NCBI GenBank assembly: GCA_023150875.1
Contig: JAKLKC010000009.1
Location: forward strand, 1-64,000
Source of the DNA: Myxococcota bacterium
Lineage (GTDB): Bacteria > Myxococcota_A > UBA796 > UBA9615 > JAKLKC01
Length of the DNA: 64,000 nt
Direction: 5' to 3'
Made by a program: the position numbers and the translations under genes. Under the pieces are notes generated by a model. That model made no database searches. It worked only from the letters and a program-made list of their open reading frames with translations, and was not told the origin of the DNA. Below are positions 1 through 64,000 of this stretch, one piece after another (position 1 is the stretch's first letter; the number at the start of each line of letters is the position of its first letter).

Positions 1-74
1 GTTCGCTGAACCGCGACGCCGATGAGCTGGAAGGCGGACTCAGAAATTGGGGAACTCGCTCTGGAACGACGTAC

Positions 75-80
75 TAGGAT
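75..80 (+). promoter_or_regulatory. Candidate -10 box upstream of the pirin gene
   Basis: TAGGAT lies 21 bases before the pirin start codon and resembles the TATnnT boxes found ahead of several other genes in this window. No convincing -35 box is at the right distance, so this is a weak call. Confidence 0.3.
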
Positions 81-101
81 AGCTCTCCCGCGAGGTTCGC
101 C

Positions 102-1124
102 ATGAACGACCCCATCCTCCAGACCTTCAGCCTCGGGTTCGTGTGGGAGACCGACGATCCCTTCCTGTTCTGCGTGCACCACGAGGACGCCTACCCGCCG
201 GGGAACGAGCACCTCGGGCCCGCCGCCTCCCTGGCCGGCCGCAACCTGGGCCAGGACTTCGAGGGGAAGGACGGCTGGCGCATGTATCACGGCCGCACCG
301 TCCCCGGCTTCCCCCAGCACCCCCACCGGGGCTTCGAGACGGTGACCCTGGTGCGCCGGGGGTTCATCGACCACTCCGACTCCCTGGGCGCCAGCGGCCG
401 CTTCGGCGGGGGGGACGCCCAGTGGATGACCGCCGGCCGGGGCGTGGTCCACGCGGAGATGTTCCCCCTGCTGGACCGACGCAGCCCCAACCCTGTGGAA
501 TTGTTCCAGATCTGGCTCAACCTGCCCGGGGAGGACAAGATGGTCCCTCCCCACTACGCCATGCTGTGGAACCCGGACATCCCCCGGCACGTGATCCGGG
601 ACGACGCCGGCCGTGTCACCGAGGTCACGACGGTGGCGGGGAGCCTCGGGGGCCGGCTCCCTCCCCCGCCGCCGCCCCGCTCCTGGGCCTCCCGCCCCGA
701 CACCGACGTGGCGATCTGGAGCCTCCGCATGGAGCCGGGGGCCCGGTGGACCCTGCCCGCCGCCGCGGCGGGTTCCCACCGGAGGCTGTACTCCTTCGAG
801 GGCACCTCGCTGAAGGTCGCGGGCCACGGGGTGGGCGCGTCCACGGGCCTGAAGCTGCGGGGGCTGGCCGAGGTGGAGCTGGAGAACGGGGGGGATCCGG
901 CGGAGCTGCTGCTGCTCCAGGGCCGCCCCATCGGCGAGCCGGTGGTCCAGCACGGGCCCTTCGTGATGAACAGCTCCCGGGAGATCCAGCAGGCATTCGC
1001 CGACTACCAGCGCACCCGCTTCGGGGGCTGGCCCTGGCCGAAGGACGACCCGGTCCACCCCCAAGCCCAGGGGCGCTTCGCCCGCCACGCCGACGGGAGG
1101 GTGGAGGGGCCCGAAGGCGGCTAG
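102..1124 (+). CDS. Pirin family protein (bicupin)
   Basis: The 340-residue product is a pirin, a two-cupin protein. The N-terminal cupin carries the family metal-site motif HPHRGFET, followed by the QWMTAGRGVVHAE stretch that supplies further metal-ligand positions, so a bound iron or other divalent metal is expected. Pirins include quercetin 2,3-dioxygenases and transcription cofactors, and the sequence alone does not decide between these. There is no signal peptide, so it should be cytoplasmic. The ATG start follows a candidate -10 box, and the length is slightly above the usual 280-300 residues. The gene stands alone, with the recombined restriction island on the opposite strand downstream. 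Confidence 0.9.
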   Translation: MNDPILQTFSLGFVWETDDPFLFCVHHEDAYPPGNEHLGPAASLAGRNLGQDFEGKDGWRMYHGRTVPGFPQHPHRGFETVTLVRRGFIDHSDSLGASGRFGGGDAQWMTAGRGVVHAEMFPLLDRRSPNPVELFQIWLNLPGEDKMVPPHYAMLWNPDIPRHVIRDDAGRVTEVTTVAGSLGGRLPPPPPPRSWASRPDTDVAIWSLRMEPGARWTLPAAAAGSHRRLYSFEGTSLKVAGHGVGASTGLKLRGLAEVELENGGDPAELLLLQGRPIGEPVVQHGPFVMNSSREIQQAFADYQRTRFGGWPWPKDDPVHPQAQGRFARHADGRVEGPEGG

Positions 1125-1431
1125 AGGCCGGGCACCCGCGGGCGGCGCCCCGTCCCACCGGCGGTGGTCTCCACCGGAGCCGCGGACGACCCCACCGGGG
1201 GGAAGACCGTGGCCGGTTGGAAACCTCATTGCCTGTCCGCTTGCCGCCCTATCCGCTCGCCGCCCAGAGCTCCGGACCTTCCCGCTCCTTCCTCCGCGTT
1301 CTCTGCGGGCCCTGGACGGGCCACTCTGCGCCCCTGCGGGCGAGCCAGGGACGGCGAGCCATTTACGACCGCTGGCAGTCCTCACGAACCGCCCTGGGTG
1401 GTATCCGGGAAGGCATGGAACCCTCGGCGCT
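1125..1431. other. Intergenic region with no gene seen
   Basis: These 307 bases separate the convergent pirin and hsdM-like genes. They contain a short 13-base palindrome (CCACCGGCGGTGG, 1155-1167) but no convincing open frame, terminator with a T tract, or repeat end. Confidence 0.5.
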
Positions 1432-3012
1432 TCACGCCCTCCCGTCCAGGTCACCCAGGATCTCCTCGATCTGTTCCAACGCGCTCCGCAGGTCCTCCCC
1501 GATCTCGGCGGCGATCTCGTCCGGCTCGGCCAGGTTCTCCGCATCCAGCAGGCTGTCGTCCTTCAGCCAGAACAGGTCCAGGCTGCACTTGTCGCGGGCG
1601 ACGATCTCGTCGTAGTCGTAGGCGCGCCAGCGCCCCTCCGGCGTGGCCTCGCTCCACGTCGGGGCCCGCTCGTGGGGGGCCCCGGACGTGTAGAGGGCTA
1701 CGAACTCGTCGAGATCGGCCCGCTTCATCGGGTTCGTCTTCAGCGTGAAGTGCTGGTTCGTCCGCAGGTCGTAGACCCACAGCCTGCGGGTCCAGTGGTT
1801 CGGGCTGGCTGGCCTGCGGTCGAAGAAGACGACGTTCGCCTTCACCCCCTGGGCGTAGAAGATCCCGGTGGGCAGGCGCAGGAGCGTGTGGACGTCGCAC
1901 TCGGCGAGGAGCCTGCGGCGGATCGTCTCGCCGGCCCCGCCCTCGAACAGCACGTTGTCGGGCACGACGACGGCGGCGCGGCCGTGGATCCTGAGCAGGG
2001 ACTTGACGTGCTGGACGAAGTTGAGCTGCTTGTTGGTGGTGGTCGCCCAGAAGTCCTCGCGCTCGTAGGTGATGCTCTCGCGGGCGGTGTCTCCGTCGTC
2101 GGCGACGACGAGGATGCTCGACTTGCGGCCGAAGGGCGGGTTGGTGAGCACCACGTCGAAGCGTTCGGAGCCCAGCTCGCGCAGGCCGGCGTCGGTGCGG
2201 ACGGGGAGGCGCCGGTCGATCTCGGCGTGGGCCTGCTCGGGGCTCTCGCCTTCCGCGATCAGCGCCTCCCGCAGCGTCTCGAGCTCCTGGGGCGTCGGGC
2301 CGACGTTGTGGAGGAGCAGGTTCATCGCGCACAGGCGGGTGACGCCCTGGACGATCTCGACCCCGCGCAGGACGTGGAGGCGCAGGTGCTCCCGCTGCTC
2401 CCGGGTGAGCTCCGGGTGCTCGGTGGTGAGCCAGTGGTGCGCGGCGAGCAGGAATCCGCCGGTGCCGCACGCGGGGTCGATGATCGTCTCGCCGGGGCGC
2501 GGGGCGACGCAGGCGACCATCGCGTCGATGAGGGGGCGCGGGGTGAAGTACTGCCCGGCCCCGGACTTGGTGTCCTGGGCGTTGCGCTCCAGCAGGCCCT
2601 CGTAGGCGTCACCCTTGACGTCGGCGCCGACCATGACCCACTGCTCCTTGTCGATCAGGTCGCTGACCAGTCTCTTGAGCTTGGCAGGATCCTGGATCTT
2701 GTTCTGCGCCTCGCGGAACACCAGCCCGAGCAGCCCGTGGTGCCTGCCGAGGTGCTCCAGCAGGGCCCGGTCGAACATCTGGAGGAAGTCGCGCGCCGTG
2801 CTGACCACCCCCGCAGGATCGGAGTCGGGGATCTGGATGTATAGGACACGCTCGCGCTGAGTGGGTTGAAGCGCCCGCTGCACGAGGGTGGTCTTGCCGA
2901 TGCGGCGGCGGCCCGACACCTTCACGAAGAACCAGCGTCCCCGTCCGAGCACTCCAGACAGGCGCGAGAGCTCCTCGCGGCGACCGTAAGAGCCCCATTC
3001 CTGCTTGCTCAT
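1432..3012 (-). pseudogene. hsdM: Chimeric gene: P-loop ATPase N-terminal fragment fused to type I DNA methyltransferase HsdM
   Basis: The frame is open for 526 residues but joins two unrelated parts. Residues 1 to about 80 look like the start of an archaeal-type AAA ATPase, with GRREEL and the Walker A motif GRRRIGKTT (residues 34-42). From about residue 81 the sequence is HsdM: the KIQDPAKLKRL helix, SGAGQYFTPRP (150-160), methyltransferase motif DPACGTGG (179-186) and catalytic NPPF (291-294). A normal HsdM starts with its own helical domain, which is missing here. The N6-adenine methyltransferase core is complete, so activity cannot be excluded, but assembly with HsdS may be impaired. Recombination is inferred at about 2770. 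The start ATG and its surroundings belong to the ATPase part. The 3' end (1439-1509) recurs at 6611-6681. Confidence 0.75.
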
Positions 3013-3088
3013 CGCGGCAACCGATCCATAAGGAAAAGTCTTTTACTTTGTTCGGCGACAGGACTCCGCCCCCCGCGTGCGGGTCGGC

Positions 3089-3213
3089 TCATGCGCTGGC
3101 GCCCCGGCCGAGACGGGACAGTTCCAGCTCGGCGTCGGCCAGCGCTGCGTCGGTGGGCACCAGGCGGACCTCAAGGGCTCGCTTGAGGATGGCCTGCCGA
3201 AACCGGGCACAGC
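3089..3213 (-). pseudogene. Remnant of the 3' end of a type I specificity gene (hsdS)
   Basis: Read in the correct minus frame, about 40 codons give the sequence FRQAILKRALEVRLVPTDAA and then end at a TGA (3089-3091). This matches the last conserved helix and the GRLVPTEAA-type segment of HsdS proteins, including the intact hsdS at 7735-9288. No start codon or target-recognition domain remains. It lies directly upstream of the hsdM-like gene, where an hsdS or neighbouring restriction gene would be expected. It is interpreted as the tail of a second, largely deleted restriction locus. Confidence 0.65.
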
Positions 3214-3315
3214 GGCCTCCGTCGTCGCGTTATCGGACAAGTACCGGGCGGCCTCGGCTCGGACAGCGGCCGAGGAGTGCCGGAGGCGAGCGATGGCTTC
3301 CTGGCTCGTATTCAT
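3211..3315 (-). pseudogene. Start of a HEAT-repeat-like gene, truncated by fusion to the hsdS remnant
   Basis: An ATG at 3315 is preceded by a good ribosome-binding site (AGGAG six bases upstream) and opens a frame beginning MNTSQEAIARLRHSSAAVRA, which has the alternating pattern of a HEAT-like helical repeat. After about 35 codons the frame runs out of phase into the hsdS tail, giving a compositionally odd C terminus. The natural start signal followed by an abrupt change suggests a real gene cut by a deletion at about 3211. Its function is unknown. Confidence 0.45.
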
Positions 3316-3562
3316 GGGTCGCTCCTCTCGCTGACAGCGCGGTTGGTGCGCAAAGCATCACTGGTCCAGGGCCTGCGGGCGCGACTCGAGACCCATCGGG
3401 GTCGCGGTGGGGGCGGCCGGAAGGGGGGGCCAGAAGCCGGCACTCGGTGAGGTCGCCCGACGCGGTGGACGTGGGGTCCATGAGGCGGGGCCATGTAGGG
3501 GTCCACACCCCGCTCCGTCTGGCCACCCGGCCGAGCCAGCTCATCGCGCACACGCCAGTACT

Positions 3563-6553
3563 TCACGCCGCCTCCCAAGGGAAGCACTGCCGCTCGGTGA
3601 GCGAGAGGTCGTGGGTAAAGTGCTCGAAGCGCTCGTCGAGGAACCGCCGCAGGGCGTCCATCTCGGGACTCGAATGGTTCAATCCCAGGCCCCACGCCTG
3701 CAGCGCGCTCACGAGGGAGGCACGGAGGCACAGGCGGACGGACTGCGCAAAGGACTCCGACCAGGGCGGAACCCTGTAGTTCCCGGTCCTCGCCTGCCGC
3801 ATCCCGTCGCGCATGGCCTCTTGCACCGCTCGATCGCTCCTACCTCGACGCTTCAGGTCGTTCGCGTAGTCCCTCACCGCCGCCGGGGCGAGGGCCGAGG
3901 CGATCTGCCAGTCGAGCCAGCCATCGGTCCGAAGCTCGGTGACGAGCCGGTGAAGCTCGGGACGCGAGCCGTGTGCGTCCAGCACCGGTCTTGCGGAACG
4001 GAACCCACCGTCGTAGCGGTTCCGCAACTTCTCCCCGGCGCTCGCGCGGTCGAACAGCGGGCTTGTCCCACCCTGCCAAGGGAGGCCGGTTGCGGGAGCC
4101 GATTCGAGATGCACACCGGGGCCGGTGGGCGACGGTGCCGAGACAACCTCCCGCCAGGTGCCGAGCGGGCGGAGGCTACCTCGTCCTTCGAGCACGCCCC
4201 CGCCGACGAACAGCCCGTCCGGGATCACGTTGCCTACCAGACGCGGCAACTGGTCCGCCAGATCGGGATCGACCGATACTGCCTCGATGACCTTCGTGGC
4301 GGCGAACAGGGCCACGGAGCGGAGATCGTGCGTGGGATCCTCCCGCGACTCCGACGCGGGCAGCATGACGCGAAACCCGACCCCGCGTAGTGCGGGCATC
4401 GGCTGGACTGGCACCTGTCCCTCGCGCCACGGCACAACCTCGACAGCGACGGTCGTGGGCAGCAGGTGCCTGTAGCGCTTCGCCAAGCCCGCCTGAACGA
4501 GTTGGAGGACGGCGGCCAGTTCGGTGCCGAGGGCCTCAAGCTCGTAGTCCCGACGCCAGGTCACTTCCCAAGTGAGCCCGAGGGCCTGCCATCGCGCCCG
4601 CCGGGTGGAGGCGAGATCCGCCAGCGGGGGGCCGTGCAGAGGCCAGTCCGCGCCCACCACACCCTGAGCGATGCCCTGCGCCTCCCATGTTCCTCGCACC
4701 GTCTCGGCGAATCGCGCGAGATCGTCGGCGAGGTCCCAGGACTCGACCACCTTCTCGCCCCACGCGCGGAACCCAGGGGCAACGAGATCGCCGGCTACAA
4801 GCATGTTCAAAAGGTAGAACGCGCCTTGCAGCAGCCGAGCGTGCTTCTCGAAGTTCCAAGGGTCAGGCGCGTACTCGAGGTGAAGCGCGAGTCCGAGGCG
4901 GTAGGTGTGGAGGGCGGTTGCCCACTCGCCGGAGAGATACTCGACCTCGGCCAGGTGGAACACCGCGTCCGTGAGCAGCCCGCCGTGTTGTCTGTCGCCT
5001 GTTCGGTTGCACACGGCCGCCACGTCGTAGAGGAGGCGCTTTGCAGCCCAAACGAGACCCAGGCGTTCCACGCACTGCTCCGCAAGCATGGACGCCAGCA
5101 GGCTTCCTCGAATCCGATCCCCGTTGTGCCAGTGTCGCTTCGCTCCGAGCATCGGTGAGAGGGCGTCGAGGTACCGCTCGGCCTTCAAGAAGCCCACCGC
5201 GCGATCACGCATCGTCGCCGCGAGTCCCTCGCTTGCATGACGTTGCTCGCAGGCCCGATCCAGGCGTTCTACGAAGGCGTCGTAGTCGGGCGACGCCACC
5301 AGCGCGGGCGCGATGTTCGCCAGGAGCCCACCAAGTCGGAGCAGGGGAAACGAAACCAGCTTCTCGCCCACGTCAAGCGCGCGCGTCCACCAGCGAAGTG
5401 TCTCCGTCGCGAGCGAGGCCAGGACGTCTTCGCTGAGTGGCGTGTCACCGAGCGAAGCAGCGCTGAACTCCACGAGCCCACGGGCCACCAGCAGGTCGGA
5501 GAGGACCAAGGGTCCAGGTGGGCTTTCGATCTTGGCCTCGATCCACGTGATGAGGGTCTGGAACAGGTCGCGAGCCACCGTGCGGTCGAGGGCGATGTGC
5601 CCGCATGCGACCCCGCCCGCGAGGTAGGAGGCGAAGCACTCCAGGTCGCGGGCGAGCCCGAGGTCGTCAGCCGAGACGAGGCCGGCGACGTACGCAGGAA
5701 TGTGCGCCTCGAGCCCGCACCGATCACGGCCGCGAAGCAGGTACACGAACGCCTCGTAGAACGCCCGCAGGCCATATTCGGTGGTGAAGCCGCCGGGCGC
5801 ACCCCAAAGATCGGACAGCAGGTCCAGCCAGAGACCGTCGTCCGCCTCAAGGCCATCGGTTTCCCAAGCGTGGCGAGCGCAGCGCACTACCAGATCGAGC
5901 TCTGCGTGCGTCGCGATGTACCGCTCGGCGGGGTTACCGAAGCGGCGCTTCGCATCCTCGTACCATCCCGGTCGAACCGGTCCGCCGGCCTCGTGCCCGA
6001 GCATCCCCTCTGGGACCGATAGGTAATGCTGGGCCAGCCAGCGGTTCGCCGGGTCCGCCAGCAGCTCGGCGATCGCGCGTTGGTCGACGATCTCCAGAGA
6101 CAGGCCGTGGTCGGTCCTCGCCCAATCCTGAAGGTCGTGGCGAGTCGCAGGCGCGAGTGTCACCGAGGCTGCGTAAAAGTATACGACCGTGGGCTTCGGC
6201 TCCCGCGCACACGCTGTCGCTACGTCGTGCTTGACCTTCCTCGCGAGGTCCGCGTCGCTGCCCTTCTGCGTGGTGCACGCGAACACGAGCGTGTCTGTGG
6301 TGGTCACCCATCGGGTGAAAATCCGAGTGGCGTTGCCCCCCGCGCCTTCGATGCGGAAGCTCTCGAAGTCCCTCCCCTGGTCGCCGCCAGCCGACACGGG
6401 TCCGGTCGGCGGGAGCAGGTGGGAGGCCACGGTGGCGCGGGCGACTCGGAAGCACAGCTCCTCAAATCGGTGGTGAGCGTTCTCCTCGCCCAGCATCCCG
6501 AGGCGGTACTGGATGAACTTCGCGATCTCGTCCGGGTTCGTCAAGGAAGTCAC
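3563..6553 (-). CDS. Large unrecognised protein with restriction-endonuclease-like N terminus; candidate defence effector
   Basis: This 996-residue protein starts at GTG. Residues 20-180 look like a PD-(D/E)xK nuclease-type domain: an early helix with FEEL (30-33), GGDQGRDFE (56-64) where a catalytic Asp is expected, a beta strand ending in FACTTQK (91-97) in the place of the (E/Q)xK motif, and then a strand/helix pair typical of Mrr-like folds. Residues about 190-680 are helix-rich and TPR-like by composition, with no Walker motifs. I do not recognise the C-terminal 300 residues. No signal peptide or membrane segment is seen, so it is probably cytoplasmic. It sits inside a restriction island four bases after the truncated ATPase gene, which fits an antiphage role, but that role is inferred. 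Activity has not been shown for this family as far as I can tell. Confidence 0.6.
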   Translation of the reverse strand: MTSLTNPDEIAKFIQYRLGMLGEENAHHRFEELCFRVARATVASHLLPPTGPVSAGGDQGRDFESFRIEGAGGNATRIFTRWVTTTDTLVFACTTQKGSDADLARKVKHDVATACAREPKPTVVYFYAASVTLAPATRHDLQDWARTDHGLSLEIVDQRAIAELLADPANRWLAQHYLSVPEGMLGHEAGGPVRPGWYEDAKRRFGNPAERYIATHAELDLVVRCARHAWETDGLEADDGLWLDLLSDLWGAPGGFTTEYGLRAFYEAFVYLLRGRDRCGLEAHIPAYVAGLVSADDLGLARDLECFASYLAGGVACGHIALDRTVARDLFQTLITWIEAKIESPPGPLVLSDLLVARGLVEFSAASLGDTPLSEDVLASLATETLRWWTRALDVGEKLVSFPLLRLGGLLANIAPALVASPDYDAFVERLDRACEQRHASEGLAATMRDRAVGFLKAERYLDALSPMLGAKRHWHNGDRIRGSLLASMLAEQCVERLGLVWAAKRLLYDVAAVCNRTGDRQHGGLLTDAVFHLAEVEYLSGEWATALHTYRLGLALHLEYAPDPWNFEKHARLLQGAFYLLNMLVAGDLVAPGFRAWGEKVVESWDLADDLARFAETVRGTWEAQGIAQGVVGADWPLHGPPLADLASTRRARWQALGLTWEVTWRRDYELEALGTELAAVLQLVQAGLAKRYRHLLPTTVAVEVVPWREGQVPVQPMPALRGVGFRVMLPASESREDPTHDLRSVALFAATKVIEAVSVDPDLADQLPRLVGNVIPDGLFVGGGVLEGRGSLRPLGTWREVVSAPSPTGPGVHLESAPATGLPWQGGTSPLFDRASAGEKLRNRYDGGFRSARPVLDAHGSRPELHRLVTELRTDGWLDWQIASALAPAAVRDYANDLKRRGRSDRAVQEAMRDGMRQARTGNYRVPPWSESFAQSVRLCLRASLVSALQAWGLGLNHSSPEMDALRRFLDERFEHFTHDLSLTERQCFPWEAA

Positions 6554-6556
6554 AGG

Positions 6557-7738
6557 CTACCTCGCCGGATGGATGCCTCTGGCCTGGTGGTGCTCTCGGC
6601 CCATCACCCGCTCCCCTCCAGATCCCCAAGGATCTCCTCGATCTGTTCCAGCGCGTTCCGCAGGTCCTCCGCGATCCCGGCCCAGCCACCCCTGGAGGCT
6701 CGACGGGTCGGGCCGGACCAGCCGGGACCGTCCCTCCTCGCGCTCGACGACGACCACCTCATCGGGCTCGAAGTGGTCGAGGAACGCCGTGGACTGGGTC
6801 GCGAACAGCACCTGGGTGAGGCGGGAGACGGATCGGGCCAGCTCCGCGATGATCCGGACGGCGGCCGGGTGCAGCCCCAACTCGGGTTCATCGATGGAGA
6901 TGAACCGGGGCAGCCGCGAGGTGGGCTGGGCAAGCGCGGTGATGAGCGCGATGGCGCGGAGCGTCCCGTCCGAGAGCTGGTGGACCCCGAACCGCTGGTC
7001 TTGATCGTCGATCCAGTCCAGCCGGACGGCCGCGCTCCCGTTGCCCGTCGGGATTGGAGAGAGCGCCTTGACGCACGGGGCGACGCGGCTGACGATCCGG
7101 TTGATCCGCCTCCACGCCTTCTGGTCGGCGTCCTCCACGCTCCCTTCGAGGCGCGCGAGATACGCCGCGAGGTTGCTCCCGTCCGACCGGAGCCCTCGGT
7201 CGTCTTCGGCCCGGGCGCGGGTACGCAACGCCGACGTCATCGAAGTATCGTGGAAGTGGAAGAAGGTGAGCTGGGACAACCAGTGGTTCACCGTCTTGGC
7301 GGTGGCGTCGTCCGCCCCGGCGTCCTGCAACCGCGACTCCCAGTGACCGGCACCGAGGCTGGACATCCGCGGCTCGACACTCGACCCGCGGCCGTGCCCG
7401 ACGGATTCATCCAGGTACAGCAGCCGGTCCCCCGCGGCGAAGCCGAGCCGCGCAGCGTAGCGGTTCCTTCCCCCCTTCAGGACGAAGTCCAGCTCGATCT
7501 CGATCACCTGTGTCCGCTTCGGGCCATAGTGGAGCAGCGACGACGCGCCCCCCGATTCACCCACGAAGCGCTGGAGCGAGCCGGTGCGCATGAGCGGCAC
7601 CATCCGAAGGGCTCGGAGGAGGTTCGACTTGCCCGACCCGTTCGCACCGATCAGGACGGTCAGTCGTCCGGGGTGGAGCGTGACGTCCGCCAGCGAGCCG
7701 AACCCGGCGATGTGGATGCGTTCGAGAGCTTCGGTCAT
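6557..7738 (-). CDS. AAA ATPase (COG4637/RecF-like AAA_21 type) with C terminus replaced
   Basis: The 393-residue protein has an SMC/RecF-like ATPase core: Walker A GANGSGKSN (31-39), signature-like LSDGTLRA (255-262), Walker B ISIDEPELGLHP (280-291) and FATQST (312-317). Proteins of this kind commonly sit beside hsdS. The start ATG overlaps the hsdS stop (ATGA), so translation is probably coupled. Family members usually end with a short segment after the conserved WL pair. Here, from about residue 353, the frame enters an hsdM 3' end read out of phase and finishes in an Arg/Gly-rich tail. The ATPase core is therefore intact, but the C terminus is non-native. It is probably cytoplasmic and may be partly functional. 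Confidence 0.75.
   Translation of the reverse strand: MTEALERIHIAGFGSLADVTLHPGRLTVLIGANGSGKSNLLRALRMVPLMRTGSLQRFVGESGGASSLLHYGPKRTQVIEIELDFVLKGGRNRYAARLGFAAGDRLLYLDESVGHGRGSSVEPRMSSLGAGHWESRLQDAGADDATAKTVNHWLSQLTFFHFHDTSMTSALRTRARAEDDRGLRSDGSNLAAYLARLEGSVEDADQKAWRRINRIVSRVAPCVKALSPIPTGNGSAAVRLDWIDDQDQRFGVHQLSDGTLRAIALITALAQPTSRLPRFISIDEPELGLHPAAVRIIAELARSVSRLTQVLFATQSTAFLDHFEPDEVVVVEREEGRSRLVRPDPSSLQGWLGRDRGGPAERAGTDRGDPWGSGGERVMGREHHQARGIHPAR
6604..6681 (-). pseudogene. Detached copy of the hsdM 3' end
   Basis: In its own frame this segment encodes AEDLRNALEQIEEILGDLE and a stop, the same ending as the hsdM-like gene at 1432-3012. By direct comparison about 63 of 71 bases match between 6611-6681 and 1439-1509. 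It is fused to the truncated AAA ATPase and marks where a second hsdM gene once ended. Confidence 0.8.
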
Positions 7739-9288
7739 GGGGAACTCCTCCCGCTCGAGTCTTGGCTCACCGTGGCTGCGGCTTGCCAGGGCGTCGTGGT
7801 ATCGGCTCCATTCCGTGGGGAGACACCGGCTTCCTCGGCCAGAACCAGCCGGCCATCGAAGGCGTGCTTGAGGATGGACTGGCGGAGGCGGGCGCAGCGG
7901 GCGAGGGTGGCGTCGAGGGTGGTGTCGAGGGCGTCGAGGACGGAGAGGCGGCGGTCGACCTCGGCGACGATGCGGTGCTGCTCGGCGAGGGGGGGGAGGG
8001 GGATCGCGATCTGCCTGATCCTGTCCTGGCCGATGTTTCTCATCGACTCCTGGTTGCCGGTCGCAAGGGCTTCAACCTGCCGGCGGCCATGCTGGCTACG
8101 CAGGACCCAAAGAGCCCAGCGTCGGAATGCTGCGGGCAAGTTCAGGCGCAGGATCTTGTCGCTGAGCATTGTGTGTCGTGTGACACGCTCGGCGATGACA
8201 ACGGCACCGACAAGCTCGATGGTGTTCGCTCGACTCATGAGGAGGTCCCCCCGCCGGATGAAGTAGTCCGGGTTGATGAGGCAAGGGTCATGGACCGTCT
8301 TGGCCTCGTCCTCGTTGTAGTCCCCCCACGTAACCGCACTCACCTTCACGATCCCGACTTCGTGGGCCACCGGTACGGTGCTGTCCGCCACGAAGCTCTT
8401 GCCGGCCTCAATGCCGTACAGCAGGGCGTCCATGGTCGCCCAGCACCATCCCTCGGGCAGCCCCGGCAACCCCTCCGTCTCCGGCCCCACCGGCTCCTTG
8501 TACTTGCCCCGCACCCCGCTCGCGGCCCACGCCGCCCTGCGCTCGGCGAGGATGCGACCGAGGAGCACCGACGCCGGCTCGTAGTCGCGGCCCTCGGCGC
8601 GGGCGAGCGCGGCCTCGGTGGGCACCAGCCGGCCCTCGACGGCGGCCTTGAGCACGCTCGCGCGGGCGCGCTTGACGTTGGCCTGGGCGCGGGTCAGCGA
8701 GGCGACGGCGGCGTCGAGGCGGGAGAAGTGGGCCTCGAGGGCGGCGACGACTTCTCTTTGGTGGTCCAGGGACGGCAAGGGCCGTTCAATCGATCGGATG
8801 TCGTCGAGCCCGAGGCCCGCCTTGGTCTCCCCACGCCGAAGTTCGCGAAACTGCCGCTGACCGCCTGACTCCGAGTCAAGGTACCACCCGAGATAGCGTG
8901 GGAGTACCGCCGATGTTGGCCGTGCGAGTGCAACGTGCTGGTTAACATAGACCTCAGGAACGCCCTCGGGAACGACTCCTAAGATGCCCAGGTCTGCGGT
9001 AATCGACACGAGGACATCGCCAGGCAGCGTGCGAGTGCGGATGCTCTCGGTTGTTGCCGGCGGGTTCACCCGCTGCGCCGACTGCCACGCGACGCTGAGG
9101 GTCCCGCGCTGCAGATCGCCAATTCGGATGAAAGGAGCGCCATCGTCAGAGTAGTACTTGGTCCATCCGCGTGAACCGCTGGTCACGAACGACAGCAACT
9201 CACCCATCGACACGAGACTCCGGCCAGGAGGTGAGGCACGCTCGGTGCTCCCGCCACCCCCTCCCGAGCCTGTCCCTCTCCGCTCCAC
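7735..9288 (-). CDS. hsdS: Type I restriction-modification specificity subunit HsdS
   Basis: The 517-residue product has the standard HsdS layout: a first target-recognition domain (about 28-150, starting at MGELLSFVTSGSRGW), a conserved helical spacer (about 165-235, with VLKAAVEGRLVPTEAA), a second recognition domain that starts near LPEGWCWATM (about 275), and a C-terminal conserved helix (LRQSILKHAFDGRL). It would bind two half-sites of an asymmetric DNA target and position HsdM. The GTG start lies three bases after the DUF1016 stop; an ATG at 9207 is an alternative that removes a Gly-rich leader. The gene appears intact, unlike its hsdM and hsdR partners. Confidence 0.9.
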   Translation of the reverse strand: MERRGTGSGGGGGSTERASPPGRSLVSMGELLSFVTSGSRGWTKYYSDDGAPFIRIGDLQRGTLSVAWQSAQRVNPPATTESIRTRTLPGDVLVSITADLGILGVVPEGVPEVYVNQHVALARPTSAVLPRYLGWYLDSESGGQRQFRELRRGETKAGLGLDDIRSIERPLPSLDHQREVVAALEAHFSRLDAAVASLTRAQANVKRARASVLKAAVEGRLVPTEAALARAEGRDYEPASVLLGRILAERRAAWAASGVRGKYKEPVGPETEGLPGLPEGWCWATMDALLYGIEAGKSFVADSTVPVAHEVGIVKVSAVTWGDYNEDEAKTVHDPCLINPDYFIRRGDLLMSRANTIELVGAVVIAERVTRHTMLSDKILRLNLPAAFRRWALWVLRSQHGRRQVEALATGNQESMRNIGQDRIRQIAIPLPPLAEQHRIVAEVDRRLSVLDALDTTLDATLARCARLRQSILKHAFDGRLVLAEEAGVSPRNGADTTTPWQAAATVSQDSSGRSSP

Positions 9289-9291
9289 CGC

Positions 9292-10470
9292 TCAGTCCCT
9301 CCCCGGGTCGCGACCGACCGTCGCTTCCGCCGCCTCGCGCGCCTCGTGGAGCCACTGAACCAGTCGCTCGCGGGTCGGCAGCTCGAGCAGGTAGCGGGAG
9401 ACGAGAACGTCGTCGTCGATCGCGGTGGCGAACTGCACGACCTCCTCGTCCTTCGCGGCGCAGAGCAGGATGCCGATGGGCGGGCTCTCGCCCTCCAGGG
9501 TCGCTTCCGCCGCGAGGTAGTTCAGGTAGAAACGCATCTGCCCGGCGTCTTGCGGGGTGAACTCTCCGCTCTTGAGGTCGATGGCGACCAGGCAGCGCAG
9601 GCGCCGGTGGAAGAACAGCAGGTCGAGGTGGTGGTGCCGGTTTCCCAGGGTGACCCGATACTGGCGCGCCACGAAGCAGAACTCCCGCCCGAGCTCCATC
9701 AGGAACGCTTGGAGGTGGTCGAGGATGGCCCCCTCCAAGCTCGCCTCGTCCACCATGCTCGGCAGGCCCAGGAACTCCAGGACGTAGGGGTCGCGCACCA
9801 GCGCCTGCGGACGGTCGTCCACGCGGCCCTCACGCGCCACCGCCAGGACGGCATCCCGGTCGGTCGAGAGACCGACGCGCTGGTAGAGCATCGTGCTCCG
9901 CTGGCGGATCAGCTCGCGCGTCGTCCAGCCCTCCTTCACGCAGTGAAGCTCGTAGAAGGCCCGCTCCAGCGGGTCGTCCATCCGCGCGAACTCGAGGAGG
10001 TGGGTGAAGGTCAGCTCGGTGAACAGGCGCTGGTGCCAGGGCGAGTCGCGCCAGGGGATGGCGGGTTGCGGAGATCCGGCAGGCGCCTGCCGAATCGGCA
10101 TCGAAGGGCCGTGGATCGGGAGGGAATTGGCAGGCGCCTGCCCGATCGCCGTCGCCTCCGGCAGCAGGCTCGCCGCCAGGGAGGCCGCCTCCAGCGCGGG
10201 AAAGGCCAGCGCGACCTGGCGGTAGTTCCGGAGGTTCCTCGCGGAGAGGCCGTGGTGTCCGTCCTCCTTCAACACCGACGCGAGCCTGTCGAGGAGCGCG
10301 GTGCCGTAGGCGGCGCGGTCCTCGCCGTCCTGCTCGTACACGACGATCCAGGCCCCGATGAGCCAGTTGCGCAGGCAGAGGATCTGCTGCGCGCGGCGGC
10401 CCGTGGCGCGCAGCGCGGCGTGGTCCACGGCGCCGATGTGCCGCACCAGCGTGGCGAAGGACCCGGCCAT
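9292..10470 (-). CDS. YhcG/DUF1016 family PD-(D/E)xK nuclease
   Basis: The 392-residue protein has the DUF1016 N-terminal helical region followed by a C-terminal PD-(D/E)xK domain: HLDLLFF (D283) and then VAIDLKSG (D298, K300) are the catalytic positions. Members are often found inside type I restriction operons, usually between hsdR and hsdS as here. The role is unsettled but likely concerns nucleic-acid cleavage or quality control in defence. The ATG overlaps the hsdR remnant stop (TGATG), and hsdS follows after three bases, giving one operon. Residues about 108-132 contain a duplicated QAPA segment encoded by two copies of a 14-base palindrome, which may be an in-frame insertion. Confidence 0.85.
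   Translation of the reverse strand: MAGSFATLVRHIGAVDHAALRATGRRAQQILCLRNWLIGAWIVVYEQDGEDRAAYGTALLDRLASVLKEDGHHGLSARNLRNYRQVALAFPALEAASLAASLLPEATAIGQAPANSLPIHGPSMPIRQAPAGSPQPAIPWRDSPWHQRLFTELTFTHLLEFARMDDPLERAFYELHCVKEGWTTRELIRQRSTMLYQRVGLSTDRDAVLAVAREGRVDDRPQALVRDPYVLEFLGLPSMVDEASLEGAILDHLQAFLMELGREFCFVARQYRVTLGNRHHHLDLLFFHRRLRCLVAIDLKSGEFTPQDAGQMRFYLNYLAAEATLEGESPPIGILLCAAKDEEVVQFATAIDDDVLVSRYLLELPTRERLVQWLHEAREAAEATVGRDPGRD
10082..10149. repeat. Pair of GGCAGGCGCCTGCC palindromes inside the DUF1016 gene
   Basis: Two copies of the perfect 14-base palindrome GGCAGGCGCCTGCC lie about 54 bases apart, each followed by a related ATCG-containing segment. They encode the repeated QAPA motif in a variable linker of the protein. 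They may be small REP-like insertions tolerated in the frame. Confidence 0.5.
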
Positions 10471-11602
10471 CACCCCACCAACTCCCGGTTCAACTCCTCC
10501 ACGATCCCCTCCAGCTCCTCCCCGGACACGCTCCACGCCCTCCCCAGCCCGCCCCGCTCCACGAACGGCGTCTGGTCGAAGTCCTCCATCCGCACCTCCA
10601 GGTCCACCACGATGCGGTCGCGGATCAGCTCCAGCCACCCCCGCTGCCCTTCCGTGAACCTCCTCCCCCGGTTCGCCTGCTGGGCCAGCCAGTTCTCGAA
10701 CCGCGCCGCCGCCTGGTCCGCGTAGCTCACCAGCTCCGGCTCCACCCCCATCGCATGCCGCGCGAGGCTGATCAGGTCCGTCAGCAGCCGTCCTCGAGAC
10801 GCGCCCCTCACCCGGTCCTTCTCCACCCGCTCGTAGGCCGCCCACAGCGCCTCGCCGGTCCACCGGCGCGGCGGGCGCTGGAGGGCGGCGACGAGGTCCA
10901 TCAACTGCCCCCGGGTGAGGCGCTGGGCGTAGGGGCGCTCGTAGAGCACCATAAGCGCGTCGATCTCGTCCCGGTGCTCCTTGCAGAACGCCTCGAACTC
11001 CCCGATCAGCGCCCGGTCGGCGTCGTGGTCGGGGGCGAGATCGGCCCGCGCGCCGCTCCGGGTCACGTCGTCCAGGGTCACCACGTCCAGGATGACGTCC
11101 TGGGCCTTGCGGACCTCCAGCAGCGCCTCGCAGAGCTTCGGGTCGTAGGCGATGGGGGCGGCGGCCTCCTCCCGGAGCGCCTGCTGCGCGGCCCGCACCT
11201 GGGCCTCGGTGACCGCGGCGCCCTCGGGGAGCCCCGCCATCCCGCGGGCGCGGGCGTCCTCGGCGTCGGGGTCCAGGCGGTCGTAGAGGAAGGGCAGGGG
11301 CCGCACGGGCACCTGCAGGGGCTTCGGGGCCCGGGCGGCGTAGTCGCGGGTCTGCGCCTCGACGCTGGACAGCGTCACGCCGGCCTTCTTCGCCTCGACG
11401 ACGCCGACGAGCCGGTTGCCGAGGAACAGCAGGTAGTCCGCCGGGCCGGCGGCGGTCTGGAACTCGCGGATCGCCACGCCGGGTGCGGCGGCGAGGTTCA
11501 TCGCGGCGCGGTCCTGCACGTCCCAGCCGGCCGCGACCAGCATCGCGTCGATCTGGCGGCGAGCTGCTCGGGCTCGCCTGCGGGGGCCTTGTCCTGGACC
11601 AT
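10470..11602 (-). pseudogene. hsdR: Broken type I restriction subunit hsdR lacking the helicase motor
   Basis: The frame keeps the HsdR N-terminal nuclease domain (ADYLLFLG then VVEAKKAG, the PD-(D/E)xK core, followed by RPLPFLY) and then jumps straight into the HsdR C-terminal helical domain (LDPDAEDARARG, DEIDALMVLYERPY). The roughly 500 residues holding the DEAD-box translocase are absent, an apparent in-frame deletion at about 11280. Near the 5' end a natural start (ATG at 11600-11602, MVQDKAPAGEPEQLAA) lies one frame away from RQIDAMLVAAGW, so there is also a frameshift near 11555. The gene cannot make a working restriction subunit. Confidence 0.8.
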
Positions 11603-11806
11603 GGGCGGCCGTGCTTCCTCGGGGCCGAGCCGGTCGGCGGGGGGAAGGGGATGTTCCCGCGCAGACGGCCTCCCTGGCAAGGGCGCGGCGGAGATCCGGG
11701 CGGGATCGCCCGGCCCCGCGGTGCCGGGGATCTCCAGACTCCACCGCCGGGGCGCCGCGGCTCAGGGGACGGCTCGGGTGCGCCACGCCGCAGGGCCGAG
11801 TCCTAA

Positions 11807-12072
11807 GAGCGCCTTTCACAACGGGAGCGGCGTCGCGAGGCGAGCGGGGCGGAGGCGGGCGCTAGGAGCGGGGGTGAGGCGCTACGGGCCGTTCGGTCCG
11901 GGGCGCTTATGCAGCCCCGGGCCGTACGGCCCGTCAGCCGAACGCCCGAAGGGCCGGCGCAGCTTCGCCGAAGCGTACCTGGGCGTACGTTGCAGGCGAA
12001 GCGGGGTCCCCGCGACACCGCGGACGCCCCGACTCGTTCGCCGCAGCAGCCGCGGGGTTGTGAAAGGCGCTC
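11807..12072. mobile_element. MITE-like element with 16-bp terminal inverted repeats and TAA target duplication
   Basis: The ends are perfect 16-base inverted repeats, GAGCGCCTTTCACAAC at 11807-11822 and its complement at 12057-12072. Each is flanked by TAA (11804-11806 and 12073-12075), the short TNA duplication typical of IS5-group (IS427-like) transposition. The 266-base body has no transposase and contains further inverted segments. The right end abuts the stop codon of the CLC gene. Confidence 0.8.
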
Positions 12073-13985
12073 TAAGGCGCGGTGGTGAACACCGCCGCCT
12101 TCTCCGCCCGGCGGGCGGCGTCCAGGTGGACGCGGTTGATCTCGGCCTCGTCCAGCAGGCCCAGGAGGTGGCCGGACTCGTCCACCACCAGCAGCTCCCG
12201 GACGCCCCGGGCGATGATGAGCTCGATGGCGACCCGGAGGTCGTCGTCGGGACCCACCACCACCGCCGGGGCCATCAGGTCCATCGCCACCACCACCGCC
12301 CCCGCCTCGGGCACCGTGGCCAGCACCCGCAGGGCCTCGGAGGCGATCACCCCCAGCACCTTGCCCTCCCGGTCCAGCACCGGGAAGACGTCCTGGCCGG
12401 CGGTGGCCGCCGCCCTCTCCAGCATCTCCGCCGCCCGGGCCTTGCGTTCGAACCGGACAACCTCCCGCTGGGGGTCCATGACCTCCCGCACCCGGATCCG
12501 GCGCAGCACGTCCAGCACGAAGGCGTCCCGGTGGACCGGCGAGTCCCGGGGGGTGTCCACCTGGGCGGCGTACAGGGTGCGCCGGCGCAGGGCGACGAAG
12601 GCCACCGCCTCGGCCAGCATCAGGGGGACCAGCAGGTCGTAGCTGCCCGCCATCTCGCACACCAGCACCAGGGCGCTGAGGGGGACGTGGGCGATCCCGC
12701 CGTAGAAGGCCCCCATGCCCACCAGGGCGAAGGCGCCGGGGTCGATGGCGGGGTCCTGGAGGAGCAGGGAGGCCGCCCGGCCGAAGGCGCCGCCGAAGAG
12801 GCCCCCCAGCACCAGCGACGGCGCGAAGTCCCCGGCGCTGCCGCCGGAGCCGATGGTCAGGGCCGACGCCAGCAGCTTGGCGGCGCAGAGCAGCAGGAGC
12901 AGCTCGACCCCCCGCCACCCCTCGGGCAGCCACTCCGCCCCGGTGATGGAGATCTGCACCGCCCCGTAGCCGCCGCCCAGGATCCCGAGGCCCTGGCCGG
13001 GCTCGCCGATGGCGTGGCCGACGAAGGCGATGGCCGGCGTACACAGCAGGCCCAGCAGCAGCCCCCCCGCGGCGGGGCGCACCCACTCGGGCAGGGGGGT
13101 GCGGGCGAGGGCCCCCCGCACGCCCCTCAGGGACGCCTCGAACCCCGCCGCCAGCGCCGCCACGCACAGCGCCAGCAGCAGGTACAGGGGCAGGTGGGTG
13201 GGCTCGAAGGGGTAGCGGGGGGCGTGGGCGAAGAGGGTGGACTCGCCGAAGATCGAGGTCACCACCGAGTAGGAGACCACGCTGGCCAGCACCGAGGGCA
13301 CCAGGGCGTCGGACTCGAAGCCGTCCCGGTAGAGCATCTCGACGGCCAGCAGCGCCGCGCCGAGGGGGGTGCGGAACACCGCCGACACCCCCGCCGCCAC
13401 CCCGGCGACCACCAGGATCCGCCGCTCCCGGGGGGTCAGGCGCAGCGCCCGGGCCACCAGCGCCCCGATGGCGCCCCCCACCTGCATCGTGGGCCCCTCC
13501 CGCCCGCCGGCGCCGCCGGTGGCCAGGGTGGAGATGGAGGCCAGCGCCTTCACCCACACCACCCGCTTGCGGATGGAGCCGTCCCGGTGGTGGAACGCCT
13601 CGATCACCGCGTCGGCGCCCCCTCCCCGGGTCTCGGGGGCGAGGCGGGTCAGCAGGCCGCAGGCCAGGCCCCCCAAGGCGGGGAGGGCCACCAGGAGCCA
13701 GGGCCGGAAGGGGGCGTGCCCGGGCGGGGTGACGGCGATCTCCCCCGCCGCCCTCAGGGGGCGGTAGCCGGCGAGTCCCTCCAGCAGCAGCGCCTGGCCA
13801 TACTCCAAGGCCACGAAGAAGGCGGCGCCGAACAGGCCCGCCGCGATCCCCACCAGCGCCGCGTGGACCAGCACCCGCCCCAGGATCTGGAGGTCCAGGG
13901 GCGCCGTGTCGGCCAGGACCATGGGCGCCAGCGACCGGGCTCGGGCAAGGCGCCAGGCGGCGAGGCGTTGGAGCGGGCGGCGCAC
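12072..13985 (-). CDS. CLC-type chloride channel/transporter with CBS domains
   Basis: The 637-residue polytopic inner-membrane protein shows the CLC selectivity motifs GREGP (161-165, with gating Glu163) and GSGGSAGDFAP, and ends in a pair of CBS domains (about 470-630) that usually sense nucleotides. At the site equivalent to the internal proton glutamate of CLC-ec1, the sequence reads AVEM, so that glutamate appears replaced by Met217. A channel-like rather than H+-coupled mode is possible. The stop codon TAG is formed across the end of the adjacent MITE and its target duplication; before insertion it would also have been TAG, so the protein is unchanged. Confidence 0.88.
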   Translation of the reverse strand: MRRPLQRLAAWRLARARSLAPMVLADTAPLDLQILGRVLVHAALVGIAAGLFGAAFFVALEYGQALLLEGLAGYRPLRAAGEIAVTPPGHAPFRPWLLVALPALGGLACGLLTRLAPETRGGGADAVIEAFHHRDGSIRKRVVWVKALASISTLATGGAGGREGPTMQVGGAIGALVARALRLTPRERRILVVAGVAAGVSAVFRTPLGAALLAVEMLYRDGFESDALVPSVLASVVSYSVVTSIFGESTLFAHAPRYPFEPTHLPLYLLLALCVAALAAGFEASLRGVRGALARTPLPEWVRPAAGGLLLGLLCTPAIAFVGHAIGEPGQGLGILGGGYGAVQISITGAEWLPEGWRGVELLLLLCAAKLLASALTIGSGGSAGDFAPSLVLGGLFGGAFGRAASLLLQDPAIDPGAFALVGMGAFYGGIAHVPLSALVLVCEMAGSYDLLVPLMLAEAVAFVALRRRTLYAAQVDTPRDSPVHRDAFVLDVLRRIRVREVMDPQREVVRFERKARAAEMLERAAATAGQDVFPVLDREGKVLGVIASEALRVLATVPEAGAVVVAMDLMAPAVVVGPDDDLRVAIELIIARGVRELLVVDESGHLLGLLDEAEINRVHLDAARRAEKAAVFTTAP

Positions 13986-14049
13986 GGACGGGCCTCCGAT
14001 CCGGCCCCGGGGGCCGAGACGGACAGGGTGGAGGGTGGGGCGGCCGGGA

Positions 14050-14976
14050 TCAAGCCCCCTGGCCGGTCTTCCCCCCCCTCCGCGCCGCCTGGGAGGGGGG
14101 CTCGGCCTCCCGCTCGGGGCGGGCCTTCAGCTCGCCCAGCTCCCGCTCCACCTCCAGGCTCAGCTCCTCCTCGATGGCGAACCGGTCGGCGACGCCCTCC
14201 AGGTAGTCGGACATGCCGCTGGCGTGGGGGTTGGTGAGGATGTGGTGGTACACCTCCTCGAAGGTGTCCGACGCCGACAGCAGCGCCGCCGCGGCGGCCG
14301 TGTCCCGGGCCTTCAGGCTCTCGTGGCGCTGGAGGAGCTTCTCCAGGTCCGCCTTGGCCTTCTCCAACTGCATCCGGTCCGTCGCCGTCCGCGCCCCCTC
14401 CACCTGCCGCTCCACCCTCTTGATGCCGCCTCGCAGCTCGTCGGGGTCGTTGGAGCGGATCCGCTCCCGCATCGCCAGGCGCCCGTGGAAGAGCCGCAGG
14501 AAGTCCACCGTGGCGTCGTCCAGCTTCTCCAGGTCGTAGGCCGTCAGGGAGGTGCCCTTCTGGGCCGCAACCCGGGCGAGGGACTCGAAGCGCTCCCTCA
14601 TGCGGCGGTAGCGCTCCCAGTGGTCGCTCCAGTCCGAGGGGGAGGTCCCGCCCCCCGGGGCGTCGGGATCCCCCGCCCGCCTCCGGATCTCGTCCAGCAG
14701 GTACTGGCGGTGGCGCTCCCGGGCCTCGGCCCTCTTCTTGCGGTCCACGTACTCCCGGAAGACCGGCGAGTCGGGCACGAAGAGGGAGGCGATCCCCGCC
14801 GCCCCGGCGTAGCCGATCATGGGCAGCAGCGCCCAGCCCATCACCCCGCTGGCCACCAGGGCGACGGATCCCAGCACCAGGGAGCCGCACAGGGCGCCCA
14901 GGTTCGCGGGGTGGCCGAGCATCTCCTTGAAGTAGGAGACGTCCTCCGGGTTGGGCGGGCGGCCCCTCAGCGCCAC
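14050..14976 (-). CDS. Membrane-anchored coiled-coil protein, unknown function
   Basis: The 308-residue product starts at GTG. Two hydrophobic segments (about 26-45 and 48-66) form a hairpin near the N terminus, and the rest is charged, helical and largely coiled-coil, ending in a basic tail. I recognise no enzyme motif. It is the last gene of the ABC operon, 19 bases after the ATPase gene, and probably works at the inner membrane with that system. The topology would place the coiled coil in the cytoplasm. Confidence 0.6.
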   Translation of the reverse strand: MALRGRPPNPEDVSYFKEMLGHPANLGALCGSLVLGSVALVASGVMGWALLPMIGYAGAAGIASLFVPDSPVFREYVDRKKRAEARERHRQYLLDEIRRRAGDPDAPGGGTSPSDWSDHWERYRRMRERFESLARVAAQKGTSLTAYDLEKLDDATVDFLRLFHGRLAMRERIRSNDPDELRGGIKRVERQVEGARTATDRMQLEKAKADLEKLLQRHESLKARDTAAAAALLSASDTFEEVYHHILTNPHASGMSDYLEGVADRFAIEEELSLEVERELGELKARPEREAEPPSQAARRGGKTGQGA

Positions 14977-14995
14977 GGCGGGCCTCCCCTCCCCC

Positions 14996-15841
14996 TCACA
15001 CCGTCACCCGGACCTGGCCCCCGGGGACGCCCGTGGGCCCCCGCAGCCGGTCGATGATCCGGTCGGCGAAGGCGACCGCCTGGGGGGTCCGGAGCCACTG
15101 CTCGGAGCGGATCCGGGGCTCCGTGAGCACGAAGTCGTCGGCGATCCGGGCGGGGTGGGTGGACAGCACCGTCACCCGATCCCCCAGCAGCAGCGCCTCG
15201 GTGATGTCGTGGGTGACGAAGACCACCAGGAAGCGGTGCTCCTCCCACAGGCGCACCAGCAGGGACTGCATCTCGGCGCGGATCTGGGCATCCAGGGCGC
15301 CGAACGGCTCGTCCATCAGCAGGAAGCGGGGGCGCAGCACCAGGGCCCGCGCCAGGGCAACCCGCTGGTTCTGGCCGCCGGAGAGCTGGCTGGGGCGGTG
15401 CTCGGCCTTGTCGGCGAGGCCCACGCTCTCGAGGGCGCCCTCCACCCGGCGCGCCTGCTCCCGGGCCGGCACGCGGCCCCGCCACAGCCTCGCCCGGAAG
15501 GGGAGCTCCACGTTCTGGCGCACCGTCATGTCGGGGCGGTTCAGGTAGCGCTGGAAGACCATCACCGCGTCGGGGTGGGATCCCCGACACTCCTCGCCGT
15601 CGATCCGCACGGTCCCCGAGGTGGGGGTCATCGCGCCCAGCGGCCGCACCCCGCCCATCATGTGGAGCAGGGTGGACTTCCCGCACCCCGAGGGGCCGAG
15701 GAGCATGTTGATCCCCGCCCCCTCGTAGACCAGGTCGATCCCGTCCACCACCCGCACCGGCGCCCCTCCCTTCGGGTCCGGGTACTCCTGGACGATGGAG
15801 GAGAGCTCGATCCGGGGCGGAGCCTGGCGGGTCTCGCTCAT
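14996..15841 (-). CDS. ABC transporter ATP-binding protein, NitT/TauT type
   Basis: The 281-residue nucleotide-binding subunit has Walker A GPSGCGKST (49-57), signature LSGGQNQR (153-160) and Walker B LLMDEP (174-179), with the layout of the nitrate/sulfonate/taurine importers. It energises the adjacent permease. Its ATG overlaps the permease stop (TGATG), implying coupled translation. The substrate cannot be read from the sequence. Confidence 0.9.
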   Translation of the reverse strand: MSETRQAPPRIELSSIVQEYPDPKGGAPVRVVDGIDLVYEGAGINMLLGPSGCGKSTLLHMMGGVRPLGAMTPTSGTVRIDGEECRGSHPDAVMVFQRYLNRPDMTVRQNVELPFRARLWRGRVPAREQARRVEGALESVGLADKAEHRPSQLSGGQNQRVALARALVLRPRFLLMDEPFGALDAQIRAEMQSLLVRLWEEHRFLVVFVTHDITEALLLGDRVTVLSTHPARIADDFVLTEPRIRSEQWLRTPQAVAFADRIIDRLRGPTGVPGGQVRVTV

Positions 15842-16641
15842 CCGTCCGCCTGCCAGGGGAAGAGGCGCCGCTTGAGGCGGCGCATGGTGGTGTCGGTCAG
15901 CAGCGCCAGGGCGAGGATCACCGCGATCACCGCGAAGACCCGGTCGGTGGCGGACAGGCGGCGGGCGGTCTGGATGAGCATCCCCAGGCCCTCCCGGGCG
16001 TTCACGTACTCGGCCACCACGATGTACGTCCAGGCGATCCCGAAGTCCACGATCACGGCGTCCATGATCCGGGGCATCGCCAGGGGCACCAGGACGTGGC
16101 GGATGGTCTCGTGGGGGGCGAAGCCCAGGTCCTCGGCCTGCACCAGGTAGTCCAGGGGCACCGCCCGCACCGCGTCCCGCACCATGGGCACCAGGTAGAC
16201 GACGCCGCCGAACCACAGGAAGGCGATCTTCATCGTCTCGTCGATCCCGAACCACATGATGAACAGCGGCAGGAACGCGGTGATGGGGGCGTAGCGCAGG
16301 GGATCGGTGAGGGGCGAGATCGCGGCGTCGATCCGGGGGGAGGCGCCCATGAGCACCCCCAGCGGCACCCCCACCGCCACCATCAGCGCCACCGAGGCGA
16401 AGACCCTGCCCAGGGACCAGGCGGCGGCGACCAGGAGGGGGCTCGATCCACCCCCCTCGCTCCCCGCCTGCCAGGCGAGGCTCAGCAGGGCCTTCAGCAC
16501 CGCCCACGGCGCGGGGAGGAAGGCGGGCTTCAGCAGGCCCGCGCCCGAGACCACCGCCCAGGCCAGGAGCACCCCCGCCATCGTGGCGAGGCCGAGGGCC
16601 CGCCGGGTGGACGGCGCGAGGGGGGCGTGGGGGTTCCACAT
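15838..16641 (-). CDS. ABC transporter permease, SsuC/TauC type
   Basis: The 267-residue inner-membrane protein has about six transmembrane segments and the binding-protein-dependent permease loop around EDLGFAPHETIRHVLVP, which couples to the ATPase. It is the membrane channel of the importer whose binding protein lies 18 bases upstream. Family resemblance is to sulfonate, taurine or nitrate systems; the actual substrate is unknown. Confidence 0.9.
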   Translation of the reverse strand: MWNPHAPLAPSTRRALGLATMAGVLLAWAVVSGAGLLKPAFLPAPWAVLKALLSLAWQAGSEGGGSSPLLVAAAWSLGRVFASVALMVAVGVPLGVLMGASPRIDAAISPLTDPLRYAPITAFLPLFIMWFGIDETMKIAFLWFGGVVYLVPMVRDAVRAVPLDYLVQAEDLGFAPHETIRHVLVPLAMPRIMDAVIVDFGIAWTYIVVAEYVNAREGLGMLIQTARRLSATDRVFAVIAVILALALLTDTTMRRLKRRLFPWQADG

Positions 16642-16659
16642 CGAGGAAGCGGGATCCGT

Positions 16660-18312
16660 TCAGCGGGCGTAGACGGCCACGTCGGTCCTTCGGTTGCGCT
16701 CCAGGCACTCCTCGCCGGGCTCGGAGCAGACCGGCTTGTCGGGTCCGTTGCCGGCGACGTTGAACCGGGCGCGGTCGAAGGCGTAGTTGGCGACCAGGTA
16801 GTCCACGACCGCCTGGGCCCTCTCCTGGCTGAGCCTGCGGTTGGTGGCGGCGCTGCCCTTGACGTCGGTGTTGCCCTCCACCGAGATGTAGGCGTTGCCC
16901 ATGCTCTGCACGAGGGGGGCGACCTGGTCGTCCAGGATCCGCTGGGCGTTCCGGTCCAGCTTCCCCGATCCCGAGGCGAAGAAGACCGCAACGGGCTTGG
17001 TGAGCACCGGCGCCGCCTTGGGGGTCACCACCGCCTGGCGCTCCTTGGGATCGAAGGTGAACTCGGGCTTCGCCGCCTCGGCCTTGGCCTCGGGCTTCTT
17101 GGCCACCAGGGCCTCGACGAAGCGCGTGTCCACCGCCGCCATGGGAGGGATCGGCGGGACGCTGGGATCGGCGATCCCGCCGTTGGCGCGCCACACCTTC
17201 CCCGCCTCGCTGTAGACCCGGGCGAAGTCGCCGCCGTCCCCGGTGTTCAGGCCGAGGATCCGCACGTTGTCGTCCAGGTCCGTCCACTTGATGGACTTGA
17301 AGAGCCCGGCGATGAACTCGCGCCCCTCCTTCTTCTCGAGGTCGGCGAAGGAGGGCTCGGTGGCGGTGAGGGCGTCGATGGCCTTGCCCGCGTCCGCCTC
17401 CGCCAGGCCCACCCCCTCGAACCACCCCGCCACGAGGCGCTGGACCACCTCGGGGTGCTGGGCGACGACGCGGCTGTCGCAGACGATCCCGTCGTACACC
17501 AGGCTGGTGGCGGTGCTGGTGGAGAAGACCACGTGGGCGCCGGGCTTCCGCAGGGCGAGGGAGGCGTCGGGATCCCACAGGACCGCCGCCTGGACCGCGC
17601 CGGACTCGAACATCGCCCGGACCCCGGGCGTGCCCTCGTCGGCGCCGACGAACACCAGGTTGTTCCGGAGGGCCTTCTTCTGGGGGGCGAGGAGGGCGCT
17701 GTTGTCGATGGCGTAGTCCAGCATCCAGTGGGAGGGGGTGAACTGGACCAGCGCCACCTTCTTGCCCAGCAGGTCCTCGACCCGGCCGATCCCGGTGTCG
17801 GCGACCAGCATGTCGGCGCCGCGGGTGTTGTCCACGACCATGACCATGGTCCCGTCGAAGCCGCCGGCCCGGAGGCCGGGCTGCTCCTGGGCCCAGAAGT
17901 CGATGGTCCTCCAGGCGCACTGGAAGGTGCCCGAGCCGAAGCCGGTGGCGAGGGTGGGCACGTCGTTCTGGATCAGGAACTCGACGGAGAGGCCCTGGCG
18001 GTCGAAGGCGGAGCCGGGCTGGGTCTTGAGCTGGCCGCCGTTGGCGACGAGGGCCGGGGCGTAGCCGGTGAACTCCACGATGGAGACCCGGAGCGGGTTC
18101 CCGTCGGTCCCGAGGGCGCCGCTGGCCGGGCCGGGGCCGGCCCCTCCACCCCCGCCGCCCCCGGTGGGGGTGGCGAAGGCCCCACCGCCGTCCGTGGCCA
18201 CGGTGCCGCCGGAGAGCATGTCCTTGAGGGCGAAGTGCCAGGCCGCGGCGCCGACCACGCAGAGGATGGTGACGGTGACGGCCCCCTTGCCGAGGGGAGT
18301 GAGCTTGGCCAT
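16660..18312 (-). CDS. Fusion protein: NitT/TauT-type substrate-binding domain plus OmpA peptidoglycan-binding domain
   Basis: The 550-residue protein has an N-terminal membrane anchor (about 11-28), a Gly-rich linker, a periplasmic type II binding fold (about 74-400; DFWAQEQPGL and VALVQFTPSH are typical positions) and a C-terminal OmpA domain (about 430-550; EGNTDVKGS and the NRRTDV ending). The OmpA part should bind peptidoglycan, tethering the binding protein between inner membrane and wall. Such fusions are known from some envelope-associated loci, but their ligand is not settled. The gene lies between a coiled-coil protein (4-base gap) and the permease (18-base gap). Confidence 0.85.
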   Translation of the reverse strand: MAKLTPLGKGAVTVTILCVVGAAAWHFALKDMLSGGTVATDGGGAFATPTGGGGGGGAGPGPASGALGTDGNPLRVSIVEFTGYAPALVANGGQLKTQPGSAFDRQGLSVEFLIQNDVPTLATGFGSGTFQCAWRTIDFWAQEQPGLRAGGFDGTMVMVVDNTRGADMLVADTGIGRVEDLLGKKVALVQFTPSHWMLDYAIDNSALLAPQKKALRNNLVFVGADEGTPGVRAMFESGAVQAAVLWDPDASLALRKPGAHVVFSTSTATSLVYDGIVCDSRVVAQHPEVVQRLVAGWFEGVGLAEADAGKAIDALTATEPSFADLEKKEGREFIAGLFKSIKWTDLDDNVRILGLNTGDGGDFARVYSEAGKVWRANGGIADPSVPPIPPMAAVDTRFVEALVAKKPEAKAEAAKPEFTFDPKERQAVVTPKAAPVLTKPVAVFFASGSGKLDRNAQRILDDQVAPLVQSMGNAYISVEGNTDVKGSAATNRRLSQERAQAVVDYLVANYAFDRARFNVAGNGPDKPVCSEPGEECLERNRRTDVAVYAR

Positions 18313-18316
18313 GGGT

Positions 18317-19096
18317 TCAACCTCGCGGGGGGGACTTGGGGTCCTGCAGATCGGCCGGGCGCGGCGCCTGGGAGCCGGAGAGGAAGACCGGCACCTGCCG
18401 GATCCGGTTGAGCTCGTCGCCGACGCGGGTCCTCTCCCGGGCGCAGGCCTCCCGGGTGGCGCGCAGGGCCGCGTCGATGCGGGCGGTCTCCGCCGCCGCC
18501 TCCTCGCGGATCCCCGCCATCTCCGCCTCCAGGGCGGCGATCTGGCGCCGCACCTCGGCGTCGGCCTCGGCGACCTGCTTCTCGATCCGGGTCCGCTCCG
18601 CCGCCGCCCCCTCGCCGGCCGCCCGCTCCCGCCCCCCCAGCCGGTCCACCACCGCCTTGAGGGCCGCCGTCTTGCGGTCGGCGTCCGCCACCACGTCGGC
18701 GACGGTCCACCGCTCGTCGGCGGCGTCCAGGGCCTCGATGGCCACCAGGGCCTGCTCCCGGGGGAGGGCCCGGAGGCGCTCGATCACCGCCAGGAGCTGC
18801 TCCACCGTGTAGTGGGAGGGCGGGACTCCGGCCTCGGCGTAGATGCGCTCGAAGGGGATCCCCTCCTGGACGTCCGCCGATCCCGCAGCGGGGTCCGGGG
18901 CGGCGGGCGCGGAAGGGGGCGGCGGCGGGGTCGGGGCGGTGCGGGGGGAGGGCGCGGCGGAGCCCAGCTCGCGGATCAGCGCCTCGGCGTCGTCGCTCAG
19001 GTCCTCGGGGACGAGACCGCCGGGGCGCGGCGCGCCGGGATCCTCTCCCCCCTCGAACTCCACGAACGCTCCCGCGACCTTCTTCCAGAATCCCAC
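18317..19096 (-). CDS. Coiled-coil protein, unknown function, first gene of the ABC/OmpA operon
   Basis: The likely GTG start at 19096 sits seven bases after a GGGGGG ribosome-binding site; a GTG at 19102 is an alternative. The product (about 259 residues) begins GFWKKVAGAFVEFE, has a Pro-rich linker, a compact region around ERIYAEAGVPPSHYTVEQLL and a long coiled coil (about 150-235) rich in Glu, Ala and Arg. No signal peptide or enzyme motif is evident, so it is probably cytoplasmic. Its four-base spacing to the next gene argues that it works with the transporter. Confidence 0.6.
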   Translation of the reverse strand: MGFWKKVAGAFVEFEGGEDPGAPRPGGLVPEDLSDDAEALIRELGSAAPSPRTAPTPPPPPSAPAAPDPAAGSADVQEGIPFERIYAEAGVPPSHYTVEQLLAVIERLRALPREQALVAIEALDAADERWTVADVVADADRKTAALKAVVDRLGGRERAAGEGAAAERTRIEKQVAEADAEVRRQIAALEAEMAGIREEAAAETARIDAALRATREACARERTRVGDELNRIRQVPVFLSGSQAPRPADLQDPKSPPRG

Positions 19097-19308
19097 GAAC
19101 ACACCCCCCGGGGACGTCGCCGGGCGACGGGATCGGACTCCGGGGCCGCCCCGCCGCGCGCCGGACGGCGGGCCGCGCGTCCGGACGGCGAAATCTACCG
19201 CCCTTCCGGGGCCCAGGTCCATCCCCCGGGAGGGATCGGGCTCCCCGCCCCCCGGGGGAGGGGGAGCGGGATCCGGCCCCCACCCTCGTGCTCGCCGCTC
19301 CCCTCGCC

Positions 19309-19314
19309 TATACT
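19309..19314 (+). promoter_or_regulatory. Candidate -10 box for rsmI
   Basis: TATACT lies 60 bases before the rsmI start, in a 277-base divergent region between rsmI and the ABC operon. A weak -35 (TCGTGC) precedes it by 17 bases. Confidence 0.4.
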
Positions 19315-19373
19315 CGCGCCGCCCCGGGACCGGCCCCCCTGCCCTCGCCGGCCCCCGGAGCGGGAGGGTCCCG

Positions 19374-20288
19374 GTGGCGAGCCGCAGTCCCAAGGGTCGG
19401 CCGCGGGCCGACGCCCCTCCTCCCGGGGGGGCCGAGGCGGCGGCGACCCTGTACCTGGTGCCCCTGCCCATCGGCAACCCCGGCGACCTCTCGCCCCGGG
19501 CGGTGGAGGTCCTGCGGGCCGCCGCGGTCATCGCCGCCGAGGACACCCGGGTCGCCCTGCCCCTGCTCCGGGGCCTCGGGATCGGGACCCGCCCCGTCAG
19601 CTACCACGACCACAACGAGGCGACCCGCGCCCCCTGGCTGGTGGAGCGCCTGCGGGAGGGCCGGGACGTGGCCCTGGTGAGCGACGCCGGGACCCCCCTC
19701 GTGAACGACCCCGGCTACCGGCTGGTGGTGCTGGCGGCGGAGGCGGGGGTGAGGGTCGTCGCCCTGCCCGGCCCCTGCGCCGCCGTCGTCGCCCTGGTGG
19801 GATCGGCCCTGCCGCCGGACCGCTTCACCTTCGCGGGCTTCCTGCCCCGGGTGGCGGGCCGCCGCGCCGCCGCCATCGCCGACCTGCGGGAGCGCCCCGA
19901 GACCCTGGTGCTCTACGAGTCCCCCCACCGGGCGCTGGAGACCCTGGACGCCCTGGCCGCCGGCCTGGGGGACCGCCGCGCCTCCCTGGGGTGGAACCTG
20001 ACCAAGCCCGGCGAGCGCACGATCCGCGGTACCCTCGCCTCCATCCGTGCCGAGCTCGCCTCGTGGGAGTACGTCCACGGGGAGATCACCCTGGTGATCG
20101 CCGGGGCCGAGGGGGGTGACGAGGCCCGGACCCTGGCCCTCGCCGACCGCCTGATCCCCGCGCTGCTGGCGGAGGGCCTGGAGCCCCGCCGGGTGCGGGA
20201 CGTCGTCGCCGCCGCCCTCTCCCTGCCCCGGGGCGAGGTCTACCGCCGGGTGCTGGCCGCCGCCGGGGAGGGGGGCGGCGGGGCGTGA
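19374..20288 (+). CDS. rsmI: 16S rRNA (cytidine(1402)-2'-O)-methyltransferase RsmI
   Basis: The 304-residue protein is a tetrapyrrole-methylase-fold enzyme that methylates the 2'-OH of C1402 in the ribosomal decoding centre using S-adenosylmethionine. Supporting motifs are LVPLPIGNPGDLS near the N terminus, PVSYHDHNE, VALVSDAGTPLVNDPG (the SAM-binding region) and ESPHR. The GTG start at 19374 is chosen because GGGAGGG lies just upstream and the family homology begins a few residues later. The protein is slightly longer than E. coli RsmI because of an N-terminal leader. It is followed after 87 bases by an exonuclease gene. Confidence 0.92.
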   Translation: MASRSPKGRPRADAPPPGGAEAAATLYLVPLPIGNPGDLSPRAVEVLRAAAVIAAEDTRVALPLLRGLGIGTRPVSYHDHNEATRAPWLVERLREGRDVALVSDAGTPLVNDPGYRLVVLAAEAGVRVVALPGPCAAVVALVGSALPPDRFTFAGFLPRVAGRRAAAIADLRERPETLVLYESPHRALETLDALAAGLGDRRASLGWNLTKPGERTIRGTLASIRAELASWEYVHGEITLVIAGAEGGDEARTLALADRLIPALLAEGLEPRRVRDVVAAALSLPRGEVYRRVLAAAGEGGGGA

Positions 20289-20340
20289 GCGTCCGGGGGC
20301 GGTGCGGCGGCCAGGGGCTTGTCCGGGACGGGCGCGCGGT

Positions 20341-20346
20341 TACATA
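20341..20346 (+). promoter_or_regulatory. Candidate -10 box for the exonuclease gene
   Basis: TACATA is preceded by CTTGTC (20318-20323) at a 17-base spacing and lies 30 bases before the ATG at 20376, a plausible sigma70-type promoter. Confidence 0.4.
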
Positions 20347-20375
20347 GGCGCCGCCCGGGGAGAGCGGTGGAAGGG

Positions 20376-20906
20376 ATGTCGTACAGGGGAACAGGGAGCG
20401 GCGGCGGGACCTTCGTCGCCATCGACTTCGAGACCGCCGACCAGGGCAGGGACAGCGCCTGTTCGGTGGCCCTGGTGCGGGTGGAGGGGGATCGCGTGGT
20501 CGCCCGGGAGCACCGGCTGATCCGCCCGCCGCGCCGCGAGTTCATGTTCACCTATATCCACGGGATCGACTGGGAGAGGGTCAGCCGGGAGCCGGTGTTC
20601 GGCGAGGTGTGGCCCGCCGTGGCCCCCATCCTGGAGGGGGCCGAGTTCCTCGCCGCCCACAACGCCCCCTTCGACCGCTCGGTGCTGGCGGCCTGCTGCC
20701 AGGCGGCGGGCCTGCCCACGCCGCCCCAGCCCTTCCGGTGCACCGTGAGCCTCGCCCGGGACACCTGGGGGATCCGCCCGACGAAGCTCCCCGACGTCTG
20801 CTCCCGCCTGGGGATCCCGCTGCGGCACCACGACGCCCTCTCCGACGCCGAGGCGTGCGCCCGGATCCTGCTGGAGGCGCGCCGCCACGTCGCCGTGGCC
20901 CGGTGA
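20376..20906 (+). CDS. DEDDh 3'-5' exonuclease (DnaQ/PolC epsilon-like)
   Basis: The 176-residue protein has the exonuclease motifs of the DEDDh family: FVAIDFETAD (Exo I), HNAPFDRSV (Exo II) and HDALSDAEAC (Exo III), giving the four acidic metal ligands and the general-base His. It would remove nucleotides from single-stranded 3' ends, in repair or as a stand-alone epsilon-like activity. The ATG at 20376 is preferred over an upstream start because the homology begins soon after and a promoter-like box lies between them. Convergent with serA (13-base gap). Confidence 0.88.
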   Translation: MSYRGTGSGGGTFVAIDFETADQGRDSACSVALVRVEGDRVVAREHRLIRPPRREFMFTYIHGIDWERVSREPVFGEVWPAVAPILEGAEFLAAHNAPFDRSVLAACCQAAGLPTPPQPFRCTVSLARDTWGIRPTKLPDVCSRLGIPLRHHDALSDAEACARILLEARRHVAVAR

Positions 20907-20919
20907 TGGAAGAGCCTCC

Positions 20920-22125
20920 TCAACCCACCGGCGACGCCGCGGCCGCGAAGACCCGTTCGTCGGAGCGGATCCGCGCCAGGACCTCGGCCCCGGGCTCGCC
21001 CACCAGGGCGATCCGGGCGCAGGCGGCCTCGGCGCCCGAGAAGACGATGTTCTGCATCTCCTGGACGTTGAGGCCGGCCTGGCGCAGCACGTCCAGGACT
21101 CCCGCCAGGACCCCGACGCGGTCGGCGTGGCGCACCACCAGCATGTGGGTGGCGGGACTGGACTCCGCCAGGTTGACGCAGTTCGGGATCGCCTCGCCGC
21201 GGCGGTAGGCGACGACGATCCGCACCACCTCCTCCCCCACCGCCTCCTCCGCCTCGGCGGTGCTGGCGCCGATGTGGTGGGTGCCGTAGACCCCCGCCTC
21301 CGCCACGATGGGGTCGTCGAAGGAGCCCTCCCCGCCGGTGGGCTCCCGGGCGAAGACGTCCAGGCCGACCCGGAGGCCCCGCTCCCGGATCGCCCGGAGC
21401 AGGGCGTCCCCGTCCACCACCTCCGCCCGGGCGGTGTTCACCAGCAGGGCTCCCGGGTTCAGGGCCCCCAGCACCGCGTCCCCCACCAGCCCCCGGGTGT
21501 CCCCGGCGAGGGGCAGGTGGACCGTCAGCGCGTCGGCCCCTCGGGCCGCCTCCTCCGGGCTCGCCGCCCTCGCCACCCCGAGGGCGCCCGCGGTCGCCTC
21601 GTCCAGGCTCCGGGACCACGCCACCACCCTCATGCCGAAGGCCCGGGCCCGGGCGATCACCTCGCGGCCGATGGACCCGCACCCCAGCACCGCCAGGGTG
21701 CGTCCCCGCAGGCCCCGGGCCGCGGAGAACCCCTTCTTGTCCCAGCGCCCCTCCCGCAGCGCCACGGCGTTGTCCACCAGCCGCCGGTCCAGGCTGACCA
21801 GGTGGCCCAGGGTCAGCTCCGCCACCGCGGCGGCGTTCTTGCCGGGGCAGTTGGCGACGTAGACGCCCCGGGCCGACGCGGCGGCGAGGTCGATGGTGTT
21901 CACCCCCGCGCCCGCCCGCACCACCAGGGACAGGGAGGGGGCGGCGGCGACGTCGGCCGCCGTCACCCGGGTGCCGCGGACCACCAGGACTTCGGGATCC
22001 GCCTCGGCCAGTCGGGCGGTCAGGGCGTCGCCCGCGAGCCCGGGCCTCTGGGCGACCCGGGCGCCGGCCTCGGCCAGCCGGGCGGACACGAGGGGGGAGA
22101 GTCGGTCGGCGATGAGGACGCGCAT
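20920..22125 (-). CDS. serA: D-3-phosphoglycerate dehydrogenase-like 2-hydroxyacid dehydrogenase with ACT domain
   Basis: The 401-residue enzyme has the D-isomer 2-hydroxyacid dehydrogenase fold: NAD-binding GCGSIG, catalytic Arg in NTARAEVVD, Glu in DVFAREP and His in GTHHIGAS, followed by a C-terminal ACT domain (about 325-400). This matches short-form phosphoglycerate dehydrogenase, which oxidises 3-phosphoglycerate in the first committed step of serine synthesis and is feedback-controlled through the ACT domain. No other serine gene is nearby, so substrate assignment rests on family resemblance. Confidence 0.85.
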   Translation of the reverse strand: MRVLIADRLSPLVSARLAEAGARVAQRPGLAGDALTARLAEADPEVLVVRGTRVTAADVAAAPSLSLVVRAGAGVNTIDLAAASARGVYVANCPGKNAAAVAELTLGHLVSLDRRLVDNAVALREGRWDKKGFSAARGLRGRTLAVLGCGSIGREVIARARAFGMRVVAWSRSLDEATAGALGVARAASPEEAARGADALTVHLPLAGDTRGLVGDAVLGALNPGALLVNTARAEVVDGDALLRAIRERGLRVGLDVFAREPTGGEGSFDDPIVAEAGVYGTHHIGASTAEAEEAVGEEVVRIVVAYRRGEAIPNCVNLAESSPATHMLVVRHADRVGVLAGVLDVLRQAGLNVQEMQNIVFSGAEAACARIALVGEPGAEVLARIRSDERVFAAAASPVG

Positions 22126-22238
22126 GGCGGAACCTCAACCACACCCGGCGGGCTCGCGTCAACCGGGCCGCGATCCGGCCGACGGCACCCCCCGGGGGGG
22201 CCGTGGTCCCCCTCGCGCCGGCCGGAGGCCGGGCCGGG

Positions 22239-23753
22239 TCAACTGGGAGGGCCCACCGCGTGGCGCGGTCCCGGCGCGTCGCCCCGGGCGGGGGGATCCT
22301 CCCCCCGGCCCCGTCGGGCCAGCCAGGCCCGGAGGCCGCCGGCGGCCCGGAGGTCGGCGGCGACGAGGGCGGCGAGGAGGGAGAGGAAGGCGGCGAGGAG
22401 GCACCACTCGAAGAAGACGTAGCGCAGGTACTCGTCGCGGACGTTCCGGGAGTAGGCGTACCAGAGGGCCGTGGGGACGAGGGCCACCGCCGCCGCCCCC
22501 GCGGCGCGCCAGCCTCCCGACGGAGGGGCGCGGGTGCGGCCCAGCAGGGGCCACAGGGCGATCACGCTCCAGTAGTAGTGGGACGCGACCGTCAGCGCGA
22601 AGAAGGCCACCGTCGCCAGGACGTAGGAGTCCACGTCGTCCCGGCTCCGCAGGGCCAGGGCCAGCAGGCCCAGCAGCAGGCCCGCGGTGGCCAGGTACAG
22701 GGGGTACTGCTCCGCGAGGTTCCGGCGCCGGGCCGCGTCGCCGGGGGCCCCCGGGGCGCCCAGCTCCCGGGTGAAGACGTGCTTGAGGCCCACCCGGCCG
22801 TTGCCGTAGGTCATCTCGTCGTTGTGCAGCGAGATGTTCTCGGCGAACTCGCGCCAGTGCTGGGCCCCGTGGGGTCGGCTCAGGCCCGCCCCGAGGCCCA
22901 GGACGCAGGCCAGGGCGAAGCCTCCGAAGAGGGCCAGGTGGCGCCGGGGGATCCGCCCCTCGTCCCACAGGGCGAAGCCGGCCCGGGCCACGAAGCCCCC
23001 CAGCAGCACCGCCGGGAAGATCCGGAAGATCGCCGCCCACCCCAGGGCGAAGCCCGCCAGGCCGTGGCGACGGCGGGCCAGCAGCACGGGCACCAGCAGG
23101 ATCAGGTAGAGCCAGTCGTACTGGAGGAAGCCCCCCAGGTAGCGGGGGGGATTGGGCGGGAAGGCCAGCAGCGCCGCGCCGCACAGGAGCGCCGCCTCGA
23201 CCCCGAAGGCCGCGGCCAGGGCCAGGCCCACCGCCACCAGCCCCACCATGTCGAAGAGCTTGACGGCCCGGACGTGGGAGGGGTTCGCCAGGTCCACCCG
23301 GTGGCTGACCTGGGCGGCCACGGCGTCCCAGGCCGGCGAGGGGTTGTAGCCCCGGTCCAGGAGCACCCCCCGCCAGAACTTCTCGCTCCCCGTCCGGGCC
23401 AGCAACTCCACGTCCCTCTTGAAGCGCTCCCACCGGGCGTCGGTGAACGCCTCACTCCGCACGTAGGGGTCCGAGGCCCGCACCGGCACCACCCGCCGGG
23501 TCTCCAGGTCCCGGATCCGGGGCAGCTTCGCCAGCTTGCCGCCGTCCTCCCGCTGGGCGGCGATGGTCTGCTCGTAGAGGTCGAAGTAGCCCAGCTCGGG
23601 GAAGTACTCCGAGCCGACGTAGTAGTGGTACCAGTTCCAGGTGCGGTAACGCTTCGTGGACAGGCCGGTGCGGGACTCGAAGAACCACAGCACCACCGCC
23701 GCCAGGGCCAGGATCCCCAGGATCCGGCCGGCCGTCCGCCGCGCCCCCCCCAT
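22239..23753 (-). CDS. Polytopic membrane protein, probable GT-C-type glycosyltransferase
   Basis: The 504-residue protein has an N-terminal transmembrane segment, a soluble region of about 130 residues (with WNWYHYYVGSEYFPELGY) and then about nine membrane helices, including the stretch FRIFPAVLLGG that resembles the GT87/DUF2029 polyprenol-sugar glycosyltransferases. A tyrosine- and tryptophan-rich first loop would face the periplasm. Its ATG overlaps the stop of the spermidine-synthase-like gene (TGATG), so both are probably made together. Substrate unknown. Confidence 0.65.
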   Translation of the reverse strand: MGGARRTAGRILGILALAAVVLWFFESRTGLSTKRYRTWNWYHYYVGSEYFPELGYFDLYEQTIAAQREDGGKLAKLPRIRDLETRRVVPVRASDPYVRSEAFTDARWERFKRDVELLARTGSEKFWRGVLLDRGYNPSPAWDAVAAQVSHRVDLANPSHVRAVKLFDMVGLVAVGLALAAAFGVEAALLCGAALLAFPPNPPRYLGGFLQYDWLYLILLVPVLLARRRHGLAGFALGWAAIFRIFPAVLLGGFVARAGFALWDEGRIPRRHLALFGGFALACVLGLGAGLSRPHGAQHWREFAENISLHNDEMTYGNGRVGLKHVFTRELGAPGAPGDAARRRNLAEQYPLYLATAGLLLGLLALALRSRDDVDSYVLATVAFFALTVASHYYWSVIALWPLLGRTRAPPSGGWRAAGAAAVALVPTALWYAYSRNVRDEYLRYVFFEWCLLAAFLSLLAALVAADLRAAGGLRAWLARRGRGEDPPARGDAPGPRHAVGPPS

Positions 23754-26278
23754 CAGCGCGCCCCGGCGGCCCGGAGCACCCGCAGCCACAGCAGCCCGGC
23801 GAGGACGTAGGCCGCCGTCGCCACCCACGAGGTGACGTCGAAGCCGACGCTCCGCACCAGCAGGGCCGCCGCCACCGTGCCCATCACCGAGGTCGCCCCG
23901 TTGGTCGCCCACAGGGCCGGCGCCGTCGCCCCCCCGGTGTGCTCCGAGGCGCGGATCGCGGAGGGCAGGAAGATCCCCAGGGGGGCGCCCAGGGCCAGGG
24001 TCAGGCCGCCCACCACCCAGGGCCTCGCCCCCTCGGGCACCGACTCTCGGAGCCACGGGCCCATCTCCGGGAGCAGGGGGGGCAGGAGCACCACCCCCAG
24101 GAGGGCCAGGGCCACCACCCCGTAGCGCACCCCCCGCCTCCTCTCGGGCATCAGCCACTCCGACGCCGCCGAGCCCACGGTCAGGGCCACCAGCAGCGCC
24201 GTCAGGATCGCCACCAGCGCCACCGTGGGGTGCCCCAGCAGCAGCCCCGCCCTCTCCATCAGGCCCACCTCGTGGACCATGAAACCGAAGCCCAGCATGG
24301 CGAAGAGCACGAGCTGGGCGCCGGCGTGGCCGCGGGAGCCCCTCTTCGTCCGCCACAGGAAGGCGGCGATCAGCAGGGCCGAGAGCACCACGAACAGCAC
24401 GATCACCCCGAAGAGGAACTGGAAGTTCAGCGACTGGAGCCGGATGTCCGACTGGTCGTCGCCGATGCCCCGGAAGGTGGCGGCGAAGAACTTGGCGTGC
24501 TGGTGACCGAAGGGGCGGTCGTCCACCACCGGATCCAGGAAGAGGTGCCGCTTCTTCAGGACCTTCGCGATCACCCGCCCCGCGTCCCCCGAGATGATCT
24601 GCTCGGTGTCTTCGATGGGGAACGGCACGCCGGGGGCGCGGATCAGGTCGGGGCCCTCGTCGGGGTTCCGGGGAGATCGGGACGCCTCCAGGCGAGAGCG
24701 CAGGTCCGCCAGGGACGCCTCGTCCCACGGCCTCTTGGAGAGGAGCACCATGCGCCGGATCCCGTGGCCGTACTTGCGGTCCACCACCACCAGGCGCTCC
24801 CCCAGGTCCAGGCCCAGCTCGTCGGTGGCGGCGCGGATGGTGGAGAGGAGGTGCTGGGTCGAGGCCCGGCCCGAGTCCGGGTGGTAGCGGACGATGGACA
24901 GGAAGCCGTCGTCGGTCAGGTGGTCCAGGTAGCCCCGGAAGGCCTCCCGGGTGAACAGCAGCGAGGGCGACCACGCCAGGGAGGCCTGGCCGGCGAGGCT
25001 GTGGAAGTTCACCTCCAGCATCTGGATGATCGTCCAGCGGTCCCGGCTCATGTCCACGAAGGAGCGGCCGTCGGCGACGTGGTAGTCCACCCCGGGCTGG
25101 TCCAGAACGTAGTCGTCCCGGTGGCCGAAGTGCTTCTCCAGCAGCCGCGGCACGCCCCCCGCCACCTCCACCGCGTCGATGCGCCGGACCACCCCCGGCG
25201 CCGCCGTCTGCACCGCGCTCTCGATCTCCTGGCCTCCGCCCGCCCCGATGATCAGCACCGAGCCCTCGGGGCGCATGGCGAAGGGGATCCGCTCGAGGTT
25301 CTCCGTGAAGCGGCGGTCCCCCTTGTGGGAGACCATGGTGCGGCTGGTGTTGTCGATGAGGAGCCAGGGGTCCTTGAGCTCGCCCGGCTCGGGGTCCCGG
25401 GCCGCCTCGTAGAGGGCGACCCGGGCCAGGGAGGACCACTCGGCGTCCACCACCTGGTGCTCGGAGAAGCCGGCGGCGTAGCGCACCTTCAGGGGGCCGA
25501 AGGCGAGCACCCCCACCGCCGCCGCCGCCACCACCGTGCCGGAGATCCGCATCCTCCGGGACGGCGTCCCCGGGGTGAGGTGGGCGGCGGCGGCGAAGAG
25601 CAGCATCACCACCCCCACCGCGTTCACCGCCCCGAACCACCGCAGGAAGACCAGGGAGGAGAGGGCGCCCAGGGTCGCCCCGGCGACGTCGGCGGCGTAG
25701 AGGCGCCCCGCCGCCGCGGGGGCGCGCCCCAGCATCAGCGCCTGGGCGTAGGCCGCCGCCGCGAAGGGGACCATCTGGAGCACCACCACCAGCGCCAGCC
25801 CGGGCCAGTTGAGGAGCATCGGATCCTTGTCGAACTGGGCCTTCCGGGTGGAGTAGGTCCAGACCACCTTCTCGCCCCGGGAGATCGTCTCGGGGATCAG
25901 GGGGACCAGGGTGGCCACCGCGAAGGCGATGGCCGCCAGGGCCGCCGCCGCGATCAGCACCGTCCGCACCCGCCGCAGGCGGACCTCGTCGGGGCGCTTC
26001 TCGTGCAGCGCGGCCAGCCAGCCGCCGAGCCCCATCCCCAGCAGCGCCATGGCGATGGCGCCGAAGGCGACGTTGGAGAAGAGCACGATGGCCAGGAGCC
26101 GGGTGAGCAGGACCTCGAAGAGGAGCAGCCCGCCGCCCAGGCAGGCCATCATCCACAGGGACCGCGCCGTCGCCGCCCCGGGGACGGGATCCGCGGGCGG
26201 CGCGGCGGCCTCCTTGGCGAGGGTCACGGGGGGGGCCAGCCCCCCCACGGGGGCGAGCACGTCGGACTCGGGGGACAT
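23753..26278 (-). CDS. Membrane-embedded spermidine/spermine-synthase-like protein
   Basis: The 841-residue protein has blocks of membrane helices at both ends and a soluble methyltransferase-fold domain (about 330-560) resembling spermidine synthase, with the nucleotide-binding loop VLIIGAGGGQE, an acidic strand end IDAVEV and DGRSFV. Such integral SpeE-like proteins are widespread but mostly uncharacterised, and the domain may bind decarboxylated S-adenosylmethionine or a related ligand. ATG 26278 is chosen because GAGG lies about eight bases upstream and longer frames cross into the regulatory region of the divergent gntR. Coupled to the downstream GT-C-like gene. Confidence 0.75.
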   Translation of the reverse strand: MSPESDVLAPVGGLAPPVTLAKEAAAPPADPVPGAATARSLWMMACLGGGLLLFEVLLTRLLAIVLFSNVAFGAIAMALLGMGLGGWLAALHEKRPDEVRLRRVRTVLIAAAALAAIAFAVATLVPLIPETISRGEKVVWTYSTRKAQFDKDPMLLNWPGLALVVVLQMVPFAAAAYAQALMLGRAPAAAGRLYAADVAGATLGALSSLVFLRWFGAVNAVGVVMLLFAAAAHLTPGTPSRRMRISGTVVAAAAVGVLAFGPLKVRYAAGFSEHQVVDAEWSSLARVALYEAARDPEPGELKDPWLLIDNTSRTMVSHKGDRRFTENLERIPFAMRPEGSVLIIGAGGGQEIESAVQTAAPGVVRRIDAVEVAGGVPRLLEKHFGHRDDYVLDQPGVDYHVADGRSFVDMSRDRWTIIQMLEVNFHSLAGQASLAWSPSLLFTREAFRGYLDHLTDDGFLSIVRYHPDSGRASTQHLLSTIRAATDELGLDLGERLVVVDRKYGHGIRRMVLLSKRPWDEASLADLRSRLEASRSPRNPDEGPDLIRAPGVPFPIEDTEQIISGDAGRVIAKVLKKRHLFLDPVVDDRPFGHQHAKFFAATFRGIGDDQSDIRLQSLNFQFLFGVIVLFVVLSALLIAAFLWRTKRGSRGHAGAQLVLFAMLGFGFMVHEVGLMERAGLLLGHPTVALVAILTALLVALTVGSAASEWLMPERRRGVRYGVVALALLGVVLLPPLLPEMGPWLRESVPEGARPWVVGGLTLALGAPLGIFLPSAIRASEHTGGATAPALWATNGATSVMGTVAAALLVRSVGFDVTSWVATAAYVLAGLLWLRVLRAAGAR

Positions 26279-26504
26279 CCACACCTCGGGGAGGGAGCCC
26301 GGGCCGCCGGCCCGGAGGTCCTCACCCAGCGCGACCCCAGGGCGCCGCGCCGGGACGGGTGAGCGGGCCGGCCGCGCCGAGGGAGGCGGAAGGGTATCAC
26401 AGGCCCCACGCCGCGAGGCGGGGCGCGGGAATGCCCGGATCCGCTCCCGGAGCCCGTCCCGTAGGGGCTCCCCGGCGCGGGGCGAGGGATCGCACTCGTT
26501 CCCC

Positions 26505-26561
26505 TTGACAGCGTGGTTCAACCACTTCAGATTGGTTGAACCACGCTGGGTGGTTCAACCA
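26505..26561 (+). promoter_or_regulatory. Promoter with three FadR-type operators upstream of the GntR gene
   Basis: A consensus -35 TTGACA (26505-26510) is followed by three copies of the 11-base palindrome TGGTTSAACCA at 26514-26524, 26533-26543 and 26551-26561, with centres 18-19 bases apart (about two helical turns). This matches the TGGTnnnACCA consensus of the FadR subfamily. The first copy covers the spacer of the promoter, so binding should repress transcription. The likely ligand of these sites is the regulator encoded immediately downstream. Confidence 0.85.
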
Positions 26562-26576
26562 CTCGGGGGAGCCGCG

Positions 26577-27350
26577 ATGCGGGACAAGACGGCGAACCTC
26601 GCCGACCAGATCCACCGGGACCTCCGGGCGAGGATCCTCTCGGGGGCCCTCGGGGCGGGGGCGCGCCTGGCCCCGGAGCGGGAGCTGGCGCGGGAGTACG
26701 ACACCAACCGCAACACGCTGCGGGAGGCGGTGCGCCGGCTGGAGGCGGAGGGGCTGATCACCGTGCGCCACGGCCAGGGGGTGACGGTGGCGGACTTCCG
26801 GCGCACCGCCACCATCGGGCTGCTGGCCCCCTTCTTGGAGCACGGCGCCGACGACGCCGAGAAGGCCCGGGTGGTGGCCGACCTGCTCCCCGCCCGGGCG
26901 CGGGTGCTGGAGACGGCGGTGGGGCTCGCCGCGGAGCGGGCCGGGGCCCTGGACCTGGCCCGCCTCCGGGCCGCCGCCGAAGGGCTGATCGCCGCCGCCG
27001 CCCTTGGGGATCGGGCCGCCATGGCGGAGCGGGACCTGGACCTGGTGGACGCCCTGGTGGACGCCGCCCACTCGGTCCCGGTGCGGTGGATCGCCAACCC
27101 CTTCCTCGACGCCACCCGCCAGCTCATCCGGCGCTTCCCCGGCCTGTGGCTGGTGGAGCCCGGCTTCCCCGAGCAGGTCCGGGCCCTGCTGGACGCCCTC
27201 GCCGCCGGCGACGCCGAGGGGGCGATGGCGGCGACCCGGGAACGCTACCGCCGGGTGGACGCCGTCGTCCTGGAGGCGCTGCGCGGCCTGCTGGACGCCA
27301 CCGCCCCCCCGCCCCGAGCCCCCGAGGCCGCCTTGGAGATCGCCCCATGA
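26577..27350 (+). CDS. FadR-type (GntR family) transcriptional regulator
   Basis: The 257-residue protein has an N-terminal winged helix-turn-helix (about 8-75, with LAPERELAREYDTNRNTLREA and ARRLEAEGL-like recognition region) and a C-terminal helical FCD-like effector domain (about 95-240). Three operator palindromes cover its own promoter, which strongly suggests autoregulation. The gene overlaps the next one (ATGA), so the regulator is co-transcribed with the oxidoreductase genes and probably responds to their substrate or product. The ligand is unknown. Confidence 0.88.
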   Translation: MRDKTANLADQIHRDLRARILSGALGAGARLAPERELAREYDTNRNTLREAVRRLEAEGLITVRHGQGVTVADFRRTATIGLLAPFLEHGADDAEKARVVADLLPARARVLETAVGLAAERAGALDLARLRAAAEGLIAAAALGDRAAMAERDLDLVDALVDAAHSVPVRWIANPFLDATRQLIRRFPGLWLVEPGFPEQVRALLDALAAGDAEGAMAATRERYRRVDAVVLEALRGLLDATAPPPRAPEAALEIAP

Positions 27351-27916
27351 GAGAGCCCCGTCCCCCGGGCGAGACCGCCGCCACCCCCGTGCGCCACCCC
27401 ACCGACGGGTGGGTCATGGCGGATCCCGTGCCCATGCGGTCGTCCACGCTCCGGGCCTTCCGGGGCCTGATCCGCGCCTTCTGCCCCGCCCCCGGGGAGC
27501 CGGTGGAGGCGGACCTCACCGCCCGCGTCGAGCTCCACGTGCGCCGGATCCTCGCCTACATGCCGGCGATGACCGTCCTGGGGTTCAAGCTGGCGATCCA
27601 CCTGCTGGACTGGTCGCCCCTGTGGAGGGGGGCGGCGTGGCGGAGGGTGCAGCACCTGGACCGGGAGGCCGCCGGCCGGGTGCTGGACGGGATGGGGGCC
27701 AGCCGCTTCCCCCTGGTGCGCCTGGTGATGCTGGGGGTGCGGGGATCGGTGCTGTCCACCTGGTTCGACCAGGACGAGGTCCACCGCGCCATGGGCTACG
27801 CCCCGGCGCCCTTCATCGCCGCGCGGATCGCCCTGCGGCGGCGCCTGCTGGAGGGGGAGCGGACCCCCGGGACGGAGGACGGGGACGCCCTGGCCGCCGA
27901 GGGAGGCGCGGCGTGA
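27347..27916 (+). CDS. Small partner protein of the GMC oxidoreductase
   Basis: The 189-residue protein is helical, with the segment FRGLIRAFCPAPGEPVEADL and a later stretch ending in LSTWFDQDEVHRAMGY. It resembles the N-terminal accessory region found ahead of the flavin domain in plant-type long-chain alcohol oxidases; in several bacteria this part is a separate gene before a GMC enzyme. It has no clear signal peptide and possibly one membrane-associated helix (about 70-90). Its start overlaps the regulator stop, and its stop overlaps the GTG of the oxidoreductase, so a complex with that enzyme is likely. The family link is an inference. Confidence 0.6.
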   Translation: MREPRPPGETAATPVRHPTDGWVMADPVPMRSSTLRAFRGLIRAFCPAPGEPVEADLTARVELHVRRILAYMPAMTVLGFKLAIHLLDWSPLWRGAAWRRVQHLDREAAGRVLDGMGASRFPLVRLVMLGVRGSVLSTWFDQDEVHRAMGYAPAPFIAARIALRRRLLEGERTPGTEDGDALAAEGGAA

Positions 27917-29472
27917 TCCTCGACCATCGGGACTACGGTCGCGGCGGCGCCTTCGAGGCCGACGTGGTGGTGGTGGGCACCGGCGCCGGGGGCGCGGCGG
28001 CGGGGGCGGAGCTGGCCGAGGCCGGCTACGACGTGCTCTTCGTCGAGGAGGGGGGCTACCACCCCACCGCGTCGTTCACCCCCTACGCCACCGAGTCGGT
28101 GCCCCGCCTCTACCGGGACGCCAGCGCCACCATCATCCTCGGCAACCCGCCCATCCCCTACGTCGAGGGGCGGTGCGTCGGCGGGAGCACGGTGCTCAAC
28201 GGGGGCATGACGTGGCGCCCCCCCGAGGCGGTGCTGTCCGACTGGCAGAGAATCACCGGGAGCGCCGACATGGGGGCCCGGGGCCTGGAGCCCCTGTTCG
28301 AGAGGGTCGAGGACCGGATCCAGTCCCGCCCCCAGCTCGATCTCTCCGTGGGCACCGACAACCGGATGATGGCCGAGGGCGCCCGCAAGAAGGGTTGGAA
28401 GGTGGAGGTCAACCGGCGCAACCAGGAGGCGTGCGTCGGCTCCAACAGTTGCGTGTTCGGCTGCCCCACGGGGGCCAAGCAGTCGACCCTGGTGAGCTAC
28501 ATGCCCCGGGCCTTCGCCCGGGGGGCCCGCTGCCTGACGGAGGTGCGGGTGGAGCGGCTGCTGGTGGAGGGGGGCCGCTGCGTCGGGGTGCGGGGACGGG
28601 CGGTGGACCCCCGGACCCGGCGCCCCGGCGCCGAGGTGCGGGTGCGGGCCCGGGCCACGGTGGTCGCCGCCGGTGCCGTCCAGACCCCCTACCTGCTGCT
28701 GGCCCACCGGCTGGGGCGCCCCTCGGGGCAGCTCGGGCGCAACTTCCTGTGCCACCCCAACGCCAAGGTGCTGGGCCTCTACCCCTTCGACGTGAACGCC
28801 TGGCAGGGGGTGAGCCAGTGGAGCCAGATCCGCGAGTTCCGGGACGAGGGCATCAACATGGCCGAGAACATGGTCCCCCCGGGGGCCCTGGCCGCCCACC
28901 TCCCCCGCTCGGGCCGGGGGGCGTGGGAGATCATGCGCCGCTACAACCAGGTGATGGCGACGGGGGTGCTGGTGGAGGACAGCTCCACGGGGGTGGTGTC
29001 CCGCAGCGCCCTGGGCATGGCCATGCCCCGCTACGACATCACCGCCCACGACCACCGCCGCTTCCTCAAGGGGGTGCGGCTGCTGGCGGAGCTGCACTTC
29101 GACATGGGCGCCGACTCGGTGATGCTGCCCTTCGCCCACTTCGACATGGCCCGGAGCCCCGACGAGCTGCGCCGCATCGACGAGCGCTCCATGCCCCGGG
29201 AGAGCCTGGAGCTGTTCACCGTGCACCTCATGGGCACGGCCCGGATGGGGGCGAGGCCGGAGGACTCGGTGGTGGACCTGGGCGGGCAGGTGTGGGACCT
29301 GCCGGGCTGCCACGTCGCCGACGCCTCCCTCTTCCCCACCGCCATCGGGGTCAACCCCCAGGTCGCCATCATGGCCCTGGCCACCCGGGTCGCCCACCGC
29401 CTCGCCGAGGGCCTGGGACGCCGCCGTCCCCCCCGGGGCGCCCCCGAGGGGGAGCAGCCGACCCTGGCGTGA
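27913..29472 (+). CDS. GMC-family FAD-dependent oxidoreductase (alcohol oxidase/dehydrogenase type)
   Basis: The 519-residue enzyme has the FAD-binding Rossmann motif VVVGTGAGGAAAGAELAE (about 16-33), the GMC signature GGSTVLNGGMTWR, a Cys cluster (ACVGSNSCVFGC) and the C-terminal HLMGTARMG with the active-site His, followed by the second GMC signature near ADASLFPTAIGVNPQ. It would oxidise an alcohol, possibly long-chain or sterol-like given its partner. The GTG start at 27913 overlaps the previous stop. No Tat or Sec signal is seen. Last gene of the regulator-small subunit-GMC operon. Confidence 0.88.
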   Translation: MILDHRDYGRGGAFEADVVVVGTGAGGAAAGAELAEAGYDVLFVEEGGYHPTASFTPYATESVPRLYRDASATIILGNPPIPYVEGRCVGGSTVLNGGMTWRPPEAVLSDWQRITGSADMGARGLEPLFERVEDRIQSRPQLDLSVGTDNRMMAEGARKKGWKVEVNRRNQEACVGSNSCVFGCPTGAKQSTLVSYMPRAFARGARCLTEVRVERLLVEGGRCVGVRGRAVDPRTRRPGAEVRVRARATVVAAGAVQTPYLLLAHRLGRPSGQLGRNFLCHPNAKVLGLYPFDVNAWQGVSQWSQIREFRDEGINMAENMVPPGALAAHLPRSGRGAWEIMRRYNQVMATGVLVEDSSTGVVSRSALGMAMPRYDITAHDHRRFLKGVRLLAELHFDMGADSVMLPFAHFDMARSPDELRRIDERSMPRESLELFTVHLMGTARMGARPEDSVVDLGGQVWDLPGCHVADASLFPTAIGVNPQVAIMALATRVAHRLAEGLGRRRPPRGAPEGEQPTLA

Positions 29473-29502
29473 GGGGGGCGGCCCCCCAGGGCCGGAATGG
29501 GT

Positions 29503-29508
29503 CATAAT
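29503..29508 (+). promoter_or_regulatory. Candidate -10 box for the esterase-like lipoprotein gene
   Basis: CATAAT, one base from consensus, lies 33 bases before the ATG at 29542 and is followed by the CGaCGCCGC stretch seen after several -10 boxes in this window. Confidence 0.45.
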
Positions 29509-29541
29509 CGACGCCGCTCCAGCCGATCCCGGTGAGCCCCC

Positions 29542-31581
29542 ATGGACCCCGCTTCCCCCGCGCCGGCGCGCGGCTCCGCGCGCCTCGTCCCCCGCGCGGC
29601 GGCGCTCGCCGCGGCCGCCTCCCTCGCCGCCTGCGCCCCGGGGGAGGACCCTCCGCCCGGGCCCGGCCCCGATCCCCCGGCCGGCCCCTCGGCCCGCATG
29701 GACTTCACCCGCGCCGGGGGCTTCTGGTCCTCCCCCTTCCCCAGCGACGACCGGGTGGTGGGCGGCGCCGTGGACCTCGGGGGCTTCCCCAACCCCGACG
29801 GGGTGCCCTTCGTGGGGGCGGTGCTGGGGCTGCTGGACGGGAGGGCCGAGGGCTTCGGCACCACCTCGGGGATCTTCTTCTCGATGGAGGCGGAGCCGGT
29901 GTCCCTGCCCGACCTGGAGGGGACCATGGGGGAGGACGCCCCCGTCCTGCTGGTGGACGTGGAGCCCGGCTCCCCCGATCACGGCCGGCGCTGGCCCCTG
30001 AGGGTGGGCTTCGAGGCCGACGCCGGGCCCTTCGGGGGCGAGGACCTGCTGGCGCTGCTGCCCCTCCAGGGCCTGCCCCTCCGCCCCGGGGAGCGGTACG
30101 CGGCGGTGCTGACCCCCGCCCTCCCCACCGTGGACGGGCCCCTGGGCGTCGCCCCGGCGGTGGAGGCGATCCGGGCGGGGACGAGGCCCGAGGGCATGGG
30201 CGACGGGGCGTTCGGGGCCTACCGGGACGCACTCGGGGCCCTGGACGCCCTGGGGGTGGAGGTGGCGGCGCTGGCGGTGTTCACCACCGGGAGGCCCGAG
30301 GCGGACCTGGACGCCCTGCTGGCGGCCGCCCGGGAGCGGCCCCCCTCGCCCCTCCTCCCCTTCGCCCTGACCGATGCCTTCGACGCCTTCTGCGTGTACC
30401 AGTCCGAGGTCGAGATGCCGGTCTACCAGTCGGGGGATCCCCCCTACCTGGGGGAGGGGGGCGAGATCCTCTTCCAGGACGGGGTGCCGGTCTTCGACCA
30501 CGGCGAGAGGGCGAGGGTGGTGGTGACGGTGCCCCGGGCGCCGGCCCCCGAGGGGGGATGGCCCACGACGGTCTTCGTGCGGACCGGGGGCGGCGGCGAC
30601 CGGCCGCTGGTGGACCGGGGGCCCCGGGCGGAGCCGGGGGGAGAGGCCGTCGAGCCGGGCACCGGGCCGGCCCTGCACCTGGCCCGGGCGGGCCACGCCG
30701 GGGTGAGCGTGGACGGCCCCCTCGGGGGGATCCGCAACGCCACCGGCGGCGACGAGCAGTTCCTGATCTTCAACGTCACCAACCCCGGCGCCCTGCGGGA
30801 CAACCTGCGGCAGTCGGCGGTGGAGCTGGCCCTGCTGCCGGCCCTGCTGGAGGGCCTGGCCCTGGACGTCACCGCCTGCGGGGGCGCCGGGGAGGAGGCC
30901 CGCTTCGCCCCGGCGGCGATCATGGGCCACTCCATGGGGGCCACCATCGCCCCCCTGACCCTGGCCCTGGCGGGGGAGTACCGGGCGGCGGTGCTGAGCG
31001 GCGCCGGGGGATCGTGGATCGAGAACGTCCTCCACAAGCTCAGCCCCCTGGAGGTCCGGCCCATCGCCGAGGCGATGCTGGGCTACCCCGAGCACGGCCA
31101 CTCCCTGGACGCCTTCGACCCCGTCCTGAGCCTCCTCCAGTGGGCGGGGGAGCCCGCCGATCCGCCGGTCTACGCCGGGAGGGCCGCCGCGGGGCGGGAC
31201 GTGCTGATGCTCCAGGGGATCGTGGACACCTACATCCTGCCCCCCATCGCCAACGCCACGTCCCTCTCGTTCGGGTTGGACCTGGCCGGCGAGGCCCTGG
31301 ACGAGGGGCACCCGGAGCTGTCCGCCTTCGAGCCCCTGGCGGCCGTCCTGCCCTACTCCGGGGCCGAAGAGATCCCCCTGCCCGCGTCGGGGAACCGGGA
31401 CGGGCACACCCGGATCGTGGCGCAGCACCCCGAGGACGGGATCGAGGACGGCCACGAGATAGTGTTCCAGACCGAGGCCCCCCAGCGCCAGTACCGCTGC
31501 TTCCTGGAGGCCGTCGGCCGCGGGGCGGTGCCGGTGGTGGAGGAGGGGGGCGAGGAGGGGGAGTGCGCCGCGCCGCCCTAG
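29542..31581 (+). CDS. Secreted lipoprotein with alpha/beta-hydrolase (esterase/lipase-like) domain
   Basis: The 679-residue protein begins with a lipoprotein signal peptide ending in LAAC (Cys near residue 31), then a Pro-rich linker, placing it on the periplasmic side of a membrane or on the cell surface. The C-terminal half has a hydrolase nucleophile elbow GHSMG, an Asp in LMLQGIVDTYI and a His in NRDGHTRIV, a plausible Ser-Asp-His triad. The N-terminal half is of unknown fold. Substrate cannot be inferred. It is transcribed toward the TauE gene, 34 bases away. Confidence 0.75.
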   Translation: MDPASPAPARGSARLVPRAAALAAAASLAACAPGEDPPPGPGPDPPAGPSARMDFTRAGGFWSSPFPSDDRVVGGAVDLGGFPNPDGVPFVGAVLGLLDGRAEGFGTTSGIFFSMEAEPVSLPDLEGTMGEDAPVLLVDVEPGSPDHGRRWPLRVGFEADAGPFGGEDLLALLPLQGLPLRPGERYAAVLTPALPTVDGPLGVAPAVEAIRAGTRPEGMGDGAFGAYRDALGALDALGVEVAALAVFTTGRPEADLDALLAAARERPPSPLLPFALTDAFDAFCVYQSEVEMPVYQSGDPPYLGEGGEILFQDGVPVFDHGERARVVVTVPRAPAPEGGWPTTVFVRTGGGGDRPLVDRGPRAEPGGEAVEPGTGPALHLARAGHAGVSVDGPLGGIRNATGGDEQFLIFNVTNPGALRDNLRQSAVELALLPALLEGLALDVTACGGAGEEARFAPAAIMGHSMGATIAPLTLALAGEYRAAVLSGAGGSWIENVLHKLSPLEVRPIAEAMLGYPEHGHSLDAFDPVLSLLQWAGEPADPPVYAGRAAAGRDVLMLQGIVDTYILPPIANATSLSFGLDLAGEALDEGHPELSAFEPLAAVLPYSGAEEIPLPASGNRDGHTRIVAQHPEDGIEDGHEIVFQTEAPQRQYRCFLEAVGRGAVPVVEEGGEEGECAAPP

Positions 31582-31615
31582 GGCCCCCCGGTCCCCCGCG
31601 CCCGGGCGGCTCGGC

Positions 31616-32347
31616 GTGACCCCCGGCGAGGCGCTCCTGGCGGTCGCCGCGCTCGGGACCTCGGTCCTCTCCGCCGTCCTGGGCATGGTGGGGGGGCTGA
31701 TCCTGATGGGGGTGTTCGCCGCGGCGCTGCCGGTGCCGGCGGCGATGGTGCTGCACGGCGCCACCCAGTTCGTGGCCAACGGCTTCCGGGCGGCCCTCCT
31801 CTGGCGCCACGTCCACGTCCGGGGGGTGCTGGCCTACGCCGCGGGTGCCGCCGGGTCCTACGCCCTGCTGCGGGGGGCCCGCTTCGTGCCCGATCCCGCC
31901 ACCGTGTTCCTGGGCCTCGGCGCGGTGCCCTTCGCCGCCCGCCTCGCCTCCCGGGCCGTCGCCCTGGACTTCTCGCGCCCCTCCGCGGCGGTGGCGGCGG
32001 GGCTGGTGGTCACCTCCGTCCAGCTCGTGGCGGGGGTGGGCGGGCCCCTGCTGGACGTGTTCTTCATCGACACCGCCCTGGGGCGCCGGGAGGTGGTGGC
32101 CACCAAGGCGGTCACCCAGGCGACCTCCCACCTGCTCAAGCTCGGCTACTTCGCCCCCCTCCTCGCCGCCGGCACGGTCTCCCCCGCCCTGATCTCCGCC
32201 TCGGTCCTGGCCGCCCTCGCCGGCACGCTGGCGGGCAGTCGGATCCTGGAGCGGGTGAGCGACGGGTGGTTCCGGACCGCCACTCGCTGGCTGGTGCTGG
32301 GGGTGGGGGCGGTGTTCATCGCCCGGGGCCTGGCGGCGCTGGGGTGA
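31616..32347 (+). CDS. TauE/SafE-family membrane transporter
   Basis: The 243-residue protein has about seven or eight membrane helices and the repeated TauE pattern (VLGMVGGLILMGVFAAALPV in the first half, VQLVAGVGGPLLDVFF in the second). Members export sulfite, sulfoacetate or related organosulfur anions across the inner membrane. The start is GTG. The gene ends ten bases before a MITE-like element that separates it from the convergent plsB. Confidence 0.85.
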   Translation: MTPGEALLAVAALGTSVLSAVLGMVGGLILMGVFAAALPVPAAMVLHGATQFVANGFRAALLWRHVHVRGVLAYAAGAAGSYALLRGARFVPDPATVFLGLGAVPFAARLASRAVALDFSRPSAAVAAGLVVTSVQLVAGVGGPLLDVFFIDTALGRREVVATKAVTQATSHLLKLGYFAPLLAAGTVSPALISASVLAALAGTLAGSRILERVSDGWFRTATRWLVLGVGAVFIARGLAALG

Positions 32348-32357
32348 GGGGGGCTCA

Positions 32358-32578
32358 GAGTCGGACACGAAATAGGTTGGCGCGGGCGTTGCCTTCGCAA
32401 CGGCCGTGACAACCGGCGGTCGCACGGATCGGCGGCGAGGCGCCCGGATCGCAAGGAACACCGCGATTTCGCGAGGGAAGGGATACCGAGCGTATCTCGA
32501 CCGAGCGAGAGCGCGGGTGACGCCGCGAGGCGGGATGCATCGTCGCCCAGGTGTGCGACCGCATTTCGTGTTCGACTC
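32358..32578. mobile_element. MITE-like element with 16-bp terminal inverted repeats and TCA target duplication
   Basis: The left end GAGTCGGACACGAAAT (32358-32373) is repeated inverted at 32563-32578 with one mismatch. TCA flanks both ends (32355-32357 and 32579-32581), a TNA duplication as for the element at 11.8 kb. The 221-base body holds no convincing gene and has a lower G+C than its surroundings. The right-hand TCA is the complement of the plsB stop codon TGA. Confidence 0.8.
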
Positions 32579-34204
32579 TCAGGTCGGTCGCGGCGCGTGC
32601 GAGGCCCGGGCGCTCCGGGCCTCGGCTCCCGGTCCCGGGATCCGCTGCCCGACGTGGTGGGCGACGGAGCGGGCGTAGTAGCGCACCACCTCCCAGCGCC
32701 CCCCGCCCACCCGGAGCCCCCCGGGGCCCTCCTGCAGCACCCCGCGGCGGACGAGGAGCCGCGCCGCCGACTCCACCAGGGCGTCCACCTCGGCGGCGTC
32801 CACGATCCGCTCCTCCAGGGCCAGGATCTCCGAGCGCCGGTCGTCGGCCTCGCCGGCCAGGGCGGCCCGCTCCGCGTCGATGGCGTCGAGGTCGGGCCCC
32901 AGAGCCAGGGGCGCCCCCCGCCGCCGCAGCTCGGCGAGGAGCGAGGCGACCTCCCCCCGCACCGCGTCGGCGGCGAGGACGCCGTCTCCCCCGTCCCCGC
33001 GGACCCGCGCCAGCGCCAGGCACAGCAAGGGGACGGGGGTGACCGGGACCACGGCGGCGATCCGCTCCATCAGCAGCGCGGCGAGCCGGCGCGTCTCCTC
33101 GCGCCTCGCCTCTTCGGGGAGGGCCGCCACCCGGGAAGGATCCCCGCCCAGCAGCTCCCCCAGGGTCACGGCGGGGCCGATCTCCACCGCGGCGAGGCCG
33201 AAGGTGCCCCGGGAGCCCCAGGCGGCGCGCCAAGCCCCCCGGCCGATGGAGAGCGCGCGGGAGGCGGCGGAGCGGGGGATCTCCACCAGGACCCGGGCGA
33301 GGGAGCGGGCCTTCTCGCCGAGGGTGGGGGCGCGGGCCCGGCCCCCCGCCTCGGAGAGGAGGCGGGTGTCCTCGAGGACGCGGTCGTAGTTGAGCCCCAC
33401 CGGCACGAAGGAGATCTCGCCCCGGAAGGAGGGATCCGCCAGGGAGGACACGATGGCGTCCAGCAGCCCCGCCCGGGGCTCCCGGAAGTTGCCGTCCCGG
33501 CTCAGTCCCCCCTCCAGGAAGATCCCCTGGGTCACCCCCTCCCGCACGATGACCTGGACGTAGCGGCGCAGGACCCGGTGGTACAGGGGGTCCTTCTCGC
33601 CCCTCCGCACGAAGTAGCCGCCGAAGCGCTTGAACAGGCTCTCCAGCGGCCACACCCGCGCCCACTCGCCGATGGCGTAGGAGAGGGCGACCTGGCGGGC
33701 CAGGACCACCGAGAGGAGCACGTAGTCGGCGTTGGAGCGGTGGTTGGCGACGTACACCACCGCGCCCCCGGCGGGGGGAGGGGTGGCCGCCCGGCGCCCC
33801 ACCGGCACGTCGTACAGGGCCCGCACCAGGGGCCGCGCGAGGCCCTGGCCGAGCTGGTAGTAGGACACGAGGTCGAAGGAGGGGACGATCTCCTCCACGT
33901 ACTCCAGCACCCGGCGCCGCAGCGCCGCCACGCCTCCCCCCTCGGGCGCCTCCGCCGCCCGCCGCAGGACGTAGGCCGAGAGGTCGGCGTCGTCCAGCAG
34001 GGCCTCCCGGAGGTAGTGCTTGCGGATGAACTTGAAGCGGTCGAGGCGGGGGCGGTTCTCGGCGAGGAAGGTCCGCATCCCGCGCTGCAGGCGCAACCGC
34101 ACCCGCCGCAGCACCGAGGCCCGTAGGACCTCGTAGACCGCGATGGCCAGGACCGCGCCCCCCACCCACGCGAGGACGCGCAGCGCGTCGCCGACGAAGC
34201 CCAA
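32579..34204 (-). CDS. plsB: Glycerol-3-phosphate acyltransferase-like protein (PlsB family)
   Basis: The product (about 541 residues from a TTG start at 34204) has the acyltransferase block I NHRSNADY with catalytic His and Asp, and block III FLEGGLSRDG, both diagnostic of PlsB, which acylates glycerol-3-phosphate at sn-1 using acyl donors at the inner membrane. It is shorter than E. coli PlsB (about 800). TTG 34204 is preferred because GGGGGGA lies just upstream and a TACCAT -10 box lies at 34246-34251; a GTG at 34255 would extend the protein by 17 residues. A hydrophobic N-terminal helix (about 8-28) anchors it. The TGA stop coincides with the target duplication of the adjacent MITE. Confidence 0.82.
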   Translation of the reverse strand: MGFVGDALRVLAWVGGAVLAIAVYEVLRASVLRRVRLRLQRGMRTFLAENRPRLDRFKFIRKHYLREALLDDADLSAYVLRRAAEAPEGGGVAALRRRVLEYVEEIVPSFDLVSYYQLGQGLARPLVRALYDVPVGRRAATPPPAGGAVVYVANHRSNADYVLLSVVLARQVALSYAIGEWARVWPLESLFKRFGGYFVRRGEKDPLYHRVLRRYVQVIVREGVTQGIFLEGGLSRDGNFREPRAGLLDAIVSSLADPSFRGEISFVPVGLNYDRVLEDTRLLSEAGGRARAPTLGEKARSLARVLVEIPRSAASRALSIGRGAWRAAWGSRGTFGLAAVEIGPAVTLGELLGGDPSRVAALPEEARREETRRLAALLMERIAAVVPVTPVPLLCLALARVRGDGGDGVLAADAVRGEVASLLAELRRRGAPLALGPDLDAIDAERAALAGEADDRRSEILALEERIVDAAEVDALVESAARLLVRRGVLQEGPGGLRVGGGRWEVVRYYARSVAHHVGQRIPGPGAEARSARASHAPRPT

Positions 34205-34344
34205 GGATCCCCCCGGTCGGTGCCCGCGGTCCGCCGCGGGAGCCGATGGTAGCACGCCCCGGATCCCCCCGAGGCGCGCCGCCGGGCCCGGGGCCCCCGC
34301 ACCCGCCCTTGCCGCGCCGGGCCGCCGTGCCGAGCTTTCCGCCC

Positions 34345-36090
34345 ATGTCCCGCACCGCCTCCCTCCGCCGCCTCTTCGCCCTGGCCCGCCCCGAGGCGCC
34401 CCTGCTCGCCGTGGGGACGGTGGCGCTGCTGGTCAGCGCCGGCATGGGGCTCCTGTATCCCCTCCTCGTCCAGCGCCTCGTCGACGGGGTGCAGTCGGGC
34501 GCCGATCCCGCCGCCGGCCGCGCCGCCGTCGATCGGGCCGCCCTCCAGCTCGTCGGGCTGTTCGCCGTCGGCTCCGCCTTCGCCGCGCTCCGGGCGTGGC
34601 TGTTCACCTGGGCGGGGGAGCGGGTGGTGGCGCGGCTGCGGGAGAGGCTGTACGCGTCGGTGATCGGGCAGGAGATCGCCTTTTTCGACGAGCGACGCAC
34701 CGGGGAGCTGACGAGCCGCCTCGCCAGCGACGCCTCCGTCCTCCAGAACGCCGTCACCGTGAACGTCTCCATGCTGCTCCGCCACGCCGTGCTGGGGATC
34801 GGCGCGGTGACCGTGCTGATGTGGACCTCGTTCCGCCTGGCCTCGCTGATGCTCGCCACGGTGCCGGTGGTGGTGATCGCCGCCGCCCTGTACGGCCGCG
34901 CCCTGCGCCGCCTGAGCCGGGACGTGCAGGACGCCCTCGCCCGGGCCAGCGAGGTGGCCGAGGAGACCTTCAGCGGGATCCGCACCGTGCGGGCCTTCGC
35001 CCGGGAGGCGTGGGAGCGGGGCCGCTACGGCGAGGCCATCGCCGCCACCCTCCGCCTCGCCCGCAGGCGCGCCGGGCTGGTGGCCGCCTTCACCGGGGGG
35101 ATCGGCTTCGCCGGGCAGGCCGCCATCGCCGCCGTGGTGTGGTACGGCGGGGTCCTGCTGGTGGAGGGGAGGATGACCTTCGGCGAGCTGACCTCCTTCC
35201 TCCTCTACACGTTCACCGTCGCCTTCTCGGTGGGGGCCCTGGCGGGGCTGTGGGAGGACTTCATGAAGGCCCTGGGCGCCAGCGAGCGGGTCTTCGAGCT
35301 GCTGGACCGGGAGCCCCGCCTTCCCTCGGGGGCCCTGCGCCCCTCCGCCGCCGAGGGGGCGGTGCGCTTCGACGCGGTGTCCTTCGCCTACCCCTCGCGC
35401 CCCGATGCGCCGGTGCTGGCGGGCCTGGACCTGGAGCTGCGCCCCGGGGAGGTGGTGGCGCTGGTGGGGCCGTCGGGGGCCGGGAAGTCCACCGTCGCCG
35501 CCCTCCTGAGCCGCTTCTACGACCCCGGGGGGGGGCGCGTCGCCCTGGACGGCCGGGACCTGCGGGAGTTGGACCCCGACTGGCTCCGCCAGCAGGTGGG
35601 CGTCGTCAGCCAGGAGCCGATCCTCTTCGCGACCACCATCGCCGGGAACATCCGCTACGGGCGGCCCGGGGCCACCGAGGACGAGGTCCTGGCGGCGGCC
35701 CGCGCCGCCTACGCCCACGACTTCGTCAGCGCCTTCCCCGAGGGCTACGCCACCCTGGTGGGGGAGCGGGGCGTGCGCCTCTCCGGCGGGCAGAAGCAGA
35801 GGGTCGCCATCGCCCGCGCCCTGCTGAAGGACCCCCGGGTGCTGGTACTGGACGAGGCCACCTCGGCCCTGGACGCCGAGTCCGAGCACCTGGTCCAGCA
35901 GGCCCTGGACCGCCTGATGCGGGGGAGGACCACGCTGGTGATCGCCCACCGCCTCTCCACCGTCCGTCGTGCCGACCGGGTCCTGGTGCTGGACGGCGGC
36001 CGCCTCGTCCAGCAGGGCACCCACCAGCAGCTCCTGGCCGAGGGGGGGCTCTATCGGGTGCTGGTGGAGCGGCAGTTCGCGGCGGCGTAA
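34345..36090 (+). CDS. MsbA/ABCB-type ABC exporter (fused membrane and ATPase domains)
   Basis: The 581-residue half-transporter has six membrane helices (residues 1-300, with ERLYASVIGQEIAFFDERRT coupling region) and a nucleotide-binding domain with Walker A GPSGAGKST, Q-loop SQEPILF, signature LSGGQKQR, Walker B VLVLDEATSALD and switch AHRLST. It should act as a homodimer exporting a lipid or hydrophobic compound. It is divergent from plsB, which makes a lipid substrate attractive but unproven. ATG 34345 is chosen because homology starts at once; an upstream frame is low-complexity. Confidence 0.9.
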   Translation: MSRTASLRRLFALARPEAPLLAVGTVALLVSAGMGLLYPLLVQRLVDGVQSGADPAAGRAAVDRAALQLVGLFAVGSAFAALRAWLFTWAGERVVARLRERLYASVIGQEIAFFDERRTGELTSRLASDASVLQNAVTVNVSMLLRHAVLGIGAVTVLMWTSFRLASLMLATVPVVVIAAALYGRALRRLSRDVQDALARASEVAEETFSGIRTVRAFAREAWERGRYGEAIAATLRLARRRAGLVAAFTGGIGFAGQAAIAAVVWYGGVLLVEGRMTFGELTSFLLYTFTVAFSVGALAGLWEDFMKALGASERVFELLDREPRLPSGALRPSAAEGAVRFDAVSFAYPSRPDAPVLAGLDLELRPGEVVALVGPSGAGKSTVAALLSRFYDPGGGRVALDGRDLRELDPDWLRQQVGVVSQEPILFATTIAGNIRYGRPGATEDEVLAAARAAYAHDFVSAFPEGYATLVGERGVRLSGGQKQRVAIARALLKDPRVLVLDEATSALDAESEHLVQQALDRLMRGRTTLVIAHRLSTVRRADRVLVLDGGRLVQQGTHQQLLAEGGLYRVLVERQFAAA

Positions 36091-36094
36091 GCAC

Positions 36095-36119
36095 GGCCCC
36101 CGGGCGCTCCCCGGGGGCC
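36095..36119 (+). terminator. GC-rich hairpin after the ABC exporter gene
   Basis: A perfect 10-base stem (GGCCCCCGGG / CCCGGGGGCC) with a 5-base loop begins four bases after the TAA stop. There is no T tract, so it may act as a weak or factor-assisted terminator or as an mRNA-stabilising end. Confidence 0.5.
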
Positions 36120-36308
36120 CCAAATCGTCGGCTGATGGCGCGCATCGATCCCGGCTGGGCCTTGGGGCAGTTCAGGCATTCGCTTCGCTCAAGGCTGTCC
36201 CGCTTTCACCATCCAGGTGAAAGCGGGACAGCCCCGCGACTGGGCGGAAGTCCTTGCCGGTTCAGGCTTGGTCAATCGTCGGGTCCTCGCGGACCCGACG
36301 ATTTGGGG
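36118..36308. repeat. Inverted-repeat-bounded, hairpin-rich element of unknown nature
   Basis: Fourteen-base inverted ends, CCCCAAATCGTCGG at 36118-36131 and its complement at 36295-36308, bound a segment that contains a perfect 18-base stem with a 5-base loop (36193-36233) and a perfect 13-base stem with a 4-base loop (36274-36303) at the right end. No open frame and no clear target duplication are seen. It lies between two convergent genes. It could be a decayed mobile element or a structured RNA/terminator complex. Confidence 0.55.
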
Positions 36309-36323
36309 GGGCCGTCCCCGGAC

Positions 36324-36869
36324 CTACCAGATCCCGTAGCCGATCCCGGTACCGTAGGTCGGGTAGCACACGTAGCCCGGGTTGGACACGGCGCCGAGGC
36401 CGAGGCCGTAGCCGAGCCCCACGGCGGGGACGCCCCAGCCCCAGCCGAGGCCGCGGCCGAAGCCGCCCCGGAACCCGAGGCCGCGGCCGAAACCGAGGCC
36501 GTGCCCGAGCCCGAACCGGCCGAAGCCGCGCCGGAACCCGAGGCCGTGGCGGAAGCCGCCCCGGAACCCGAGGCCGCGGCCGAAGCCGCCCCGGAACCCG
36601 AGGCCGCGGCCGAAGCCGCCCCGGAACCCGAGGCCGCGGCCGAAGCCGCCCCGGAAGCCGCCGCCGCGGCCGAAGCCGCCCCGGAAGCCGCCGCCGCGGC
36701 CGAAGCCGCCCCGGATCTCCCGGGCGTCGTCGGTGGCGGCGTCGATGGCCGTCGCGCTCAGGGGGGCGATCAGCGGGGTCGTCCCGCTGGCCTGGCTGGG
36801 CGCGGGGGCAAAGGACACCACGGTCGTCAGCGCGGCCGCCAGGGTGAGAGCCTTCTTGGCGTGATCCAT
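36324..36869 (-). CDS. Secreted glycine-rich repeat protein
   Basis: The 181-residue protein has a clear signal peptide (MDHAKKALTLAAALTTVVSF with Ala-rich cleavage region) and a mature part built from a ten-residue repeat of type FGRGxGFRGG, ending in a Tyr-rich tail (YPTYGTGIGYGIW). It is expected to be exported. Arg/Gly/Phe-rich repeats suggest a sticky surface or matrix role, but no function is known. The underlying DNA is a 30-base tandem repeat, so copy number may vary between strains. ATG 36869 is the only start consistent with the signal peptide. Confidence 0.75.
   Translation of the reverse strand: MDHAKKALTLAAALTTVVSFAPAPSQASGTTPLIAPLSATAIDAATDDAREIRGGFGRGGGFRGGFGRGGGFRGGFGRGLGFRGGFGRGLGFRGGFGRGLGFRGGFRHGLGFRRGFGRFGLGHGLGFGRGLGFRGGFGRGLGWGWGVPAVGLGYGLGLGAVSNPGYVCYPTYGTGIGYGIW
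36541..36720. repeat. Six tandem 30-bp repeats in the glycine-rich protein gene
   Basis: Six consecutive 30-base units occupy this interval; three inner units are near-identical and the last two share a variant first triplet pair. A degenerate copy lies further left (about 36451-36510). Each unit encodes ten residues, so copy-number change would keep the frame. Confidence 0.85.
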
Positions 36870-37159
36870 CTTCGTCGGCCTTTCGCGGCTCGCGGGGTCG
36901 GGAGCGACCGCCGCGGGGGCCTCTCGCGCGGAGGCCCCGCTCGGGGCGTGGAGCATCCTCCGTACCAGCCGCCCAAGGCGCCCGCTCCGGGGGCGGGAGG
37001 AGCGCCCCCGGGGCCCGCGGGACCCTCTCGCGCGGTGAGGGAGAGCAGCCGCCGCTCCCCCGGCCGTGACGGGGCGCCGGACACGGCGCGGCCGCCCCCG
37101 CTCCTCCCGTTTCCCGGTCCTCCCGGGCCCCGGTCCGTGGCCCGGCGGCCTCGCGCCCC
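36870..37159. other. Intergenic region with GC-rich hairpins
   Basis: This 290-base gap follows the tldE stop and precedes the glycine-rich gene on the minus strand. It contains a hairpin with an 8-base stem (GGGGCCTC/GAGGCCCC, 36916-36938) and a second imperfect stem around 36975-37015. These could end tldD-tldE transcription or lie in the leader of the glycine-rich gene. No gene is seen. Confidence 0.4.
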
Positions 37160-38506
37160 CTAGGTCCCCGACACCAGCAGCCGGTCCATCCGCAGGGAGG
37201 GGGAGGCGATCCCGGCCCGGAAGTCGAGGTCGTTGCCGACGGCGCTGATGGCCGCCAGCATGTCGGCCAGGTGCCCCGAGACGTTCACCTCCGAGACCGG
37301 ACCGGCCAGGCGGCCCCCCTCGATCCACAGGCCGGCGGCCCCGCGGCTGAAGTCGCCGGTGGTGACGTTCTCGCCGAAGCCGATGAGGTCGGTCAGGTAG
37401 AGCCCGCGGCTCACCGAGGCGATCAGCTCTTCGGGGGTGGCCTCCCCCGGCACCACGAAGAAGTTGGAGGTCCCCACCCCGGGGCGGGAGGCGGCGCTGC
37501 GGGAGGCGTTGGCCGTGCCGGTCCGCCCGCTCTTGCGGGCGTTGTACACGTCGAACAGGAAGGTCCGGAACACCCCCCGGTCGAACACCACGTTGCGGCG
37601 CGAGCGGGAGCCCTCCCCGTCGAAGGGGCGGGTGGCGGGGCGGCCCGGCGCGGTGGCGTCGTCGATCACGGTGAGCGCCGGCGAGCCCACCGCCTGCCCC
37701 TCCCGCTCCACCAGGAAGCTGGACTTCCTCCACAGCGCGCCCCCCGAGACGGCCCGGGCCACGATCCCCAGCAGCCCCCGGGCCGTCTGGGGATCCCAGA
37801 TCACCGGCACCTCGCAGGTCCGCACCTTGCGGGCGCCCAGGTGGCGGACGGCCCTCTCGGCGGCGATCCGCCCCACCGCCTCGGGATCTCCCAGCCCCGC
37901 CAGGGTGCGGCCGACGGCGTACCAGTTGCCGTCCCTCTTCTTGCCCCCCTCGTCGTCCGCCAGGGCGGTGGCGACCAGGTGGGCGCGCCCGGTGCGGTAT
38001 CGGCCGGCGAAGCCCCGGGAGGTCGCCAGGACCCTCTCCCCCACCGAGGTGGCGCAGGTCGCCCCGTCGGTGCGGGTGATCCGCGGGTCCGCGGCCAGCG
38101 CCGCCGCCTCGGCCCGCAGGGCGAGCTGGAACTTCTCGTCGGCGGTGGACCGGGACAGGGACTCGTCGAACAGGCCCAGGCCGTCCGCGGGCAGGGGCTC
38201 CCGGGCGTCGTCCGGGAGCCGGGCCTCGGGCTCGGGATCGGTGAGGGGCAGCCGCTCCACCGCGTCCTTCACGATGTCCTTGAGGCCGATCCACGAGAGG
38301 TCCGAGGTGGAGGCCATCGCCTGGCGGTCTCCCCGCCACACCCGCAGCCCCAGGCCCCGGGACCCCGCCTCGAGCAGCTTGTCGATTCGGCCCCCCCGCA
38401 CGGTGACCTCGAAGTCCTGGCCGGAGTCGATCACCACCTCGGCCTCGTCGGCCCCGGCGCGGCGGGCCTCGGTCATCACGTCCTGGGCGAGTTGGAGGAG
38501 GTCCAT
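37160..38506 (-). CDS. tldE: TldE/PmbA family protein (TldD/E protease partner)
   Basis: The 448-residue protein matches PmbA/TldE, the non-metal-binding subunit of the TldD-TldE heterodimer, which degrades unfolded peptides and matures some ribosomal peptides. Supporting motifs are AEVVIDSGQDFEVTVRGG at the N terminus and the C-terminal GVGTSNFFV and GFGENVTTGDFS stretches. The ATG lies two bases after the tldD stop. Both genes form an operon. Confidence 0.88.
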   Translation of the reverse strand: MDLLQLAQDVMTEARRAGADEAEVVIDSGQDFEVTVRGGRIDKLLEAGSRGLGLRVWRGDRQAMASTSDLSWIGLKDIVKDAVERLPLTDPEPEARLPDDAREPLPADGLGLFDESLSRSTADEKFQLALRAEAAALAADPRITRTDGATCATSVGERVLATSRGFAGRYRTGRAHLVATALADDEGGKKRDGNWYAVGRTLAGLGDPEAVGRIAAERAVRHLGARKVRTCEVPVIWDPQTARGLLGIVARAVSGGALWRKSSFLVEREGQAVGSPALTVIDDATAPGRPATRPFDGEGSRSRRNVVFDRGVFRTFLFDVYNARKSGRTGTANASRSAASRPGVGTSNFFVVPGEATPEELIASVSRGLYLTDLIGFGENVTTGDFSRGAAGLWIEGGRLAGPVSEVNVSGHLADMLAAISAVGNDLDFRAGIASPSLRMDRLLVSGT

Positions 38507-38508
38507 GG

Positions 38509-39957
38509 TCACGCGCTCCTCTCGGTCCCGCCCACGGTGATCCCGCTCACCAGCACCGTGGGCATCCCCACGCCGACGGGCACGGACTGGCCGTCCTTGC
38601 CGCAGGTCCACTTGCCGTCGGACAGCCGGAAGTCGTTGCCCACCATGGACACCCGGGACAGGGTGTCGGGCCCGTTGCCGATGAGGTTCACCCCCTTCAC
38701 CGGGGCCACGATCCGCCCCTCCTCCACCAGGTAGCCCTCGGTGACGCAGAACACGAAGTCTCCGTTGGAGATGTTGACCTGCCCCCCCGAGTAGCTCTTG
38801 CAGTAGAGCCCCTTCTTCACGCTCCGCAGGATCTCCTCGGGCTCCGCCTCCCCGGGCAGGAGCGAGGTGTTGGTCATGCGGGGCATGGGGGCGCAGCGGA
38901 AGCTCTCCCGCCGGCCGTTGCCGGTGGGGGACACCGCGAAGTGCGACGTGGAGATCCGGTCCTGCATGTAGCCCCGCAGCCGGCCTCCCTCGATGAGCAC
39001 GCTGCGGGTGGGGGCGTTGCCCTCGTCGTCGACGTTGATGGTCCCCCGGGAGCCCGGCACCACCCCCTCGTCCACGACGGTGCACAGGGGAGACGCCACC
39101 TCCTCGCCCACGCGATCGGCGTAGTTGCTGGACTTCTTGCGGTTGAAGTCCGCCTCCAGGCCGTGGCCCACCGCCTCGTGGAGCAGCACCCCCGAGTCCC
39201 CGGCCCCCAGCACCACCGGGAAGGTCCCGGCGGGGGCGGGGATCGCCTCCTGGAGCAGGACCGCCACCCGGGCCGCCTCCCGGCCGTAGTCCTCGGGGGT
39301 GTGACCCGGCTGGTCGAAGTAGGAGAGGTCGTAGCGCCCGCCGCCGCCGTCCCTTGCGCTCTGGCGGTTGGAACCCGACTCGGTGAGCACCGTCACGTCC
39401 ATGCGGACCATCGGTTGGGCGTCGTAGGCCAGCCGCCCGTCGGACGTCGCCACCGCCACCCTCCGCAGCTCGTCGGCGTAGCTCAGCATCACCCGCGCCA
39501 CCCGCGGGTCATGGGCGCGGGCGGTGGCGTCGGCCCTCCGGATCAGGTCGAGCTTGGCGGGGAGGGGCGCCCACACCGACGGCTCCCCGAGGGGATACAG
39601 CGAGGCGATCTCCACCCGCCCCACCGCCACCGGAGGCGCTCCGCCACCGGCGCAGATGTTGGCCGCCGTGCGGGCAGCCCGGAGCATCGCCTCCACCTCC
39701 AGGTCCTCGGTGTAGGCGTACCCCGTGGCCTCCCCCTTCACCACCCGGATCCCCACCCCGGCGTCCACCGAACGCGAGGTGGAGCGCACCTGGCGCTCCT
39801 CGAAGGCGATGGAGGAGCTGGTGCGGTGCTCGAAGAAGAGGTCGGCGAAGTCGCCCCCCCGGGACAGGGCCTCGGCGAGCACACGGGACATCACCCGGTG
39901 GTCGATCCCGAAGCGTTGGGCAAAGAACGCCTGGGGTTCCCGCGTGGCATCGGTCAT
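38509..39957 (-). CDS. tldD: TldD family metallopeptidase
   Basis: The 482-residue protein carries the TldD zinc motif HEAVGHGLEAD (HExxxH), GDFADLFFEHR near the N terminus and the C-terminal VKGVNLIGNGPD. It is the catalytic subunit that sits over the peptide chamber formed with TldE. It is cytoplasmic. Divergent from a secreted protein gene, with about 140 bases between them. Confidence 0.92.
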   Translation of the reverse strand: MTDATREPQAFFAQRFGIDHRVMSRVLAEALSRGGDFADLFFEHRTSSSIAFEERQVRSTSRSVDAGVGIRVVKGEATGYAYTEDLEVEAMLRAARTAANICAGGGAPPVAVGRVEIASLYPLGEPSVWAPLPAKLDLIRRADATARAHDPRVARVMLSYADELRRVAVATSDGRLAYDAQPMVRMDVTVLTESGSNRQSARDGGGGRYDLSYFDQPGHTPEDYGREAARVAVLLQEAIPAPAGTFPVVLGAGDSGVLLHEAVGHGLEADFNRKKSSNYADRVGEEVASPLCTVVDEGVVPGSRGTINVDDEGNAPTRSVLIEGGRLRGYMQDRISTSHFAVSPTGNGRRESFRCAPMPRMTNTSLLPGEAEPEEILRSVKKGLYCKSYSGGQVNISNGDFVFCVTEGYLVEEGRIVAPVKGVNLIGNGPDTLSRVSMVGNDFRLSDGKWTCGKDGQSVPVGVGMPTVLVSGITVGGTERSA

Positions 39958-40032
39958 GGCGGTGGACTCCCCCGGATCGCTCGCTCCGGACGGTGAAGGG
40001 TCCAGGCTCGGCAGGCGGCGACCGGGTTCGGG

Positions 40033-40038
40033 TATCCT
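40033..40038 (+). promoter_or_regulatory. Candidate -10 box for the secreted protein gene at 40.1 kb
   Basis: TATCCT in the context GGGTATCCTaaGCCGC lies 63 bases before the GTG start and matches the recurrent promoter-like motif of this window. Confidence 0.4.
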
Positions 40039-40100
40039 AAGCCGCTCGCGCCCCCGGGGCCAGGACGTGGCCCCGGGAGCGCCGGACCACCCGAGGCGAA

Positions 40101-40976
40101 GTGAGGCCAGGCCGCCCCCACCCGAAGGTCGCTCCCCTCCTCGCGGGCCTGCTGGCCGCCCTGGGGTCCGTCCTCGCGCCGGGGGGAGCCGGGGCCGAGT
40201 CCCTGGCGCTGGTGCTCCGGGAGGGGGCCCTGGTCCACGGGGACCTCGCCCACACCGGGGCGAGGGTGTTCAAGGCCACCCGGGGGGACCTGCCCGCCGT
40301 CGCCCCCTTCGACGACCTGCGGGCGGTGGCGGGGAGGGGACCGTTCGTCCACGGCGCCGCCCGGCCGCTCCCCTGCCCCGCCGCCGCGGTCCCGACCGGG
40401 CGCGGGGGCCTCGACGCCGCGGGGGAGGCGTTGGCGGAGGGAAGGCGGGGGGACGCCCTCGCCGCGGTGGAGCGGGGCGCCGCGGCCGTGGCCTGCGCCC
40501 CTGTCCCCGCGGATCCCGAGGGCGTCGCGCGGCTCAAGGAGGCGGCGCGGGGGGCCTCGCCGGGCCAGGCGGAGGGCGGGGTGGCCGTGGTGGAGGTCTT
40601 CCCTCCCGAAGGGGCCCGGGACCTGTGGATCGACGGCGTGGCCCAGCCCGATCCCGGGCGGGGGCGGATCTCGGGGGAGCCGGGGATCTACGTGGTCCAG
40701 TACCGCACCGTCGGGGGGATCGCGGGGATCGCCGTGCGGGTGGAGGCGGGGCGGGCGGTGATCGCCGATCCCGAGGTGGCCCTGGCGGCGGCCCGGCGGC
40801 GGTCGGCGGACCAGCCCGCCTGGGGCGCGGGGGTGGCCCTGCTCCAGGCGGCGGCCCGCCGCTTCGTCGCCAGCACGATCTACCTCGCCGCGCCGGGCAA
40901 GAAGGGCGCGGTGTGGAGTTTCGACCCGGACACCGGGGAGATCCGGCAGATCGCCCGGGGCCGGGCCCCACCCTGA
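40101..40976 (+). CDS. Secreted protein of unknown function
   Basis: The 291-residue product begins with a signal peptide (hydrophobic about 10-26, Ala-rich cleavage site near GAGAES) and then a region that may be a beta-rich domain (VEVFPPEGARDLWIDG, GEPGIYVVQYRTVGG). I do not recognise a family. The start is GTG at 40101. It is divergent from tldD. A decayed barrel gene remnant follows on the other strand. Confidence 0.6.
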   Translation: MRPGRPHPKVAPLLAGLLAALGSVLAPGGAGAESLALVLREGALVHGDLAHTGARVFKATRGDLPAVAPFDDLRAVAGRGPFVHGAARPLPCPAAAVPTGRGGLDAAGEALAEGRRGDALAAVERGAAAVACAPVPADPEGVARLKEAARGASPGQAEGGVAVVEVFPPEGARDLWIDGVAQPDPGRGRISGEPGIYVVQYRTVGGIAGIAVRVEAGRAVIADPEVALAAARRRSADQPAWGAGVALLQAAARRFVASTIYLAAPGKKGAVWSFDPDTGEIRQIARGRAPP

Positions 40977-41003
40977 GCGGGACCGGGGGCCCCGGCCGGA
41001 CTG

Positions 41004-41215
41004 CCCCCCGGGGGGGACGTCCCCCAGGCCGCTCCAGCGGTAGGGGGCGACGAGGACGTAGCCCATCCGGGCTACGTAGCCGAGGGCCGGCCGGTGCACA
41101 TCGTGGCGGAGCTCGTCGGTGGGCTGGGGTCCCCCGACAGCTCGGCGCCACCCCTAGGAAGACCCCCCGGGGCCCCGCCCACCCGGCGGAGCGCGTTGGC
41201 GCCGCCCCCTTCGCA
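41004..41215 (-). pseudogene. Decayed copy of the beta-barrel-like gene (remnant 1)
   Basis: About 210 bases are clearly similar to 45594-45812, the 3' third of the intact barrel-like gene. In fragments they still encode LGYVARMGYVLVAPYRWSGL and part of the VFLG/DELRHDV region, with frame breaks. The 5' part is missing, cut where the AT-rich promoter of the toxin-antitoxin pair begins. Confidence 0.7.
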
Positions 41216-41219
41216 AGTA

Positions 41220-41256
41220 TTGACATAATGTTAATTCAGGATATCATGGCATTATG
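41220..41256 (+). promoter_or_regulatory. Promoter with inverted-repeat operator for the DUF4258 gene
   Basis: A consensus -35 TTGACA (41220-41225) and a -10 TATCAT (41242-41247) are spaced by 16 bases. Inverted copies CATAATG (41224-41230) and CATTATG (41250-41256) bracket the -10, a likely site for autoregulation. The ATG at 41254 is only seven bases after the -10, so the transcript is probably leaderless. The region is strikingly AT-rich for this genome. Confidence 0.7.
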
Positions 41257-41532
41257 CTTCCCGACGCGCTGCCGCTGCCCACCGCCCGCAAGCTCCTCGT
41301 CGAGATCATCGAGTCCGGTCGGGTCACCTTCACCGCACACGCCCTGGAGCAGATGGCGGCGCGGTCGATCTCGGAGGCCGAGGTGGTGGCGGTGCTCCGG
41401 AGCGGCGCCGTCCGGTCCTGCGACCTCATCGCCGGGTCCTGGCGCTACCGGGTGGAGGGCCGGGGCGTCGTCTCCGTCGTCGCCTTCCGCTCGGACACCT
41501 GGACGGTGGTGGTGACGGCATGGAGGGGGTAG
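41254..41532 (+). CDS. DUF4258 protein, probable toxin of a toxin-antitoxin pair
   Basis: The 92-residue protein matches DUF4258: FTAHALEQMAARSISEAEV followed by a strand pattern ending VVSVVAFRSDTWTVVVTAW, a small RNase-like fold related to RelE/BrnT toxins. It is followed after 108 bases by an MqsA-like antitoxin gene, the toxin-first order seen for mqsRA and higBA. A probable leaderless promoter with an inverted repeat precedes it. The toxic activity is inferred. Confidence 0.7.
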   Translation: MLPDALPLPTARKLLVEIIESGRVTFTAHALEQMAARSISEAEVVAVLRSGAVRSCDLIAGSWRYRVEGRGVVSVVAFRSDTWTVVVTAWRG

Positions 41533-41640
41533 TGGTCAGGCAGGAGTGAAGTTCCGTCGAGATCGGTAGCGGCCAAGGTGGCCGCTGAAGTTCATCGAGT
41601 CGATGACGGCCGAGGTGGTCGTCGAGTTCAAGGAGTTCAA

Positions 41641-42150
41641 GTGCTGACCTGCATCGAGTGTGGTGCCCCGGTAGCGCTCAGCCGCGAGGATCGCCCCATG
41701 CGCGATCTGCCCGGCGTCCTGGTGCGGGACGTCGAGGTCGAGACCTGCCCCAACTGCGGGGAGGGGTACGCCCTGCCCCGGATCGCCGAGCTGCACCGGC
41801 TCGTCGCCCTGGCCCTGGCGTCGAAGCGGGGCCGGCTGACCGGCGCCGAGGTCCGGTTCATCCGGGGCGTCTTGGGACTGCAGGGCAAGGATCTCGCGCG
41901 GCGGATGGGGGTGACGCCGGTGACGGTGTCGCGGTGGGAGAACGACAAGGAGCCGCTCGGGCCGACGACGGAGCGGCTTCTCCGGCTGATGGCCGCCGCC
42001 GGGACGGACCCCCGCGGCTTCGATCTGGCGGTCCTGGACCGCGTCGGCGGAGAGCCGGTGCCGCTGCGGGCGGTGGCCCGGTTCGACGGAGAGCGGTGGC
42101 TCATCGAGGGAGCCCCCGAGCGGGCCGCGGCCGGCGAGGCGCGGGTCTGA
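41641..42150 (+). CDS. MqsA-like zinc-binding antitoxin/HTH regulator
   Basis: The 169-residue protein has an N-terminal zinc site (CIECG and CPNCGEGYALP) and a C-terminal XRE-type helix-turn-helix (RFIRGVLGLQGKDLARRMGV, TPVTVSRWENDKEP), the layout of MqsA antitoxins. The GTG at 41641 is selected because AGGAG lies five bases upstream; an ATG at 41578 is possible. It probably neutralises the DUF4258 protein and represses the shared promoter with its inverted repeat. Confidence 0.75.
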   Translation: MLTCIECGAPVALSREDRPMRDLPGVLVRDVEVETCPNCGEGYALPRIAELHRLVALALASKRGRLTGAEVRFIRGVLGLQGKDLARRMGVTPVTVSRWENDKEPLGPTTERLLRLMAAAGTDPRGFDLAVLDRVGGEPVPLRAVARFDGERWLIEGAPERAAAGEARV

Positions 42151-42187
42151 CTCGGGTTTCGCATTTCTTGCCTGCCGCGGACGGTCC

Positions 42188-42440
42188 TCAGGCGATGTAC
42201 CCGAACGCGGGGCGCCGCACGTCGTGGCGCAGCTCGTCGGTGGGCCGGGGTCCCCCCACCCGCTCGACGCCTTCCCCCAGATAGGGGCCGGTGACGGTGG
42301 TGACGCCGGGGCCGGTGACGTCGACGGAAGAGACGTCGCCCAGGCACTGCTCGTGCATCGCGCAGAGCCCGCCACCGTCCAGGGGGCCCAGGCGGCCCGG
42401 GGGCGCGGGCAGGGGCACCACGCTCCAGACCATCAGCAGT
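42188..42440 (-). pseudogene. Fused remnant of propeller lipoprotein and barrel genes (remnant 2)
   Basis: The minus strand encodes a shortened fusion: a segment like the C terminus of the propeller lipoprotein B (LPAPPGRLGPLDGGGL, TGPGVTTVTG) runs in frame into a segment like the barrel protein (VGGPRPTDELRHDVRRPAFG) and stops. The 5' end of the propeller, and the middle and 3' end of the barrel, are missing. It is a separate copy from remnant 1 because both contain the DELRHDV segment. Confidence 0.75.
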
Positions 42441-42802
42441 ACCTGGCGAAGAACCCGACGGATTCTGCGGCCGGGCGCCACCCTGGTGGGCTGCCCCCCG
42501 GGAGTCGCCTCCGCGGGCCGAGGGCGGACCGGGCTTCGGCCCCGGCTCTTTGCCCCGCGCGATTTCGGTGGGGGGCGGCTTCTCCGGCCCGACGGTGTTC
42601 GCCAGCCGGACCTCGCGCCCAGCGGGAACTCCCGCGGAGGCGCGGAGGTGAGGCGCGGCAGGCCCAGGCGGGGGGAAAGGGAAGGGGAACTGTGATAGGT
42701 GGGGTGCCGGATCGGGCGGCTGCGCCGAGCCAAGCAAGGGCGCCGCGCTGTATGGCGCAGGTGCCTGCCCCACGTCTCGGGTCCGCGGTGTGCCCCGGCC
42801 CG
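42441..42802. other. Intergenic region, nothing recognised
   Basis: About 360 bases between remnant 2 and a small secreted-protein gene. Open frames exist on both strands but have the composition expected from GC-rich noise, with no start signals or family resemblance. Confidence 0.4.
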
Positions 42803-43156
42803 TCATGGTGCCGTGATGTCCACCCTCGCCCCGCCCTTGGTGGGCAGGTCGCCGGTCCACTTCTTCGACCCGTGGTAGTAGACGGTACGGGCCCGGCTGC
42901 CGGCGACGTAGACCTTGTACTGGGCGTCCTTGTCCGTGAAGCCACCGACGGACTGGCCGTTCTCGGTGTCGATGATGATCGGGCCACAGCTCGTGCACTT
43001 GGACCCGTCGGAATACGTGACCTTTCCGTACACCCAGCGCCCGCTGTCCGACGGCCCCTCACCGTACCCGAGGGCGACGCCCGCGCCGGCCATGCAGAGG
43101 ACGACGATCCCCAGGGTCAGAGATGTGCTCACGAGCTTCTGTCTCAACATCGACAT
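42803..43156 (-). CDS. Small secreted protein with CTSCGP motif
   Basis: The 117-residue protein has a signal peptide (hydrophobic about 10-30, ending near GVALGYG) and a beta-rich mature part, with a CTSCGP motif that may form a disulfide and repeated Tyr/Gly strands (KVTYSDGSK, DKDAQYKVYVAG). It resembles small carboxypeptidase-regulatory-like or Ig-like folds only by pattern. It lies 169 bases downstream of the FGE-sulfatase-domain gene. Function unknown. Confidence 0.65.
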   Translation of the reverse strand: MSMLRQKLVSTSLTLGIVVLCMAGAGVALGYGEGPSDSGRWVYGKVTYSDGSKCTSCGPIIIDTENGQSVGGFTDKDAQYKVYVAGSRARTVYYHGSKKWTGDLPTKGGARVDITAP

Positions 43157-43325
43157 CGGTCACCTCCGGCTTCGGAACGTGCCACTTCGGTCCTCTGCCG
43201 TCAATCCATCCCATTGCCGCGGGCCCGGTGAAGACAATGCGATCAGGCGCCGCCCTCGCCCGCCGGCTCGGCTGCGGGCGCGCTACACCGCCTCGGCAGG
43301 TCACGACCGGTGTCCCGCCCAGCGC

Positions 43326-44267
43326 CTACGGCACGGACTTGGCGAGGCGGAAGCCGAGGTCCATGTGGCCGGTGTAGGGGGTGCCGAAGTCGCCGCGCGT
43401 CGCCGACCGCGTGAAATCCGCGTCGTTCGTATACGACCCGCCGCGGTACGCCCGGTAGGAGCTGCTGGACGCCCCACGCGGGTCCGTGGGCGGGCTCGAC
43501 GCGTAGAAATCCTTCGCCCACCGATCCTCGACCCACTCCCACACGTTCCCGTGCATGTCGTACAGGCCCCAGGCATTCGGACGAAGCTGCGCCACCGCGT
43601 GTGTCTTCCCCCCGCTGTTGCCGCCAAACCACCCGTGGACCCTCAACTGCCCGACATCGTTGCCGAATCCATACGCGCCCATCGAGCCCGCCCGGCACGC
43701 GTACTCCCACTCCGCTTCGGACGGCAGGCGGTGGACGGTCGTGCCCTCCTTCGCGTTGAGGCGACCGATGAAGGTCTGAACGTCGTCCCACGACACGTTC
43801 TCGACAGGGTGGTTCCGCGAGTCCTCCCCCGCCTTCTCAGTCTTGAAGCGTGCGGGGTTGGTGCCCATCACCGCGACCCATTGCGCCTGCGTGACCTCGG
43901 TCTTTCCGAGGTAGAACGGCTTGCTGATGGTCACCCGATGCACCGGCATCTCGTCGCTGCTCACACCGTCCATGCAGTCCGCATACTCGTCCTTCTCGGT
44001 GAATGGGTCGTCCTTGGGGCAGGTGGGCGTTGGCGTGCCCATCTGAAAGGTGCCCGCCGGGATCAAGACGAACTCCATCCCAATCGAGTTCGTCACCTTC
44101 GACGGCGGAGGACCTGCGGGTGCCTGCGCGCCCTGAACCACTTCGAGGCCCGCATGACGCGCGCCGACTCTCGACGGTAGTGCACTTTCAGGTGGCAGCG
44201 CCCACGAGGAGCCCACCGCCAAAGAAGCCATCAGCAGAACGGCCCACACGAGTCGTCCGAGTCTCAT
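43326..44267 (-). CDS. Exported FGE-sulfatase (SUMF1/formylglycine-generating-like) domain protein
   Basis: The 313-residue protein has a signal peptide (about 1-24) and an FGE-sulfatase domain: NSIGMEFVLIPAGTFQMG, FYLGKTEVTQAQW, RLPSEAEWEYACRAG, NVWEWVEDRW and the C-terminal RGGSY...GFRLA. The cysteine pair used by aerobic formylglycine-generating enzymes is not visible in the C-terminal part, so it is more likely a binding or other non-sulfatase member. A ribosome-binding site GGAGGGAG lies just before the ATG at 44267. Confidence 0.85.
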   Translation of the reverse strand: MRLGRLVWAVLLMASLAVGSSWALPPESALPSRVGARHAGLEVVQGAQAPAGPPPSKVTNSIGMEFVLIPAGTFQMGTPTPTCPKDDPFTEKDEYADCMDGVSSDEMPVHRVTISKPFYLGKTEVTQAQWVAVMGTNPARFKTEKAGEDSRNHPVENVSWDDVQTFIGRLNAKEGTTVHRLPSEAEWEYACRAGSMGAYGFGNDVGQLRVHGWFGGNSGGKTHAVAQLRPNAWGLYDMHGNVWEWVEDRWAKDFYASSPPTDPRGASSSSYRAYRGGSYTNDADFTRSATRGDFGTPYTGHMDLGFRLAKSVP

Positions 44268-44439
44268 CGCGACTCCCTCCGTTCGAAGTGCACGCCCGCG
44301 CGACCCCGGTGGCTCGCCCATCAGAACCGCTGCTGGTAGGCGCGGGGGATCCGCACCGGCGCCGTAGTCCTTCTCGGTCTCCGATCGGTCCACCCAGGCG
44401 AAGTTCCACGGAGTCGCGTTGGTCGAGACGCACTTGAGG

Positions 44440-44700
44440 GGTTGCCCGCATTGCTGACCCGCTCACGCTCGCGGACCCGGTCGACCAGCTTGGCGCTGCC
44501 GGCCAGGCCGTGAGGATCCTCGTACAGGTGCATCGCCACATAGTCGCCAAGCACCGAGTTCCGGTGGAGGTACGGCGGAGGTGGGTTCGACAGATGTGGA
44601 ATCGGGCCGATGAAGATCCGCTCGAAGGCGTCGAGGAGCTTGTAGGACACCGCTACGTCGCCTCGGCGCGCCCGCCATGCCGGCGCTGGCGGGTGCGGAC
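44440..44700 (-). pseudogene. Fragment of an unrecognised protein-coding gene
   Basis: One minus frame reads VAVSYKLLDAFERIFIGPIP and continues with PPPPYLHRNSVLGDYVAMHL, a composition (Tyr, Phe, His, Asn, Ile) unlike the Arg/Ala/Gly noise frames of this genome. No start codon with a ribosome-binding site is seen, and the frame then degenerates. It looks like the middle of a larger gene now lost. Family unknown. Confidence 0.35.
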
Positions 44701-45236
44701 ACGGAGGCGAGATCCATGGTCTCCACCGGGGCGGCGAGATCGAGCCTCACCACGCGAGACAGCATGCCACACCTGTACCCCACCGGGGGCCTCCTGTGAT
44801 CGCCACGCGGACCGCGGGCGATGGATAGGCAGGGAAGACCTCGCGAAACGTCGGGGCAGGGCTTCTTCGTGAGCAGAGCGTCGGCCCCGAGCCTCTCGGC
44901 GACGACCAGATGGAGGGCGTCGAAGATCGCGCCGGACCGCAGGCCCGCGTCCGCGCACCTCGCCGCGGCGTCCCGGTAGTCCGTGAGCGAGATCGCCTCG
45001 GGTGCGTGCGCTTCGACCAGCGCGGCGAGGACGGTGTCCGCGTCTCCCGGGTCGAGCCGGCTCACGAGCGGAAGGCGGGTCAGCACGCTCCAGCACTCGG
45101 CGTAGGCATGGGTCGTCCAGACCGCTTCCAGCTCACCGCGATCAGCCGCGTCGAGCCACCGCGCGGCGACGTCGAAGGCCGGATGCGCCTCGACGATCCC
45201 AGCGACGATGACGGACGTATCGAACGCGACCCTCAC
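44463..45236 (-). CDS. vapC: VapC-like PIN-domain toxin with non-native C-terminal extension
   Basis: Residues 1-125 form a PIN domain: Asp6 (AFDTSVI), Glu47 (YAECW), Asp106 (IFDALH) and ALLTKK at the final strand, predicted to be a metal-dependent ribonuclease. The frame then continues for about 130 residues with no PIN character, overlapping another gene fragment. Around 44870 a shift of one frame gives PTFREVFPAYPSPAVRV, a better PIN ending, so a frameshift is suspected. The start overlaps the antitoxin gene (ATGA). Confidence 0.65.
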   Translation of the reverse strand: MRVAFDTSVIVAGIVEAHPAFDVAARWLDAADRGELEAVWTTHAYAECWSVLTRLPLVSRLDPGDADTVLAALVEAHAPEAISLTDYRDAAARCADAGLRSGAIFDALHLVVAERLGADALLTKKPCPDVSRGLPCLSIARGPRGDHRRPPVGYRCGMLSRVVRLDLAAPVETMDLASVSAPASAGMAGAPRRRSGVLQAPRRLRADLHRPDSTSVEPTSAVPPPELGAWRLCGDAPVRGSSRPGRQRQAGRPGPRA

Positions 45237-45493
45237 CCCCCCGCCGTCCCCACGTCCCGCTCGTCACGAACGTCGCGGTGATCGGGAACGGGGCCGGTCA
45301 GCGCGGATCGGACCACGATCCGACGTCCGCGTCGGGCGAGGGCGGCGCTCCCCGTGGGTCGCAGGTGGATGACACCCCCCTCCACCTCCACGGCGAGCTC
45401 GGTGCCGCCCACGATCGCGAGTTCCCGGCGGACCGCGGCGGGGATCACCAGTCGCCCGGCGGCGTCGATGGTGATGGTGAGAGGAGATTCCAT
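45233..45493 (-). CDS. vapB: AbrB/VapB-type antitoxin
   Basis: The product (86 residues) has an AbrB swapped-hairpin domain: LTITIDAAGRLVIPAAVRRE followed by GTELAVEVEGG. It should bind its own promoter and neutralise the PIN protein whose start it overlaps. ATG 45493 is preferred because TACCAT-type -10 boxes lie between it and the alternative ATG at 45514. Direct repeats of ATGGTAGC (45500-45507 and 45513-45520) lie in this upstream region and may be the operator. Confidence 0.75.
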   Translation of the reverse strand: MESPLTITIDAAGRLVIPAAVRRELAIVGGTELAVEVEGGVIHLRPTGSAALARRGRRIVVRSALTGPVPDHRDVRDERDVGTAGG

Positions 45494-45499
45494 GTCGGT

Positions 45500-45520
45500 A
45501 TGGTAGCCGCGCATGGTAGC
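45500..45520. promoter_or_regulatory. Direct repeats upstream of the AbrB/VapB gene
   Basis: ATGGTAGC occurs twice with a 13-base period, just upstream of the preferred antitoxin start. On the minus strand each copy contains TACCAT, a possible -10. It could be a promoter/operator for the module. Confidence 0.4.
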
Positions 45521-45557
45521 AACGTCTACCGAACCGACGCACCACCCGGCAGGTCCA

Positions 45558-46253
45558 TCAGAAGTGCAGGGCGAGCCCGTGGGTGAACTCCAGCCCCCCG
45601 GCGGGGATGTCGCCGAGGCCGCTCCAGTAGTAGGGGGCGACGAGGACGTAGCCCAGCCGGGCGATGTAGCCGAAGGCGGGGCGCCGCACGTCGTGGCGCA
45701 GCTCGTCGGTGGGCTTGGGCCCCCCCAACAGCTCGACGCCGCCCCCCAGGAAGACCCCTGGGGCGCCGCCGACGCGGCGGAGGACGTTGGCGTCGTCCCC
45801 TTCGTGGAGCCCGGCGTCGAAGCCCACCACCACCACGTCCACGAGGCCCTGGACCTCGACGAAGGGCCACAGGACCCGGGTCAGGGGCCGCTGGAGCTTG
45901 GCCCCCACGGCGATCCGGTGCACCCCGAGGGAGGCCGTGAGGCTCTCGGACCCGTAGTAATAGGAGTCGTCGTACTCCGAGGCGTAGGCGTCTCCCGCGT
46001 CGGCGGCCCACTCCACCCTCTGGCCCACCTGGGCGAAGGTCCACCCGAAGGTGATGGTGAGGTTCCGGGCGACGCTGTAGCCCCCCTGGACCGACAGGGC
46101 GGGGAGGCGGGTGTTGCCGAACCACTCCTCGGCCTCCGCCCCCCGCACGCACAGGGGGCCGCCCCGCACGGAGATCTCGTGGGCGGAGGCGGAACCCGGG
46201 AACGACAGGAGGGCCGCGGCGGCCAGGGCAAGCGCGAAGGGAAGGCGGGACAT
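45558..46253 (-). CDS. Exported beta-barrel-like outer-membrane protein
   Basis: The 231-residue protein has a signal peptide (about 1-24, ending ASAHE) and a mature part of alternating hydrophobic strands (VARNLTITFGWTFAQVGQRV, VGAKLQRPL, FGYIARLGYVLVAPYYW) that ends in a Phe (LALHF), the typical outer-membrane barrel terminus. Its start overlaps the propeller B stop (TGATG). Two decayed copies of this gene lie at 41.0 and 42.2 kb. The function may be as a surface anchor or channel for the lipoproteins, but this is inferred. Confidence 0.7.
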   Translation of the reverse strand: MSRLPFALALAAAALLSFPGSASAHEISVRGGPLCVRGAEAEEWFGNTRLPALSVQGGYSVARNLTITFGWTFAQVGQRVEWAADAGDAYASEYDDSYYYGSESLTASLGVHRIAVGAKLQRPLTRVLWPFVEVQGLVDVVVVGFDAGLHEGDDANVLRRVGGAPGVFLGGGVELLGGPKPTDELRHDVRRPAFGYIARLGYVLVAPYYWSGLGDIPAGGLEFTHGLALHF

Positions 46254-47824
46254 CACAGCTCCTCGTCGTCCGCCGGGCCCGCCTCGGGCTCGGCCATGAA
46301 GATCCCCTGGGGGTAGAGGCCGGTGACGGTGGTGACGCCGGGGCCGGTGGCCTCGACGAAGGAGACGCCGCCCAGGCCCTGCTCGTGCACCACGTACAGC
46401 CAGCCGCCGGCCAGGACCCCCAGGCGATCCGGGGGCGCGGGCAGGGACACCACGTCCCAGGTCAGGTCGGGCACCTGGAAGCGCACCAGCTCCCGCCCCA
46501 CGGGCTCGCCGTCCTCGGCGTCGACCCCGGGGGCGACGTCCCAGCGCTCGAAGTCCACGGCCACCACCAGGCCGCCCCCCTGGTCGGCGCTCAGCCACAG
46601 CACGTCCCTCACCGCCCCCTCGAAGGCCCGGGGGGTGGACTCCAGGGTGTCCAGGTCCACGAGGGAGAGGGCGTAGGCCTGGTCGAAGAACTGCTCCAGC
46701 TCGTCGGCCCCGGAGGCGCTGGTCTCCTTCTGGTGGACCACCGCCGCCCACCGGCCGTCGGCGGAGAGCGCCACCCGGTCGGCGGGGTTCTCCAGGCCGA
46801 AGGAGTCGACCTCTTCGGTGTCGGGGCGCAGCCGCCAGGCGACGTGCCCGCCCCGGGAGCCGTCGTAGAGCAGGGCGAAGGGGAAGGCGGGGTCCTCGCC
46901 GCACAGGGCCCGGTCCACCCGGTCCCCCAGCGCGAAGGAGCGGGTGTTCTCCTCCTTGGGATCGAGGTTGTCCACCACGTCCACCGCGGTGCCCCCCGAC
47001 ACGATGACCGTCCACCGCCCGTCGGCGGTCTTGCACATCTGCTCGGGCCTCCCCGAGAGGGAGAGGATGTTCACCGAGGGGTCCACCAGCCGCAGGTCGA
47101 ACAGGTCGGGCAGCTCGCGCACGCTGATCAGGGCGTGCTCGCCGTCGTCGGTGACGACCACGTCCTTGGGGGTGACCGAGTCGGTGGCGTCGAGGGTGAA
47201 CAGGACCTCCACCTTGGACAGGTCGTCCACGTCCACGATGGTCGCCCGGTCGCTGGACAGCACCACCAGCCTCGCCCCGTCGGGGGTGAAGGCGAGGGTG
47301 TGGGGGTTGAAGCCCACCCGGGTCCGGCGCACCTCCAGGGTCCCGAGGTCCAGCAGGCCGATCTCGTCGAAGGTGAGGGAGCCGTCCACGGTCAGGCCGG
47401 CCCCGTCCTCCAGCGAGATGTACACCACCGCCGTGCGCCCGTCGGGGGCGTAGGCGATGCGGTTGAACCGCCCGCCCAGGTCCACCGAGCCCGCCTCGTC
47501 CCCGGCGAGGTCCAGCAGGAAGTCCTCGTCCCCGTGCAGCACGAAGACCCGCTCCTCCCCCGGCGGCGCCGAGAGGGAGGTGGGGTCCGCGCCGGTGGGG
47601 AGGGTGGAGATCGCGGCCTCCTCCCCCGCCGCGGCGGGGGCGTCCACCCGGATCACCGCGTCCGCCAGGGAGTGGACCAGGTAGACCGAGGAGCCCGCGG
47701 CCACGACCTGCTCGAAGCCGATCCCCTCTTCCAGCCACGCGTCGTAGGGGTAGCACCCGGCGAGGGAGGCCAGGGCCAGCGCCCCCGCCCCCGGTGGGAA
47801 CCCGAGTCGGACGATCTTCTTCAC
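46253..47824 (-). CDS. Beta-propeller lipoprotein B
   Basis: The 523-residue protein has a lipoprotein signal peptide (LAGC, Cys about 24) and repeated YVTN/NHL-like blades with patterns such as VGFNPHTLAFTPDGARLVVL and VVTDDGEHALISVR. It is paralogous to lipoprotein A, 59 bases upstream; both end in a similar motif (VVHEQGLGGVSFVEATG versus YVSQEHPLGRISFLDAA). It should be displayed in the periplasm or on the surface. Translation is coupled to the barrel gene. Confidence 0.75.
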   Translation of the reverse strand: MKKIVRLGFPPGAGALALASLAGCYPYDAWLEEGIGFEQVVAAGSSVYLVHSLADAVIRVDAPAAAGEEAAISTLPTGADPTSLSAPPGEERVFVLHGDEDFLLDLAGDEAGSVDLGGRFNRIAYAPDGRTAVVYISLEDGAGLTVDGSLTFDEIGLLDLGTLEVRRTRVGFNPHTLAFTPDGARLVVLSSDRATIVDVDDLSKVEVLFTLDATDSVTPKDVVVTDDGEHALISVRELPDLFDLRLVDPSVNILSLSGRPEQMCKTADGRWTVIVSGGTAVDVVDNLDPKEENTRSFALGDRVDRALCGEDPAFPFALLYDGSRGGHVAWRLRPDTEEVDSFGLENPADRVALSADGRWAAVVHQKETSASGADELEQFFDQAYALSLVDLDTLESTPRAFEGAVRDVLWLSADQGGGLVVAVDFERWDVAPGVDAEDGEPVGRELVRFQVPDLTWDVVSLPAPPDRLGVLAGGWLYVVHEQGLGGVSFVEATGPGVTTVTGLYPQGIFMAEPEAGPADDEEL

Positions 47825-47883
47825 GGCGACGCCTTTCGGGGCGGGTTGGCCGGGACCGGGGGCCCGGGCTCCCGTCCGCCCGT

Positions 47884-49464
47884 TCAGTCCTCGATCTGCG
47901 AGTTCAGCTCGAATCCGGTGACGGTGGACGTGGACAGGGCCGCGGCGTCGAGGAAGCTGATCCGCCCGAGGGGGTGCTCCTGGGACACGTAGGCGAGGCC
48001 GGTGTCGGGCAGCATGCCGACGTGGCGGGGCACCGAGGGCACCTCCACGTCGTCCACCAGCAGGTGCTCGTAGTCGATCACCCCCACCAGGGTGTTGTCG
48101 GTCATCAGGAACACGCCGTGGCGGCCGTCGTCGGAGTCGACGTAGCTGTCCACGGGGTCCTCGACGATCACCGGCTGCACCAGGAAGTCCTGGAGGCGCA
48201 CCAGGGAGATCGCCCAGCGCCCGGTGTAGGCGTCCGCGGGGGCGCCGGAGACGTCCTCCAGGGTGTGGAAGAAGATCACCGAGGCGCCGTCCGGGGCGAT
48301 CCGCGCCGCCTCCACGGGCTTGACCAGGGGGTGGACGTCGATCTCGCCGGTGGCGAGGTCCCAGTAGCCGAAGCGGTCCTCCCGCACGGCGGTGGTGTAC
48401 ACCACGGCGGCGCCACCGGTGGGCGACAGGTAGACCGAGCCCGCGGTGACCTCCGGAGGCACGGGCACCGCGAGGGGCTCGGTGACGGGGTCGTGGGCGT
48501 CGTACACCAGCAGCTCCTGGGTCCCCCGGGACACCACCACCACGCTCGCCCCGTCGGGGGTGAGGTCCATGTCCGAGGGATCGTCCCCCGCGGGCAGGGC
48601 GATCACCTCGAGGCTCTCCAGGTCGACGGCGAAGATCTCGTTGGCGGCGCGCCGCCGGCCGTACACGAAGCGGCCGTCGGGGGTGAGCTCCACCTCCTCC
48701 ACCTCGGGGGGATCGAGCTGGTCGTCGGAGATCAGCACCAGCTCGCCCCCCACCTCGGCGATGGGCCGGCTCAGGTCCACCAGGGAGAGGGCCCCGTCCG
48801 AGGACAGGACCGCCAGGGATCCGTCGGGGGTGAAGTGGACGTCGGTGGGGTTGAAGCCGACGGCGAAGGACTGGGTCTCGAGGGTGCCCAGGTCCACGAC
48901 GCTGACGTCGTTGAAGGACTGCACGCCGGATGGTGGCGAGGCGTCGTCCTCGTTGTCGGTGTCGTAGTAGCAGAGCACGTGGCCCCCCGAGGGGGACATG
49001 GCCAGGGTGTTGAGGTCGTCCCGCACCGCCACGTCGGTCACGGAGCCGGCGGCGACGTCGATCACCGAGACGTCGTCGGAGTCGGCGTTGAAGGTCACCG
49101 CCTGCTCCCCGCCGGGGGTGACCGCCACCTGGACGGGCCGGGCCCCCGTGGGCAGGGTGGTGACGGCCAGGGTGTCGACATCGATCTTGGAGACCGTGTC
49201 CCTCTCCGTGTTCACCACGAAGACGAAGCGGTCGGCGCCCACGGGCCGGGCCGTGAGGAAGTCGTTGTCCTCCTCCTCCGGGGGCGGCGCCGAGTCGTCG
49301 TCGGAGGCGTCGTCATCGGCGGCGCCGTAGTCGTCGTCCCCCATGTAGTCGTCGTCGGCCTCCCCGGAGGAATCGCGGGCCACGAGGCTGTCGCTGGCAC
49401 AGCCCGCCGCCGCCAGCGCCGCCGCCGCCCACAGGGGGATCCACAGGTCTCGCCGGGTCGCCAT
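47884..49464 (-). CDS. Beta-propeller lipoprotein A with acidic linker
   Basis: The 526-residue protein has a lipobox (LAAAGC, Cys about 22), an Asp/Glu-rich linker (about 34-66, with DDDYMGDDDYG and PPPEEEDND) and a seven-blade-like YVTN propeller (VGADRFVFVVNTERDTVSKI, VGFNPTDVHFTPDG and similar). Acidic linkers of this sort project surface lipoproteins in some deltaproteobacteria. First gene of the propeller A-propeller B-barrel operon. Ligand or enzyme function unknown. Confidence 0.78.
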   Translation of the reverse strand: MATRRDLWIPLWAAAALAAAGCASDSLVARDSSGEADDDYMGDDDYGAADDDASDDDSAPPPEEEDNDFLTARPVGADRFVFVVNTERDTVSKIDVDTLAVTTLPTGARPVQVAVTPGGEQAVTFNADSDDVSVIDVAAGSVTDVAVRDDLNTLAMSPSGGHVLCYYDTDNEDDASPPSGVQSFNDVSVVDLGTLETQSFAVGFNPTDVHFTPDGSLAVLSSDGALSLVDLSRPIAEVGGELVLISDDQLDPPEVEEVELTPDGRFVYGRRRAANEIFAVDLESLEVIALPAGDDPSDMDLTPDGASVVVVSRGTQELLVYDAHDPVTEPLAVPVPPEVTAGSVYLSPTGGAAVVYTTAVREDRFGYWDLATGEIDVHPLVKPVEAARIAPDGASVIFFHTLEDVSGAPADAYTGRWAISLVRLQDFLVQPVIVEDPVDSYVDSDDGRHGVFLMTDNTLVGVIDYEHLLVDDVEVPSVPRHVGMLPDTGLAYVSQEHPLGRISFLDAAALSTSTVTGFELNSQIED

Positions 49465-49520
49465 TCTCCGTTCCTCCAGGACCAGCGCGCCGCGCAGTGA
49501 GCACGGGGCGCGCCAGGGGG

Positions 49521-49542
49521 GCCGGGCAAAGTGGTGCCCGGC
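49521..49542 (-). terminator. Hairpin between the glycosidase-like gene and the propeller operon
   Basis: A perfect 8-base stem (GCCGGGCA/TGCCCGGC) with a 6-base loop lies about ten bases after the stop of the gene ending at 49553. It lacks a T tract. It may separate the two transcription units. Confidence 0.45.
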
Positions 49543-49552
49543 GGGAAGGGGG

Positions 49553-50416
49553 TCAGCGGCAGGAGCAGCCGAAGGTCGCCTCCCGGGGAGGGGGATCGGC
49601 GAAGATCCCGAAGGCGACGGGCACCGGGGTGCCCCCGGGCTGGTCCACCACCTCGCCCCCGGGCAGGCGGACGTGGAGCTGGGAGGAGGGCCCCCCGTCC
49701 AGGTTCAGGGCGTCCACGGCGCCCAGGTCCAGCAGGGTGGCGGCGAGGTCGTCGGCGCCGATGGGGGCGAAGTCCGCCGACACCAGGGCCACCACGCGCC
49801 CGTCCCCGGTGACTCCCAGGGCCGTGCGGGCGGCCACCTGGGGCTTGAGGGGAGTGGGGACGCCGCCGACCACGAGCCGGGGCCCGGTCTGGACCGCCTG
49901 GCGGACCCCGGGGGCGGGGACGAAGTCGCGGCTGTGGACGACGTGGGCGCCGCTCCCGTCCACGTAGAAGACCCCCCAGTCCACCTTCCGCACCCCCTGG
50001 AGGGTGCGGCCGTCGGCCACCAGCAGGCCCAGGGGATCTCCCTTCTCGTCGAAGAAGCTGGCGTTCAGCGCCGCCAGCGCCCCGGACCGGTCCACGTAGG
50101 CCCGGGCGGTCAGGGGCTCCCCGGCCAGGTCGCGGCCCACCAGGACCCGGAGGGCGGCGCCCTTGGGGTCCACCCGGAGCAGGTGGACGGGCACGCCCCC
50201 CCGGGTGGCGCCCAGGGCGTAGTCCACCCCCTTCCCCACCTCGGCGAACCGGGCGGCCCGGGCGTCCGTGGTCCCCGCGGCCGCTCCCCACAGGGCCAGG
50301 GCCGCCGCGGCCACCGCGGCGAGGGAGCGCAGGAGCGTCCGCCCCGGCCCGGCGGCGCCGGGGCGGGGGTAGCCCGGCCGGGGTCGGCGTGTGGAGGGCG
50401 AGGGCTTGTCGGTCAA
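49553..50416 (-). CDS. Phosphodiester glycosidase family protein (NAGPA domain)
   Basis: The 287-residue protein, read from a TTG start, has an N-terminal membrane/signal segment (about 28-48) and the NAGPA-type domain: ALNASFFDEKGDPLGLLV, ARTALGVTGDGRVVALVSAD and NLDGGPSSQLHV, conserved positions of phosphodiester N-acetylglucosaminidases. It probably acts on envelope glycan phosphodiesters in the periplasm. It lies 22 bases after the TPR gene. The very C terminus (FGCSCR) has two Cys. Confidence 0.82.
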   Translation of the reverse strand: MTDKPSPSTRRPRPGYPRPGAAGPGRTLLRSLAAVAAAALALWGAAAGTTDARAARFAEVGKGVDYALGATRGGVPVHLLRVDPKGAALRVLVGRDLAGEPLTARAYVDRSGALAALNASFFDEKGDPLGLLVADGRTLQGVRKVDWGVFYVDGSGAHVVHSRDFVPAPGVRQAVQTGPRLVVGGVPTPLKPQVAARTALGVTGDGRVVALVSADFAPIGADDLAATLLDLGAVDALNLDGGPSSQLHVRLPGGEVVDQPGGTPVPVAFGIFADPPPREATFGCSCR

Positions 50417-50438
50417 CCGCGCCCCCGGCGCCCCCGGC

Positions 50439-51785
50439 TCACAGGTGGCTCTCCAGGAGCTTCTCCACCAGGGCCCTCTCCTTGGCGCGGGCGGCGGGGA
50501 TGGAGGCCAGGGCGCGGGCGCGGGCCTGCTCCATCTGCTCCTGCCGACCCGTCAGCTTGTACAGCCGCGCGAACAGGAAGTGATCGTGCCACGAGGCCTC
50601 GCCCCCCTGGGCGGCGAGGACCTGGTGGAGCAGGGCGTCGACCCGCTCCGGCTGCCGTCCCTGCTGGAGGTAGAGGTCGGCCAGGAGCCGGGCGGCGGGC
50701 ACGTCCACGGGCTTGACGCGGCAGCTCCCCCCCTTGCCGCAGCACGTCCCGATCCCCGCCTCCAGGGCGTCCACCGCCCTCCCCACCTCGCCGCGGTGGC
50801 GGGCCACCTCGGCGATCACCAGGTAGCCCTCGATGCGGCGGGGCTGGAGGCCCACCAGCCGGTCGCCGATCCCGGCGGCCTCGTCCAGGGCCTCCTTGGC
50901 GACGAGGAGCTGGCCCAGGTTCGACCACACCTCGTAGTCGCCCTGGCGCTCCTCGGCGGCGGCGCGCAGGACCTCCTCCGCCTCGTCCCTCTTGCCCTGG
51001 GCGGCGTAGGCCTCGGCGAGGAGCAGGCCCACGTGGAGGTGGCCGGCGGTGTCCAGGGCCGCGAAGCCCCAGGCCCGGCGCACCGGCTCCAGGTCCCGGG
51101 CCGCCCCCGGCAGGTCCCCGGTCAGCAGCCTCGCCCGGCCCCTCTGGAAGAGGAGGAGGGGATCGTCGGGCCGCGAGGCCAGGAGGCGGTCCAGGGCGGC
51201 CGCGGCGCCGCGGCCGTCGCCGTCCTCCAGGGCGACGCAGGCCCTCCGGAACTCCTCGCCCTCCTCCTCGAACCTCCGCGCGGCGTCCTCGGTCAGGGAC
51301 GCCAGCCAGAGGTCGAAGCGGTCCAGGTCCCCGAAGTCCGGCTCCTCGGCCTCGCCCCCCGCCGCCCCGGCCTCGGGGCGGGGGGAGGCGGCGGCCGCGG
51401 ATCGGCTGGCGGCGGCGCGCTCCGCGTCCCGGTCCCGGGGGGCGCCCCGGGTGCGGTAGCGGTGGCGGAGCTGCTCGATCCGGGACTTCTCGACGGGGTC
51501 GTCGGCGTTCTCCAAGGCGACGTCCAGGCTCTCCAGGGCCGCCTCCATCTCCCCGCCCCGGGCGCAGGTGTCGGCGTGCTGGAGGTTGAGCCTCACGAGC
51601 CCGCTCCGGGCCTCGCCCAGCAGGGCGCTGGCCTCCTCGGCCACCCGAGGCTCCCCCGCCGCCCTCTCCAGGGCCTTCTCCAGGTGGCGCTTCGCCTCCG
51701 CCCACTCCCGGGCCTGGAGGGCCCTCCGCCCCTTCTCGACGAGGGTGGCCGGGGACTTCGAGAACAGGTTGGCGAGGAAGGACAC
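50439..51785 (-). CDS. Tetratricopeptide-repeat protein
   Basis: The product (448 residues from a GTG at 51785, preceded by GGGAGAG) consists of TPR helices at both ends (LVEKGRRALQAREWAEAKRH, AEAYAAQGKRDEAEEVLRAA, YLVIAEVARHRGEVGRAVDA) joined by an Ala/Pro-rich linker. There is a Cys cluster GTCCGKGGSC near residue 370. No signal peptide is evident. Role unknown; TPR proteins act as scaffolds. Confidence 0.75.
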   Translation of the reverse strand: MSFLANLFSKSPATLVEKGRRALQAREWAEAKRHLEKALERAAGEPRVAEEASALLGEARSGLVRLNLQHADTCARGGEMEAALESLDVALENADDPVEKSRIEQLRHRYRTRGAPRDRDAERAAASRSAAAASPRPEAGAAGGEAEEPDFGDLDRFDLWLASLTEDAARRFEEEGEEFRRACVALEDGDGRGAAAALDRLLASRPDDPLLLFQRGRARLLTGDLPGAARDLEPVRRAWGFAALDTAGHLHVGLLLAEAYAAQGKRDEAEEVLRAAAEERQGDYEVWSNLGQLLVAKEALDEAAGIGDRLVGLQPRRIEGYLVIAEVARHRGEVGRAVDALEAGIGTCCGKGGSCRVKPVDVPAARLLADLYLQQGRQPERVDALLHQVLAAQGGEASWHDHFLFARLYKLTGRQEQMEQARARALASIPAARAKERALVEKLLESHL

Positions 51786-51992
51786 GGCGCTCTCTCCCGC
51801 GGGCCGACGGCGCACGCCAGCATGGGGGGCGGCTCCCCGAGCGTCAAGCGGGCGCAGCCGCGGGCGGCCTCGGGGGGGCGTCCCCAACACCCGGACCCGC
51901 GGTCCCCGTGGCCTCCGCTCGGCAAGGGGGCCTGCGGCCCCCCTCCCAACGGCGCCGCCGTTGGGCCCCTTCCCCGGGCGGGCATCTCGCCC

Positions 51993-52029
51993 ACCGTTCA
52001 GAACGGGGCCAAGGCCCCCCCTGAACGGT
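51993..52029 (-). terminator. Two-tier hairpin at the 3' end of the membrane glycosyltransferase gene
   Basis: An outer 9-base stem (ACCGTTCAG/CTGAACGGT) encloses an inner GGGGCC/GGCCCC stem with a 2-base loop. It begins at the TAA stop of the gene at 52029. Another hairpin (CCAACGGC/GCCGTTGG) follows nearby. Likely a transcription end. Confidence 0.6.
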
Positions 52030-53717
52030 TACGGTCCGACGTCCAGCCGCGACAGCACCATCCATCCGCAGGGCGGGACGTTCGCCCGGTCCACCTCGCG
52101 GACCAGTTCGGCATACCACGGATCCGTCCACCACGCCTCGCCGGGGGGGTCGTCCTGGGTCCCGAGCACGTACAGGCGGGGGCGCACCCGCGAGGCCGGC
52201 TCCATGCAGTCCCGGGACTCCATCCCCAGGTAGAAGCCCACCCAGGGCTGCGTGGAACACAGGGACGCGCCCGGGGGGAGACGGGTCCCGATCCAGGCGG
52301 CGGCGTCCATCCGGCACCGCGCCCGGGCCTCGATGGCCCGGGCCCGGGGGACCTCGACCTGCCAGAAGAGCCACACCCCCTGGAGGGCCAGGCCGATCCC
52401 CCCGGCGGCCAGGGGCCACCCCCCCGCCACCGCCCTCCACCCATGGGGCAGGCACAGCGCCAGGGCGGCGCAGGTCCCCAGCGCCGCGACCTCGGCGTGC
52501 CGCGCCTGGACCACCACCGCCAGCGTCAGGAGGAGGGGGGCCTGGAGCCCGAGCCCCAAGGCCGCCTGCCAGGTGGGGAGGGCGCCCCGCCGCCAGAGGC
52601 GCGCGAGCCACCCCACGGACACGGCCGCCGCCACCAGCCAGAGCCCCAGGAAGCGCGTGAGGCGCCCCGCCTGGACGCCGGCGAAGAGGACCAGCCGGCG
52701 CCCGGGGGTGGCCTCCGGAGATCCCAGCCGCTCCACCGCGGGCGCGAGGCGCGCCAGGAACGCGTCGTCCCCCGACTGGTTCACCAGGGGCTTCGGGATC
52801 ACCCCGGTGTCCAGCATCGCCCGCACGTCCCGCATGGGGAGGGCGGCCTTGGCGAGCACCCCGTGCTCCCGGGTCGCCCTCCCGTCGTGCCAGGCGAACG
52901 GGAGCATCAACAGCAGGAAGGCGGCGAGGGCGGGGGCGGCGACCCGGAGCCAGCGCCGGCCGGCGGCCATGCACACCGGCACGCCCAGGAGGGGCAGGTA
53001 CACGAAGCCGTTCTCCTTGGTGATCCCCAGCAGGAAGGCCACCACGCCCAGCGCGGCCGCGGACAGGGGGGACGCCGTGCGGGCGGCGTGCCCCGCCAGC
53101 AGCAGGGCCACCCCCAGGAGGACCACGAACGTCGACGTCGGCTCGACCCGCAGCGACCAGGCCAGGAGGTTGGGGAGCAGCGCCGCCAGCCAACCGGCGG
53201 CGATCCCGGCCCGGCGCCCTCCCACCGCCCACATGCCCAGGCCGAAGGTGGAGGGCCCCAGGACCCCCGCGGCCAGCGCCAGCCGTTCGGCCGCGATGGC
53301 GAGCGCCGGCCCGCCCGCCCCGCCCGCGGCCAGCACCGCCAGGAGCGGGTAAAGGGGCGGATGGTGGCCCGCCCACGTCCCCCCCGCGATCTCCACCGCC
53401 CGGTATCCCCAGAACTCGGCGTCCTCGCCGAAGGGCGCGGCGAGCCCCAGCCCGGCCCTCAGGCCCACCCGGGCGGCGGCCCCGACGAGGGCCAGCACGA
53501 GCAGGTGCGCCCACGGGGGGCGGTCCTCCTGCCGGGCCGCCCGCGGCCCCTCCGTCGTCGTCGCCAGCAACGCAGATCCGACCCACCCGGCTGTGAGGGG
53601 CCGCCGCGCGGCGCCGTCGCGCCCCCCCCCCGGGGAGCCCCCGGGGCGGCGGGCGTCCGGGGGGATCGCCCTCCGAGTGCGCGGCCCATTCTCGCACCGC
53701 GGCTCCCGGCGGCGCAA
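52029..53717 (-). CDS. Polytopic membrane protein, probable GT-C (GT39/PMT-like) glycosyltransferase
   Basis: The protein (up to 562 residues) has about ten membrane helices and an early periplasmic loop FGEDAEFWGYRAVEIAGG followed by GHHPPLYP, the acidic-residue pattern of GT-C lipid-linked sugar transferases, and a C-terminal soluble region of about 110 residues with several Cys. The start is uncertain: TTG at 53717 or 53570, because the first 50 residues look non-native. Divergent from another GT-C-like gene. Confidence 0.7.
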   Translation of the reverse strand: MRRREPRCENGPRTRRAIPPDARRPGGSPGGGRDGAARRPLTAGWVGSALLATTTEGPRAARQEDRPPWAHLLVLALVGAAARVGLRAGLGLAAPFGEDAEFWGYRAVEIAGGTWAGHHPPLYPLLAVLAAGGAGGPALAIAAERLALAAGVLGPSTFGLGMWAVGGRRAGIAAGWLAALLPNLLAWSLRVEPTSTFVVLLGVALLLAGHAARTASPLSAAALGVVAFLLGITKENGFVYLPLLGVPVCMAAGRRWLRVAAPALAAFLLLMLPFAWHDGRATREHGVLAKAALPMRDVRAMLDTGVIPKPLVNQSGDDAFLARLAPAVERLGSPEATPGRRLVLFAGVQAGRLTRFLGLWLVAAAVSVGWLARLWRRGALPTWQAALGLGLQAPLLLTLAVVVQARHAEVAALGTCAALALCLPHGWRAVAGGWPLAAGGIGLALQGVWLFWQVEVPRARAIEARARCRMDAAAWIGTRLPPGASLCSTQPWVGFYLGMESRDCMEPASRVRPRLYVLGTQDDPPGEAWWTDPWYAELVREVDRANVPPCGWMVLSRLDVGP

Positions 53718-53750
53718 CGGTCACCGTCCCCTGGGGGCGGCGCGATCCGG

Positions 53751-53756
53751 TAGAAT
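53751..53756 (+). promoter_or_regulatory. Candidate -10 box for the GT-C-like gene at 53.8 kb
   Basis: TAGAAT in the context CCGGTAGAATctCCGCGG lies 65 bases before the GTG start, matching the recurrent promoter-like motif. Confidence 0.4.
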
Positions 53757-53821
53757 CTCCGCGGCGCGGGGGGCGGCGAACGACCCGGCGCGCGCGAGGA
53801 CGCCTCCAGGCCGGCCATGCC

Positions 53822-55411
53822 GTGACCCAGCCCCCCGGAAAGGAGACGCCCCCGCCGCCTCCCCTCCGCCCCGAGCCCGGCGCCCTGGCGACGGACGGGC
53901 TGGCGGTCGCCCAGATCGCCTTCGCGGCCCTCCTCCACGCGCGCTACTGCGGGTTCGATCCGCGCCCGCCGCCGGACGACGGCCACTACTACGACCCGGT
54001 GATGCACCTGGTCCGCGCCTGGGCCGGGATCGAGGAGGCCGAGGGGCCCCGGGCCCCGGACACGCCCTACGCCTTGCTGCTGGCGGCGCTGTTCCGCGTA
54101 CTCGGTCCGTCCCAGGCGCTCCTGGAGTGGGTGGACGGCGGCTGGCTGGTGGCGATGCTGTTCGGCGTGTGGATGCTCGCCCGCGCGGGGGGAGGGCGGG
54201 TCTCGGGGGCGGTGGCGGTGGTGCTGGCGGCCTCCCTGCCCCTCACCACGATGCTGGCGCGGCGGCACAACATCCACCACCCCGAGGCCGCGGCCCTGGT
54301 GGCGGCGGCGGGGCTGTGGGCGTGGGACCCGCGGATCTCCCGGCGGTCCACGGCGTGGGGGCTGGGGGGGCTGCTCTTCCTCGGGCAGACCTTCCGCGGG
54401 ACCGGCCTGCCCCTGGGGCTGCCCCTGGGAGCGCTGGCCCTCGCCACCGGGGCGCGCCGGGGCTGGCACGGGCGGCTCCTGCCCGTGGCGCTGGGGATCT
54501 CCGCCGCCCTGGCGTGGCAGGCGCCGGGGATGGTGGGATACGTGACCGCGAAGGTACGGTACGCCCCCGCCTACCGGGAGGGCCTGGAGTCCGCGGGCTA
54601 CTCGGTGTGGGCGGACCTGGGGCCCCTCGTCACCCCCGCCCTGGCCCTCGGGGTCCCCGCGGGCCTCCTGGCCCTCGGGCGGCGGCGGACGCCCCGGTGG
54701 GTGGTGGGGCTGTGCCTCGGCTGGGTGGCACTGGGCGCCATCGCCCTCTCGCGCTTCCACGTGGGACTGGACAACTTCCCCCTCCTCGGGCTGGCGCTGG
54801 CGGTCCTGGCGGGGCTGGGCGCGGGCCGGGCGCGGCGGGAGGGGTGGGTCCTCGGGGCGGCGGCGGGCCTGGGCCTCCTCGCCCAGGCGCCCCAGCTCGT
54901 GGCGGAGCGCTGGCTCTGCCGGGTCCCGGTGGTGGGGTGCTCGCCCCAGCTCCTGGGCCACGACTCCCGGGTGAACTGGGCCGGCACCGGGGTGGACGAC
55001 GTGCTCCCCGCCGTCCGCTCCGTGTGCTCCAGCGCGGCCCGGCAGCCGGGGGAGCGGTGCGTGATCCTGTCGGACTACGGGCTGTTCAACGGCAGGTCGT
55101 GGGAGGACGACGGCTCGTGGGGGCTCTTCCTCGCGGGGGTCGACGACGTGAAGGTGGTGACCGTGCCCTTGTACTGGAGCGGAGATCCCCCCACCCAGCC
55201 CGGACCGTCCATCCACGGCTACGTGCGGGTCCGCTGCGAGCGGGGGATGGCGACCCCGGGGGTGCGGTTCCAGGTGCAGCAGGCGAAGATGGAGCAGATC
55301 GTGGCGAACCTGGGACTCCAGCCGGACCGGCGCCTGGCCCTCCGGAACGGCTGCGTGCAGGACTGGTACGCCTGGCCCGACGTCCCCATGGGCGCGGGCC
55401 CCTGGCGGTGA
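53822..55411 (+). CDS. Polytopic membrane protein, GT-C-like
   Basis: The 529-residue protein, GTG start, has about eleven membrane helices. The first loop carries PPPDDGHYYDPVMHLVRAW, with paired acidic residues as in GT-C enzymes, and an intramembrane RRHNIHHPE. A Cys-containing C-terminal soluble domain of about 150 residues follows (CRVPVVGCSPQLLGHD). It forms an operon with the lipoprotein gene one base downstream. Sugar donor and acceptor unknown. Confidence 0.65.
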   Translation: MTQPPGKETPPPPPLRPEPGALATDGLAVAQIAFAALLHARYCGFDPRPPPDDGHYYDPVMHLVRAWAGIEEAEGPRAPDTPYALLLAALFRVLGPSQALLEWVDGGWLVAMLFGVWMLARAGGGRVSGAVAVVLAASLPLTTMLARRHNIHHPEAAALVAAAGLWAWDPRISRRSTAWGLGGLLFLGQTFRGTGLPLGLPLGALALATGARRGWHGRLLPVALGISAALAWQAPGMVGYVTAKVRYAPAYREGLESAGYSVWADLGPLVTPALALGVPAGLLALGRRRTPRWVVGLCLGWVALGAIALSRFHVGLDNFPLLGLALAVLAGLGAGRARREGWVLGAAAGLGLLAQAPQLVAERWLCRVPVVGCSPQLLGHDSRVNWAGTGVDDVLPAVRSVCSSAARQPGERCVILSDYGLFNGRSWEDDGSWGLFLAGVDDVKVVTVPLYWSGDPPTQPGPSIHGYVRVRCERGMATPGVRFQVQQAKMEQIVANLGLQPDRRLALRNGCVQDWYAWPDVPMGAGPWR

Positions 55412-55412
55412 C

Positions 55413-56327
55413 GTGGGCCCCGCGAGCCTCATCCCCGTCGCCGCGACCCTGGCCCTGGCCCTCGCCGCCGGGGGGTGCGACCTGCCGCCTCCCCCGGACA
55501 CCCCGCTGGCGGGGCTCCCCGGCGGCGACCTCCCCCCGAAGCCCGGCCCCGGGTTCCGGTCCCCTCCCGCCGCCTTCCGGGAGCTGGAGCGGGGACCCCA
55601 CCTGGTGGAGGCCCTGTGGGGACCCGGCCTGTCCGAAGCAGAGGTCCGGGCGCTGGAGGGGGAGGCCAAAGCCGCCTCCCTCCGGGAGTCGGCACTCCGG
55701 CGCGCGGTGCGGGACGCGGCGGCCGCGCTGGAGCGGGCGCTGGCGGAGGGGGGCGACGGGGCCGGCCGGGCCGCCGCCGCCCAGGCGTTCGTGGGGGCGG
55801 AGCGGGCGCTGGCCGAGGAGCAGGCGGCCACCGCCGTCCGGCTCCTGGCGTCGGCGGGCCCCGAGCGCCTGGCCGCGGGGCTCCGGATGGGCTACCCCCC
55901 CGTGCTCGCCGACCTGCTCCTCCGGCCCCCCGCCGACGGGGCGGGCAACCCGTTCGCCCGCCTGCCCGTGGAGGGCCTGGGGGAGGCGGACGCCACCCGC
56001 GCCGGGGAGCTGAAGCGGGCCAGCTACCTGAGGCTGCTCGAGACGCAGCAGGTCGCCGCGGGGGAGATGGCGCGGCTCCCCGGCCAGGGGGTGGGGAACC
56101 CGGGGTGGCAGGACCGGTTCGCCCGCCTGGCGGAGGTGGCCACGGGCGCGTGGGCCGAGTACCGGACCCGGGCCGTCGAGGACCTGGTGGACTTCGTGGT
56201 CTCGCTGCCCCCGGACCGCCGGGCCCACCTCGCCGCGGGGCAGGGCGTGGTCCGGGCCCTGTGCCCCGCCGAAGGGGCCTCCGGGGGGGATCGCCCCGGC
56301 CCGGCGCCGGGGGATCGGCGCCGATAG
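55413..56327 (+). CDS. Lipoprotein of unknown function
   Basis: The 304-residue protein, GTG start, has a lipobox (LAAGGC, Cys about 22), a Pro-rich linker and a helical, Ala/Glu/Arg-rich body (about 60-290). No family is recognised. It is co-transcribed with the GT-C-like gene immediately upstream (stop and start are one base apart). Confidence 0.6.
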   Translation: MGPASLIPVAATLALALAAGGCDLPPPPDTPLAGLPGGDLPPKPGPGFRSPPAAFRELERGPHLVEALWGPGLSEAEVRALEGEAKAASLRESALRRAVRDAAAALERALAEGGDGAGRAAAAQAFVGAERALAEEQAATAVRLLASAGPERLAAGLRMGYPPVLADLLLRPPADGAGNPFARLPVEGLGEADATRAGELKRASYLRLLETQQVAAGEMARLPGQGVGNPGWQDRFARLAEVATGAWAEYRTRAVEDLVDFVVSLPPDRRAHLAAGQGVVRALCPAEGASGGDRPGPAPGDRRR

Positions 56328-56371
56328 TGTAGTCGTTCCGAGGTCTTGCCGCCCCGCCCCCCGGGGCTTGG

Positions 56372-56377
56372 TACACT
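56372..56377 (+). promoter_or_regulatory. Candidate -10 box immediately before a start codon
   Basis: TACACT ends eight bases before the ATG at 56386. If used, the transcript would be leaderless or nearly so. Confidence 0.4.
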
Positions 56378-56385
56378 GGGCGGCG

Positions 56386-58080
56386 ATGCGCCCCCGGCCG
56401 CTCCTCGCCCTGCTCGCCGCCTGCCTCGCCCTCGGGCTGGCGCTGACCTTGGGGGTCTGGGGAGCCCCCACCTCGCTGCTGCCCGCGACGATCTTCACCG
56501 ACGGCAACCTGTTCGCGGCGGTCCTCGGGGGGGACGGGGTCACCAACGGCGACCTGTGGAGGCTGTGGACCCACCGCACCGGGGGCCCCTCGGGGGCGAT
56601 GTTCCGCCCCCTCTTCTGGCCCACCCTGCTCCTGGCGGCGGCGGTGGGGCCGGTGCTGGCCCTGAACCTCACCTGGGCCCTCGTCCCCGCCCTCAACGCC
56701 CTGGGCACCTACGCCCTGGCCCGCACCCGGGGGGCGGCGCCCGCGGGGGCCGCCTTCGCCGGGGCCCTGGTGGCGTGGAACCCCTGGGTCCGCACCACCC
56801 TCGGGGAGGGGCAGCTCGAACAGGCCGCCCTGGGCCTGGTGGCGTTGGTGTGGGCGGCGGCGTCCTGGGCGGCGGCGGGGGCGTGGGCCCGGGTGGCGGC
56901 GATCCCCCTGGTGGTGGTCGCGGTGGGGCTGGCGGTGCCCAACCTGGGGCTGGCGGCCCTGTGCGGCCTCGGAGCCCTCGGCGCCTGCGACGTGGCCCGG
57001 GGCGCGGCCTGGCGGCGGTGGGCGGTCGTGCTCCTGCTGGCCCTCCCCGCGGCCCTGCTGGTGTCCGCCTACCACGCCCCCAACTTCCACGAGGGGATCC
57101 CCAACGTGTTCCACCCCCGGCGCAGCGGGGACGACCACCTGATGAGCCTCGCCACCCCGTGGGAGTTCGTGGCCTGGCCCGGAGGGCGGGACACCTTCGA
57201 GTTCGGGGTGCTCCACACGGTGTACCTGGGGATCGGGACCACCGCCGCCGCGGGGATCGCGCTGCGCCGGCGAGACGCCTGGCCCCTGGCGGCCACCGGG
57301 GCCCTGCTGGGAGTGCTCGCCCTGGGATCGGCCACCCGCGTCGCGGGACTCCAGGTCCCCCTGCCCCTGGGACTGCTCCAGCGGATCGCGCCCGAGGTCG
57401 CCGAGAGCGGGAGCGCCTACCGCTTCGCCGCCGGGGTGGTGGTGGCGCTGGCGGCGGCGGCGGGGATCGGGCTGGCCCCCGCGGGAGCCCCGGGCACCCC
57501 TCCGGGGAGGCGCCGGGTCCTCCTGGCGGCGTGGGCCGCCGCGTGCTGGATCGAGACGCTGCTCCTCCCCGGGAGGGCGCTGCCCCTCCGGGTCCAGCCC
57601 GCCTGGCACCACCCCGAGCTGGCGACGCTGAGCGGCGGGCGCGGGATGGTGCTGGACCTGCCCCTCCACGAAGAGGCGGACGCGGTCTGCAAGCTGCCCC
57701 GGCCACCCCAGAACCACTACCTGAACGCCCTCGGGATCCACGACCGGCCCCTGCCCTACGCGGAGCTGGGGCACCGCCTGGGCCGGTTCCACTACGGGCG
57801 GGCGTCCGCCGACATCGGCGCCGTGCGGGAGGCGCTGATCTCGCCCTACTGCGCGGACCTGCTCCCCGGGGCCCTGCGGGGGGCGGGCGTGGGGGCGGTG
57901 GTCCTGCACCCCCCGTCGGAGTGCCCCGTCCTGCCCTCCCTGGCGCGGTGCCTGGGGGCCGCCCTGGGAGCGCCCGCGGCCCTGGGGGACACCTGGGCGT
58001 GGGACGGGATCCTCCCCGGGCCCGGGACGGGCCCCGAGTCCCCCCGCCCCGCCGACCGACCCGCGACCCGGCCGGAGTAG
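56386..58080 (+). CDS. Polytopic membrane protein, GT-C/YfhO-like
   Basis: The 564-residue protein has about ten to twelve membrane helices, an early loop ATIFTDGNLFAAVLGGDG and a long Pro/Cys-containing C-terminal soluble region (LPLHEEADAVCKLPRPP, HLMSLATPWEFVAW earlier). It resembles large uncharacterised membrane proteins next to glycosyltransferases. ATG 56386 is used because the signal-anchor helix starts at once. Its last 235 bases overlap the convergent flavoprotein gene. Confidence 0.6.
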   Translation: MRPRPLLALLAACLALGLALTLGVWGAPTSLLPATIFTDGNLFAAVLGGDGVTNGDLWRLWTHRTGGPSGAMFRPLFWPTLLLAAAVGPVLALNLTWALVPALNALGTYALARTRGAAPAGAAFAGALVAWNPWVRTTLGEGQLEQAALGLVALVWAAASWAAAGAWARVAAIPLVVVAVGLAVPNLGLAALCGLGALGACDVARGAAWRRWAVVLLLALPAALLVSAYHAPNFHEGIPNVFHPRRSGDDHLMSLATPWEFVAWPGGRDTFEFGVLHTVYLGIGTTAAAGIALRRRDAWPLAATGALLGVLALGSATRVAGLQVPLPLGLLQRIAPEVAESGSAYRFAAGVVVALAAAAGIGLAPAGAPGTPPGRRRVLLAAWAAACWIETLLLPGRALPLRVQPAWHHPELATLSGGRGMVLDLPLHEEADAVCKLPRPPQNHYLNALGIHDRPLPYAELGHRLGRFHYGRASADIGAVREALISPYCADLLPGALRGAGVGAVVLHPPSECPVLPSLARCLGAALGAPAALGDTWAWDGILPGPGTGPESPRPADRPATRPE

Positions 58081-59570
58081 ATCACCGCCGAGAGCGAGCC
58101 GGTGAAGCCCCGGTCCCCCACCAGGGTGCCGCCGGCCATGCCCGTCAGCTCCCCGGCGGCGAAGAGGCCGGGCAGGGGGACTCCCCGGGCGTCCACCACC
58201 GCCCCCGAGGGGTCGACCGCCACGCCGCCGAAGGCCTTGGCGAGGGCGGGGACCACCCGGACCGCGGCGAACGGAGGGCGGTCCAGGGGATCGATGCGCC
58301 GCGGGTCCTTGCCGAAGGCGTCGCCCCCCAGGGCCCCCACGTTGTACGCGGCCACCGTCTCGGTGAGGGCCTGGGGAGGGGCCCCGATCCCCTCCGCCAG
58401 CGCGTCCAGGGTCTCCGCGAAGACGGCGGCGGTCGTAGCCGGGCCGGGGGGCGACGCCGGGTCCGCGGGCTCGGGCATGGCGTCCACGGCGTGGAGGCGG
58501 CCCGCCGTGTCGGAGTCGAGGAGGGCGTAAGCGATCCCCCCGGGCTGTCCCGCCACCGCGGCCCCCGCCGCGAAGGTCGCGGAGTCCGTCTCGTCCCGGA
58601 AGCGGCGGCCGTGGCGCCCGACCCACGGCGCCGCCCCGAGCCCCGGCACCATCAGCTCCTCGCGGTCCCGGGGCCTCCGGTGGTCGGCCACCCCGTGCCC
58701 GTACACGCCGATGGCGCCCAGGTTCCGGGTGGCGGCGCCCACCGCCTCCAGCAGGCGGAGCCCCCCTCCGTCGGCGCAGGGGGCCGAGGCGAACCACAGG
58801 TCCACGCCCCCGAGGTCCGGCCGCGCCCGCCTCACCCGCTCCACGTCCCGGAGGAAGCCCCCCGTCGCCATCACCACGGCGGAGGCGCGGATCCAGCCGA
58901 TCCCCCCTCCCTCCACGTCGCGGTAGCGCACCCCCACCGCCCGGCCCTCCTCCACGACGATCCCGGTGACCTCCCGGCCCAGGACCACCGCCCCGGGGTC
59001 CAGCCGGCGGGCGAGGGCCCACGCCAGCGCCTCGCCGGGGCCGTCCATCACGTGGACCCGCGGGACGGGGCCGGCGTCGGGGGCTTCGGGGGCCAGGCGG
59101 AAGCGGATCCCCTCCCCGACGAGCCAGTCGTGGACGAGGGGCACCGCCCCCGTCGCCCAGGCCCGCACCCAGGGATCCGCCCCGTCGCCGCCGGTGATGG
59201 ACGGCCAGTCCGCCAGGAGCGCCTCGGGGGAGTCGGCGATCCCCGCCGCCCGCTGCTCCCCGGTGCCGGCGAACAGCAGCATGGGGGCCCGGGACCACAG
59301 GATGGAGCCCCCGAGGCGCCGCTCCCGCTCCAGCAGGAGGTGGGGGACTCCGGCCTGGCGCAGCTCCGCCGCCGCCGCCAGCCCCGCGGGTCCGCCCCCC
59401 ACCACCACCACGCCGGTCCGGGCGGCGGGAGGGTCCCGGGACGGATCGGGTGCCGGTCCCCCGGGGGAGGAGGGAGGCGGCGCGGGCCGGTCCCCGCCGC
59501 CCGGGGGCGTGCCCCCGCCGCACGCCGTGGCCAGCGCCGTGAGCAACGCGAGGAGGAGCGCGAACCGCAT
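57846..59570 (-). CDS. Exported FAD-dependent oxidoreductase (fumarate reductase/ketosteroid dehydrogenase flavoprotein type)
   Basis: The 574-residue protein has a signal peptide with a weak lipobox (LATAC, Cys about 17), a Pro-rich linker, and an FAD_binding_2 fold: VVVVGGGPAGLAAAAELRQ (about 53-71), GGSILWS, VVMATGGFLRD and the C-terminal GLFAAGELTGM with GFTGSLSAVIYSGR. Families with this fold reduce fumarate or dehydrogenate steroids or urocanate; the substrate is unknown. The conserved domain ends at about 58070, and the final 75 residues come from the region antisense to the convergent gene. Confidence 0.82.
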   Translation of the reverse strand: MRFALLLALLTALATACGGGTPPGGGDRPAPPPSSPGGPAPDPSRDPPAARTGVVVVGGGPAGLAAAAELRQAGVPHLLLERERRLGGSILWSRAPMLLFAGTGEQRAAGIADSPEALLADWPSITGGDGADPWVRAWATGAVPLVHDWLVGEGIRFRLAPEAPDAGPVPRVHVMDGPGEALAWALARRLDPGAVVLGREVTGIVVEEGRAVGVRYRDVEGGGIGWIRASAVVMATGGFLRDVERVRRARPDLGGVDLWFASAPCADGGGLRLLEAVGAATRNLGAIGVYGHGVADHRRPRDREELMVPGLGAAPWVGRHGRRFRDETDSATFAAGAAVAGQPGGIAYALLDSDTAGRLHAVDAMPEPADPASPPGPATTAAVFAETLDALAEGIGAPPQALTETVAAYNVGALGGDAFGKDPRRIDPLDRPPFAAVRVVPALAKAFGGVAVDPSGAVVDARGVPLPGLFAAGELTGMAGGTLVGDRGFTGSLSAVIYSGRVAGRSAGRGDSGPVPGPGRIPSHAQVSPRAAGAPRAAPRHRAREGRTGHSDGGCRTTAPTPAPRRAPGSRSAQ

Positions 59571-59672
59571 CGGATCTCCGGTGGCTCGGAGGGGCGCCGC
59601 GCCGCCCCCCCCGGGCCCCAGGATAGCGCCAAGGACGGAGGCGGGCCCCGGGTCCCCGGGGCGGGGATCGGG

Positions 59673-59678
59673 TATCAT
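59673..59678 (+). promoter_or_regulatory. Candidate -10 box for the LTxxQ lipoprotein gene
   Basis: TATCAT in the context GGGTATCATCGaCGG lies 51 bases before the ATG at 59730, in the divergent region with the flavoprotein gene. Confidence 0.4.
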
Positions 59679-59729
59679 CGACGGTCCGTCGGTGCGGGCC
59701 CACCCCGCCCCGCCTCCCCCGGAGCCGAG

Positions 59730-61196
59730 ATGTCGAGGATCCCGCTCACCGTCCCCGTCGCGCTGGCCGTGCTGGCCTGTGGGGTCGTGCCGGCCCTGGG
59801 GTGCCGGTCGGAACCGCCCAGCGGTCCCATCGGCGCCCCGACCCCGCCGGACCTGACGATCTCGCCGCTGGCCCCCCTGGACGCGGCCCACCCGTCGGGG
59901 AGGGTGCTGGGCCTGCTCGTCCAGTCCTACGACATCGACCTGACCCCGGCCCAGGCGTCCAGCCTGCGCCAGGTCCTGGGGGCCGCCGCCGAGGGGGAGC
60001 TGGCGGCGTGGGCGGAGGCCGACCGCGCCCACCTGGCCCTGGGGTACGCCGTGGCGGACGGGCGCCCCCTGGCGGAGTGGGAGGAGCAGGTGGGGACGCT
60101 CCTGGGGACGCTCAAGAAGATCCAGGAGGACCGCATCGACGTCCTGGTCAAGTCCGTGGCCGTCCTGGAGCTGGCCGGGCGCAAGGCCCCCGAGCAGGCG
60201 CCCATGGTCCCGGGGTTCGTGTACTCCGCGGACGACGTCAAGCTCCCCCCCGCCGACTCCCTCCTGGACCTGGAGGGCGTGGACGGAACCGCCGCCGCCC
60301 GCAAGGCCCAGACCCAGGCCCGGGACTACGAGGTGGCGCGCATCCAGGCCCGGACCGCCCAGAAGGTCACCTTCCTGCGGATGTCGGCCCTGGACTGGGC
60401 CACGCCCACCGCGGCCGAGGAGGCCCGCACCCGGGTGGTGGAGACGGCCAAGGCCATCGACGCCGCCTACCGGGCGCGGCTGGCGATGGTCCACGCGTTC
60501 CTGTCGAAGCTCACCGCGGCGCAGCGCGAGAAGGCGGTGATCGGCGCGAACCTCTCCCTGCTGCTGGGTCCCTCCCCCTCGTCGGGGGCGACCCAGAGCT
60601 TCGACCAGGCCTCCGGCCAGGGGGGGAGCCGCAACGGCGGGTTCGCGGGGGGCGGGGATCCCAACGGGCCGGCGGCCGGGGGTGGCCCCGGTGGGCCGGG
60701 CGGCTTCCCTGGGGCCCAGGGGGGCGGCGGCCCGTCCGGCCCGGGGGGCTTCGGAGGGCCCGGGCCCCAAGGGGGGCAGGGGGGCTGGGGAGCCCAGGGC
60801 GGGCAGGGCGGCTGGCCCGGAGGGCAGCCCGGAGGCTTCGGCGGTACGGGCCCCCAGGGCGGGCAGGGGGGCTGGCAGGGCGCCCCGGGAGGGCAAGGCG
60901 GCTGGCCCGGCGGCCAGCCCGGGGGCTTCGGCGGGACGGCGCCCCAGGGGGGGCAGGGCGGCTGGCCCGGAGGGCAGCCGGGGGCCTTCGGCGATCCCGG
61001 CTCCCAGGGGGGGCAGGGCGGCTACGGCGGGGGCAGCCCCCAGGGGGGCCAGGGCGGCTGGCCGGGAGCCCAGGGGGGCGGGCAGGCGGGCTGGTACGGC
61101 GCTCCCGGTGGGACCACCGGGGGTTCGCCCGGTGGCACGCCCGGCGGCACCCCCCCGGGGGGCACGGGGAGCCCGCCGGACTCCTCCAAGCGCTGA
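59730..61196 (+). CDS. Lipoprotein with LTxxQ motifs and a collagen-like Gly/Gln/Pro tail
   Basis: The 488-residue protein has a lipobox (PALGC, Cys about 25), a helical domain (about 40-280) with two LTxxQ-type motifs (DLTPAQASSLRQ and KLTAAQREKAV) as in Spy/CpxP-like periplasmic proteins, and a tail of about 190 residues made of irregular repeats such as PQGGQGGWPGGQPGGFGG. The helical part could bind unfolded protein or metal; the tail is probably extended and surface-exposed. Function is inferred from motifs only. Confidence 0.7.
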   Translation: MSRIPLTVPVALAVLACGVVPALGCRSEPPSGPIGAPTPPDLTISPLAPLDAAHPSGRVLGLLVQSYDIDLTPAQASSLRQVLGAAAEGELAAWAEADRAHLALGYAVADGRPLAEWEEQVGTLLGTLKKIQEDRIDVLVKSVAVLELAGRKAPEQAPMVPGFVYSADDVKLPPADSLLDLEGVDGTAAARKAQTQARDYEVARIQARTAQKVTFLRMSALDWATPTAAEEARTRVVETAKAIDAAYRARLAMVHAFLSKLTAAQREKAVIGANLSLLLGPSPSSGATQSFDQASGQGGSRNGGFAGGGDPNGPAAGGGPGGPGGFPGAQGGGGPSGPGGFGGPGPQGGQGGWGAQGGQGGWPGGQPGGFGGTGPQGGQGGWQGAPGGQGGWPGGQPGGFGGTAPQGGQGGWPGGQPGAFGDPGSQGGQGGYGGGSPQGGQGGWPGAQGGGQAGWYGAPGGTTGGSPGGTPGGTPPGGTGSPPDSSKR

Positions 61197-61222
61197 CGGT
61201 CCGACCCGATCCCCGTGGGGGC

Positions 61223-61264
61223 GGGCACGGGCACGGGCGCGGGCACGGGCGCGGGCGCGGGCAC
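61223..61264. repeat. Hexanucleotide repeat (GGGCRC)n before recQ
   Basis: Seven consecutive units of GGGCAC or GGGCGC lie in the 196-base gap between the lipoprotein gene and recQ. Such tracts can vary in length and may affect the recQ promoter region. Confidence 0.75.
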
Positions 61265-61392
61265 GGGACGTGGGGGGGGTGGGAACCTGCTCCCCGCTCC
61301 CGACCGCTTGATCCGGTGGGGGGCGGGATCTACCTTGGCCCGGTCGCGCGCCGGGGGTGGAGGGTGGTCCCGCCCCGCCGCTCCTGGGATCC

Positions 61393-63852
61393 GTGAGCGC
61401 CCCTCCCCTCAACCCCGCCCGCGAGGTCGAAGACGATCCCTTCGAGGGGGCGGCGCCCCTGGCCGATCGCCTGCGCTCCCTGCTGCGGGAGCGCTTCGGT
61501 CACCGGGAGTTCCGCCCCGCCCAGCAGGCGGTGGTGGAGCACGTCGCCGCCGGGCGGGACGCCCTGGTGGTGATGCCGACGGGGGCGGGCAAGTCCCTGT
61601 GCTACCAGCTCCCCGCCCTGGTCCGGGACGGCCTCGCCGTCGTCGTCTCCCCCCTCATCGCCCTGATGAAGGACCAGGTGGACGCCCTCGGAGCCCGGGG
61701 GATCGCCGCCACCTTCGTGAACAGCTCCCTCTCGGACGCCGAGAGGGAGGATCGCGTGCGGGACGTGCTGGCGGGCAGGGTGAAGCTGCTCTACGTCGCC
61801 CCGGAGCGCTTCCGGGGGGGAGGCTTCGCCCAGGTCCTGCGGCGGGTGCGGATCGGCCTGTTCGCCGTGGACGAGGCCCACTGCCTGAGCCAGTGGGGCC
61901 ACGACTTCCGCCCGGACTACCTGCGCCTGGGGGACGTGCGGGAGGCGCTGGGCCGCCCCCCCACGGTGGCCCTCACCGCCACCGCCACCCCCGAGGTGCG
62001 GGACGACATCGTCTCCACCCTGGGCCTCGGCGACGCCGCGGTCTTCGTCTCGGGCTTCGACCGGCCCAACCTGAGGCTCCACGTCCATCGCCTGAAGAGC
62101 CGCGCCGCCAAGGAGGAGCGGATGCGGGAGCTGCTGGGCCGCAGGCTCCGCCCCGCCCTGGTCTACGGCGCCACCCGCAAGGCGGTGGACCAGGTGGTCG
62201 CGGGCCTGGCCGCCTCGGGGGAGCGGGTGGCGGGCTACCACGCGGGCATGGACGACAGCGAGAGGAACCGCGTCCAGGACGGCTTCATGGCGGGGCGCTA
62301 CACCGTCGTCGCCGCCACCAACGCCTTCGGCATGGGGATCGACAAGGCGGACATCCGCATGGTGGTCCACGTGGACCTGCCCCGGACCCTGGAGGCGTGG
62401 TACCAGGAGATCGGCCGGGCGGGACGCGACGGAAAACCCAGCGAAATCCACCTGTTGCGTAGCCCGGGCGACCGGAGGATCCAGGAGTTCTTCATCGACT
62501 CCGCCCACCCGCCGGAGCGCACGGTCCGGGAGGTCCACCGCTTCCTGTGCTCCTTCCCCGAGGACACGATCTGGATCTCCCAGCGCGCCATCGCCGAGGA
62601 GCTGGGGATCGAGGGGGGGGATCGGGCGGTCTTCTCGTCGCTGATCGTGCTGGAGCGGGGCGGGGTGCTGCGCCGGCTGCCCATGCGGGAGGGCCTGGGG
62701 GAGGTGCGCTTCCTGCCCTCGCCGGGCCCCCGCGCCGCCGCCCACCGGGGGCTGCGGGCGGAGCTGTGGCAGGCGCTCGGGGACCTCCGCCCCGGACGGG
62801 GGCAGGTGCCCGTCGCCCAGGTGGACCTGCACCGCCTCGCCCGGGACCTGGGCACCACCCGCGACCGCCTGGGGGGGGCGCTGCGGGCCCTGGTGGAGCA
62901 CGGGGCCATCGACTACGAGCCCCCGGAGCGCTGCGGCGGGGTGCTGCTGCTGCACCGGGACCCGGACGACCTCCCCGTGGACTTCGGGGCCCTGGAGCAC
63001 CGGCGCCGCCACGAGTACGGCAAGCTCGACCGGATGGAACAGTTCGCCGAGGGGCGCGGCTGCCGCCGGGCCGACGTGCTCCGCTACTTCGGCGAGGTCC
63101 CCCCCTGGCCCCGCTGCGGCACCTGCGACAACTGCGCCGCGGATCCCGACGCCGACGGGCCCCGGGCCCCCAACGCCGAGGAGGACGTGGCCATCCGCAA
63201 GCTGCTGGCCTGCGTCGCCCGCATGGGGGGAGGCTACACCTCGGCGATGGTGGCGAAGGTGCTGACCGGCAGCCGGGACGCGGTGGTGGAGAAGATGGGC
63301 TTCGACAAGCTCACCACCTACGGCCTGCTGTCCCCCCTGTCCCAGGTGGAGGTGCAGCAGCTCGCCCAGGCGCTGGTGCAGGCCGGCGCCCTCTCCGAGG
63401 CCACGGTGACCCGGCCGATCCAGGGCCGGGACCGGATCTACCGCGTCCTGCACCTCACCCCCCTCGGGGGCCGGGTGATGATGGGCAAGGAGGAGGGCTT
63501 CCAGCTCCCCATGCCGGAGCTGACCGGGATCTCGCCCCCCCGGGCGGCCCCCCGCCGGAGCGGGGCGACGGGATCGGCGGCGGACGACGGCGGCCCACCG
63601 CTGGACCTCGCGGGCAAGGCGCTGCTGGAGAAGCTGCGCCAGCGCCGGAGCCGGATGGCGGAGGAGGAGGGGATCCCCGCCTACGTCGTGGCGAGCAACC
63701 GCACCCTGCGGGAGATCGCGCTGCGCCGCCCCACCCGCCGCGCCGCCCTCCTCCAGATCCACGGGATCGGCGAGAAGAACCTGTCCCGCTGGGGGCAGGC
63801 GTGGCTGGAGGAGGTGGAGGCGTTCGAGCAGGGGGGGCGCGGCGGCACCTGA
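61393..63852 (+). CDS. recQ: ATP-dependent DNA helicase RecQ
   Basis: The protein (819 residues from a GTG at 61393; an upstream GTG at 61357 is possible) is a full RecQ: Walker [28 protein letters not shown], and [10 protein letters not shown] in the helicase domains; an RQC region with a zinc cluster ([19 protein letters not shown]); and a C-terminal HRDC-like domain ([24 protein letters not shown]). It unwinds DNA 3' to 5' in recombination and replication-fork repair. It is longer than E. coli RecQ (about 610) because of extended RQC and linker regions. Confidence 0.93.
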
Positions 63853-63867
63853 CCCGCCGGGATCGGC

Positions 63868-63873
63868 TATCCT
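63868..63873 (+). promoter_or_regulatory. Candidate -10 box for the DedA gene
   Basis: TATCCT in the context GGCTATCCTcGCCCCGCC lies 26 bases before the ATG at 63900 and matches the recurrent promoter-like motif. Confidence 0.4.
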
Positions 63874-63899
63874 CGCCCCGCCGTCGCGGCGGAGGACCG

Positions 63900-64000
63900 A
63901 TGCTCCACGAGATGATGAAGGCCTGGTTCGACTTCACCCTGGAGTGGGGCTACCTGGGGGTGTTCACCATGATGGCGCTGGAGAGCACCATCGTGCCCAT
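63900..64000 (+). CDS. DedA family membrane protein (5' end only)
   Basis: The visible 33 codons begin MLHEMMKAWFDFTLEWGYLG and reach MALESTIVP, the conserved E-S-x-x-P entry of DedA-family membrane proteins, which act as undecaprenyl-phosphate or phospholipid flippase-like transporters. The gene continues beyond the window. GGAGGACC lies just upstream of the ATG. Confidence 0.8.
   Translation, partial: MLHEMMKAWFDFTLEWGYLGVFTMMALESTIVP

Follow-up and report, generated by a model that had tools for sequence, protein, structure and literature searches.

In a 64,000-nucleotide stretch of a Myxococcota genome (the window), one open reading frame (ORF) joins the start of an ATPase of the PDC-S27 family to the catalytic core of the type I DNA methyltransferase HsdM. 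The chimeric ORF is real, and it very probably arose by illegitimate recombination in a degenerating type I restriction-modification (R-M) and defence island, as wreckage without ATP-dependent activity and with little or no methylation. Of the two readings that the original prediction had offered, wreckage is strengthened because the fusion is unique in the searched genomes and the neighbouring hsdR, AAA_21 and hsdS-tail sequences are similarly damaged, whereas a new methyltransferase that binds ATP is weakened by the missing Walker B and the missing remainder of the ATPase fold. On present evidence the ORF does not represent a new enzyme class, and a functional ATP-binding methylase is unlikely.

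The architecture first proposed, an ATPase start of about 80 residues with Walker A fused in frame to an HsdM that has lost its normal N-terminal domain and kept a complete catalytic core, was confirmed in the 526-aa minus-strand ORF (Table 1). Pfam places N6_Mtase (PF02384; E = 4.5e-61) at residues 130–457, with DPACGTGG at residue 179 and NPPF at 291, and gives weak AAA matches near the N-terminus; HsdM_N (PF12161) is undetected at E ≤ 1, whereas the intact homologue L036 yields E = 1.2e-11. PADLOC calls the ORF a type I methyltransferase, and its N-terminus matches positions 2–97 only of the 484-position PDC-S27 profile. Residues ~81–526 are 74–89% identical to HsdM over 440–450 aa (best 84–89% at the amino-acid level, to intact HsdM of L029 and L030), and residues 1–80 are 75% identical to the starts of separate ATPases, the proteins of L040 and L026, the latter of 488 aa and assigned to PDC-S27 by PADLOC at E = 9e-216.

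The junction is equally sharp in the DNA, lying at 2771|2772 with the reading frame retained. On the hsdM side, blastn matches to L030, L031 and L036 stop exactly at 2771, with none above it; on the ATPase side, matches to L026, L027 and L037 stop exactly at 2772, with none below it. Such coincident ends far exceed chance. The junction sequence in the window is GATGTTCGACCGGGCCCTGCTGGAGCACCTCGG, with ATPase sequence to about GATGTTCG and hsdM sequence from about CCGGGCCCTGCTGGAGCACC. The parents are unrelated, each is intact in other loci, and they share just a few bases at the junction. Intact HsdM homologues carry about 77–82 residues ahead of this point, with the strongly conserved start S..(I/L)V.KLWSYC..LRDDGLSY.DYLEQL, where the chimera has 80 ATPase residues instead. 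The chimera shares the catalytic core with both motifs and the C-terminal tail with type I HsdM (StySJI M, 2okc; EcoKI M, 2y7c and 2ar0), the solved proteins nearest to it in sequence (2okc, E = 5e-104; EcoKI, E = 7e-75), but its first ~80 residues are unrelated to theirs and most of HsdM_N is missing. An AlphaFold2 model of the chimera has low confidence (pLDDT 38).

Table 1 Features of the damaged defence locus in the window
Feature	Position	Strand	Remarks
Fused ORF	1432..3012	minus	526 aa, without internal stop
hsdM from ~codon 80 to natural stop	1432..2771	minus	catalytic core and C-terminal tail, without HsdM_N
PDC-S27 ATPase codons 1–80	2772..3012	minus	start codon and Walker A GRRRIGKT; in-frame join to hsdM
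Operator-like palindrome AAAGTAAAAGACTTTTCCTT	3030..3049	minus	17 nt ahead of the fused-ORF ATG
Orphan hsdS 3' tail (RCARFRQAILKRALEVRLVPTDA)	3144..3215	minus	rest of hsdS absent; just upstream of the fused ORF
996-aa protein, family-less	3563..6553	minus	sits between damaged units
AAA_21 ATPase gene (PADLOC HEC-01A)	6557..7738	minus	lacks its own final ~18 residues
Scar of an hsdM 3' tail, the terminal ~75 nt of a second hsdM allele	6588..6681	minus	forms the out-of-frame C-terminus of the AAA_21 gene
Apparently complete hsdS with two target-recognition regions	7735..9288	minus	Methylase_S PF01420 in two stretches; PADLOC Specificity_I
YhcG-type (DUF1016) PD-(D/E)XK nuclease	9292..10473	minus	PF06250 E = 1e-50, PF17761; PADLOC PDC-S02 E = 2e-109
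hsdR remnant	10470..11606	minus	frameshifted by 4 nt near 11555; in-frame loss of ~1.7 kb at ~11281

We searched for further fusions in six frames across 187 relatives and 379 genomes of the same phylum (the two sets overlap; with repeats, 567 genome scans). Matches fell into two disjoint sets, intact HsdM aligning from residue ~68–82 on at up to 88% identity and ATPases of ~490–500 aa aligning at residues 1–81 at up to 74%. No close match spanned both in these 187 and 379 genomes, so the same fusion, sought in related genomes as the original prediction had suggested, did not recur there; a few weak, distant HsdM alignments (31–35% identity) start at residues 26–45. Against genomes of 84,980 species, residues 1–81 found 44 loci, 43 of which run on as ATPase beyond residue 80, with no HsdM match in the fetched flanks of those 43; the remaining locus, a weak match, did not align with the full ATPase. 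Plasmid and phage records held no spanning match, HsdM beginning at residue 72 or later among the matches listed. Viral contigs likewise held no fusion, and their four HsdM genes all have normal starts; three viral-contig loci that apparently matched from residue 45 were rejected on reading, as their HsdM starts proved normal. Homologues using the ATPase segment as their normal HsdM start were sought and not found: intact ones open with the conserved HsdM_N, and we rejected the segment as an alternative start. For the fetched loci we also rejected the idea that PDC-S27 genes habitually neighbour hsdM.

The rest of the locus is damaged as well. Intact relatives are ordered hsdR, hsdS, optional cargo genes and hsdM; the window reads, in the direction of transcription, hsdR, YhcG nuclease, hsdS, AAA_21, the 996-aa gene, the hsdS tail and the fused ORF. 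The hsdR remnant matches residues 16–122 and 674–944 of the 945 in intact HsdR. Its motor domains (123–673) are gone, and with them the intact HsdR of a complete type I R-M system. The frameshift is a 4-nt deletion near codon 16 (CTCGCCGCCAGATC vs CTCGCCCGTCGCCAGATC in L036), and the N- and C-terminal parts stay in mutual frame across the ~1.7-kb deletion. Homologues of the AAA_21 protein all match residues 1–352 and then continue as ...DYSL.E...GVIGGRP, whereas the window diverges at GWLG|RDRGGP; L112 has a whole AAA_21 gene upstream of an intact hsdM, from which a ~0.7-kb gene separates it. The sequence that replaces its end (repeat D2) is 84% identical to 1416–1509 and 79–87% identical to the hsdM 3' ends of L029, L031, L032 and L036. 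The window's hsdM 3' ends are thus not identical (84%), so two alleles of hsdM were once present. Similarly, the orphan hsdS tail (repeat D1) is 74% identical to the hsdS tail at 7829–7900 and matches HsdS C-terminal ends in L029–L033 by blastp.

Two further elements of the region deserve mention. Neither Pfam, PADLOC nor NCBIfam gave a match for the 996-aa protein, and 141 other genomes of the phylum yielded no relative; its N-terminus (GGDQGRDFES...FACTTQKGS) may, judged by eye, resemble Mrr-like nuclease domains. A tRNA-Phe gene lies at 14086–14159 (minus strand), ~2.5 kb upstream of the damaged hsdR, and is a possible island integration site.

Comparable loci exist within the phylum. In another genome of the class, L106 (3000–3646) joins the first ~26 residues of HsdR to the last ~110 of HsdM in one open frame, and L103, L107 and L108 carry isolated hsdM 3' ends; L107 looked by eye like an hsdS::hsdM join, of which blastp did not confirm the hsdS part. 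Breaks leaving hsdM 3' ends are therefore not rare in the phylum. These degraded loci (L106/G062, L103/G004, L108/G049 and L107/G194) resemble the chimera in placing an hsdM 3' end beside, or fused to, part of another gene. They differ in that most of hsdM is gone there, whereas the chimera keeps the whole catalytic core and has a PDC-S27 gene as partner.

From the junction, the missing parts, the surrounding damage and the uniqueness of the fusion in the searched data, all observed directly, we infer the mechanism of the join and the loss of function. A deletion or rearrangement would have joined the two genes with at most a few nucleotides shared at the junction, one break falling after codon 80 of the PDC-S27 ATPase and the other at ~codon 80 of hsdM. 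Retention of the frame would have been a one-in-three chance. Similar breaks are present in hsdR, the AAA_21 gene and an hsdS copy of the same decaying island. Translation from the PDC-S27 start should yield an HsdM core that lacks its N-terminal domain and instead bears half a P-loop fold as a cap, presumably unable to close a nucleotide site; such a protein would be expected to have no ATP-dependent activity and to methylate little or not at all. Several features count against wreckage: the HsdM core is undecayed, the frame is kept both at the ATPase|hsdM join and across the hsdR deletion, neither hsdS nor the nuclease gene looks damaged, and the PDC-S27 leader palindrome is kept. A recent event would also account for each of them. 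If it is wreckage, a clean in-frame ORF with two good domain matches would be a one-off join, an example of how gene debris can pass for a new domain architecture in automatic annotation, and the locus would record how a type I R-M island of Myxococcota, with defence genes embedded in it, decays.

To gauge the state of the HsdM part, private changes were counted per sequence over 393–443 codons against intact orthologues. The window HsdM has 12–13 private amino-acid changes, within the 5–27 of the intact orthologues, and its ratio of codon positions 1 and 2 to position 3 lies inside the orthologue range, with no shift to positions 1 and 2. An undecayed core would fit either a recent event or an ORF still in use; because the core has not drifted, the fusion is probably recent. 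There is a small chance that the ORF instead serves as a still-active solitary methylase, through an internal HsdM start or a tolerated cap, with the M2S complex methylating without ATP. R-M systems are known to end up without restriction but with their methylase, and here the core and C-terminal tail are complete, selection is not visibly relaxed, and the same locus encodes an apparently intact hsdS partner (7735–9288, PF01420 in two stretches). The lost segment speaks against this reading. No other part of the HsdM family alignment is as regular as its first ~80 residues. In PacII, the N-terminal and catalytic domains build the M–M interface needed for methylation, and substitutions there lower methylation (PMC9613975); in EcoKI, the preference for maintenance methylation resides in the N-terminal ~150 residues (reviewed in PMC12707154). 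Because of these two roles, loss of ~80 residues is expected to be harmful. Elsewhere in the source genome, the other methylases are distant from the fused ORF, and a search there for an intact hsdM of the same family returned just one distant gene (C55, 37–45% identity).

That the junction was made by the assembler rather than the cell is quite improbable. An artefact would be in keeping with the draft state of the genome, which is in 180 contigs, and with the contig end 1.4 kb away from the ORF. However, the junction offers no long shared sequence to confuse an assembler, and the duplicated tails differ (74–84% identity), so they are neither collapsed nor doubled copies. Moreover, there are four separate breaks of this kind, and each would require an error of its own.

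The ATPase part bears on the proposed new enzyme. In PDC-S27, described as a defence candidate that awaits experimental validation, an ATPase is joined to a PD-(D/E)XK member (PMC12988326). Walker A (G34–T41) and Walker B (D110 E111 F112 Q113) are kept across 33 full-length relatives, and D110/E111 are invariant in 26 members and at least 95% conserved in the 33. The chimera has the same first 80 residues, with Walker A GRRRIGKT and a single deviation, F8S, at columns conserved in at least 95% of the 33; unlike PDC-S27, it lacks ~84% of the protein, residues 81–488 being wholly absent, including Walker B, the remaining ATPase and the winged-helix and PD-(D/E)XK nuclease regions. In a good model of the L026 protein (pLDDT 80, pTM 0.72), Walker B lies on the strand at 106–110, helices and a wing appear at ~258–323, and a helix/strand region at ~392–457 fits a PD-(D/E)XK fold. 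Among solved folds, ATPases of the Orc/Cdc6 and NB-ARC/Avs4 kinds come nearest, at low overall TM-scores, and a search with the PDC-S27 profile found no solved relative by sequence. Judged by this model, the chimera's ATPase piece would be the first part of a P-loop fold rather than a nucleotide-binding domain, and because the fragment stops ~30 residues short of the invariant Walker B, a working nucleotide-binding domain is not expected in the chimera. We therefore give very little credence to a new ATP-binding or ATP-regulated type I methyltransferase with a P-loop cap in place of HsdM_N. The open frame, the intact catalytic motifs and Walker A, the complete-looking hsdS nearby and the lack of excess amino-acid changes would suit such an enzyme; set against them are the missing Walker B and remaining ATPase fold, the lost N-terminal domain, the broken sister genes and the lack of a second example.

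The fused ORF has also kept the leader of its ATPase parent. Directly 5' of PDC-S27 start codons in several phyla we found a 20-bp palindrome with the consensus AAGGTAAAAnnTTTTACCTT; the copy in the window has two mismatches to AAGGTA-N8-TACCTT. Within the 105 nt that precede the conserved W6 codon, and with up to 3 mismatches allowed in 12 positions, we found it at 35 of 49 PDC-S27 genes, compared with 4% of mononucleotide shuffles; related genes are counted separately in this set, and one gene is counted twice (L028 = L046). Carriers include Proteobacteria, Planctomycetes, Bacteroidetes, Verrucomicrobia, Gemmatimonadetes and Myxococcales (examples are L026, L049, L054, L060, L063, L065 and L072), and cyanobacterial members mostly lack it. 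Some variants are altered symmetrically in both halves (AAGATA/TATCTT, AACTTA/TAAGTT). A reasonable guess is that the palindrome is a putative self-control operator bound by the winged-helix region of PDC-S27 itself, and since the leader is retained, the fused ORF may be transcribed. That the chimera is expressed from this leader under the self-control palindrome, as a methylase whose N-terminal control domain was swapped for a P-loop cap, is a reading we consider extremely improbable; if true, methylation would be coupled to the control that governs a defence gene's expression.

The literature searched contained no earlier report of the PDC-S27 palindrome, and its occurrence in several phyla points to testable self-regulation of an uncharacterised, widespread defence candidate. 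A genome-wide search of 94 relatives (at most one mismatch) yielded 18 sites in 11 genomes, two of them directly before PDC-S27 starts (G010 and G023) and most others unlinked to the family. An exact copy at 1500–1520 of L116 precedes an ORF whose out-of-frame text, by eye, resembles a shortened PDC-S27 gene.
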